A stretch of DNA of 64,000 bases from positions 13,563,039 to 13,627,038 of the forward strand of contig NC_088297.1 of NCBI RefSeq assembly GCF_032854445.1, in the 5' to 3' direction. Of this stretch, positions 1 to 64,000 are shown piece by piece; the first letter of the stretch is position 1; every line of letters starts with the position of its first letter. Made by a program: the position numbers and the translations under genes. The stretch comes from Liolophura sinensis. Lineage: Eukaryota; Mollusca; Polyplacophora; Chitonida; Chitonidae. The notes below the pieces were generated by a model. It was given only the letters and a program-made list of their open reading frames with translations, was not told the DNA's origin and made no database searches.

Positions 1-17
1 ATGCAAAGGCCCGAGAG

Positions 18-315
18 TGAGTGAGTGAGTGAGTGCTTGGGGTTAAACGTCGTACTCAACAATTTTTCGGTCATATGACGACGAAGGAATCCTTAGGGTG
101 CATGTACGTGTAATGTGCCTCCTTGTTGCAGGACGGATTTCCACCACTCTTTTATTTAGTGCTACTTCGCTGAGACGACTTACCAAAGGCAAGTAAGCCG
201 CCCCGCCCGAGCCATTATACTGATACGGGTCAACCAGTCGTTGCACTATCCCCTTAATGCTGAACGCCAAGCGAGGAAGTTACAATTTCCTCTTTTAAAG
301 TCTTAGGTGTGACTC
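18..315 (-). mobile_element. SINE family B copy, 5'-truncated, with 14-bp target duplication
   Basis: Family B reads, on the + strand, from a (GAGT)n tail through 'cttggggtttaacgtcgtac' and 'cagtcatatgacgacgaagg' towards a tRNA-like head, so the element lies on the minus strand. This copy stops before the head. The direct repeat 'caaaggcccgagag' lies at 4-17 and 316-329 and marks the insertion. The target is a family A SINE head. Other B copies are at 12020-12355, 54757-58330 (split by a LINE) and 58331-58472. Confidence 0.85.
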
Positions 316-445
316 CAAAGGCCCGAGAGGAAGACAGCATAAGCTTGACTTGAACTCACAGCCTAGCAACTGCCTTGCCGACAGACTCCTGAATAATTGT
401 GCTGTACCAGTGCACTAACCACGAAGGCTCGTTTCAGAACTGACA
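316..445 (-). mobile_element. SINE family A head fragment
   Basis: On the minus strand this matches the tRNA-like head of family A: a degenerate A box near 405-425 and a B-box-like 'gagttcaagt' near 343-356. The 3' part of the SINE is missing. It is the target into which the family B copy at 18-315 inserted. Confidence 0.65.
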
Positions 446-1353
446 AGAACTCACCAAAGGTGTTTCCAGGTCTTTGTCTTGATTTTCGATGATCCATCCA
501 GCTGCTAAGTCAGGATTACAGTTTTTGGTATAAAATAACCCCTAGAAAAATGAAAATGAACATGACTGATTTTGCTTTTTTAACATCACCATTAGGCAAC
601 ATGAATTTATTTTGTGTTTTATGGGCGAGCCCACAAAAAAAAAAATTCCAGAAATAAAATAAAAAACTTCTGATCTCTTTGTCTGATTTTTTATGGTTTT
701 CCTATCTTTTCAAGGCTTTCCAATCGCATAAATAAGTCCTTCAAAATGAAAAAACTGACGGCATAGTCCATCTTTCTCACGAATTAGATGATTTTTCACT
801 TGTATTTTTAGACTCAGACAAACACTGACAAGATTCATTCTGCCCATAAAACAAAAAAGTTAAAATTTTGCGTGACCTTAAATCAACTTTTTGTTATATC
901 CTAGTACGATCTCTCTAGCTTTAACATTTTACCTCAGGGGTCAAAGCGTTTCCTTGTTCACTCGTTTTTAAAAAGCTCAAAAGAAAAATAATGGCCTCAA
1001 ATCAAAATTAAACCTTAGATCATCATAAAGATCACTTTGTATCATGTAAATATTCGTAAGTTTAGACTTCAAAATGATTGATTGTTATATTTTATTCACT
1101 TCAATCTTGTTTCACCTTGATGTAAATAAAATCTAATACACTTGATACCTGATGTCTGATGATGGCACTTTTTGCTGAGATCATCACTTCGAAGAGAACA
1201 AAATACGGAACATTTTGACCCCTGTACTTGGCATGTGTTTCTCATCAGAAACAGGATTAAAGCAGAACCTGACATCAAAACTTCTGATTCATGCATTTAC
1301 ATGTATAATTTATGGAAAACCAGTAGAGGACAAGTGTATCCTTATCATTTATA
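446..1353. other. AT-rich stretch without recognised gene
   Basis: Only short ORFs are seen, with no splice-linked exons, no RNA gene and no SINE. Homopolymer runs are frequent. Confidence 0.6.
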
Positions 1354-1424
1354 ATGTTGTCTTCTAGCAGGAATAGCAGGAACAAGGTTGTATCGGTCGA
1401 GTTAGATTGGCCGTGTTTGAAAAT

Positions 1425-1980
1425 CGTAATGGCCCAGCTGAAAGTCATATTGGCTGAGCTGAAAGTCATATTGGCTGAGCTGAAAGCCGTATTGGGTAAG
1501 CTGAAAGCTGAACCGACTGAGCTTCAAACTGTAAAGGCTGAGCAGAAAGCTGTATTGGATGAGCTGAAGGCCATTTTGACTGAGCTGACAGCTGTATTGG
1601 CTGAGCTGAAAGCTGTATTGGATGAGCTAAATGCCATATTGACTGAGCTGAACGTTGTGTTTGACTGAGCTGAACGCTGCACCGACTGAGCTAAAAAATG
1701 TATAGGCTGAAATGAGAGCTGTATTGGACGAGCTAAAAGCCGCATTCACTGAGCTGAAAACTGTATTCGCTGAGCTAAAAGCTGTATTGGCAAAGCTAAA
1801 AGCTGTATTGACAACGCTAAAAGCTGTATTGGCAAAGCTAAATGCAGTATTGGCAAAGCTGAAAGCCATACTGGCTGAGCTGAAAGCTGTACTGTATTTG
1901 CCGAGCTGAAAGTTCTATTGGCTGAGCTAAATGCCACACTGACCCGGACTCCAGCTCTATTGGCTGAGCTGGAGGTTTAC
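1425..1980 (+). repeat. 21-bp minisatellite encoding a leucine/lysine heptad
   Basis: About 25 imperfect units of 'gctgagctgaaagctgtattg' run head to tail. Because the unit is 21 bp, one frame reads as seven-residue repeats (L-K-A-V-L-A-E type), open at 1354-1668 and again at 1712-1909 with a frame break between. Read as protein it would be a coiled coil with leucine at two positions per heptad. No splice partner, promoter or homologue supports a gene, so this is called a minisatellite that happens to be open. Confidence 0.85.
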
Positions 1981-2116
1981 TGGTTGCAGTCACGGGGTGC
2001 AGTTTGTCTTTGAGTCAGACACATGTGGCAGGCAGAATAACATCACAAATGAGGATAGCAGACAGCCTTTGCTAACAAACAAATTGCACTGTGAACAAAA
2101 TTTACAGACAGAAAAC

Positions 2117-2245
2117 TTTTATATTTATTTGTATGGTGTTTTATGCTGCACTCAAGAATATTTCACATATATGACAGAGGCCAGCATTATGGTGGGAGGA
2201 AACTGGGCAGAGCCAAGGGGGATCCCAAGACCATTCACAGGCCGC
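2117..2245 (-). mobile_element. SINE family A, 3' part
   Basis: Begins with the reverse complement of the TAAA tail, then 'actcaagaatatttcac' and 'cagcattatggtgggaggaa', the diagnostic family A 3' body. The tRNA head is missing. Confidence 0.85.
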
Positions 2246-3001
2246 GAACAGAGAGAGCAGCACACGCCCTGTGAGGGTTAAGGCAGTATATGTAGGGATA
2301 TTAAAGAAATTAACGTTGAGCAAAAAAAAAAAAGAAAAAAAGGAAATTCCATCGAACATCCAATAAAAACCTCAGGATACACATGCACAATTAGGGCTAT
2401 AGGGTCTTGCCTCCGAACCGAAGAGTGAAGGAGCATTGATTAGGCAATGCCGCCACACAGACATTTTAGGTTGTTGATGTACTGTTAGTATGCACCAAGT
2501 TAAAATATATCAGAATTTTGTCTGTTTTGAACTGGAAACTATTTTCCCAGTGTTACTGCCCACCCCACTATTGGTCCCCAAGGTAACAAAATGCTAGGAC
2601 TTCACTTCCAGCAACTTCAGCATTTTTCGATATGTTGTACAGAAAGTGTAAGTTAGGGGGTTATATATTTTTGAGGTTGCAATTGACAAAATTACTGCAT
2701 AAATAGTAAGGAAAATCAATGAGCTCATCTAATGTTTAGCCTATTGACCCATTTTGGAATCTACCGGGGATATTTTTATTGATGGCCTCAGCCTTTCACT
2801 GAAGTTTCACTAACCTTAACGGAAGCATTTCTGGAGAATCCCATGGACATGAGTACTTCTAGCAGATCCTCTCTGGGTGTGAACATAGTAGGCTCTTCAC
2901 TGCCTGCGTCCATGTCTGCAACAACATTAAAATGCCTTTTTCTTTACAATAAGAATCCCCCACATCAGCTTGTGCCCTAATAGCAGGGCCAGTCACTGAG
3001 A
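2246..3001. other. Stretch without recognised gene
   Basis: No exon with splice signals and no known repeat was recognised. Short A-runs occur near 2320-2340. Confidence 0.5.
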
Positions 3002-3275
3002 TTATTTATTTATTTACTTGATTGGTGTTATACGCCATACTCAAGAATATTTCACTTATACCACGGTAGCCAGCATTATGGTAGGACGAAACTGGGCAGA
3101 GCCCAGGGGAAACCCCCGACCGTCTGCAGGTTGCTGCCACACCTTCCCACTTACGGCCAGTGAGGAAGCCAGCATGAGCTGGACTTGAACTCACAGCCAC
3201 CGCATTGGTGAGAGGCTTCTGGGTTATTATGCCGCGCTAGCGCGCAAACCAACTGAACCACAGTGGCCCCCTTGT
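3002..3275 (-). mobile_element. SINE family A, near full length
   Basis: On the minus strand it reads from a tRNA-like head (A box around 3235-3260; B-box 'gagttcaagtcc' around 3180-3192) through the body to the TAAA tail at 3002-3020. This copy shows the whole family: head, middle with 'gcaacctgcagacggtcg', conserved 3' body, TAAA tail. It would have been transcribed by RNA polymerase III and moved by a LINE. Confidence 0.9.
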
Positions 3276-3469
3276 GAATATTTAACCTTTTAGGCCGCTG
3301 AAGGACTTCTTTCGGTCCAATTTATGCATACAATTAATGTATTTCACCTAAAGCTTGGTATGTAAAAACGAATATCAGAACCTCATGAAAAATGAGGATG
3401 CAAAATCCGGATGCAAAGCTTCATAAACGTTGAAGAACTAGGGTAATATAGGAAAATACATGTTATGAA

Positions 3470-3840
3470 GCACGATTTTTTAGGCTGAATTTTCTATTTT
3501 TCCAGTAGGATGTCATCCTCCCTTCAAAACAATCTGCAAAAACACCCCTGAGTTATAAGATCAGTACGAGTCTAAATGTCATAAAGTATTATTTTTTATG
3601 CTGAATTTTATCTCTCTCCAGTAGGAAGTCATCCTACCTTCAAAATAATCCACAAAAATCCTTTATATTTATTTATTTCATTGGTGTTTTACACCATACT
3701 CAAGAATATTTCAATTATACGACGACAGCCAGCATTATGGTGGGAGGAAACCGGACTGAAGACGGGGGAAACCCACGACCATCTGCAGTTTGCTGGCAAA
3801 ATCCTTTATAAGATCAGTAGGCGTCTCTGAATCAGGCATA
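3470..3840 (+). repeat. Tandem duplication of about 115 bp, second copy split by a SINE
   Basis: 'ggctgaattttctat...ccagtaggatgtcatcc' near 3482 recurs as 'tgctgaattttatct...ccagtaggaagtcatcc' near 3599. 'ttataagatcagta' ends both units, near 3554 and 3806. The second unit is interrupted by the SINE at 3668-3797. Confidence 0.7.
3668..3797 (-). mobile_element. SINE family A, 5'-truncated, 13-bp target duplication
   Basis: The 3' body and TAAA tail only. The direct repeat 'aaaatcctttata' flanks it at 3655-3667 and 3798-3810, so the insertion boundaries are exact. Confidence 0.9.
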
Positions 3841-3887
3841 ATCTGCCACATGGTTATGGACCAGATCTTAGGTCAAACAGAGGAGCA

Positions 3888-4176
3888 GGGGCCTCAGTGT
3901 GTCCGAGTGGTAAGAGTGTGACAGCGGCACAATGACTCATGAGCCTATCACCAATGTCGTCACTTCCAAGTCCAGCTCATGCTCGCTTCATTATTCGGTC
4001 AACGTGCGAAGATCTGCTTCCTCTCCGGCCGTACAAGGGAAGGTCTGCCAGCAACCTGCGGATGGTCGTGGATATCCTCTCGGCTTTGTCTGGTTTCCTC
4101 CCACCATTATGCTGGCTGTTGTCGTATAAGTGAAATATTCTTGTGAAACACCAATTAAACAAATAAATAAATAAAT
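3888..4176 (+). mobile_element. SINE family A, near full length with internal rearrangement
   Basis: Starts with the head ('ggggcctcagtgtg...'), has 'aagtccagctcatgctcgcttc', and ends in a 3' body and (AAAT)n tail. About 30 bp after the B box do not match other copies. Confidence 0.85.
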
Positions 4177-4479
4177 TAGAGGAGCAATATTTGATATGGA
4201 CAGAGTATTTTCAGTTATGTTTTATTACATTCTTTGTTCCCTTACTGGTGACTGGGATAAAACGTTTACCATGTTTCGAGGTTTGTTTAGAAAATAGGAT
4301 GTTATCCAAGTGGGAAAATTTAACTTTTAGCACCAAAAATAATATTTTATGATATTTATTTGACTCCAAAAATGCGCATTTTCGATCAGAATTTCAGGCT
4401 TTTTGACAACTTTGACAACATGTATGGGGTTACAACTCCTTATAAAGGGTGAGCTGAGGAATCTGAGTGAAGGGCACCT

Positions 4480-4716
4480 GGACCCAGTTGTTCATAAAAA
4501 TACCAGTATTAAGTCATATTACATATTTACAATTTCAACAGAACCAAGCAACCAATACAGTTGTACACAGACCAAATTGCACTGCAGCACATTTAGTTCA
4601 TATTTAATATATTGTTACGCAATTATTTTTAGGCTAAGTACAAAACTGAAGACTTGGATTAAAGTTAAAACTGGTATTAAATCTTCAGACACTTTTGAAC
4701 AATCGAGCCCTGGGTT
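4480..4716. mobile_element. MITE-like dispersed repeat with 'cccag' inverted ends
   Basis: Begins 'gacccagttgttc' and ends with the near inverse 'gaacaatcgagccctggg'. A second copy at 47817-48060 has the same ends and shares 'gttcatatttaat' and 'taagtacaaaactga' in the middle. No coding capacity. Confidence 0.65.
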
Positions 4717-5333
4717 GATGACTACTTCACTTAGTGTCGTTAAACTAACATATAAGCTGTTGTAAAGACAAGGCTGTTGCTTGTGTTGGTCACTGAACCG
4801 CTTCTCAGATGTTCATACGGTGCTTTAGCTCTCCTACTGGTAAAGTGATGGACGCAGAGCTGCCAAACAATAGCCCAGCTGGACAGTCCTCCCCTTATGT
4901 AGGCCTATAGCCCTGATCGACTGCCTCTCTATTCCACAAGGAAATATCTCTACCCTATACCACTTGAAGCCATACTTACAGGTTTATTTGGTATACATGG
5001 TTTCCCTATGTCATCTAAAGGGTGAAAGCCTACCTCAATATACCGTCTTTCAAGAATAATCGAGCAGTTTAAAATTCTGACACATTTGATTTATTAATTT
5101 GAACTTCCTCTAAGTTCTGGCAAGGTACATACCAGCAGTTCTAAAATTTCTTCCCACGTGACATTTTACTGAGAACTTGTTTTGTATTATAATTTTTGAT
5201 TTTCTTTTGGTCTTAAGGGTATAGTTTGTCACTTAGATTTGGTGGTTAATATTTCGAAAAGGATTATTGTAGTTATTCATTTCTTTCTTTCATTTGTGTT
5301 TTGATCAAGGAATCAGTGGAGTATCCAAAACAA
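4717..5333. other. Stretch without recognised gene
   Basis: No supported exon or repeat was seen. Confidence 0.5.
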
Positions 5334-5590
5334 GGGGCATTTGTGGCCTAGTGGTTAGTGTAGTAGTGCAGCACCATGATCCAGGAGCCTCGCACCAATG
5401 CGGTCACTGTGAGTTCAAGTCCATGCTGGCTTCCTCTCCTACCGTATGTGGGAAGGTCAGCCAGCAACCTGCTGATAGTCATGGGTTTCCCCCCTCCCTC
5501 TGCCAGTTTCCTCCCACCATAATGCTGGCCACTGTTGTATAAGTAAAATATTCTTGAGTGCGGCGTAAAACACCAAATACATAAATACAT
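5334..5590 (+). mobile_element. SINE family A, near full length
   Basis: tRNA-like head 'tggcctagtggttagtg' at about 5344, B-box 'gtgagttcaagtcc' near 5409, 3' body 'gtataagtaaaatattcttg' and a degenerate tail. Confidence 0.9.
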
Positions 5591-6934
5591 GTAGTAAGCA
5601 TATTTATGCATGTGTACAAGTTGTAAAGGTCAGCAAAATTTTCCTCATGGTTTCAGGTAATTAATTACTGTCTCTGAGCTCTACATAACATGCTGCAAAG
5701 TAAGAACTAGCACAATGAGATCGCTCCTGTGGCAGCCAAAAGCCAAAACGATGATGGTCATACCAAGTCAGGTAAACCGTGATATTGGTGTTTTTAAATA
5801 AGGGGAGCCAATATGGTGGACTGCAGTTGGAGAGGGGGTCGACTGTAGTTGGAGAGAGGGTACCTTGCATGGATCCTTATTAGCATAAGGCTGGAAATAA
5901 CTGGTACAGCTGGTGCAGGACATAATGGCAAATGGCCTTCCTGCTATTCACATCATTAAAAAAGTTACAATGTTGTTTATATGGAAGTTTTGCCTCGTAC
6001 CAAACAGTTGGTACCCTATCAAAATACTACATGTATTTCAAAATTTGGTGCAGGTCCTCGCCGACTTTCTCCTTATTTATTTCCAGACTTGTAGCAGCAT
6101 GTGTACATCTAAGTGGTGACGGATATAAACTATAACTCATAGTCTTGTGTCTTGAAAGGCAACACAAGACATTACTTTACTGAAAATAGGCATTGCTACT
6201 GAACTGTAGAAGGCCATTCCTTTTTCTCTATGTGTTTTACCCACCCAATTTCGTTACGGTAGCTTTCAGTCTGCAGCTCTTCGTCCATCAGCTACATAAG
6301 CCCTTTGATGCCAGTGGAACTCCAGTTAGCAACAGCAGTACCTGAGAATGGGATGTTTAATGTGAAGAGAAGATCCTGAAATTAACTGACATCATTTTAC
6401 ACGTAACAAAATACAACGACCTCAATAAAAATCGCAGTAGGTTTATGCTTGTGTTGTTGTTGTTGTTGTGGTTATTGACTAAGTAATTGGAACAGTGGAA
6501 TTTCAAATGCCAGTGGCATCTATTTCCAGGTGTAATGTGAACAAAACACCTGCCTGTTTGTATTGGTACAAGTCGGCCAAGATCCGGCTTCGCTCTTACA
6601 AAATAACTGGAAACATTAAACATAAACTGGGTTAAACCGCGGTGAGGCTGCTTTGACTAGTCTCGCACCAACCATGCCTTCTGGAGTCATCTGGCGTCCA
6701 GTGGACAGGCGGAGGCAGCCAATCACAACTGCACTGCATGCAGTTTTAAGGCTTCCAGGCGGTCGTCACACACGGTTCAACTTCATCAAACTTCAAAGAA
6801 CATTAACATATTTAAATTCAGGACATGAAGTAATTATATGCCTGAGGGTGTTTTATACATAAACAGATAGCCAAGAAAAATACGTATTGTTGAGAATATG
6901 CTCCTGTGTAATACAGCTATATAATCCACTGTGC
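5591..6934. other. Stretch without recognised gene
   Basis: About 1.3 kb with only short ORFs and a (TTG)n run near 6450-6470. I see no supported feature. Confidence 0.5.
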
Positions 6935-7310
6935 ACCGCTTCGGTGGCCTAATGATTAGAGCGTCCGCCTCGAAGCCAGGAGGCCGCCGTCGTATAAGTG
7001 AAATATTCTTGAGTACGGCGTAAAACACCAATCAAATCAAAGCCAGGAGACCCGGGATAAAATTCGGGTCGAATCATACGAAAGACTTTTAAAAAATGGT
7101 ACCTGTTGCTACCTCGCTCGTTGTTCAACACTGAGTGGTGAGAGTAAGGAAACACGACTAGTTGGCCCGGTGTCAGTATAATGTGACTGGGTAAGGTGTC
7201 ATGTCTGGTGTCTTCGGCATGATACTTCAGTGGCGTCAGCACTTTGGCGGGATGGACTCGCCCTGCTACAAGAGGACACAGTATATTACAAACAGTGAAA
7301 AATATGTAGT
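6935..7310 (+). mobile_element. SINE family C, interrupted by a family A fragment
   Basis: Family C has the tRNA-like head 'tggcctaatgattagagcg' (A box), a B-box-like 'gggtcgaatcat' at about 7066, then a middle with 'ggtgtcttcggcatgatac' and 'atggactcgccctg'. The head is split at 6982 by a nested family A insert. Head and tail resemble family B; the middle differs. Confidence 0.8.
6983..7040 (+). mobile_element. 58-bp SINE family A 3' fragment nested in SINE C
   Basis: Only the last 58 bp of family A are present, ending 'caccaatcaaatcaa'. The direct repeat 'aagccaggag' at 6973-6982 and 7040-7049 (sharing the last A) proves a 5'-truncated retroposition into the head of the family C copy. Confidence 0.9.
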
Positions 7311-8457
7311 TGATATATAAGCATTCATTTATTCATTATGTTATGTATTGAAGAGTGAAAGTTACGGGTACCTGTAGGCTGCATTCTAAAACTGAACTAA
7401 CTCTACTTCATTCGTCGGTCTGAGATGCAGATGTATGTATATATTGATCAATGAATGTCATGCACACAGAGAGATCTCAAGCTGGACGTTGATGTCGATT
7501 TATTTATGCTATCCGATGTACGATGAAAGCCATTTAATTGTCTCCCACCAATAGGCCTGTATGACCCAGGAGCCTTCACCTGAATAAGACCAATCGGCGT
7601 TTCATGGGTCTCGCGAGTTCATGCAGATATCGACGAGACAGGTGGAAGCTCTCGCAAACTAACGTAGATGAAAGACATTATTTTACGGTATTTGCTAGAC
7701 TGAATTAACTATAGGCCGCACACGTCTGTCTGTCGACTTGTCTAGTTCCCTCCCCATAACATGACATGGCGCTAACCACATTCAAGGTACGCAGAATACG
7801 TAGGGAACCAGACTCTCCTCTCGATTCGACGCCGCCTTTGGCACCTAACGTAAAATCACGTCTTTTACCTGTCTCACCGATATCTGTGTAAACTCGCAGA
7901 CCTCTGAAACGCCGACTGGGCTGATGTGGTGAGTTTGACGACAGGACAATCTAATCGCTATAATATATCCGCACGCATATTTGCCAAGAGATCAGCTGTT
8001 AACTTTTATATATTGAGTAAGGTCTAGTCGATCACTGCTGAGAAGACCTTCATTATAATACACCTGTGTGGAATCAGAGCCTTTCGCCGAACAAGTCGGC
8101 GGAACGGAAATACGAGCCAAAATGTGTCATGTGGAAAAGTCATTACATTACATTCGCGGACGGCTTGGCTGTCTTCTGGACAATTTTTATCTCGTTTTGT
8201 GGCGAATACGAGTGGTAACTCCATGATATATGGCTTTATTGTGCCTTACTCAGAGGTGTCACGACGTCGACATTTTACACCTGAAGCTATTGTTTTTGGC
8301 GCTATACCCATGTTTGACCTTTCGGTCGTGCCACGACACAACAACTCGCTGTGAAAGCGTCAATTCTTGTCACCTTAAACGTAGGCCTACCTGGCACTTC
8401 ACACTTCTGCTCTAGCATAAACTTTCAAAACAACGTCGCTGTCCACCTTTGCCTCAT
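7311..8457. other. Stretch without recognised gene
   Basis: No exon chain or known repeat is apparent. Overlapping short ORFs at 8024-8415 on both strands have no other support. Confidence 0.5.
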
Positions 8458-9563
8458 GGCAAGCCGCTTTACTTTTTATTCCACTTTTCGTGATATCTTA
8501 AAATAATTTAAGATATCATGATTTATTTCATGATATCAAAAATGGATTCATGATATCCCAAATTGAATTTATGATATCATCAATTCATTTAATGATATCT
8601 GGAATACTGACCATTTTCTGATGTCTTGAATTTAATTCTTGATAACTTGAATTCTACTCATGATATCTTGAATTCAATTCATGATATCATTAAAGATGAC
8701 GGTGCCATCTGTTCCAGAACTCACTGCTTGCCATCTAACCAAAATGGCGGACTTGCAAACTGCAGCTCGACCAACTCTTGATAGAATTCGTAGGACATTA
8801 CGTGAAGTTCAGCGATTGTTTTCGGACAATGGTGACTTAAGAGTTGCTAGGGAAAGACAAAATTTGTCGCTGGCCATTTCGAGGAGAATATCTGCAACCC
8901 TTAGCAGGGAAAAGTATGAAGAAATCGTGAGACCAACACTAGAAATCGCCGAACTCGTGCTCGCCGTCATTTCAGTCGGCCAGCATCACGAGCGAAATAC
9001 GCATGTCCATGAACCGAAATAAAAAGATCTAGGATATTTTTACAATAACCTTATGCCCCAAGACTTGGGCGTTAATTTTTGTGAGATTATTTCTGAATGT
9101 CTCAAGTTAATGTACTCATACTTCAAAATTATCATCACAATGCTGCTAGATAACATAAACTGGCATGAAACGTAGCATACAATTCAACTATATACTGAAG
9201 CCTGGGAATATTTTTTACTAGGAATCACATCCAACATCTGATGATATTCATGATATCTGGAAATGATTTGAAGATATCAAGAGATAGATAGTATTTGTTG
9301 ATATCTTTAATTCTATTATTGATATCTAATTCTTTTTCTGATATCTGGAAAGTATTTTATGATATCTCAAAAAGACACCAACATATCAGTAATTCAGTTA
9401 AAGATATCGGGAATGAATTTATGTTATCAGGAATGAAATTGTGATATCTGGAATGATTTTAAGATATCTTAAATTATTTAAAGATATCATTAATTTATTT
9501 GAAGATATCTTGAATTCTTTTAAGATATCACGAAAAGTGGGCTAAAAAGTAAAGCGACTTGCC
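8458..9563. mobile_element. Foldback element with paired GATATC arrays
   Basis: The ends are inverted copies: 'ggcaagccgctttac' at 8458 and its near inverse 'gtaaagcgacttgcc' ending at 9563. The match continues inward through 'ccacttttcgtgatatctt'. Inside each end is an array of GATATC. On the left it is at 8492, 8512, 8532, 8552, 8573, 8594, 8662 and 8683. On the right it is at 9252, 9273, 9300, 9321, 9340, 9361, 9403, 9443, 9463, 9483, 9504 and 9524. Spacing is mostly 20-21 bp. A possible 9-bp target duplication is 'ttgcctcat' (8449-8457) against 'ttgcctgat' (9567-9575), one mismatch and 3 bp beyond the end. The centre holds an ORF. Confidence 0.8.
8681..9022 (+). CDS. Hypothetical 113-codon ORF inside the foldback element
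   Basis: I do not recognise this protein. The first ATG lies inside the last GATATC motif of the left array. A second in-frame ATG at codon 22 sits in a good Kozak context (aaaATGgcg) and is the likelier start, giving 92 residues. The predicted peptide is charged and helix-prone, rich in Arg, Leu and Glu, with no signal peptide or membrane segment. It has no catalytic motif and is far too short for a transposase. It is the only open frame between the two arrays, so it may be an internal passenger, part of a host gene, or chance. Confidence 0.35.
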   Translation: MISLKMTVPSVPELTACHLTKMADLQTAARPTLDRIRRTLREVQRLFSDNGDLRVARERQNLSLAISRRISATLSREKYEEIVRPTLEIAELVLAVISVGQHHERNTHVHEPK

Positions 9564-9575
9564 ACATTGCCTGAT

Positions 9576-10069
9576 GAGCTGTGCTATTGCCTAGAATAGC
9601 TCAATAAAGGGTTAATATGACGTATTTTTAGATGATGTAAGTTTCTCAACATGATTTCATGACGTACCAATTGTGGTCAATCGGGTAGACATGGCGTCAC
9701 TCAGCGAGTAGCTCAAACCAGCTCGACGGAGATTTTCTGAGGAAACATCCGATAAGGTCAGTGTCAGTGGTGGCAAAAGGTGCATAAGTGTCTTAGCTTA
9801 CGGACAGAGAGTATATTAAGTGGATTTGGATACTTGGCGCACATCAATCTCTTCGCTGTAAAAAGCTCAAAAATGCTCTGCCTATAGAAACAACTCAAAT
9901 TGTTCACGGATTGGTCTATTCACTTTAGCAGAGAGCGCGAGACAAAAAATGCACGTCTACCAACGATCTACCATTTCGTCCCATCTTACAGATGTGATTT
10001 GACTAAAATATGTAAATGTCATTGATTTGCTTTTGATCGTTATATTCTGAAGAAGAAACTATACAGAAG
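9576..10069. other. Stretch without recognised gene
   Basis: Nothing supported. Confidence 0.5.
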
Positions 10070-10158
10070 CAATTTATTTATTTATTTATTTGATTGGTAT
10101 TTTACGCCGTACTCAAGAATATTTCACTTGCACGACGGCGGCCAGCATTATGATGGGT
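10070..10158 (-). mobile_element. SINE family A 3' fragment
   Basis: (ATTT)n tail, then 'gattggtattttacgccg' and 'cagcattatgatgggt'. It ends abruptly where the dispersed repeat R2 begins. Confidence 0.85.
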
Positions 10159-10445
10159 ACGAAATCCGGCCTCTTGTCACTTTACCTCACTCAAAGTTTT
10201 TTTCTAACCTTTCATTTAGTTCCAACTTATACGCCAGCTATCGCCGTGGCTTGAGTAGCTGATACATTTTCGAACAAATGGGCCCAGGGTTTTAAGGCGA
10301 CAGTCATGACAGTCAAGTATATTATCTCTCTAGCACATTACACTCTCAAAATGTAAAATGTCTTGAGTGGGATTAGGTAAAAATTATGCAGTGATGTTAT
10401 TTGCAACTTATCAGACGTCACTGGTCTAGAATTTGCTCAAAATCC
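10159..10445 (+). repeat. Dispersed repeat R2, copy 1
   Basis: Shares 'gaaatccggcctcttgtcac', 'tttacctcact' and the end 'gacgtcactggtctagaa' with copies at 28105-28345 and 46895-47130, and partial copies at 44428-44518 and 59447-60258. No ORF; function unknown. Confidence 0.7.
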
Positions 10446-10679
10446 TGCCTAGCCATCACATTTAATATACAATCACATTGAAATAATACAAAAACGCGCG
10501 AAAACGCTGTCATAACACAGACTCGGTAAATATGTCATTAGTTATACGAATTCTTCATTTTACCCTTAAAGAGCGCTGTCCGGGCGGCAAACCATCACGA
10601 AAACTGTTTTTATGATTACGAATACGGTCGTCCTAAGCTAGGGAAAGCTTAGTGTTCCTTGTTTCAGTGCTGCAGGAAG

Positions 10680-11320
10680 GAGCTACCACGACATGAGAAC
10701 TTCGTCGAATCCCGATAAGTACGTAAAACTGACCCCCCGATAAGTATCTACATAACCCAACCCCTGACATGTACGAATAACTGAACCCCGACAAGTACGC
10801 AAACCTGGACACCAGATAAAGTACGCAAAAATGGGCCCCGACAAGCACGCAAAAAATGGTCACCAACAAATATGTAAACGGGACTCCCGACAAGTTTATG
10901 TAATTATTTATTTGATTGGTGTTTTACGCCATACCCCGACAAGTAGTCACAACTGAGGCCCCCAACAATTAGGTGAAAGTGGGCCCCAACCAGTACATGG
11001 AAACTGGACCCGACAAGTACGTGGAAACTGGACCCGACAAGTACGTGGAAACTGGACCCGACAAGTACGTGGAAACTGTACCCAACAAGTACGTGGAAAC
11101 TGGAGCCGACAAGTTCGTGGACACTGGACCAGATAAGTACTTGGAAACTGGACCCAACAAGTACGTGGAAACTGGACAACAACAAGTATGTGGAAACTGG
11201 AACCGACAAGTATGTGAAAACTATACCCGACAAGTACGTACAAATCAGACCCGACAAGTACGCACACCGTGAACTCCCAACAACTTCTCACAAAATGGAC
11301 CAAGAGGAGTATACGCAAAA
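10680..11320 (+). repeat. 24-bp minisatellite encoding an octapeptide repeat
   Basis: Core units 'gtacgtggaaactggacccg' plus 'acaa' repeat about ten times at 10990-11190. More diverged units lie on both sides. The + frame at 10973-11272 reads as repeats of E-T-G-P-D-K-Y-V. A SINE A fragment interrupts the array near 10899-10937. No splice or start signal makes it a convincing gene. Confidence 0.85.
10899..10937 (-). mobile_element. 39-bp SINE family A fragment inside the minisatellite
   Basis: 'atttatttgattggtgtttt' followed by 'acgccatac' is the tail end of family A. The minisatellite resumes directly after it. Confidence 0.8.
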
Positions 11321-12008
11321 ACTCGACCGTCAACGAGTAACCAAAACCTGGACCTGGTCGAAAAGAACACAGCTGAGCACCGATGATTACAGGATTAGTG
11401 TTCAGATTTATTAATTACCCACCTCTGCCTATATTGTTGAATTGAGTTTAAAGAAATATTCAAAAAGGTACATTAATCTGAGTAATTTGACACTAACAAT
11501 CGGTTTCAAATGAAGTTGGTTTTATGCATTTTTTCCCGCAAACTCTCGGTAGTCTCGATTTACCACAAGTCCAAGCTTTAAAAGGTGTCAGATCTTCGCC
11601 ATCTTCTTCAGTGTTAAAAAAGCAACAAGGGCATATCAGTTTTCTTCTCGAAATGGTTTACTATTTTGAATACGGTTGTAAAAAGAGATCATCGAAGAAC
11701 CCTGAAGTTGATTTTTCCAGTTTCCAGACGATTTTGTCCCCTGGAAGGCGTGGAATTACAGAACAAGGCGGAAGGAGTTTGTACCCACTTAAAGCAACCA
11801 TATGTGCTCTCGCACATTGTACAGCTGAAAGCTTCTAGAGGAATACAGCTGAAGTGGAAAGAAATTACTATATGTGGGCCGTACTCGACTAAAACGTGAA
11901 GCTTAACTGATCTGGAAAATGATAGATGGCAAATCTTTAGACGCTAACACCGACGCCTTCATTGAACATGTTTTCATATTGTTTACGACTATATAGGCAT
12001 TGGCTATT
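11321..12008. other. Stretch without recognised gene
   Basis: A 104-codon + ORF at 11524-11838 has no recognisable domain and overlaps another frame. Not called. Confidence 0.4.
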
Positions 12009-12019
12009 CGGAATGCCGA

Positions 12020-12355
12020 GTGAGTGAGTGAGTGCTTGGGGTTTAACGTCGTACTCAACAATTTTTCAGTCATATGACGACGAAGGAATCATTAGGGTGC
12101 ATGCACGTGTAATGTGCCTCCTTGTTGCAGGACGGATTTCCACCGCTCTTTTATTTAGTGCTGCATCACTGAGACGACTTACCGAAGGCAAGTAAGCCGT
12201 CCCGCCCGAGCCATTATACTGATACGGGTCAACCAGTCGTTGCACTATCCCCTTCATGCTGAATGCCAAGCGAGGAAGTTACAACTTCCTCTTTTAAAGT
12301 CTTAGGTGTGACTCGACCAAGGATTGATCCTGGATCTACCGGTCCCGAAGCGGAC
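12020..12355 (-). mobile_element. SINE family B copy with 11-bp target duplication
   Basis: Runs from the (GAGT)n tail to the B-box region 'ctcgaccaaggattgatcc', so it is longer than the copy at 18-315. 'cggaatgccga' flanks it at 12009-12019 and 12356-12366. Confidence 0.9.
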
Positions 12356-12413
12356 CGGAATGCCGACAATAAGATACAGTTGTCATCGCATGTGTATATA
12401 TGTATGTATTTAG

Positions 12414-12647
12414 AATACCCAGGGGAATAGAATGACATTTATTGTGAAATGGACAGAAGTCCGTATTGCCAGTGCAGTTGAAAATACCTGGATAGAGATC
12501 AAAATCGGCATCTGAAAACTCAGGATCTGAAATCTGTCCAGAAATTTCAGTGTGACAGATCGGAACTTCAACTTCGTCTACTATGGGATCAAATTGATTC
12601 TGCAGTACATTTGCTTCTTCATGTAGAATCCATGTTGAAAATGACAT
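12414..12647 (-). CDS. Possible exon, unknown protein
   Basis: Starting at an ATG at 12645-12647, about 75 codons are open with mixed, non-repetitive composition (acidic; several Cys and Asp) before entering SINE B sequence. The peptide looks more protein-like than its surroundings. I see no clear splice donor, signal peptide or family motif. It could be a single exon of an unrecognised gene or a chance ORF. Confidence 0.25.
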
Positions 12648-13061
12648 CGTTTTCGTGTTTGTTTATTTACTGGTTTTAGGGCCACTTTCCTGGCGGATAT
12701 CGTGGCCCATCAAATCAGTGTTTTATTTATTTTTTTTTTTAACACATGAATATTTTAATATTGGTATACTAGACATCGTTTTCATCCAATGTCCCAATAT
12801 ATATATCCCAGCCAGCAATGGGTTGGCCAGCTATGACGTCACCCGCTGAGCTGCACCAGTGCGGCTGGCTGAAGATCGGCTAGGGCACTAAACCTATTGT
12901 TTTTGGTGGATATAACGTCATCATTACGTTTCTCGGAAAAGCTCCGGGTAATATACTGTATAAACAGGTTATAATCGTTATAACTAGGACCATTTGCAAA
13001 ATCTGGACACTGATCCTTTAAGAATAACTTGACCCCTGACTGACTTAAACCATATTTCTTA

Positions 13062-13445
13062 AAGCGCATGCGCCGCTATACATCACTGCCACTACCACAA
13101 GCTTGACCTATTTAGCCTGTGCGACGCACGTAGACTTATTTCGGCTTAACCTCGCCACATGTGCCCACGCGCGGAACTATTTAATCAACATTTATCAATA
13201 AAACTGTTTGAGGTTTTGGTTAGAATCGTGTTGTATAAACTTTTGATAAAGAGAATGCATGTGCATTAAGTATTTTAAGAAACAAAGGTTGAGCCAGTGT
13301 TTTCATGTTTCCTGACATCACTTCCTACCTCATTACTGTGGCACCAGAGACCTTGGCGTTGGTCAAGATGCATAAAATTTGCTAGTCGTTGCAGAGATGT
13401 TTTACAAATGAAGTGAACAGCGCATGCGCTGTAAGGATTATGACA
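13062..13445. mobile_element. MITE R3 copy 1, ends in 'agcgcatgcgc'
   Basis: Left end 'aaagcgcatgcgccgc' and right end 'agcgcatgcgctgtaagg' are inverted. The middle has 'gcgcggaactatttaatca' and 'agagaatgcatgtg', shared with copies at 14341-15105 and 58846-59165. Confidence 0.75.
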
Positions 13446-13596
13446 TGGCTGTATTGTAGGCATATGCCTGTGTGCTACACGAACATGTACATAGTAAGCC
13501 TATAAATGCATTTAGATCCGTATAGTACATAATGTTATTATTTCAGAAATCATTCCCTTATAGTGACGCTCGTCGTCGTAGGCAGTAAACGTCTTA

Positions 13597-13690
13597 TGCC
13601 AATGGCCTCGTGGTTAGTACTAGTGCTAGTGTTTCAAGTCCTATTGGACAAACCTGGTACCGGTTCGAACCCCGGCCTTCGATAGAAGAA
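13597..13690 (+). repeat. tRNA-like sequence (pol III promoter-like)
   Basis: 'tggcctcgtggttagtac' resembles an A box and 'ggttcgaacccc' is a good B box about 45 bp downstream. No tRNA cloverleaf with a plausible acceptor stem was found, so this is probably a SINE head of another family rather than a working tRNA gene. Confidence 0.45.
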
Positions 13691-14097
13691 TTTGTATCCG
13701 GCTTGCCGTGACTATTTATAGGTCCTTGATAACAATAACCAGACGACGCTGCCGTGTTTTTTTCTTCTTCTTTTTATGCGGCTGTAAGGAATATTTGATA
13801 TTTGATGTGGGATACCCTATTGTGGAATGGTCAAAATTCCACTTCCTTGTCTCGAAATTTAGACTTTTATGTGATGCGATGTGAGTGTATATCCCTCCTC
13901 AGATCTGAACTCTGTTTATTTCTTCCCAACTTAACTTTCAGAAATATATACTGTGGAAGTTATAAGCTGGGAACATGGTCGGCCGATCTCAGAGCTAATT
14001 CCTCCTGTATTTAAATGCAGTGTATGCGGTGGAGACAATAAATGATGAAAACAATGTATGTTTTATATCTGTCTAATTCTGTGCTGTCCTTACAGTC

Positions 14098-14300
14098 TAT
14101 CAATATTTCACTTATACTACGGCGGCCAGCGTTATGGTGGAAGGAAACACAGAAAACCACAACCATCCGCAGGCTGCAGACATTCCCACTTTCGGCCGGA
14201 GAGGAAGCCAACATGAGCTTGACTTGAACTCACAGCGACCTCATTGATGAGAGGCCCCAAGGTCATTGCATCGCGTTGGCAAGCTAACCACCTCGGCAAA
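14098..14300 (-). mobile_element. SINE family A, tail missing
   Basis: Starts in the 3' body ('caatatttcacttatac') and runs back to the head ('aagctaaccacctcggc'). The TAAA tail is absent. Confidence 0.85.
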
Positions 14301-14340
14301 GGAAATAATCCCTGCTGCTTTAAAAATTGTATGTTGTCAT

Positions 14341-15105
14341 ACTCCTTACAGCGCATGAGCTGCTCTCTGTCCTCGCTTTATGTCACTGCAACCAAGACAG
14401 GTTAGACCTGTGGAAGCTGTGTAACCCATGCAGGTTTGTTTAGACTTAGCCTCACTACCGGTGTCCTCGCGCGGAACTATTTTATCATCATTCATAAATA
14501 AAATTGTTTTAGGTGTTGATAAGAATGATATTCTACATCTTTTAGATAAAGAGAATGCGGGTGTTTAAAGTATTATTAGAAACAAATGTTGAAACAGCGA
14601 TTTTTTTTTGTATTCTGACATCACTTTCTGTCTCATCACCGTGACCTCGAAGCCGGGAGATCCCGAGATCAAACTCTGGTCGAGTCATATCAAAGATTTG
14701 AAAAATAGTATTTGCTTCTGCCTCGTCTGGTACTCAGCACTGGAAGGTTAGAGCAAGGAAAGATGACTGGTTGGCCAGGTGTCACTATAATGTGATTGTG
14801 TAGGGTATCATGGCTGGTGTCTTCGGCATGATACTTGAGTGACCGCAGCACTTTGGCGACATGGACTCGCCCTGTCACAAGAAGACATAATATATGTAGA
14901 CACATCTAATGACTCCTCGTCGTCATATGATTGAAAAATTGTTATGTACGACGTTAAATCGTAAGTATACATACACATATTCATCAACCGTGACTCCAGT
15001 GAGATCGGCGTTATTCAAAATTTGCGCACAAAATTTGCTATCGTGTTGGTAGTGATGGAAAGCGAAAGTAAAGAGAGCGGCGCATGCGCTGTAAAGAGAT
15101 TTTTC
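14341..15105. mobile_element. MITE R3 copy 2, split by a SINE C insertion
   Basis: Left end 'cttacagcgcatgagctgct' and right end 'ggcgcatgcgctgtaaag' are inverted over about 40 bp ('tcactgcaacca' against 'ttggtagtga'). The inner sequence matches copy 1 until about 14640, where a family C SINE begins, and resumes near 14990. Confidence 0.75.
14645..14965 (+). mobile_element. SINE family C nested in MITE R3
   Basis: Carries 'cctcgaagccgggagatccc', the diagnostic middle 'ggtgtcttcggcatgatac', and ends with the inverse of the shared B/C tail ('cgtcatatgattgaaaaatt'). Confidence 0.85.
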
Positions 15106-15262
15106 ACTAACGTTGATTCTTGCTGAATGAAATGGAATATGTTTTTCTTTTCTATCTTGGCTACGCGCACGAAAAGAAAGAATTTTCTTTTCACGTCCAC
15201 CAGAAAGAACAAAACAAACACGAAAGCAGTTAGGATGATTTGTAACGATTTCCTTTAACACA

Positions 15263-15268
15263 TTTATT
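15263..15268 (-). promoter_or_regulatory. Candidate polyadenylation signal of the T-box gene
   Basis: AATAAA on the minus strand, about 600 bp beyond the last T-brain-like coding sequence. It is the nearest clear hexamer I noticed. Position alone supports it. Confidence 0.3.
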
Positions 15269-15880
15269 ATACAAATTTGACTATATACAGTCCAGTATAA
15301 TTTTTCAATATAAATATATACATATCCACAATATATACATACATACAAACATACATACATGATGTCATCATAAGACGTAGACAATACAGGTTGGCGAAAT
15401 TTCCTAGCCATAACGTCTGAACATAGCACATTCAAATAATAAAAAAAGGAAAAAGTTTGTCCCCTACAGTGTCTAACAGATGATAAATGATTAAGCTGAG
15501 GGAAAATGTTTCAAATTAAGTCATATGCAAAGTTTCTTTGATTGTTAATGGAAACTAAATATCTGTCCGATTGTTTGGCGGAATAACTGATCATACCTGT
15601 GCTGCACAAGACATTGATGAAGTACAAGTAATGCCATGAAACAGTAGAGCGTTTTGACAATTACTCTTACTGCTGATTTTGCGCTCAAGCGATTCTAAAG
15701 TTTAAACAAATGTTCAAATGAACTATAAATGTTCCCCTATATTATTTGCGTATAGCAGCATGTTTTTGGCTCATGTCCAAAAAAAATCATTTCAGCATCC
15801 GATTTCAACATTTAGTAATATTGTTGAAATTAATATTAAGAATATTAGCAATGCGGCAATAGGGCCCTTTTAAAATGTTT

Positions 15881-16667
15881 TTAGGGACTCAGAATTGAAT
15901 AAGTTAAACAAGATAAAGCGTCTCTATAGCGCCATACAGCATTCAGTATGCGTTTTGCGTTGGTATTGTTCTGTACATTAGAACAGTACATAGGAAGGCT
16001 GCTTTCTGATGTGTACGGGACTGAACTGTACGACGTCTGATTATACGTTGTCGTATCCGACGGCATCCCTATTCCGTAGGAAGAGTAGCCACTACCCATC
16101 ATGCCTTGCGCATTAGTATTTCCGTAATTCTCATAATATGTGGGCATCTGGGGAACCAGGTTTGTTCGATTCCAAATCGTCCAGACGTCGTTTCTTGGCC
16201 GGCTGTTCGTGTGAATAACACCTCTCGTCGTAATCTCGCCCCTGACGAGAAATTTGCTGAATCCAGTGGACGTCAACATTCGGCGGCATCTCGCCAATAT
16301 TATCATCTCCGTAACCATGTCCGCTGATTTCTGCCTCATTGCCCGAACCCTTCGCTGCCATCACTTTCTGCGGACCAGTCTCACACTTCGGCTGTATCCG
16401 GCATTTCCGGAGAGACGGGCTTATACCGAGAACCATAATCCGGCATGGCCTTGTCCATGTAACCATTTGGCTCGTACATTGCTCCGCTTTATGGTAGAAG
16501 GCTTGATTTCCAAATGTCCGTTTTGATTAGCCGTCCGGGATACCAACATCGTTGCTTCTGTTGTACTGAAGAAATCCGGAAGTTTGCGGCATTCCGTATG
16601 GCCTGAACTGTTGTTTGTGCATGTCCATGTGGGGGTGGGTCATGTTGTTGGCGTTAAGTCCCACGGG
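15881..16667 (-). pseudogene. Frame-broken C-terminal coding region of the T-brain gene
   Basis: After the TAA at 16668-16670 the same frame stays open to 16527, with Met, His and Gln-rich sequence. Coding-like sequence then moves to other frames. One frame covers about 16510, the next 16479-16385, the next 16385-16150 (holding W-I-Q-Q-I-S-R and a basic K-K-R-R-L near 16190), and the last about 16160-15881 (rich in Tyr, Ser and Gly). Each of the four changes is in the same direction and would fit one extra base in a GG, AA, G/T or CC context. The region corresponds to the variable C-terminal (activation) part of T-brain/Eomes proteins. Either the assembly has indel errors or this exon is decaying. 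Confidence 0.65.
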
Positions 16668-16719
16668 TTACATAGTGTTCATCTGTGGGTACATCATGTC
16701 ACTAGGCATGCCTTCAGAC
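16668..16719 (-). CDS. tbr: T-brain exon 6, stops early
   Basis: The acceptor TTTCAG at 16720 joins phase 2 and gives 16 further residues (S-E-G-M-P-S-D and onward) before an in-frame TAA at 16668-16670. T-brain proteins normally continue for a long C-terminal region, which is seen downstream. Confidence 0.7.
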
Positions 16720-19700
16720 CTGAAATATACAAATCAAACATCGAATAATACAGTGTCATATAAATAAATGAATAAATAAATAAATGTGGTGGGGGTAAGT
16801 TTAATGTGTGAAGGAGACCCTAAAGCCCGGCCCAAACCCGATCTTTGGCAAGCTAGTGGCAAACTTTCCAACATGTGACGTACAGATGTGCACACCGTAT
16901 TCGTGGAGGACAAATAATCTTCAGCAAACATCACATTTTACAAACGGCCACCGCTTACTCTCATTGCCCCATAAGCATTTAGAATGTGTGAATCTTGAAA
17001 TTCCCTGTACAAGGCAGGGTTTGAACTCGCGCATCGTATGTCCCAGCTACTGGAAGACATAACACCCTGAGATAAATGACGATGTCATTTAATATAGACA
17101 GTCACCGATTCCAGAGGGTATACAGTCGCTGATTCCAGAGGATATACAGTCACTGATTCCAGAGGATATACAGTCACTGATTCCAGAGGATATACAGTCG
17201 CTGATTCCAGAGGATATACAGTCACTGATTCCAGAGGATATACAGTCACTGATTCCAGAGGATATACAATCGCTGATTCCAGAAGATATTTCTGAAGCGC
17301 AACGATGAGGAATGTGATCGTAAAACCTACCTGTCGTAGCTGTCACGAAAACCTTTAGCGAACGGGTTATGGTCGATTTTCAACTGGGTGATCTAAAATA
17401 AAGTAAAAATATCGTAATGAAGCAAAGCGGTTATAAGTCAAGAACAACAACAGGATGTGGATGTGTCACCCATATACAGAAACTAGCTCTGAAGCTTGGA
17501 AGCGTATTGTTGAAAAATCCTGGGATTGATTCCACAAAGCCAGTTTTGACTTTAGTTAAAATTTGAAACATGATTTTAGAGCTTATTTCCAAGCCTAGTA
17601 AATTAAAATTTTAACCACCACACAACAGTATTATATCAAGACGACTTTGTGAAAATGTCAACTTCATAAAACAGAAACTAAGCATTATGACTACGTTTTA
17701 AATTTTGACATTTTTGAAATGTGAAACTGACTCCAGAACTTAAATGGATAATACATGTAATATTGCCAATATTGCTAGTTACAACCGATGGAGAAGTACG
17801 AGATTACTCACGTCTGTGTTCTGATAGGCTGTCACGGCGATGAACTGGGTCTCGGGAAAGCTATGAGTCTGCAGATTTTTCTGGTCGCCTGGAGAGCTCG
17901 TGCCGACTTCGATCACGTGAATTCGAGGCTGGTATTTGTGCATCGAGTGTAAAACGATCTGAAATATTAACAATGTAAAAAGTGTAAGTAAACAATTTAA
18001 AATATTTAAGACACAATCATAGCTATGTACAGTCTTCTTGTTTTAAAGAATTAAGCACTTTTTTCCCCAATAAAAACACATAGTCTATCATTGATTTGTG
18101 TAATTACATGATAATATAGTTGAAAGTGTTGTATTCTATAATATAATTACATTATAGATTTTTGATTTGCACGTTCTCTTTACACATCAAAAAAAACCCT
18201 TTAATTTGAATACTAAAAAACAGGAATAAATAAAAAAGAAAACAAAATAAATAACTTACATGTCCTTGATCATTGTTTTTGTTGTTTGTCAATTTTAGTT
18301 TCCCAAAAACAATGTCTTGTTTCATCCAGTGTGCTCCGGTGTTCGGAGAATCAGGGTGTAGATAAACTCTGCCAGCTACAAAGAAAGAGAAAGGAACTTG
18401 ATGTTGTATTACACATACGGAGAAAATAAAATGTCTTTATATATTTTCTCTACTTTCTCCCACATACAAATGTATAAGGAAATGAAGGTGTATTTATAGC
18501 CCTGGTGTCATGAATGGCAAAAATATAGCGGAATTTGATAAGAATAATTAAAATAACATGTATTTTAATACACGGCACGTTCTTAATGACGTCATTTGAT
18601 ATAATTTCTGATGTCAAGACTAGGGAAATTGAGCAGAAAGCATTATCAGTCATGTCATTTGTGATTGATTGTGGACGTATGTCAATCACGAATAATTAAG
18701 GATGGGATCTTTTTTGACTTCACTCTGTAAGAATTTTGAATCGTTTATCACAAATTGCAATTTATTCCCAAACAAGTGGCCAGCGTGGCTGCCATAGTAG
18801 AAGGTATACAAGTGGTGCCAATTGGGTGGAAAATGCGTATTCGACATCGCGATTGCCCCACCTTTGCATTTTCCCCTCTAGAGTGCATAATGTTTTTGGG
18901 TGAGGGAATTTAGCATGAGTGTTACAAACAAGGTAATTGACGCAAATCTCTGTGGGCTTTAGTAAATATTATGCCAAGGAACAATAAGATCTCAGCGGCA
19001 AGGGGTCTTGTGGGACTCTAACCCCTGCTAGGGTTCCATGTACCAGTCATCTTAATCTGTACATGTAGCCTTTGTGCGTCAAAGTGGCAGTTTAGAAATT
19101 TGTGAAAAACTCAAGTGTGTAATTACTGTTTGATGAATAGAAAACAGCATGTGGGGTGACCGAGTCGAGAAAAGGGGATCTGGACTGGCATTTAGAGGTC
19201 AAGGGAGATACATGTGATAGAATGCGTTTTACAGAAGGCCTAAACTCGATAACAACGAAAGAATAACAAAATATTTAATTCTGAAGTAAGTTATTGATTA
19301 GCATTAACATAGAATTCTGTAAAAAGAAAAAAAAACTCTTTAAATTTTTTCGAAATTTAAATTTCTCGTGCAAAAAATAGATAAATGGAATTTAGAATTG
19401 ATGTCAGAGTGCTAAGCTTAATATGTCACATTTACCAAAATCCGTACAATGATCCACGTGCGTTTATAATGACAGAACCTGCAGGTGCCCGGATACATAT
19501 GGTGGATCAATCAACACATTAGCCAACAGTTTGCTTTGTCCGTGATAATATTTTCATCGCCTACTAAGCGAGAAGCTCCGGGGAGCAGACAGAAAGATAA
19601 TGCTTAGAGAGGTGCTAATGAGTCTGTAAGAGACGGTAGATAACGACTGATCATCGCTAAACGAGCGAGCGCTCAGGTATCCCTGCACACCTGCCTAGCT

Positions 19701-22700
19701 ACCTGTTGACCGACGGCTCGATTGTACGCCGACAAAGACTAATTACAGGTACTGATTGAGCAGGAAGGGTCTGCAGCAGGATAACAGCGTGGAAAACGAG
19801 ACGGTGGACTGTGCATCCCCATTCCGTTATTTATGTTATATAGTAGCGAGCTGAGATGTGCACCTTGCGGTCTGCCTAAGCTATTGCATAATCGTTAGGA
19901 TGTATAGGAAAATGATAGCGGGCTTTAACGGTCAGAAAGCACTGATGCTTCATTTGCCTCTCATCTTTTGATCTACCGAAATTTACAGCTGTCCCCACAA
20001 ATCAGCCTTATGGCAATAATAAAACGGCAATCATTGCAAGTGTGTAATTACTTTATTACGCCCACATAAGAGTGTATTTTAAAGACTATTTGATCGATTG
20101 TTACGATTAAATAGTAACTGGGGCACACCGAAATGGGACACTAAATGTTTAGTGAAAGAGAATACGACACATTAAATACAAATTAAAAGATAGCTCTGAT
20201 GTCAGCAGCAGAGTTAAACAATTAGTTTGACTTTTAGGTTTTAATGACTACTTGCAAAAATATATATGTTGTAAAAGTGCAAAATAATACCGAAACTTTT
20301 TCTTTCACCATTCACCCTGATTTCAGGTATTAAATGTATCTTTAAATGATCACCTATTGCTATTCATGGAATGGCCAAAGAGAGAAAGATGGCTAAACTG
20401 TGGGTTTAAATGCCTTTTATCACATTCCCGTTTTCCAGCGGTGAATGATTTGTGTTATAAGTGTATTAGTATTTTCGTCACCCGTGAGCCCCATAATTTC
20501 CATCAAATAAATATTTTGAATGAGTATATATTCTAACTGAAAACAAATGAAACCTCTAAAACACGGATAAATCGATATATGTTCAATAATATAATTAGAT
20601 CAAAGTGAAACTTTCTTCTACGGATAAATTTACCGCCTTCATTTTCGTTCAAATTCCGCGATAACAAACATCAAATAAGTGAACAAATAATAAAATAAAC
20701 GTGCACTCACTTCGAGGGAGTTGTTCAGCTTGTCCACATGGGACCCATTTGCCACCCTGGAATTTCCAGTGGTTAGGATCTGCCAGAACCATGTCAACAA
20801 ATACATTATACTGCTTCTGGGGGTTTAGTCCACTGAGACTGAACTGCAGAGTGGGAAACATTCGCCTGGAAAACATGAAAAATGTAGAAAATTTGGAAAA
20901 CAGTGCAACACAATGACCAATACCAACAGGCGAAAAAATGTACATGTAAATATTTAAAAAAAAAAACAACAAACATTTTATTTACCCACGAGAACGCATA
21001 ATCAGTAAATAAATTATTCCGCGCTTAGAATTTATTATTTACAACATTGTGTTTTTATATTTTCTGCCGCGGAAAATCATTTCTGATTTCGCATATAGTT
21101 CTGGATTCCTAAGAGAAGTCATTTTTCATATTTGTTTTATGCTATTTTCCATTTCCTGGGTTTGCCATTGTTTACGGTTGAAAAAGCCTGAAGAAAAAAA
21201 AATGCCAGTTTTAAAATACACAGTTATTGCTGGAAATAAATACGGTGAATATTTTCTCGTTTCTTTCCGATGTCTTTTTTATTATAGGATGTTTTCCTGG
21301 GTATTTCTTGCGTATACAAATAAGCGATAATGTACAAATGCGACAACAAGCCATTTGTTTTAATGTTACTTAGTGTTTATGTAAGTTTCTTGGTATTCGT
21401 ATTCATTGGTATTTCTTATCTTCTTAATCTGTTTTTCACCACGTCAGTCATTATTTCCCTGAAAATATTTTAGATTCAAAATATAAAAAAAAATTTTCTG
21501 AAACGCAAACATATTTCTCTCTTGAACTTACCGCCTCAGTCATAATGTTTACTTATACCATTATCAAGTACAGGTGTTAAAATATCGTTAAAACTTAAAC
21601 AGTGTTAACCAATGCTTAAATACGTGTGTTGTCAAATCAAATACATCTAAATCGGATTGAATACCATTAAAACCGCCAGTTGTTTATAGTGAAAACTTAA
21701 ATCAAATGTTATGGTAATTGCTCAGAAGTCCAGTACTGATCTTGTTCCCCGCAAAACTGGGGTTAAATGTATATTGTGAAACAAGACACGGAATGATAAT
21801 TTCTACATATTAGAACTCATACTTAGACTTCAAAGTGGTTTAGAAACTAGACAAACCAAACATTTCTTAGGAAAATATCGACATTAAAAGTTAGCGAGAA
21901 GGTGAAATTCCACTTAAACCAAGTATATTTTAGTACATAAGTAGATTTCAAAGGCACACAGATTATTATTTTTTTCACGTACTTTCAGTTCGGCTTTTGT
22001 AAGTAATAATGTTTAGTTAATATAAGTCTGGTGCAATAATTTGTTTGCAACAATGCTAGGTCGGGTAATACAACATTTAGCATTCGGAGTACCAATGTAA
22101 ATCTCTTGACACACGGAACAAAAGCAAATGAATTTTGCCTTGGTTGATAAACGGCGTCCTCATGTGTATGCTTAAGAACAATGCTTCGGATTTTAACATT
22201 TAATATTAGATATAACCTGTGATTATAACTTCAGAATTTGTAACTCACCTTCCTTGCTTTGTAATGATCATTTCTGTCGTATGTGCGTGAAATTTAACCC
22301 AAAGTTGGCGGTTGCAAAGAAAGACGCAGGCTCCGCTATTTTGATACTGACGGCCTTCGCTGTTCCGGGCTACGGGGGCCTGGTGCTGCTGAGGAATTGC
22401 TGCTGCAGGTGGGGCTGAGTAATATCCCATCCCTTCTTCCGGGTACCCCTGGGGCTGATAATAGTGACTGGCTGCAGACGATACCGGTACAGAGTTAGTT
22501 GACTTGTATTCGATCTTTACTGCCGCTGGGCCGTATTCAAGAGTCGTATAAGATGGCGGTGAGGAATGCCTCTCCAAGACGGGAGCGGCGCTATTGACCT
22601 GGGGTGGAGACGGATAACTGTACTGTGGGTAACCGTTCTGATGCTGGGGAGGTGGGGCAGAGTAAGTGGAATCCTGGGGTATCCCGTAGGAGTCGATGGT

Positions 22701-23039
22701 TGACGACGGACTAACTTCGCTTCCGTCATCTTCGTTGGAATCGTCCAAGGTAGACGCTTCTGGTCTGGCACGCAACCCGTCGGTGTACATGGCGTTTGCG
22801 GAACCATTGTCTTCCGTTGCGGAATATCCACAGTAATAAGGCTTGAGACTGCTCAAAGATGTATAGGTTTTGTTGGTGTCCCACGTGTTGCTCTCTTGCC
22901 TGGGAGGCGAAGAATGACCGACAGTGTCATAGCATACCGCAGTTTCTTGAGGCCGGGCTGTGTACGTCTGTAAGTGTTGAGACTCAGTTGCGACGTTGTC
23001 GTCAACTTTACCACAGTTTCCGATCTCCGTTGAAGACAT
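16668..23039 (-). CDS. tbr: T-brain/Eomes-type T-box transcription factor (six coding exons)
   Basis: Coding exons in transcript order: 23039-22249, 20865-20711, 18375-18260, 17958-17812, 17392-17331 and 16719-16668. All introns are GT..AG and the phases join without a break (2, 1, 0, 0, 2). The start is the ATG at 23037-23039, chosen over an upstream in-frame ATG because it follows stop-rich leader-like sequence and gives a normal T-brain N terminus. The protein has about 230 residues of Ser/Pro/Tyr/Gln-rich N terminus, then a complete T-box domain. Motifs include [68 protein letters not shown] and [17 protein letters not shown]. The wording of the domain points to the Tbr1/Eomes/Tbx21 subfamily rather than Brachyury or Tbx2/4/6. 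Such proteins bind T-site DNA in the nucleus and act in early patterning and neural development. As read, translation stops 16 residues after the last intron. Confidence 0.88.
17098..17290. repeat. 24-bp tandem repeat in the last T-brain intron
   Basis: About eight units of 'gattccagaggatatacagt' plus 'cact', 40 bp downstream of the exon 5 donor. One minus frame is open and reads as I-S-S-G-I-S-D-C repeats. That frame is not continuous with exon 5, which hits a stop right after its donor. Confidence 0.9.
17331..17392 (-). CDS. tbr: T-brain exon 5 (end of T-box)
   Basis: 62 bp; acceptor TTTTAG at 17393, donor GTAGGT at 17330. Encodes the C-terminal T-box helix that enters the DNA minor groove ([11 protein letters not shown]). 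Confidence 0.9.
17812..17958 (-). CDS. tbr: T-brain exon 4
   Basis: 147 bp, phase 0 at both ends; acceptor TTTCAG, donor GTGAGT. Encodes [11 protein letters not shown] to A-Y-Q-N-T-D. The sequence after 'VIEVG' (TSSPGDQK) is shorter than in vertebrate Eomes. Confidence 0.9.
18260..18375 (-). CDS. tbr: T-brain exon 3
   Basis: 116 bp; acceptor TTGTAG, donor GTAAGT. Encodes the [11 protein letters not shown] core and G-K-L-K-L-T-N-N-K. Confidence 0.9.
18376..20710. other. T-brain intron of 2.3 kb
   Basis: AT-rich, with no SINE recognised and no ORF of note. Its freedom from repeats, compared with the rest of the window, is unusual and may mark regulatory DNA. Confidence 0.6.
20711..20865 (-). 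CDS. tbr: T-brain exon 2
   Basis: 155 bp; acceptor TTCCAG at 20866, donor GTGAGT at 20710. Encodes R-M-F-P through the [15 protein letters not shown]-contact strand. Confidence 0.92.
20866..22248. other. T-brain first coding intron
   Basis: 1.4 kb, AT-rich, repeat-free by eye. No feature beyond the splice sites is supported. Confidence 0.6.
22249..23039 (-). CDS. tbr: T-brain exon 1 with start codon
   Basis: 791 bp. Encodes the disordered N terminus (acidic patch [11 protein letters not shown] near residue 100; Pro/Tyr/Gln-rich to about 230) and the first 30 or so residues of the T-box, ending in phase 2 at donor GTGAGT (22248). Confidence 0.9.
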
Positions 23040-23410
23040 TGTATTATAAATATAAGTGTAATCAATTACAGAATGTCCGGTTAAGTATGTTAACACTTTG
23101 AATCTGTGTACTTCTCACCTCGATGCGTTCAGCGTAGTGTAAGGTAGAAATCGCACTTTTGCACACCTCCTGTGATTATCACTTGATCGACTTGTCAGTG
23201 GCGGTTAGGGCTTCCCTTGTTACCAAATATCTAGCACTCAGTTCACGTTCTGTATCAAAAAGCACCAAGCGTTTAGCACTTTTGGCTTCTAATGCAAAAG
23301 CTGTTTTTCATGAGCCACGAAGTTTCTTTGCTGATTAATGTGGCTGTACAGTGGAGGACAGGCCAAGTCGATGTTTTTCAGACAGGTCCACATGCCTACT
23401 TATAAGGCTC
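23040..23410 (-). promoter_or_regulatory. Probable 5' leader and core promoter of the T-brain gene
   Basis: On the minus strand a TATA-like 'cttataagtagg' lies near 23398-23408, about 365 bp before the ATG, with no long ORF between. Transcription would start near 23375. Support is positional. Confidence 0.3.
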
Positions 23411-26400
23411 GATCAACAAGTGGTCATTGTTGCGCCGAAACCGTGGGTAGCAGAAAGCTGAATTCTGATTGGTCCGTGCAAAAGCAGTGACACACGGGGC
23501 GATCAGTTGCGCGTGCGGTATTGTTTCCGGTAAAGCTCTGGCAATCAGGTTGACTGACCATCAGCGAGCTCGTGCTGAGAACACAGAGTGACCACTGGCT
23601 GACCAAATGACCATCCTAGAGTCGCTATAAACCCGGGGACAAGCAGCAGGGGTGCTTTTGTCTTTCAGTGGAACCCTGGCAAAGCCATATATTGTCCACG
23701 AAATGTCTGGATATTAACCTCTTCCCGCTGTCCTATTTGCACCCCCTTCCCCGTCACCCCCTGCTAGACAACAGCCCTTGTCCAAGCCGCATGATCATAA
23801 TAAATTATTTCGAATGAGGGCAAAAAAGAATCTATTCACATCAAGATTATATACAACATAGAAGACACTGTCTTGGATTCGGGTCTTCTTCCAACGAACT
23901 TTACGGCATTATGAATTGCCTTAACAAAGGGTACCATACAGTACAAGGTTTATAGGGCTTTTATTTTACCAGATTACATGTGTGTGATTATAGTGCCGCT
24001 GGGTTCTAAAATTGTCTGTGTGGTTTTAATAAATTGCAATTCTGTACTGACAAAATTGAAGAAGAATTAATGTACGTAATTATGTAAGTAACAAGCCTAT
24101 ATGGTACAATGTAAACTAACGCTATTGCACTTTTTTTCCGTTTCGTGCATACCAAATACACTGCACAGAGTGTAATATATGCGTATATTTGTTAATAAAT
24201 TGAAAAATGTAGAAAGATTACCAAATTTGGCCATAAGGATGTTTTTATGAAAATGTCCTAACGGGAGACATCGTTTGGGTAGAAAAATGCCCGTAACAAT
24301 AGACAGCATATACGTCAATATATATGGTATACTGTATATGTCAGTGTGGTTAAATCTTTATAGCAGACGACCAACTAAAGTACAAAATGTTTAACGAAAC
24401 TGACTTAATTAGTACCTGCAAGTGTCTCACTGCTTTTGGCAATTTGAGGTTGGACTGTGTGTTTTCATATCAGCAACACGCAGCAAATTCCACAAACATG
24501 TGCTCTGAAAACTGAAGTGTCATATATAACTGTAATATAACGTTAGGATAACACTTTCTGCAGTGTTTAAAAAAATGTAACACTTCACACTATGCTTTGA
24601 AAACGTTATAAACTGAAATTATCTAGTGCCAAATTTTTAAATACTTTAAGTGTTGTGTTCCTCATTCTGAATGTTAAAAATGTTGTAATCAAACAATATG
24701 ACACATTCAATATTCAGCTTAACGATGTTGCCACTAACATTTTTACAAAATTGAACCGTGTATGATTTGTAGGCTCAGAAAAATGTGGAACATTCGAGTT
24801 TTTAAGAGAGTGCGGGAAAACTGGAACGTTGAAAAAACCTAATCAAAAGCAAAATTATGTCAGTCTTCGTGGATCTGTGACTGAATCTACCAATTAGACG
24901 CTCTGATTGTTGCTCTACGACACAGAGCAGGTGCTCGTATTCCGTAGTCGGTGCTTCCACGTTACACGCGACTCTAGTGTACAGCCAGACAGTGTGTAAT
25001 TCCTGAGCAACCCCAGGTTTGCTGAATTCTGTTACTTTAGCACTTTAGCTTGAGCGCAGGTGACTTTATAAGTACAACAGATACGTTATTTTAACGGCGA
25101 TATATTGGCATACATAGTTCCTGATTCACTGCTCTATGCACGTATAAATCTACTTATACATTACATGTACAGTTCGAAGTTTCAAAAAATTTCCAACGGT
25201 TTTTACAGTAAAGCTTCATCGACATTTTTTTTTGTATTATATACCATATCCGTCAAAAATTTTTTGAAATATATCAATATATATCGCACCATGCTACATC
25301 CAATTACTTCTGTATACCACTACGTAGTAGTAAAAATGGTGTTTATTTGTATTGAGTCTAATATATAACATAATTATACCATATTATTGAGCTTAACATG
25401 AGCGTAACTGTACATTTATAAAAACAATGCAGGATTTTTCTTAATTATAAGACAGCAGTACAACTTTTAAAAAAACCAATGGTTCAAGACTACCAGTATC
25501 ACTGTAGCTGTACACAAATAACAAAAGCAATATCTTTCTTAGATAATAATCCTTTGGACAAAATTAGTGACGTCAATTTTTACGCAGACATGAATGCAGG
25601 CTGTTTCATCCACGTATACAAAGTAAGCAAACAAGCAAGCAAAGTAATGATTTCGGCATGAGCCATGCCATGACTGTGTTTGACGTCAGGCTGCTGAGAG
25701 CGAGTGACATGTAATCGGGGAGCTTCCATGCAGTCACTGTGACACGGAACTCAGTCGTTCGTGTTTGACGTAAGTTTGAGTTTTTGAATGAATTCTTATG
25801 ACGTGACGTGACATGCGTCATATGACGGATGAGCGGCGTGTCATCATGATGAGATGAAGGTAAACAATGGTTTAAGCTAGGCCAATATACAGATGAAAAA
25901 AATTTTTGAAAAAGGGGGAAAAAAGCAGAATAATTCAACCAAGAATTTTATTTTGTTGTTTTTATATAATAGCGCCTTTTTACAGCAGAACTCTTTGATC
26001 GCTTTTTTATCAACTCATATAAACTTATAACTGGATTTGTAATTAATTTTATCCCTAATACAACTGTAAAAAGGTGAATAAATATTGCCTTCACTAAACT
26101 GTGATGAAATTTGCAGTTATGTTCACATTAAAACTGTTGGGGAATTTATTTGTTTGTTTCTCACCTTTTTTTACTATTTTTATTGTTATTTATAGACTTC
26201 TTTCATCTTTCTTTATTTTGATCATTTGCGCGATTTAAAATCAAGGGGCAAAGAATTATTGAATAAAAATATTACATAAAATACAAATTGACCCATATCG
26301 ATGGAAAATTTGAACCTGGTGACAGGCACAGCCAATCCCCCACCCAACTCAACCCCAAAGCCACGCCCATGCACTGTTGGCTATGAGAAAGGCAAAGGAG

Positions 26401-27270
26401 ACCATAGCTTTTGTGCCTAAGTGTGTTACGGATTTAGTGGTTCTTTCACAGCCACTTTCGGGCTGTTCATCTACCGTCATAATTATACCTGAATTAACCC
26501 GGCTTAAGAGGTATGGAGCCATAAAGGTCTTCCTATGTGGTGTGAAATATCCATCGCCAATTGCATCATGGCAGAATAACAAGCCCAATTAGAACACGTT
26601 GTGTACTGACATACAGATTTACATTTGCGTTTAAATGGAATCTAAATTGAATTGGGTTAGTTATGTATATAGTTATGGTTTAACTCCACGTGTACGTCAT
26701 GGTATATTCTGCTTCAGTTTTAGACACTTCTGAGCATAGGTAACAACGGGGAATTCTTCACGGGAATATATTAATTTTTTCTTTCACAAAGCCCAAATTT
26801 AATGCCATTCATGTCACACAGCGGCTGGAAGCAGTAAATGGACTTTCGCATTTACCAGCAGCAAGACGAGTTTGTAACAAAATCATTCAACATAAAGTGG
26901 GCCACGGAGTGTGATCCGTGGGGGCTAAAATAAAAGGCAAAAATAAAATTTGTTTTAAAAAACATCACAATTATTGCAAGAATGATTTTATTAATCAGTA
27001 CTGTGTTTTGCTTCATCTTCAAATTACAAAAGAAAAAAAAAAATTAAAAAACCACTGACCGCCATAATGCTTTGAATCACAAGCTCCTCAAACAATTCAT
27101 GTCTCAGTTTCTTTATTTTCACGGGTATCTTTATTTAAACTGCATATCGTTTGTTACAACTTGTAAACACAGACACCATGTAACAAAAACAACAAGTTCG
27201 TGAGATTTTCTTACTCGTAAATCTTTAACAGCTTTATTTCTAAAGACATTCACAATAATGAGAGTTTGAA
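23411..27270. other. 3.9 kb without recognised gene
   Basis: No exon chain, SINE or transposon was recognised. Two overlapping ORFs (26349-26592, one per strand) have non-repetitive composition but no start or splice support. The part next to the T-brain promoter may hold regulatory DNA. Confidence 0.5.
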
Positions 27271-27280
27271 TCTTCTGCTA

Positions 27281-27830
27281 CATAAGCATTTACTTGAACA
27301 GTTAGAATGAAACTCTAGGTGAGGTAAATGGACAAGATGCCGGGTTTTAGCTGTTGATTGTGACCATGCATTTGGTCTGTCGTCGCTGCTCTGGTTTTCG
27401 TTGTGTGCGGTAGTCTTTATTATTGTATTCGTTGTTATTGCAGAGACCAGGATCAGGGGACGCGTAAGTTGCTTCTGTTTAAGCATTTACTTGACCAGTT
27501 AGAATAAAATCATAAATAAGGTAAACAACGTGCTGTATTTTAGCGGTTAATTGTGACTATGCATTTACCAACTATCACACTGTCGTCGCTGCTTAGGTTT
27601 TCGCTTTCGTTTTTTTATTGTATCCCAGCAATGGCCAGATTTAGGGGATGTATGGGTGGCTACTATATAAGCTTTTACGCATACAGGGAGAAAATAAAAC
27701 AATGGCTTGAGCTAAATGGACAAGATACCAGTTGCGCGTGTGACCATTTGTCAACTATTAGACTGACATCGCTGATCTCGTTTTACTCTCCGGGCTGTAA
27801 GTGTTCCATTGTATTACTGCATAAACCAGG
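27281..27830 (+). repeat. Three diverged tandem units of about 190-200 bp
   Basis: 'aagcatttacttgaacagtt' at 27286 recurs as 'aagcatttacttgaccagtt' at 27482. 'gaccatgcattt', 'gactatgcattt' and 'gaccatttgtc' recur at about 27361, 27554 and 27741, each followed by a 'gtcgtcgctg'-like motif. Confidence 0.7.
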
Positions 27831-27835
27831 GTAAA

Positions 27836-27976
27836 TGGGAAGATCTTCCAGCAACCTGCGGATGGTTGTGAGTTTTCCCCGGGCTCTGCCCCATTTCCTC
27901 CCTCCATAATGCTGATGGCCTTCGTATGAGTGAAATATAGTATGGCGTAAAACACGAATCAAATATAAATAACTAA
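27836..27976 (+). mobile_element. SINE family A, head missing
   Basis: 'cagcaacctgcggatggttg' to 'aaacacgaatcaaatataaa': middle, 3' body and tail. Confidence 0.85.
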
Positions 27977-28104
27977 ATCTTTAGAACGAACTTTAGTCTG
28001 CACAGACGGCCATAGAAGTGTTGTCGACTGCTTAAAGACACGTGTTCCCAACAAACAGCGAAGAATGGACGAATTTAGAAATATAAAACACCAAACAGAC
28101 TAAA

Positions 28105-28345
28105 ACGAGAGCAGTGACTACAAGGTGATAGTTGGCATGTCATCACAAGGTACAGCCGGTGAAATCCGGTCTCTTCTCATTTTACCTCGGCTAGGGTTTT
28201 ATTCCAACTGTTCATGTAGTAGCGTGCTTAAATATTGGCGACATACACGTTCCCTAGCACCATGGGTTAAACAGAGCTGTAGGTAAACAACGCAGTGAGG
28301 TTAGTTCAAATTTGTTAGGCGTCACTGGTCTAGAATTACTAGGCT
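28105..28345 (+). repeat. Dispersed repeat R2, copy 2
   Basis: 'gtgatagttggcatgtcatc', 'gaaatccggtctctt' and the end 'ggcgtcactggtctagaa' match copies at 10159 and 46895. Confidence 0.7.
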
Positions 28346-28365
28346 ACAATTACTATTTTTTTTTT

Positions 28366-28440
28366 TTTTTTTACCGTTGAACAAGCCAGGATTGAACTCA
28401 CGAACATCACAACTTACCACCGAGCCACGCCAAAGTCTGC
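28366..28440 (-). repeat. tRNA-like sequence on the minus strand
   Basis: Reads 'tggctcggtggtaag' (A-box-like) and 'gagttcaatcctgg' (B-box-like), then a run of A on that strand. Probably a SINE head. Confidence 0.4.
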
Positions 28441-28676
28441 CTTTATTTAGCTCGTTTTGTCCGATATCGACAGGTGTTAATTTGTAAGGTAGCAGAATGT
28501 TCTCCATGGTAACCGTATCTAACTGTATACTACTAACTGAATTACAGACACGTGCGTATTGTGCGTTTTCACTTCTGACCAGACTCCGTGATTCCATTGT
28601 TCCAAGTCAAAAAACTGGAGGTCTGTAATTAGTAGGCACTGAATTCTAGTCTATCGTTCTGTTAGCAATATACATA

Positions 28677-28768
28677 TCGTGCCAGGCATCCGCAATCTAC
28701 GGGATCGACAATACTAGCAATATATATATAGTGCCAGCCATCTACTAACCAACGGGATAGACCATGTT

Positions 28769-28824
<56 letters not shown>

Positions 28825-28960
28825 TCAGGCATCCAAAAACTAACTGTATAGACCATGCTAACAATGTACATATCCTGTCAGGCATCCACACACTAACGGG
28901 ATAGACCTTGTTATATATATAATTATATGTATAATTATATATAATATAACAGGTGATGCT
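28677..28960 (+). repeat. Four diverged units of 50-90 bp joined by AT runs
   Basis: Units start 'gccaggcatccgcaat' (28681), 'gccagccatctactaa' (28733), 'gtcaggcatccaaaaac' (28824) and 'gtcaggcatccacacac' (28876). Each is followed by 'gggatagacc'-like sequence and AT dinucleotides. A part recurs inverted near 49650-49670. Confidence 0.75.
28772..28820. repeat. (AT)n microsatellite
   Basis: Uninterrupted AT dinucleotide run of about 24 units. Confidence 0.95.
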
Positions 28961-29206
28961 AACATAAGCTAGCATCCTTTATTGCGTCAAAACAGGTAAT
29001 CACTTTAAAAGATTAAATATATCAAACGTAGATTTTGTCATTGCTACAAATCATATATTCATATATGTATATATATCATATAAGATTTAGCTTTATTTTT
29101 TGGCCTAAAGCACAAATGAGCCAACAACATGGGAGTTTTGGGATGGAACTCTTTTGTCATTAGAGGTAAAAATTGCTACTGTATCAGGTGAATGCTCAGA
29201 AATGTT
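28949..29206 (+). repeat. Dispersed repeat F, left part (host of the array)
   Basis: Matches 37560-37793 ('aagctagcatccttta', 'gcgtcaaaacaggtaatcac', 'gctcagaaatgtt'). The match breaks at 29206, where the 444-bp repeat starts, and resumes at 36547. Confidence 0.8.
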
Positions 29207-29650
29207 GGCCTCGGACCCCCATTAATTTTCCATAAGCGACAATGTTAACGTCTAGCGCTGTAGCTCAGTCCCAAACATTCCGTGGCCAATAAGCTTTGGT
29301 GCATACCTGGCCCAGCCTGTGAGAAAGAAGCCATAAAAATCTTGACATGGGTTGACCGTCAAAATCTGGACCTTTCCATGCCGGCAGCTGGGAGGCGTGC
29401 CTAGCAACGCCAAGGGGACGTCACTCGCAGCCTCATCACTACCTCACACCTTGTGTCCTCTCACCCAGAATTTCAAACTTTCATCAATAAAGCTCATACC
29501 TCCTCAAAGTTTAGACAGTTTCCAGCATTTTAATACCAAGCATGCACCTGTGCACCAAAAATGGACGCCTGGGAGCAAAAAAAGACTTTATACCCTAAAA
29601 TTCACAGAACTACAACCGAAAAACGGAAGTTGTAATGGGGGTCTGTGTCC
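29207..29650 (+). mobile_element. 444-bp direct repeat, copy 1
   Basis: Starts 'ggcctcggacccccatta' and ends with the inverse-like 'taatgggggtctgtgtcc', so the repeat has short inverted ends around its direct-repeat body. It is identical but for a few bases to 32102-32545 and 36103-36546, all exactly 444 bp. TGTT precedes it at 29203-29206. It contains a 110-codon open + frame whose stop lies just past its right end (29352-29684). A diverged solo copy at 47227-47677 keeps part of that frame in outline. Confidence 0.9.
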
Positions 29651-30343
29651 TATCACACCAGCCAACTTTTTTCAAAATCAATGATTTTTGCACCACATAA
29701 TTCCTGACACTTCTGAACCTCACAGGCAAAATTAGGGCTTGATACATGCAGAAACTTTGGAGTTGGATGAATTCAAGTTGGGGTACCCCCATCTTGGACA
29801 TGTGTCTTTTTTTCAGGGTAAAATATCTCTGAAGGGTAAACTTTGAAGCTTTGCAGTGCATATACCGTTCAAGATATCTCCATCAGGTCAACTGCTTTGG
29901 AAAGACAAGATGTTTATCTGCAAGAAAAGTTAAAAAAATCACATTGACAGAGCACTTTAGACTTTTCAAAAGCAACCATTTAGAGAAATATACATTTTTA
30001 AGAAGACTTTTCTACTCAGAGCAGCTTTAAATATCAAAGTTACAAGCCAAAAGTGTCAAAGCATACATCAAAATATAGGCAATTTATCTGACAATTAAAT
30101 GTCAAAATATAAGACATTTACTTTAGCAACTACGTGAAAAAAATTGACTGACAATGTGGTAGGGGGTATCAAAGCAGATTGTCACAATTTTGGAACAATC
30201 ATTTGTGACCAAAATCAAAGCAAGAATAATGCCTCAAGGTGATGAAGACCTACTCACAGGCACTTTTTCAGTGGACAGGACTTAAGAAAAGACTAGTATC
30301 CCAGTTCCCCACTGAAACACATGATGAAACCCTTTAAAAGACC
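29651..30343. other. Non-coding part of internal region 1
   Basis: 690 bp between the 444-bp repeat and the transposase remnant, AT-rich, matching 32546-33220 of internal region 2 with a few small indels. No ORF of note. Confidence 0.7.
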
Positions 30344-30372
30344 ACCCACATGCCCCCTGGTCCGAGTATAAT

Positions 30373-31353
30373 ATGGGGAACGAGATTGGCGAGGGATTGG
30401 CGAGGCAAGGTGTTTTAGCCAAGCACGTAACCACGGACGGTGACTCCAGGTCAGCCAAGGGCGTGGAGGACGGCATCCGACTGGTCGAGCCACTGTGGGA
30501 GGTCGAACGGTTAGCAGACCCCACGCACCTTGGTAGATCCCAGTTCAAGAAATGTAACCAGGCTAAGTTCAGCGATGCCATGTTCGAAGGACAGGGCCGA
30601 ACGAGGGAAGCCAGGAAGAAAGCACAGAAGGTGTTGAGTCAGGATATTAAGGCCAGGTGTAGCTTGATATTTTCTCAACTTATGTCTTAGCACATTGGTG
30701 ACATGAGGAAAATAAAAACTTACCTACCCAGGGTTGTGGATGCAACGGTCAGGTGTTACGGTGGTGACTGTTCCAAATGCCACAGAAACAGTGTGGTTTG
30801 CTCCAGAGGGGAAACCAGCAGCTGGTGGGAGAGGTCCCTGTTTTTATCCACCAGTAAACTCTGCCCTTTCAACATGGATGACAACGACAGGAAACTATTG
30901 ACCCAAGTACTGCACATGAGGTTGAGCGAGACAGCCGTCGCCAGTCTCCGGATGAACACCAGCACTCAAAAGTGCGAAGCTGTCAACAGATCACTCAAGA
31001 ATGTAAACTACAGCAGAAATATGGAGGGAAGGGCGGCGTCCACAATCCACAGACTTAACAATGGCCAGGACAAGTCCACGGCTGCCAAACTCCAAGCTGT
31101 CAGCGCCAGTATTTCACTTAGGAGCGAGAAAACAGTACAACAGATTGAAAGGGTGAACCAGTACCACAAGGTTTATAAGAAGCGACAGTTAAGGGGAGAT
31201 CACTCTGCAATACGGCCAGAAAACTCCGAGAGCACATTGAGTACAGGCTTTCAAATCCAGAAGAGAAAACTGACTATGCCAAGGGATAACTGGACAGCAC
31301 CCCAACAGATCACACATACGCTAGATATTTGTAACCGCCAGTTTTGTATATAA
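30373..31353 (+). pseudogene. Mutator-like transposase remnant, copy 1
   Basis: The N-terminal two-thirds are missing: compared with copy 2, about 1.2 kb is deleted with the joint in 'cccaca' near 30345. Reading starts at an in-frame ATG (30373). T-T-D-G-D-S-R-S-A-K-G-V follows, the likely first catalytic aspartate region of a DDE-type enzyme. Next comes a 36-codon block that copy 2 lacks, then a TAG at 30688-30690. After the stop the same frame continues (30703) with C-Y-G-G-D-C-S-K-C, a cysteine motif, then T-Q-K-C-E-A-V-N-R and H-R-L-N-N-G-Q-D-K-S-T. A 4-bp loss near 31190 shifts the last 50 codons. I place it with the Mutator-like transposases common in marine invertebrates by these motifs; the exact family needs a search. 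Confidence 0.65.
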
Positions 31354-31444
31354 TTTGTCACTGCTGTTGTCGCTTATGAAAGAAATTAAAAAATGATAAC
31401 AGAAATTGAGCAAAATCTGAAAAAACATCTGTTATTTATTATTT

Positions 31445-31843
31445 TTAATGAGGGGAAACCAACCTGCTCAGTCTTAAATGCAGCATGCACCTTGCATACT
31501 GCCCATGGCCGAGACAGCGCCCTACGTTGCAGCAGCGCTGCCTGTTATTGTTAACACAGTGCGGTTCCAAGCTTATGTGGTCCACATTTACACAGCGCGT
31601 GTTGTGGCACACGTGTGAACAATCAAGCTCGGGATCTAAATGTGACAGCCGCTGTCTGGCCATATAAACAAGTCTGCTGATGTGTTTCTTCTTCCATCGA
31701 TGTGTGACGGGGTCTTCGTAGGAGGCAAGGCCATATCGACCATCCCTCATCAATGGTCCAGTCCACACTCGACAGGCTGCGTTTTCGCTATAAACACTGC
31801 AACTTTCAATTTTTGCAGCAATTTCTGCTCTGAACGTCTCCAT
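31445..31843 (-). CDS. His-Cys box (I-PpoI-like) endonuclease, intact copy
   Basis: 132 residues from the ATG at 31841-31843 (the frame extends two codons further upstream without another ATG). The core C-S-H-V-C-H-N-T-R-C-V-N-V-D-H matches the His-Me finger of the Physarum homing enzyme I-PpoI. H77 would be the general base and N98 the metal ligand, exactly 21 residues apart as in I-PpoI (H98/N119). Zinc site 1 would be C24, C79, C84 and H89; zinc site 2 C104, C110, H113 and C119. Upstream lies a small basic segment (R-W-K-K-K-H) suited to DNA contact. Such enzymes cut double-stranded DNA at long sites. Here the gene converges on a transposase, not on a group I intron. All metal and catalytic residues are present, so it may be active. 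It has no nuclear signal that I can name and no introns. Confidence 0.8.
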   Translation of the reverse strand: METFRAEIAAKIESCSVYSENAACRVWTGPLMRDGRYGLASYEDPVTHRWKKKHISRLVYMARQRLSHLDPELDCSHVCHNTRCVNVDHISLEPHCVNNNRQRCCNVGRCLGHGQYARCMLHLRLSRLVSPH

Positions 31844-32101
31844 TTTCAAGCGTAGGAATACTAGAACGTTTCATGTTGTTCATTTCAGGATGCCTATACA
31901 CATGCTACCCTACACGGAACAGCATTTTACCGATTTTTCATCAAAATGGATATTTTCAAAAAATGAATAGCCCCAAGAAGCTATAAAATGGCTCAATCAA
32001 TGCAAAACACATCACAGACATACCCACCAAAAATTATCAGGCTGCTGCAAAATCTAAGCGCATAGTGACAATTTTCACATTTTGGTGACTTCGTCAGTAC
32101 A

Positions 32102-32545
32102 GGCCTCGGACCCCCATTAATTTTCCATAAGCGACAATGTTAACGTCTAGCGCTGTAGCTCAGTCCCAAACATTCCGTGGCCAATAAGCTTTGGTGCATA
32201 CCTGGCCCAGCCTGTGAGAAAGAAGCCATAAAAATCTTGACATAGGTTGACCGTCAAAATCTGGACCTTTCCATGCCGGCAGCTGGGAGGCGTGCCTAGC
32301 AACGCCAAGGGGACGTCACTCGCAGCCTCATCACTACCTCACACCTTGTGTCCTCTCACCCAGAATTTCAAACTTTCATCAATAAAGCTCATACCTCCTC
32401 AAAGTTTAGACAGTTTCCAGCATTTTAATACCAAGCATGCACCTGTGCACCAAAAATGGACGCCTGGGAGCAAAAAAAGACTTTATACCCTAAAATTCAC
32501 AGAACTACAACCGAAAAACGGAAGTTGTAATGGGGGTCTGTGTCC
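32102..32545 (+). mobile_element. 444-bp direct repeat, copy 2
   Basis: Lies between the two internal regions. Preceded by 'cagtaca' and followed by 'tatcacacc', not by TGTT, so it is an internal junction of the array. Confidence 0.9.
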
Positions 32546-33403
32546 TATCACACCAGCCAACTTTTTTCAAAATCAATGATTTTTGCACCACATAATTCCT
32601 GACACTTCTGAACCTCACAGGCAAAATTAGGGCTTGATACATGCAGAAACTTTGGAGTTGGATGAATTCAAGTTGGACATGTGTCTTTTTTCAGGGTAAA
32701 AAAACTCTGAAGGGTAAACTTTGAAGCTTTGCAGTGCATATACCGTTCAAGATATTTCCATCAGGTCAACTGCTTTGGAAAGACAAGATGTTTATCTGCA
32801 AGAAAAGTTAAAAAAATCACATTGACAGAGCACTTTAGACTTTTCAAAAGCAACCATTTAGAGAAATATACATTTTTAAGAAGACTTTTCTACTCAGAGC
32901 AGCTTTAAATATCAAAGTTACAAGCCAAAAGTGTCAAAGCATACATCAAAATATAGGCAATTTATCTGACAATTAAATGTCAAAATATAAGACATTTACT
33001 TTTGCAACTACGTGAAAAAAATTGACTGACAGTGTGGTAGGGGGTATCAAAGCGGATTGTCACAATTTTGGAACAATCATTTGTGACCAAAATCAAAGCA
33101 AGAATAATGCCTCAAGGTGATGAAGACCTACTCACAGGCACTTTTTCAGTGGACAGGACTTAAGAAAAGACTAGTATCCCAGTTCCCCACTGAAACACAT
33201 GATGAAACCCTTTAAAAGACCACCCAGTTAGGCCCCCACCCCACCCCGCCCTCCTCCCCCATGACTGCTGATTGGCTGACCAGCTCACCATGCAAAAACC
33301 TCCCAGCACCATTGCTGTTGTCTCACAGCAGGTTATTACTCTGCACAGTCACATCAAAAGGTGTCACATTGGCATCTACAACATATAAACAGAGAGGAAA
33401 AAT
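32546..33403. other. Non-coding part of internal region 2
   Basis: Matches 29651-30343, then a G+C-rich 'cccccaccccaccccgcc' segment at 33231-33250 unique to this copy because the corresponding part of copy 1 is deleted. Confidence 0.7.
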
Positions 33404-35333
33404 ATGAATTTAACATTTCCAATCAGGCAGCCACCAAGTACACCTATATTGGCAAGTCTGACAGTTAACAAGGCAAACAATCTACCCCAAAACACCATGA
33501 AGGGAGACAGAAAGAGGAAACAGTCTAGATTTCAAGCTGGAAAGGCCCAGGATCGCTCAAATAACCTGTCAGCACTTCCAGACATGCTGAACCCTCTGCC
33601 TGGGTGTTCCTTGATGGACACAGATTTTCAGCCCAATCAGGAGGCTGTAAGAACACACCAGCCTGACACAAAGAGAATACAGCGGCCAAGACGGTGAAAG
33701 GTAGATTCCAGGGCTGGATCAGACAGAGATACACATGAGCGGGAATAGGCTGCTGAAGGAATGCGACTCATAGATATACAGAAAATGGTGTGCATATGGA
33801 ACAAAGTTATGCTTGAGCACAGTGAGACCAAGGACCACTGTCCACTGCCCAGGTTAGAGATAGCTGCAGAGAAAAAGTGGGGTTTAGCCTGGGCGTTCAG
33901 TTTTAAGTGCTGTGACTGTGACTATGTATCTGGCTTCCACAAATTCTACAAAGAGGTAGAATGCAACAGACCTGGCCAAAAAGCTGCGGCGGTGAACCGA
34001 GCTCTTCAAGTAGGCCTCCAGGACACACCAATGGGGAACACCCGAGCCAGACTCCTATTTGCAGCGATGGACGTGCCGCCTGCCACTCGTAGGAACATGA
34101 ATCGCACTGCAAACCATGTCGCATCTGCAATCGCAAAGCTGAACAGAGAGGATATGGCAAATAAGGTGGAAGAGGTAAAGGCATACAAAAGGCAAAGAGG
34201 AGAGGATGACAGCACAATAGATCTGGCCACAGACACTCGCTACAACAGCATTACCATAACCAGTCCCAAGAAACCGAGCCAGAATGCTTCACAAGCCATT
34301 TCCCTGGCTGTGGAGACATCAACAGACAAGCAATACATTGTCTCTGCAGCACTGAAGAATAAATTGTGTTGGACTGGGTCCTGGCTGAGAGGAAAAGGCT
34401 TCCAAGTAAAGTGCTCTGGAGGACACGAGGAGTGCACAGCGAACACAAACCCACATGCCTCCTGGTCCGAGTATAATATGGGGAACGAGATTGGCGAGGG
34501 ATTGGCGAGGCAAGGTGTTTTAGCCAAGCACGTAACCACGGACGGTGACTCCAGGTCAGCCAAGGGCGTGGAGGACGGCATCCGACTGGTCGAGCCAACG
34601 AGGGAAGCTAGGAAGAAAGCATAGAAGGTGTTGAGTCAGGATGTTAAGGCCAGGTGTAGCTTGATATTTTCTCAACTTATGTCTTAGCACATTGGTGACA
34701 TGAGGAAAATAAAAACTTACCTACCCAGGGTTGTGGATGCAACGGTCAGGTGTTACGGTGGTGACTGTTCCAAATGCCGCAGAAACAGTGTGGTTTGCTT
34801 CGGAGGGGAAACCAGCAGCTGGTGGGAGAGGTCCCTGTTTTTATCCACCAGTAAACTCTGCCCTTTCAACATGGATGACAACGACAGGAAACTATTGACC
34901 CAAGTACTGCACATGAGGTTGAGCGAGACAGCCGTCGCCAGTCTCCGGATGAACACCAGCACTCAAAAGTGCGAAGCTGTCAACAGATCACTCAAGAATG
35001 TAAACTACAGCAGAAATATGGAGGGAAGGGCGGCGTCCACAATCCACAGACTTAACAATGGCCAGGACAAGTCCACGGCTGCCAAACTCCAAGCTGTCGG
35101 CGCCAGTATTTCACTTAGGAGCGAGAAAACAGTACAACAGATTGAAAGGGTGAACCAGTACCACAAGGTTTATAAGAAGCGACAGACAGTTAAGGGGAGA
35201 TCACTCTGCAATACAGCCAGAAAACTCCGAGAGCACATTGAGTACAGGCTTTCAAATCCAGAAGAGAAAACTGACTATGCCAAGGGACAACTGGACAGCA
35301 CCCCAACAGATCACACATACGCTAGATATTTGT
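33404..35333 (+). pseudogene. Mutator-like transposase gene, longer but broken copy 2
   Basis: A single frame runs from an ATG at 33404 to the end of the family's C terminus at 35333, broken by in-frame stops at 33695 (TGA), about 33746 (TAG), 34622 (CAG to TAG; copy 1 keeps CAG) and 34685 (TAG, shared with copy 1). A 108-bp in-frame block present in copy 1 (30492-30599) is missing after 34597. Residues early in the gene are basic (K-G-D-R-K-R-K-Q). The middle (33761-34624) holds W-A-F-S-F-K-C-C-D-C-D-Y, R-N-M-N-R-T-A-N-H-V and the D-G-D motif. The end holds the C-Y-G-G-D-C-S-K-C cysteine motif. Unlike copy 1, the C-terminal frame is unshifted. It is not translatable as one protein as it stands. 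Confidence 0.65.
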
Positions 35334-35446
35334 AACCGCCAGTTTTGTATATAATTTGTCACTGCTGTTGTCGCTTATGAAAGAAATTAAAAAATGATAA
35401 CAGAAATTGAGCAAAATCTGAAAAAAACATCTGTTATTTATTATTT

Positions 35447-35844
35447 TTAATGAGGGGAAACCAACCTGCTCAGTCTTAAATGCAGCATGCACCTTGCATA
35501 CTGCCCATGGCCGAGACAGCGCCCTACGTTGCAGCAGCGCTGCCTGTTATTGTTAACACAATGCGGTTCCAAGCTTATGTGGTCCACATTTACACAGCGC
35601 GTGTTGTGGCACACGTGTGAACAATCAAGCTCGGGATCTAATGTGACAGCCCCTGTCTGGCCATATAAACAAATCTGCTGATGTGTTTCTTCTTCCATCG
35701 ATGTGTGACGGGGTCTTTGAAGGAGGCAAGGCCATATCGACCATCCCTCATCAATGGTCCAGTCCACACTCGACAGGCTGCGTTTTCGCTATAAACACTG
35801 CAACTTTCAATTTTTGCAGCAATTTCTGCTCTGAACGTCTCCAT
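35447..35844 (-). pseudogene. His-Cys box endonuclease, frameshifted copy 2
   Basis: About 98% identical to 31445-31843. One A is missing near 35640 relative to copy 1, which puts a TAG just before the His-Cys box. The zinc and catalytic residues remain in the shifted frame. Confidence 0.85.
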
Positions 35845-36102
35845 TTTCAAGCGTAGGAATACTAGAACGTTTCATGTTGTTCATTTCAGGATGCCTATAC
35901 ACATGCTACCCTACACGGAACAGCATTTTACCGATTTTTCATCAAAATGGATATTTTCAAAAAATGAATAGCCCCAAGAAGCTATAAAATGGCTCAATCA
36001 ATGCAAAACACATCACAGACATACCCACCAAAAATTATCAGGCTGCTGCAAAATCTAAGCGCATAGTGACATTTTTCACATTTTGGTGACTTCGTCAGTA
36101 CA

Positions 36103-36546
36103 GGCCTTGGACCCCCATTAATTTTCCATAAGCGACAATGTTAACGTCTAGCGCTGTAGCTCAGTCCCAAACATTCCGTGGCCAATAAGCTTTGGTGCAT
36201 ACCTGGCCCAGCCTGTGAGACCGAAGCCATAAAAATCTTGACATAGGTTGACCGTCAAAATCTGGACCTTTCCATGCCGGCAGCTGGGAGGCGTGCCTAG
36301 CAACGCCAAGGGGACGTCACTCGCAGCCTCATCACTACCTCACACCTTGTGTCCTCTCACCCAGAATTTCAAACTTTCATCAATAAAGCTCATACCTCCT
36401 CAAAGTTTAGACAGTTTCCAGCATTTTAATACCAAGCATGCACCTGTGCACCAAAAATGGACGCCTGGGAGCAAAAAAAGACTTTATACCCTAAAATTCA
36501 CAGAACTACAACCGAAAAACGGAAGTTGTAATGGGGGTCTGTGTCC
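36103..36546 (+). mobile_element. 444-bp direct repeat, copy 3 (right end of array)
   Basis: Same length and ends as copies 1 and 2; followed directly by TGTT and the right part of repeat F. The array therefore ends on a complete 444-bp repeat. Confidence 0.9.
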
Positions 36547-36760
36547 TGTTAGCCCACATTTGCCGATCATGTGACTCACGTTTTTACTTTATTTAGGAAC
36601 TTCTCAAGTTCACGAACGGTTCTCTCAATTTTCTCCATGGTTCTACTCTATCCAATTCCCTTTTCTGAAACTTCTTTTCAGGCGACCATTTCATAGTAAA
36701 TGTAATCAAAAGCATGCACGTTAGATAAAAAACACCTTCCCCTCTTAAATAGTTATATTA
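36547..36760 (+). repeat. Dispersed repeat F, right part
   Basis: Continues the match to the paralogue at 37793-38010 ('ggctcacg', 'aacttctca', 'ttttctccatggttc', 'gaccatttcatagtaaatgt'). Confidence 0.8.
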
Positions 36761-37079
36761 GTCCTAGTTGCAACCGAAATTCCCGGATGTCCGCAGCCTC
36801 GATATCCTTTACTTGTGGGTTGTATATTGTTTATGTGACCTTACATTTATGTAACATTTTTCCATATAACAATGTTTGTTCGCGGTTTTAATTACCTGTA
36901 GCTTAAATTGTGGGTAGTATATCGATTTCTTATTATCCTGCCTCTGTGTAACACTTCTCCTTATAGAAGTGTTTGTTCGCGGTTTAAATTAGATGTAGCT
37001 TTTCTTTATGTTGTGTTTTGTTTTGGTATGATCTGCTTTTGTCTAATTCTTCGCCATACATATATTTTGTTGGCGATTT
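36761..37079. other. Stretch without recognised gene
   Basis: Contains a short local duplication ('tgtttgttcgcggttt' near 36868 and 36970). Nothing else supported. Confidence 0.5.
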
Positions 37080-37161
37080 GATTTTTTTATTTGATTGGTG
37101 TCTTACGCCGTACTCAAGAATATTTCACCTATACAACGGTGGCCAGCATTATGGTGGGTGG
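37080..37161 (-). mobile_element. SINE family A 3' fragment
   Basis: 'tttgattggtgtcttacgcc' to 'ccagcattatggtgggtggc'. Confidence 0.85.
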
Positions 37162-37559
37162 CTTATTTAATACAGCGCCATGCAGATAACAGTAGGGGCC
37201 TATATGGCGCAGCTTGCTACTCTGCTCATAGTTTCGGTTATATTCTCTAATCACGGGAGGTTTTTGATAACCTCATGTGCACTGCATGCAATTACCGCAT
37301 AGTGCTATAGGGATTTACGCAGTCTCTCAACACACCGATATCAAATAGTGGAGATTGAACTTTTCTTTTGATGGCTTGGCCTTACAGCACTTAATCTGTA
37401 TACCTGTAAAATATTTTGTAATTTAAAGTTGAGGAGATGCTTGAATCCTAATTAACCAATTGTTCAATCAAATGTACTAAGCGACGTGAACTAATTAAGA
37501 CACGTGTAACGTTCTAATTTTTTCCAGTCAGCAGGTGATAAAAATCTTAATTGGCGATA

Positions 37560-38010
37560 ACAGCGGTAACGTAAGCTAGCATCCTTTAAGGCGTCAAAAC
37601 AGGTAATCACTCTTGAAAGATTAAACATATCAAACGCACATTTTATCATTGCTATAAATTATATGTTCAAAATATATAGCTTTCTAGGTGGATTTAAAGC
37701 ACAAATGAGACAACAATAGTGCAGTTTTGAGATTGAACTCTTTTGTCGCAAGAGGTAAAATCTGTATTGTATCAGGTGACGGCTCAGAAATGTTAAGCAA
37801 CACCCACCGATCACCTGGCTCACGTTTTTCCTTTATTTAAGAACTTCTCACGTTCACAAGTTCACAAACAAATCAACTCCCAATTTTCTCCATGGTTCGA
37901 CTGCTATAAACAGATTCTTGTGAATTTTTTTTCAGTCGACCATTTTGTAGTAAATGTATTCGTCAGATGAAAATACCACCTCCTTTTAAATGAGACACAC
38001 GTTTATGTAA
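37560..38010 (+). repeat. Dispersed repeat F, uninterrupted paralogue
   Basis: Covers both flanks of the array in one piece. At the place where the array lies in the other copy it reads 'gctcagaaatgttaagcaac' with no insertion. It therefore serves as an empty-site reference. Confidence 0.8.
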
Positions 38011-39061
38011 CTTCGCATTTCAGACCACATGAGTTGACGGCACATGACTTTTTTCAGTATGGTTTCCACAAATTGCAAAAACAATAAATCCTCCAGGGTA
38101 ATTCTTTAAGTAAATCATTCTTGTAGAGAATGATGTAAAAAATTCGCCATATGGTATATGAGGTGACAGGTTGAAATATCGTTGCATTTTACATAACAGA
38201 CTTCAGCATAGAGAGTAAATCTAGTGGAGCGAAGACAATGTGAACCATTCAATTAGCAAATGATCACACGTAACTTTTTAAATTCGGCCACTTAATTTCA
38301 TATTTTATGTTGCATTTAAATTTATGAATATTGATTCAATTAAACTGTCTTTGGATTATACGATTTAAAATTGGTAGATCTTAACAATTCTGTGTTATAT
38401 GAAGACAGATATAACCAAATTTGAAATTCTTTTGACACAAACTGTGTACCACATGTATTTTGAGGTTTTAAATTTTGAATTAAGAAGAGATAAAGAATCT
38501 ACGTTGACAGTGGTCTTAGGGTTTCCTGGGTTAAAAGTTGCAGCCTTGGTGACGCTTGAATAAATCTGCTTAAAATTTAGCTTAGGCTAGACATAACCTA
38601 TCTCTCATATCAGAATCGATCCCTTTAAGTGAAAAACTTGTTTTGCGGACTTTGGCCCACAGCTTGCTAAAGATAACCTGGTTACAGTAGGTCAATAAAT
38701 CAACAAAAGCGCCCAACAGAAGAGGTCTTTCTAAGCCTTTCCAGCGTTAAAGCACACTAGAAACATAGTCTTTTTAATCACTGAAAAGCTGATCAAATAA
38801 GCTAAAGCTCGTGTGCTTTACAAGCACTGGCAAAACATTTATGAAGAACATGGTGTTCCGATAAGAGAAAAGATTGTAGCATTTGCAGTTAGCAGTTTTA
38901 GAAATGCAACGTAATTATATGTCATATGACCTGGTTATGAATTTAACAAAAGCATATAATACTTTATTGCAAAATTCAACAAAAGAAACTTTCTATCTCA
39001 AATTCAAAAGAACTTGATCTCTCCAATCAAGATCTGCTGTATTATACATATATATTACAGG
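38011..39061. other. Stretch without recognised gene
   Basis: AT-rich; nothing supported. Confidence 0.5.
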
Positions 39062-39167
39062 TGGGGGCCTCGGTGGCTTTGTTGGTTAGCGCGCTAGCAC
39101 AGCGTAATGACCCAGGAGCCGCTCACCAATGAGGTTCGCTGTGGGTTCAAGTCCAGCTCATGTTGGC
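39062..39167 (+). mobile_element. SINE family A head only
   Basis: 'ggggcctcggtggctttgtt', 'ggttagcgcgctagc' (A box) and 'gtgggttcaagtcc' (B box), then loss of similarity. Probably a 3'-deleted copy. Confidence 0.8.
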
Positions 39168-39550
39168 AAGAAAAAGTTGAAACATGAAAGCAATTAAAGA
39201 TAATGAAGGACAAAAAAGTCCTCGATATGATCCACGATGAACAATTTAATGGCGTTGTCTGCTACGGACAGCCTTGGGCACTGATCATGCCCTGCACGAC
39301 TGTCTGGAATATCCGTCGGTTACCGGGGTACCCTAAAGAGTGTAACGACACCTCGTGCTAACAGTTTTTCCAAACTTAAAAATTTCGGGGGAAAGTGACA
39401 TTCAAGTTTCATTCCTGTTGACTGTGTGTTTTGTTTCCACGATAGAGTGCTTGCTTATTACAGACAACAATAGAATGGATGTACGTAGTTGGTTAGGTCA
39501 TGTATTTTGGTGAACTTCCACGTGCAGTGACGAACTTCCACGAGCAGTGA

Positions 39551-39850
39551 CGAGCAAAACTCGCGCATGACAATGGAGTATTTTCTTGCATAAATATTCG
39601 CCTGACCCACTCATGTGGAGCGTCTCGTGTTTCACATCTTGACACTCCCACGCATGTGTTGGGTAAAACTGGCGCATGACTGAAGTATTTTCTTGCAGAA
39701 ATATTCGCCTGATCCACTCATATGGAGCGCCTCGTGCTTTACATCCTGGCACTCCAACGCATGTGATGGGTAAAACTGGCGCATGACTATGAAGTATTTC
39801 CTTGCAGAAATATTCACCTGAGCCACTCATGTGGAGCTTTAAATCTTGGT
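39551..39850 (-). repeat. Tandem repeat of about 110 bp, 2.7 units
   Basis: Units start near 39551, 39661 and 39770 and share 'actggcgcatgact', 'cttgcagaaatattc' and 'ccactcatgtggag'. A 176-codon minus ORF (39498-40028) runs through, but it has no other support. Confidence 0.75.
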
Positions 39851-40204
39851 ATTTACCTTGTCTTGCATACACGTGAGGGCAGTATGACATTCCTTTGTAA
39901 GTGATTAGAATGCTCTGCTTATGACCCAATACTTGGTGAGCGAAAAGCCATGAAAGGTAGCAAGTGATGTTTCTGTTTGACACATGTGAAGCATATGCTG
40001 GCTTACACGAACATGACAGGCAACACAATCATGACAGCCTCACGAAATGTAATTCAAGCAGTTTTTCCTTCTTCCGGTAGGGAAGAATTTCGAAAATGAG
40101 AGAATTTTCGTCTCCCGTTGGCAAACCAGCAATGTTATCCAAACACACCTTCAAACTTACCTGTTGCGAAAACGAGGCTGTCATGATTTAAAGAGAGATT
40201 TGTC

Positions 40205-40305
40205 AAAAAGTCTGTCACGTTTCCTCGGAGTACTGTCCGGTTTCCTCCCACTAAATGCTGGCCGTCGTCGAAATATTCATCCGTCGAATAAATAAATAAA
40301 TAAAC
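40205..40305 (+). mobile_element. SINE family A 3' fragment
   Basis: 'ggtttcctcccac...ctggccgtcgtcg' then 'aataaataaataaata'. Part of the body is deleted. Confidence 0.75.
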
Positions 40306-40451
40306 TATATTTAATATAGCTATAGAAATAGGTTCCACACGAGTAATATCTTAATGGGCTCTTATGATGTAAATTAGAATAAACTGGTTCACAAAGAACG
40401 AAAACAACTTGAAGTTGGTATCTTTTCATAAGGCGACAAATTGCAAGTCTA

Positions 40452-40608
40452 TCGTAGCTATACGGAGAGGGAAACCCAAGACCATCCTCAGGCTGATCAC
40501 GCATGGCCGAAGAGGAAGCCAACATGAACTTGACTTGAACTCACAGCGACCGTAGTGGCGAGAGGCTCCTGGATCATTGCGCCGCGCTGGTGCAGCCACA
40601 GAGGACCA
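40452..40608 (-). mobile_element. SINE family A head and middle
   Basis: 'gggaaacccaagaccatcct' through 'gacttgaactcacagcgacc' to a degenerate head at 40608. Tail absent. Confidence 0.8.
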
Positions 40609-41087
40609 CTTTATGTTTTATCATGCATTTTTTTTGAATTAAAGTTAATAAAAATGCCTACGTCGGATGTTCTTCCACCCCATTACAAATGGCACCATGT
40701 AGACCTTGACAGTGTTATGGTTTTGGTAGTTAGACTAGGATAGTTGTTGGGGTAAGCAGAATAGCGGGCCTATCTATGATTGCAATCAGTTATGATAAAA
40801 GCTGGTCATATATTTATTGATTACTCGAATGTGTGGGCTGCCCCTGGTTTCTAAAAAGCCTTGTCGAAAAGCTATTCACCTATAAGGGTCGTGTTTATGG
40901 CATGTTGTTAAGGCAGTTAACTTTCTATTCTACATATGTGTGAGAGAGTTGTAGATTTGTCCACTTCTCTGTACATATCTGCCAAAGAAGGGGACAAACA
41001 TGTATTTGAGAATCTGTTGCTCATGTATGCAAGTGAAACTTTGTTCTACATCTGTACAAAAGAATTGGATACATGTACAGATAATTT

Positions 41088-41285
41088 TCTTTATTTGATT
41101 GGTGTTTTACGCCATACTCAAGAATATTTCACCTATACGACGGCCGTCAGCATTATGCGCCCCCCCCCCCCCACCTCCCAAGGCTCCGCCCGGTTTCCTC
41201 CCACCACATTGCTGGCCGCCAGCGTATAAGTGAAATATTCTTGGGTAAAATCCCAATCAAATAAATAAATCAAATAAATAATTAG
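41088..41285. mobile_element. Two SINE family A 3' parts in inverted orientation around a C-run
   Basis: 41088-41157 reads tail-first (minus); 41171-41285 reads body-to-tail (plus). They meet at a run of C at 41160-41171. The arms ('gattggtgttttacgcc' and its inverse) could fold into a long hairpin. Confidence 0.85.
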
Positions 41286-41407
41286 AGAAATACCAATACG
41301 GCTTGCCATATATAAGTGATAGTCGGTCAAAACAGAGCCAAGCGGCATGTTCCTGTGAAGTTCAAACACAAATTAGACAATCACAAAAATTGAGATGCAA
41401 CTGTTCT

Positions 41408-41413
41408 TTTATT
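41408..41413 (-). promoter_or_regulatory. Polyadenylation signal of the two-module secreted gene
   Basis: AATAAA on the minus strand, 55 bp after the TAG stop at 41468-41470. Confidence 0.55.
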
Positions 41414-41467
41414 CGCTTAATTTTACGTAGTCTTCTTGACAAAAAATATGAAAAATTGCTTGTTAGA

Positions 41468-58791
<17,324 letters not shown>

Positions 58792-58845
58792 TCTGACAAT
58801 AGTGAAATCATAAGAAAAACAAAGAAGGCCGAGCGGAATATACTC

Positions 58846-59165
58846 CTTACAGCGCATACGCCACTCTCTACGCTTACTTCACATCCCTGCCACCACTAGA
58901 CAAGATTGGCATTTCGGCTTCTTTAGGATTAGTCTCACCACCGGTGTTCTCGCGCGGTACTATTTACGCAGCTATCGATTCATGAATAAAACTGTTTCAC
59001 CTTTTGGTTAGAATCGTGTTGTGCCTACGTTAAATAAAGAGAATGCACGTGTATCAATAATTCATAGAAACAAAGGTTGAGACAGAGCATTTCTGAACAA
59101 AGTTTGTTAGTGTTGGCAGTGATGTAAAACGAACGTAGTAAGCGGCGCATGCGCTGTTAACACCA
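58846..59165. mobile_element. MITE R3 copy 3
   Basis: Ends 'cttacagcgcatacgccact' and 'gcggcgcatgcgctgtta'; inner 'gttctcgcgcggtactattt' and 'aaagagaatgcacgtg' as in the other copies. It lies just upstream of the leader exon of the two-module gene. Confidence 0.75.
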
Positions 59166-59498
59166 TTTTACAATCCTCTTTTATCATGTGATAAACTTCC
59201 GGATGTAAGGATCGACAGCTGTAGTGTAAACAGTTACAGTTGTGTGGGGATGCATTTACTTCTTCGTAATTATTACTGAATCCACACACGACTACACGTA
59301 GGTCTAAAGCGGTACATACATGTATATACAGTTGTACAGGATACTTTAAACATTTGCTACCGATATATATATTTATTTAGGCTTATCTATTTGGTTAGTG
59401 TGTAACGTATTACTAAGAATAAAAGCTCAATATACAAAACAGAAAGTAAAACTAGAGCAGCGACGATAGTGTGATAGTCGTTAAATGGTTACACGTAA

Positions 59499-60195
59499 AG
59501 CCCCATTCATACTTAGAAGAGTGTTGTGCCGAAACGTAACGGCATAAGATTCGTATTACATCGTGTCGCAAGATGTCACGAACAAGTTGCTAATCCGTTA
59601 CGAAACCGTTGAGGACATTCTTTGAATTTTCGAAGAACATCAAAAGAATGATAACGATATATGCAGTCCTTTTATGACAACCTTACGAACAACTGAGAAT
59701 GAGCTTACGACACTATCTATAGTAAATTAGTTTTCACTCGCAAGTATTTATTAACTTATTTATTTATTTGATTTGTGCTTTACGTCGTAGTCATCATTAT
59801 TTCACTTATACGATGGCGGCCAGCATTATGGTGGGAGTAAACCGGGCAGAGCCCGGGAGAAACCCATGACAGTCCCCAGCGCAAGTAATCGGCTGATTTG
59901 AGAACCTTTACGACATGATGATGCGTGCGGAATGATTACGTCACCTTGCGGATTGCAACCGAGAGGTTCGCGAAGATCTGTGAAACTTTTACGAATCATT
60001 ACGAACATTTCTGTAGTTACGAAATTTATGAACTCTTTGAAATTGCAGCCGACATGAAAATAGAACACGAATGCATTAGGAACGCTCACGAATCAATAGG
60101 GAACACCACGAATGCAAGCAGATTACATTACCGGTACCGTTCGACGTCAATTCGTAACGGCTCGGCAAAATATTCGTCTAAGTGTGAATGGGTCT
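59499..60195. mobile_element. PIF/Harbinger-like MITE with TAA duplication
   Basis: Ends 'agccccattcatacttag' and, inverted, 'agacccattcacacttag'. The similarity continues to 'aacgtaacggc' against 'gccgttacg'. TAA flanks it at 59496-59498 and 60196-60198, the 3-bp pattern typical of PIF/Harbinger. A SINE A is nested inside. Confidence 0.8.
59747..59879 (-). mobile_element. SINE family A 3' part nested in the MITE
   Basis: TAAA tail to 'aacccatgacagtcccc'. 'cgcaagta' flanks it at 59739-59746 and 59880-59887. Confidence 0.85.
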
Positions 60196-60259
60196 TAACC
60201 TGTACGTGAAATACGGCCTCTCGTCAATTTACCTCGATCTAAATTATTACGATTTTATG

Positions 60260-61320
60260 GTAGCTATTCATGTTATTAAATTCTTACACTCCTGCCACAC
60301 CTACCACTTACGACTACTTGTTAAACATCTTGCTAGCGAAAAATCTCGCTTTATCACAGTAAATCGTGGATGGAGTGATCGAAGGTAGTTTTCGTGTATG
60401 CAAGGCGGTATAGGACCCTGTTGTAAATTATTTAGTTTGAATTGCATATAGACGAATGTGCGATCTTCGTTGCTACCTACGCTGAAGAACGCTGCAAAAC
60501 CCGAGTTTTGCTCGTCATGTAATGTCAGCGATTCACGTAGAGCGCACTAATCTTTTCGAAGGGAGCAATTCCGTTATACAAAATTGTTGTATTAGGCAAA
60601 GAATGTATATTCTATAAATAGTTCAGTGGTTCTGATTGGCCTACATCCTGACATAATATTACGCAGTGTTGTATTTATGCTGTTTACAGGAATGGGAATT
60701 CATTGTCAAAAATAAGTCTGCAGTGCCTCAAGATAGTCTGAAAATATAAGCGTCATGTCCGACATTCATATACTATTCGTAGTCCGTAAAAGGCGTTCCA
60801 GGTCGATAATCGCAAGATCCCTTTCCAAAAACAACGTTTAACACTAGCTCCCAAAGACAAAGGTATGTAAGAAATTATACAAATAGGAAATAAAGCCAGT
60901 AACACACAAGAGAGAAGCGGTCATCAGTTTTCAATGATGCCTCACCTTACCTCCAAATTACCATAACAATTAACAGGTGTGATGAAGTTTGTTGCTTTTT
61001 TTACATTTTAAACAAAAATGTCTGAAATCAACCAACTGGAGGAAAATTCCCATGCCTGACTTTAATTCATGGAAATACGAAATGTTCGCCGACTTCTGAA
61101 TGCACGTTCTTTTCTCGTGTGTTATCTCAACACTGTTTGGCAAACTGTTGTTATGTATCTGATGCCTATAATTTCCTGAACACAAGACGATAGACGAGAA
61201 TCGACTGCGAAAAAAAAAAAGGTTAATTGACGCCATAACTGCCGTTGACCCTAAAAACCCAACTACATGAACATCTGGGAGTTTATAAATATGGCATTAC
61301 GCAAAATCGGTTTTGTATTG
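60260..61320. other. Stretch without recognised gene
   Basis: Only short ORFs; nothing supported. Confidence 0.5.
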
Positions 61321-61323
61321 CTA

Positions 61324-61746
61324 GAAGACATAAAAATCTACGATGCCAATAGAAAAGAAAACTTACAGCACAGCAAAACAAGTGAAGACATAAAAATCTA
61401 CGATGCCAATAGAAAAAAACTTACAGCACAGCAAAACAAGTGAAGACATAAAAATCTACGATGCCAATAGAAAAGAAAACTTACAGCACAGCAAAACAAG
61501 TGCAGACATAAAAATCTACGATGCCAATAGACAAGAAAACTTACAGCACAGCAAAACAAGTGCTGACATAAAAATCTACGATGCCAATAGACAAGAAAAC
61601 TTACAGCACAACAAAACAAGTGAAGAAGTAAAAATCTACGATGTCAATAGAAAAGAAAACTTACAGCACAGCAAAACAAGTGAAGACATAAAAATCTACG
61701 ATGTCAATAGACAAGAAAACTTACAGCACAGCAAAACAAGTGCAGT
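61324..61746 (+). repeat. 60-bp tandem repeat, seven units, encoding a 20-residue repeat
   Basis: Units carry 'gacataaaaatctacgatgc', 'aatagaaaagaaaacttaca' and 'gcacagcaaaacaagtg'. Because 60 is divisible by three, units 2-7 stay in one open frame from 61403 to 61792 (129 codons; repeats contain I-K-I-Y-D-A-N-R and E-N-L-Q-H-S-K-T-S). The second unit lacks bases and shifts the first unit out of frame. No splice or leader sequence supports a gene; the opposite strand is also open over part of it. Confidence 0.9.
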
Positions 61747-61792
61747 GGACGTAGAATACATTCTGCTGTGTCCACCGGTTCTTCTTGACTAG

Positions 61793-63278
61793 TTCGTGTT
61801 TCCAAGCGGCGACCACCACACGAGTGTCGATTTCACAAGGAGTGACAAGACTTTATGTAACTGTCTGCCAGAAACTGTCGATTTCGTGACAAAATGCCTT
61901 ACAAATTGCGTTTAAAGTAGAAACAGGTGATACTGGCCGACCAGGTGTTCGGTTCAAGTACAACAGGATCAATCGTAATTGATTTCATGAAAACCTGGAC
62001 ACGTTTTGAGCTTGATACAAGGTCACCGCCTGGCATTGATGGATATTACAAAAAAACCCCAAAAAACCAACAAAAACACACACACACACATGCCAAACAC
62101 ATGCCCTCCCAGATGTGATCATATTGTCAGCTAATGACGTCACCATATCGCTGTATAAAAGCACATGAGTTTCATAATGGTTAATAGCCCAGTGCTCTCC
62201 TTACGTAGGAAGAAGTCAGCTAGCTGGATTTGTTACTGGTAAAACTCATGTAACTCTGCATGTGACAAGGTTTAAAACGCATTTTTATGATAAAACTATC
62301 ACTGGTCGCTATACGGTCAAAAAATGAAGAGCAGTATAGTTGATCTACTTACAGACTAATTTTCAGCCTAACATCACAGCGGAGGTTGTCCAGATTGATA
62401 GATTTACTCCGGGCACTCCGGTTGCCTCACCCATATAAACCGTCGTCGTGTAACTCAACAATTCTTCAACACAGCTTATATAAACGATTATAAACAACTA
62501 AATAAAGAAATTTACAAAAAATACAGTAAAGTAGAAATGGACCTTGCTGGACATGCTTATTTTACTGGAACAAAATGTGGAAAACACAAAACCTAAAACC
62601 CGGCAAAGCAATGGCATACTGACAATTCACTAATCAGAGCTTGTCCTTTTAACCTAGGCTGAGGGTCAAGCTAGGACAGTGCGAAGCATGCCGAATTAAA
62701 ACCTCATGAAATACTCTCGCTCGAACCTGTACGAGGCGGAAGCGTTTTACTTTTCGGCCACTACAGTATGTCAGGATTAGTCTGGGACCAGTATAATTGT
62801 TTACACACATTCCAGTGCCTAGGATGTCTGATTTATCGCCACATAACCCAGTGTTCTGGTTACAGTTTGCAGTTGTGCGGCACTTAGACCAATCTAAACC
62901 CAAACAATATCAATATATGATTTTGATTTCCATCACTACGTTTTTCGCTCGACCAGTGTGCCGCCTTCTTCATAGAGATGCCTCAACTAAGCAATGCGTG
63001 GAGGACACAGGAAATGACACCAGACATGACACCAGATAAGACACAGTACCAATAACGTACAATCTTCAGAAACCAGTTCGTGTGTATAGCTCATCCATGC
63101 CATAACCTTGGACACACGAAAGCAAGGTCACGTGAGTCTAATGTATTAATCAATTAATCGATCTTCAACGCAGACTGGATTTTATGTCTATCAGTCAGCC
63201 TATCAAACATCGATCGATTTCAACATTTCACATACAGGATATGTTTCAGTTGTGATTAGCGTACTGTCAATAAAAGCA
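61793..63278. other. Stretch without recognised gene
   Basis: A (CA)n run near 62078-62090 and short ORFs only. Confidence 0.5.
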
Positions 63279-63408
63279 GGGGCCTTCGGTGCTCAGTTGG
63301 TTAGCGCGCTAGTGCAGCGTTATGACCCAGGAGTCTCTCACTAATGCGGTCGCTGTGAGTTCAAGTCAAGCTCATGCTGGCTTCCTCTCGAACCGTACGT
63401 GGGAAGGT
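63279..63408 (+). mobile_element. SINE family A head and part of middle
   Basis: 'ggttagcgcgctagtgcagc' and 'gtgagttcaagtcaagctca'. The 3' part is missing after 'cgtgggaaggt'. Confidence 0.85.
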
Positions 63409-63694
63409 TTTTAATTTTCGTAATTTTATTCCAGAGGATCAGTAAAAAACGGAAACTAGTTCCAGAAATTTGACTTTATCAATTTACTATAGAAAAGCTA
63501 TATTTCTACAGATCTGTACCTTTATCAGTTTTTTTTAATCAGCTAATGAATGCAGTACTGAAATCCAGGTGTGCTTAGCCCTTTTCGGGTATTTTTCACT
63601 TATACTGAACAATGTTATCAATCAGGGTGGAAGAAACCGGAGTTTCCTAGGAAGAGCACCGTCTTTCGTCAGAAACCCAAAACACCTCCTGACT

Positions 63695-63950
63695 AAAGTA
63701 TGAGTGTATGCTTGGGGTATAACGTCATACTTAGTAAATTTTCAGTCATATGACAACTAGGAATCATTAGGTGTGTGTATATTATATATACACACACATA
63801 TGAAGACATATATTGTGTCTTCTTGTGGCAGGGCGAGTCCATGCCACCAAAGTGTTGCCGCCTTGAAGTATCATGTCGAAAACATGGCACCCCATCCAGT
63901 CACATTATATTGATACCGGGCCAACCAGTCATGTTTCCTTGCCCTATATG
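63695..63950 (-). mobile_element. SINE family C, tail and middle
   Basis: 'gcttggggtataacgtcata', 'cagtcatatgacaactagga', 'gaagtatcatgtcgaaaaca' and 'ccgggccaaccagtcatgtt'. It contains a short 'tatatatacacacaca' run. Confidence 0.85.
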
Positions 63951-64000
63951 CAAATTAGCTGTATGCAAATTAGCACAACAAAGGAACATTCGTCTAACGG

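Follow-up and report, generated by a model that had tools for sequence, protein, structure and literature searches.

The window analysed here is a stretch of 64,000 nucleotides of the Liolophura sinensis genome (GCF_032854445.1, NC_088297.1:13,563,039-13,627,038; C3:13563039-13627038 in contig numbering). Positions 29207-36546 are occupied by an array of the form LTDR-INT-LTDR-INT-LTDR, that is, three direct repeats of 444 bp (LTDRs) with two internal regions (INT) between them. Each internal region holds the remnants of a transposase gene and, downstream and facing them, a nuclease gene. The features are the following.

29203..29206, no strand: left target site duplication TGTT; these 4 bases recur directly after LTDR 3 and occur once in a related empty site
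29207..29650, + strand: LTDR 1, 444 bp, ends GGCCTCGGACCCCCATTA / TAATGGGGGTCTGTGTCC, inverted match 15/18
29651..32101, + strand: internal region A, 2451 bp, without 1227 bp that are present in B
30373..30690, + strand: transposase remnant A, middle part (TDGD, DPTH); PF20700 (Mutator), E=7.7e-16; runs to the TAG stop common to B
30703..31353, + strand: transposase remnant A, C-terminal part (4-Cys motif, CEAVN); close to its end, a difference of 4 nt from B alters the frame
31445..31843, - strand: His-Me finger (I-PpoI-like) endonuclease gene A, open, 132 aa, core SHVCHNTRCVNVDHISLEPHCVN
32102..32545, + strand: LTDR 2, 444 bp, common to both units
32546..36102, + strand: internal region B, 3557 bp, without 108 bp that are present in A
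33761..34624, + strand: transposase remnant B, N-terminal and middle part (DTRYN, CCHC, TDGD); PF20700, E=1.9e-57; ends at a stop private to B
34700..35335, + strand: transposase remnant B, C-terminal part (4-Cys motif, CEAVN), recognized by its motifs
35447..35843, - strand: His-Me finger endonuclease gene B, out of frame through the loss of 1 nt near 35640
36103..36546, + strand: LTDR 3, 444 bp, inverted match at its ends 14/18
36547..36550, no strand: right target site duplication TGTT, matching the one on the left
37567..37961, + strand: relative of the flanks without the element; the joined flanks are 76% identical to it, and its empty site lies at about 37791-37794

When the window repeats are aligned pair by pair, they show 1, 3 and 4 mismatches, and the two internal regions show 22 mismatches over 2325 aligned columns. 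Fisher tests comparing the divergence of the LTDRs with that of the internal regions within the window did not show a difference (p=0.16 and 0.79). Every repeat has inverted ends of its own, with GG..CC at the tips, and the comparison of GGCCTCGGACCCCCATTA with GGACACAGACCCCCATTA gives 15/18 matches in the first two repeats and 14/18 in the third; among 200000 random pairs of 18-mers drawn from the window, a match of at least 15/18 was obtained once. The array as a whole is bordered on both flanks by TGTT. If the flanks are joined with a single TGTT they align to 37567-37961 with no gap at the join and a score of 74, to be compared with 65 for a doubled TGTT. The single join thus fits the related empty site, which indicates a single insertion site for the array, duplicated over 4 bp. 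A simple assembly duplication was also considered as the source of the array, and it is unlikely because the units differ by deletions in addition to the 22 substitutions, and because the flanks match the related empty site.

Elsewhere in the window, an older solo LTDR-like copy is located at 47227..47676 (-), with 84% identity to the array repeats and, by eye, no clear target duplication. An open frame at 22245-23093 (-) ends in a match to the beginning of the T-box domain (PF00907, E=2e-5, narrowly missing the cut-off) and may be exon 1 of a T-box gene. A retrotransposon remnant is seen as a reverse transcriptase match at 56689-57102 (+; PF00078, E=5.1e-10), and a tandem array of a 60-bp unit is present at 61324-61742 (7 copies, 95% matches). 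Rfam and tRNA scans over the window detected nothing.

We now consider the genes of the array, starting with the transposases, neither of which is whole. The two window copies combined give the motif order DTRYN, C-x14-C-x3-H-x2-C, TDGD, DPTH, 4-Cys motif and CEAVN; the roles of the residues are read from this order, CEAVN containing the presumed catalytic E. The 1227-bp loss in copy A takes the first catalytic D, while the 108-bp loss in copy B, which also has its own private stop, takes the DxxH motif (DPTH). A Pfam search with the C-terminal pieces of A and B returned no model above the cut-off. The two genes have a TAG stop in common, at 30688 in A and 34685 in B, and this stop is therefore older than the split of the two units. 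We also considered a short intron spanning this stop, which was rejected, since removal of the single GT..AG stretch identified by eye yields another stop and leaves the frame unrescued.

For the nucleases, the Pfam model PF05551 (zf-His_Me_endon) matches gene A at 31445-31849(-) with E=1e-7 and gene B at 35447-35767(-) with E=5.6e-6, the latter being at the cut-off. When nuclease A was compared with the PDB at E values up to 1, matches were obtained only to three I-PpoI sequences (E 0.012-0.016). The first-pass annotation of this DNA described two internal regions, each with a transposase and a facing I-PpoI-like endonuclease between 444-bp direct repeats. This layout is confirmed, with PF20700 on the transposases and PF05551 on the nucleases of both units. 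The gene pair is thus present, but in a damaged state, with both transposases broken and one of the two nucleases open.

The same annotation assigned the transposase to the Mutator-like (MuDR) group. A MuDR transposon that had acquired an endonuclease gene would account for the match to PF20700 (E=1.9e-57), a Pfam model that bears the name Mutator. That name, however, comes from the label of the model, and the 4-bp duplications and the ends fit Kolobok. MuDR elements have target duplications of about 8-11 bp, whereas those found here are 4 bp long. MuDR membership is rejected on the duplication length together with the ends, and we consider this origin highly improbable. The GG..CC ends, the CCHC motif after the first D and the Cys-rich motif between DxxH and E are, on the other hand, features that fit Kolobok as presented in the main text of PMC9587614. 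On the basis of its motifs, ends, duplications and architecture, the lineage of the transposase fits Kolobok.

The combination flagged at this locus is in fact the already published KolobokP, a Kolobok lineage described in 2022 by Kojima and Bao (Mob DNA 13:24, main text of PMC9587614), and the window contains a broken dimer of that kind. The combination is therefore not to be reported as new. What is added here is a genome with a young-looking family, many open transposase frames and natural nuclease-minus copies. In passages of PMC12750733, the 2022 paper is cited for Kolobok-like tandem lncRNA loci in bivalves.

The whole assembly (609 Mb, 632 contigs) was searched for relatives, which gave at least 152 nuclease matches and at least 144 matches to the transposase fragment, merged by hand to at least 108 nuclease places and at least 94 transposase places; for the LTDR, the best 40 of 2072 candidates were scored. 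Among the matches listed, the two genes face each other in the same order within 4 kb at 79 of the 108 nuclease places and 79 of the 94 transposase places, compared to 0.03 pairs expected at random positions. The remaining 29 nuclease places consist of 27 with no listed transposase near and 2 with a transposase arranged otherwise, and one of the remaining 15 transposase places, again among the matches listed, lies in a dimer on contig C12. The first-pass annotation had proposed a constant pairing of the two genes, while allowing that it might be accidental, with no co-occurrence beyond the array or no adjoining repeat elsewhere. In the same assembly the pairing holds, and the counts (79 pairs against 0.03 expected) rule out accident. 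Candidate solo LTDRs were also found, 22 of the 40 scored places (the best 40 of 2072) being without a listed gene match within 5.5 kb. Outside the assembly, genome contigs of prokaryotes yielded 18 pattern matches to the transposase, none of which was confirmed, and the nuclease gave no pattern match in viral contigs.

A sample of 20 stretches, corresponding to 17 insertions selected for good transposase matches, was fetched. All 17 have LTDRs at both ends (the right repeat of L019 is incomplete, beside Ns), in agreement with the earlier proposal of both genes between 444-bp-like repeats. Apart from the incomplete repeat of L019, the LTDRs are 452-454 bp long, and the monomers are about 4.6 kb. 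An exact 4-bp target duplication is present in 12 of the 16 readable insertions and absent in 4, the chance expectation being about 0.005 per insertion; none of the 12 is TTAA, and the window has TGTT. The D, D, DxxH and E motifs are found in one open transposase frame in each of the 21 units of the 17 insertions.

Of the 17 fetched insertions, 11 (L006-L016) share one 10-nt deletion in the core of the nuclease, which converts DCSHVCHNTRC into DCATTHAV (DCATIHAV in L012), followed by a stop. The His removed by the deletion aligns with the His of SHLCHNTRC in I-PpoI, which is H98, given as the catalytic residue in the main text of PMC9587614. A twelfth place with this deletion is L036 (C9:5853546), which is not one of the 12 listed frameshift-type places and where the sequence was read around the nuclease only, which brings the known places to 12 (L006-L016 and L036). 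L035 (C11:25178595), listed as a frameshift type, is without the 10-nt deletion and has another lesion near the same spot.

In all 11 fetched insertions of this lineage, the transposase frame is open from stop to stop (689-725 aa) and contains the D, D, DxxH and E motifs. The left and right LTDRs of each insertion show 0 or 1 difference over 452-453 positions, one pair having also a gap. Exact target duplications are present in 8 of the 11, and all eight are different from each other, which argues against segmental duplication as the way in which the deletion copies spread. The lineage thus spread after the loss of the nuclease, and a nuclease of its own is therefore unnecessary for each copy. 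These results indicate that the nuclease is unneeded in cis for transposition; supply in trans from elements elsewhere whose nuclease is open would be possible. The suggestion of the first-pass annotation that the nuclease opens target sites or helps excision is, as a per-copy need in cis, contradicted by the 11 insertions in which the catalytic core is deleted. The nuclease may be a parasite of the transposon, as the same annotation also suggested, or act in trans. We think it probable that a core-deleted lineage of this recently active KolobokP family still transposes, and that the nuclease, being dispensable in cis, must earn its keep in some other way, either in trans or by restoring or multiplying LTDR-INT units. 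A nuclease-core deletion lineage was not found in the literature searched, which included the main text of PMC9587614; that text does state that some families seem not to encode the nuclease, perhaps through mutation.

Another option is that the nuclease is a passenger, i.e. a selfish gene without function for the transposon. A lineage without the catalytic core at 11 sites or more would agree with this, and so would unit 1 of the C12 dimer, which is without the nuclease core. However, KolobokP is known from 7 animal phyla and most of its families encode the nuclease (main text of PMC9587614), which argues for a benefit, and among the matches listed the nuclease is kept nearby at 79 of the 94 transposase places. 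We therefore regard a functionless nuclease as unlikely.

Stop-free full-length nuclease matches number 33 rows, corresponding to 30 places, among the matches listed. For 12 open-core copies, pooled pairs give a pN/pS of 0.32, a value biased down by the selection of open frames. Eight of the 12 aligned open nucleases (L017, L018, L020, L025, L026, L027, L029 and the C9 array) are without 5 residues of the second zinc motif, one Cys among them, and these residues are kept in the window copy and in the deletion lineage. In L028 the nuclease match is stop-free, yet an Arg replaces a core Cys, which means that a stop-free nuclease is not necessarily functional.

Two further arrays were characterized. 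On C9 there is a tetramer (L001-L003, C9:31860400-31884399) with 5 LTDRs, 4 internal regions and the duplication AGGT. Its internal regions show 0 differences over 3679 bases between units, and with units that are identical the count could be off through assembly. On C12 there is the dimer already mentioned, with the duplication CAAT. Among the matches listed, 3 of the 30 stop-free nuclease places are in arrays (window, C9, C12), compared to 0 of the 12 listed frameshift-type places (79-80 residues) with a tandem nuclease neighbour, and the 11 frameshift-type places that were fetched whole have two LTDRs each and no more. The difference between 3/30 and 0/12 gives no sign either way of a relation between multimers and nuclease state (Fisher p=0.55).

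These observations bear on the model of 2022, in which the nuclease drives unit multiplication: an LTDR is cut, repair from a sister or neighbouring LTDR adds or restores units, so that arrays would form from copies whose nuclease is intact. In each of the three arrays (C9 tetramer, C12 dimer, window dimer) one or more units have an open nuclease, the frameshift-type places show no tandem neighbour, and the pN/pS of 0.32, with the downward bias noted above, points in the same direction. The array counts, however, do not differ meaningfully, the 5 zinc-motif residues noted above are missing from the C9 and C12 nucleases, no cleavage site is known, and the same products would be obtained by plain unequal crossing over. 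We consider nuclease-driven multiplication possible, albeit doubtful.

Taken as a whole, the locus is almost certainly best explained as a decayed KolobokP tandem dimer formed by LTDR recombination, in which the nuclease is unneeded in cis for insertion. The sequence of events would be as follows. A DDE transposase, with an enzymology assumed from the family, would act on the short inverted LTDR ends and insert the element with the 4-bp target duplication that is observed. A monomer would have inserted first at the window site, and LTDR recombination, through an unequal exchange perhaps between two already differing alleles, would then have produced two units with a common middle LTDR, leaving the outer target duplication intact. 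Each unit has deletions of its own. The spread of the core-deleted lineage of the same family in the genome is the reason for regarding the nuclease as unneeded in cis for insertion. The nuclease may possibly restore or multiply LTDR-INT units, in line with the proposal made by Kojima and Bao in the main text of PMC9587614. The role of the homing-type endonuclease, a question raised in that paper, can be addressed in this genome both by comparison and at the bench. If the cis-dispensability is true, array formation can be compared between natural nuclease-plus and nuclease-minus lineages.

Finally, we compare the elements with known systems. According to the main text of PMC9587614, the LTDRs of KolobokP are about 450 or 660 bp long, each with inverted ends of 11-18 bp and RR..YY termini; the repeats here are 444 bp in the window and 452-454 bp in the fetched copies, with inverted ends matching at 14-15/18 and GG..CC tips. 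The KolobokP target duplications are given there as 3-5 bp with no strong target preference, and here we find TGTT in the window and exact 4-bp duplications in 12 of 16 insertions. The KolobokP transposase is described as a DDE enzyme with DxxH, a zinc motif between DxxH and E, and CCHC after the first D, all of which are seen here (CCHC in window copy B, 4-Cys in window copies A and B). The I-PpoI-like His-Me nuclease lies downstream on the opposite strand in both cases, here with the conserved His/Cys residues. The published solo LTDRs and (LTDR-INT)n-LTDR multimers have their counterparts in the candidate solos and in the window dimer, the C9 tetramer and the C12 dimer, and the fetched monomers of about 4.6 kb are within the range of 4,022-4,748 bp reported for autonomous KolobokP families of the Pacific oyster. 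The differences are that the window copy is a broken dimer and that the genome also contains the nuclease-core deletion lineage, absent from the main-text description.

A Kolobok-type transposase and RR..YY ends, as found here, are also present in Kol0, KolobokE, KolobokH and KolobokD, but in the main text of PMC9587614 LTDRs are described for KolobokP alone, the other lineages carrying KolX, a lambda-type exonuclease, RecQ, DEDDh or no partner. Kolobok at large, or classical Kolobok, has the target duplication TTAA, unlike the window and the 12 exact duplications. With the His-Cys box homing endonuclease I-PpoI, the nuclease has the core SH.CHNTRC.N..H...E....N in common, whereas I-PpoI resides in a group I intron and the present nuclease is encoded in a DNA transposon; 5 residues, among them a Cys of the second zinc motif, are, moreover, missing in 8 of the 12 aligned copies. 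Bacterial composite transposons likewise consist of two repeats with their own inverted ends around an interior (main text of PMC9587614), but in KolobokP the transposase is located in the interior, outside the repeats.
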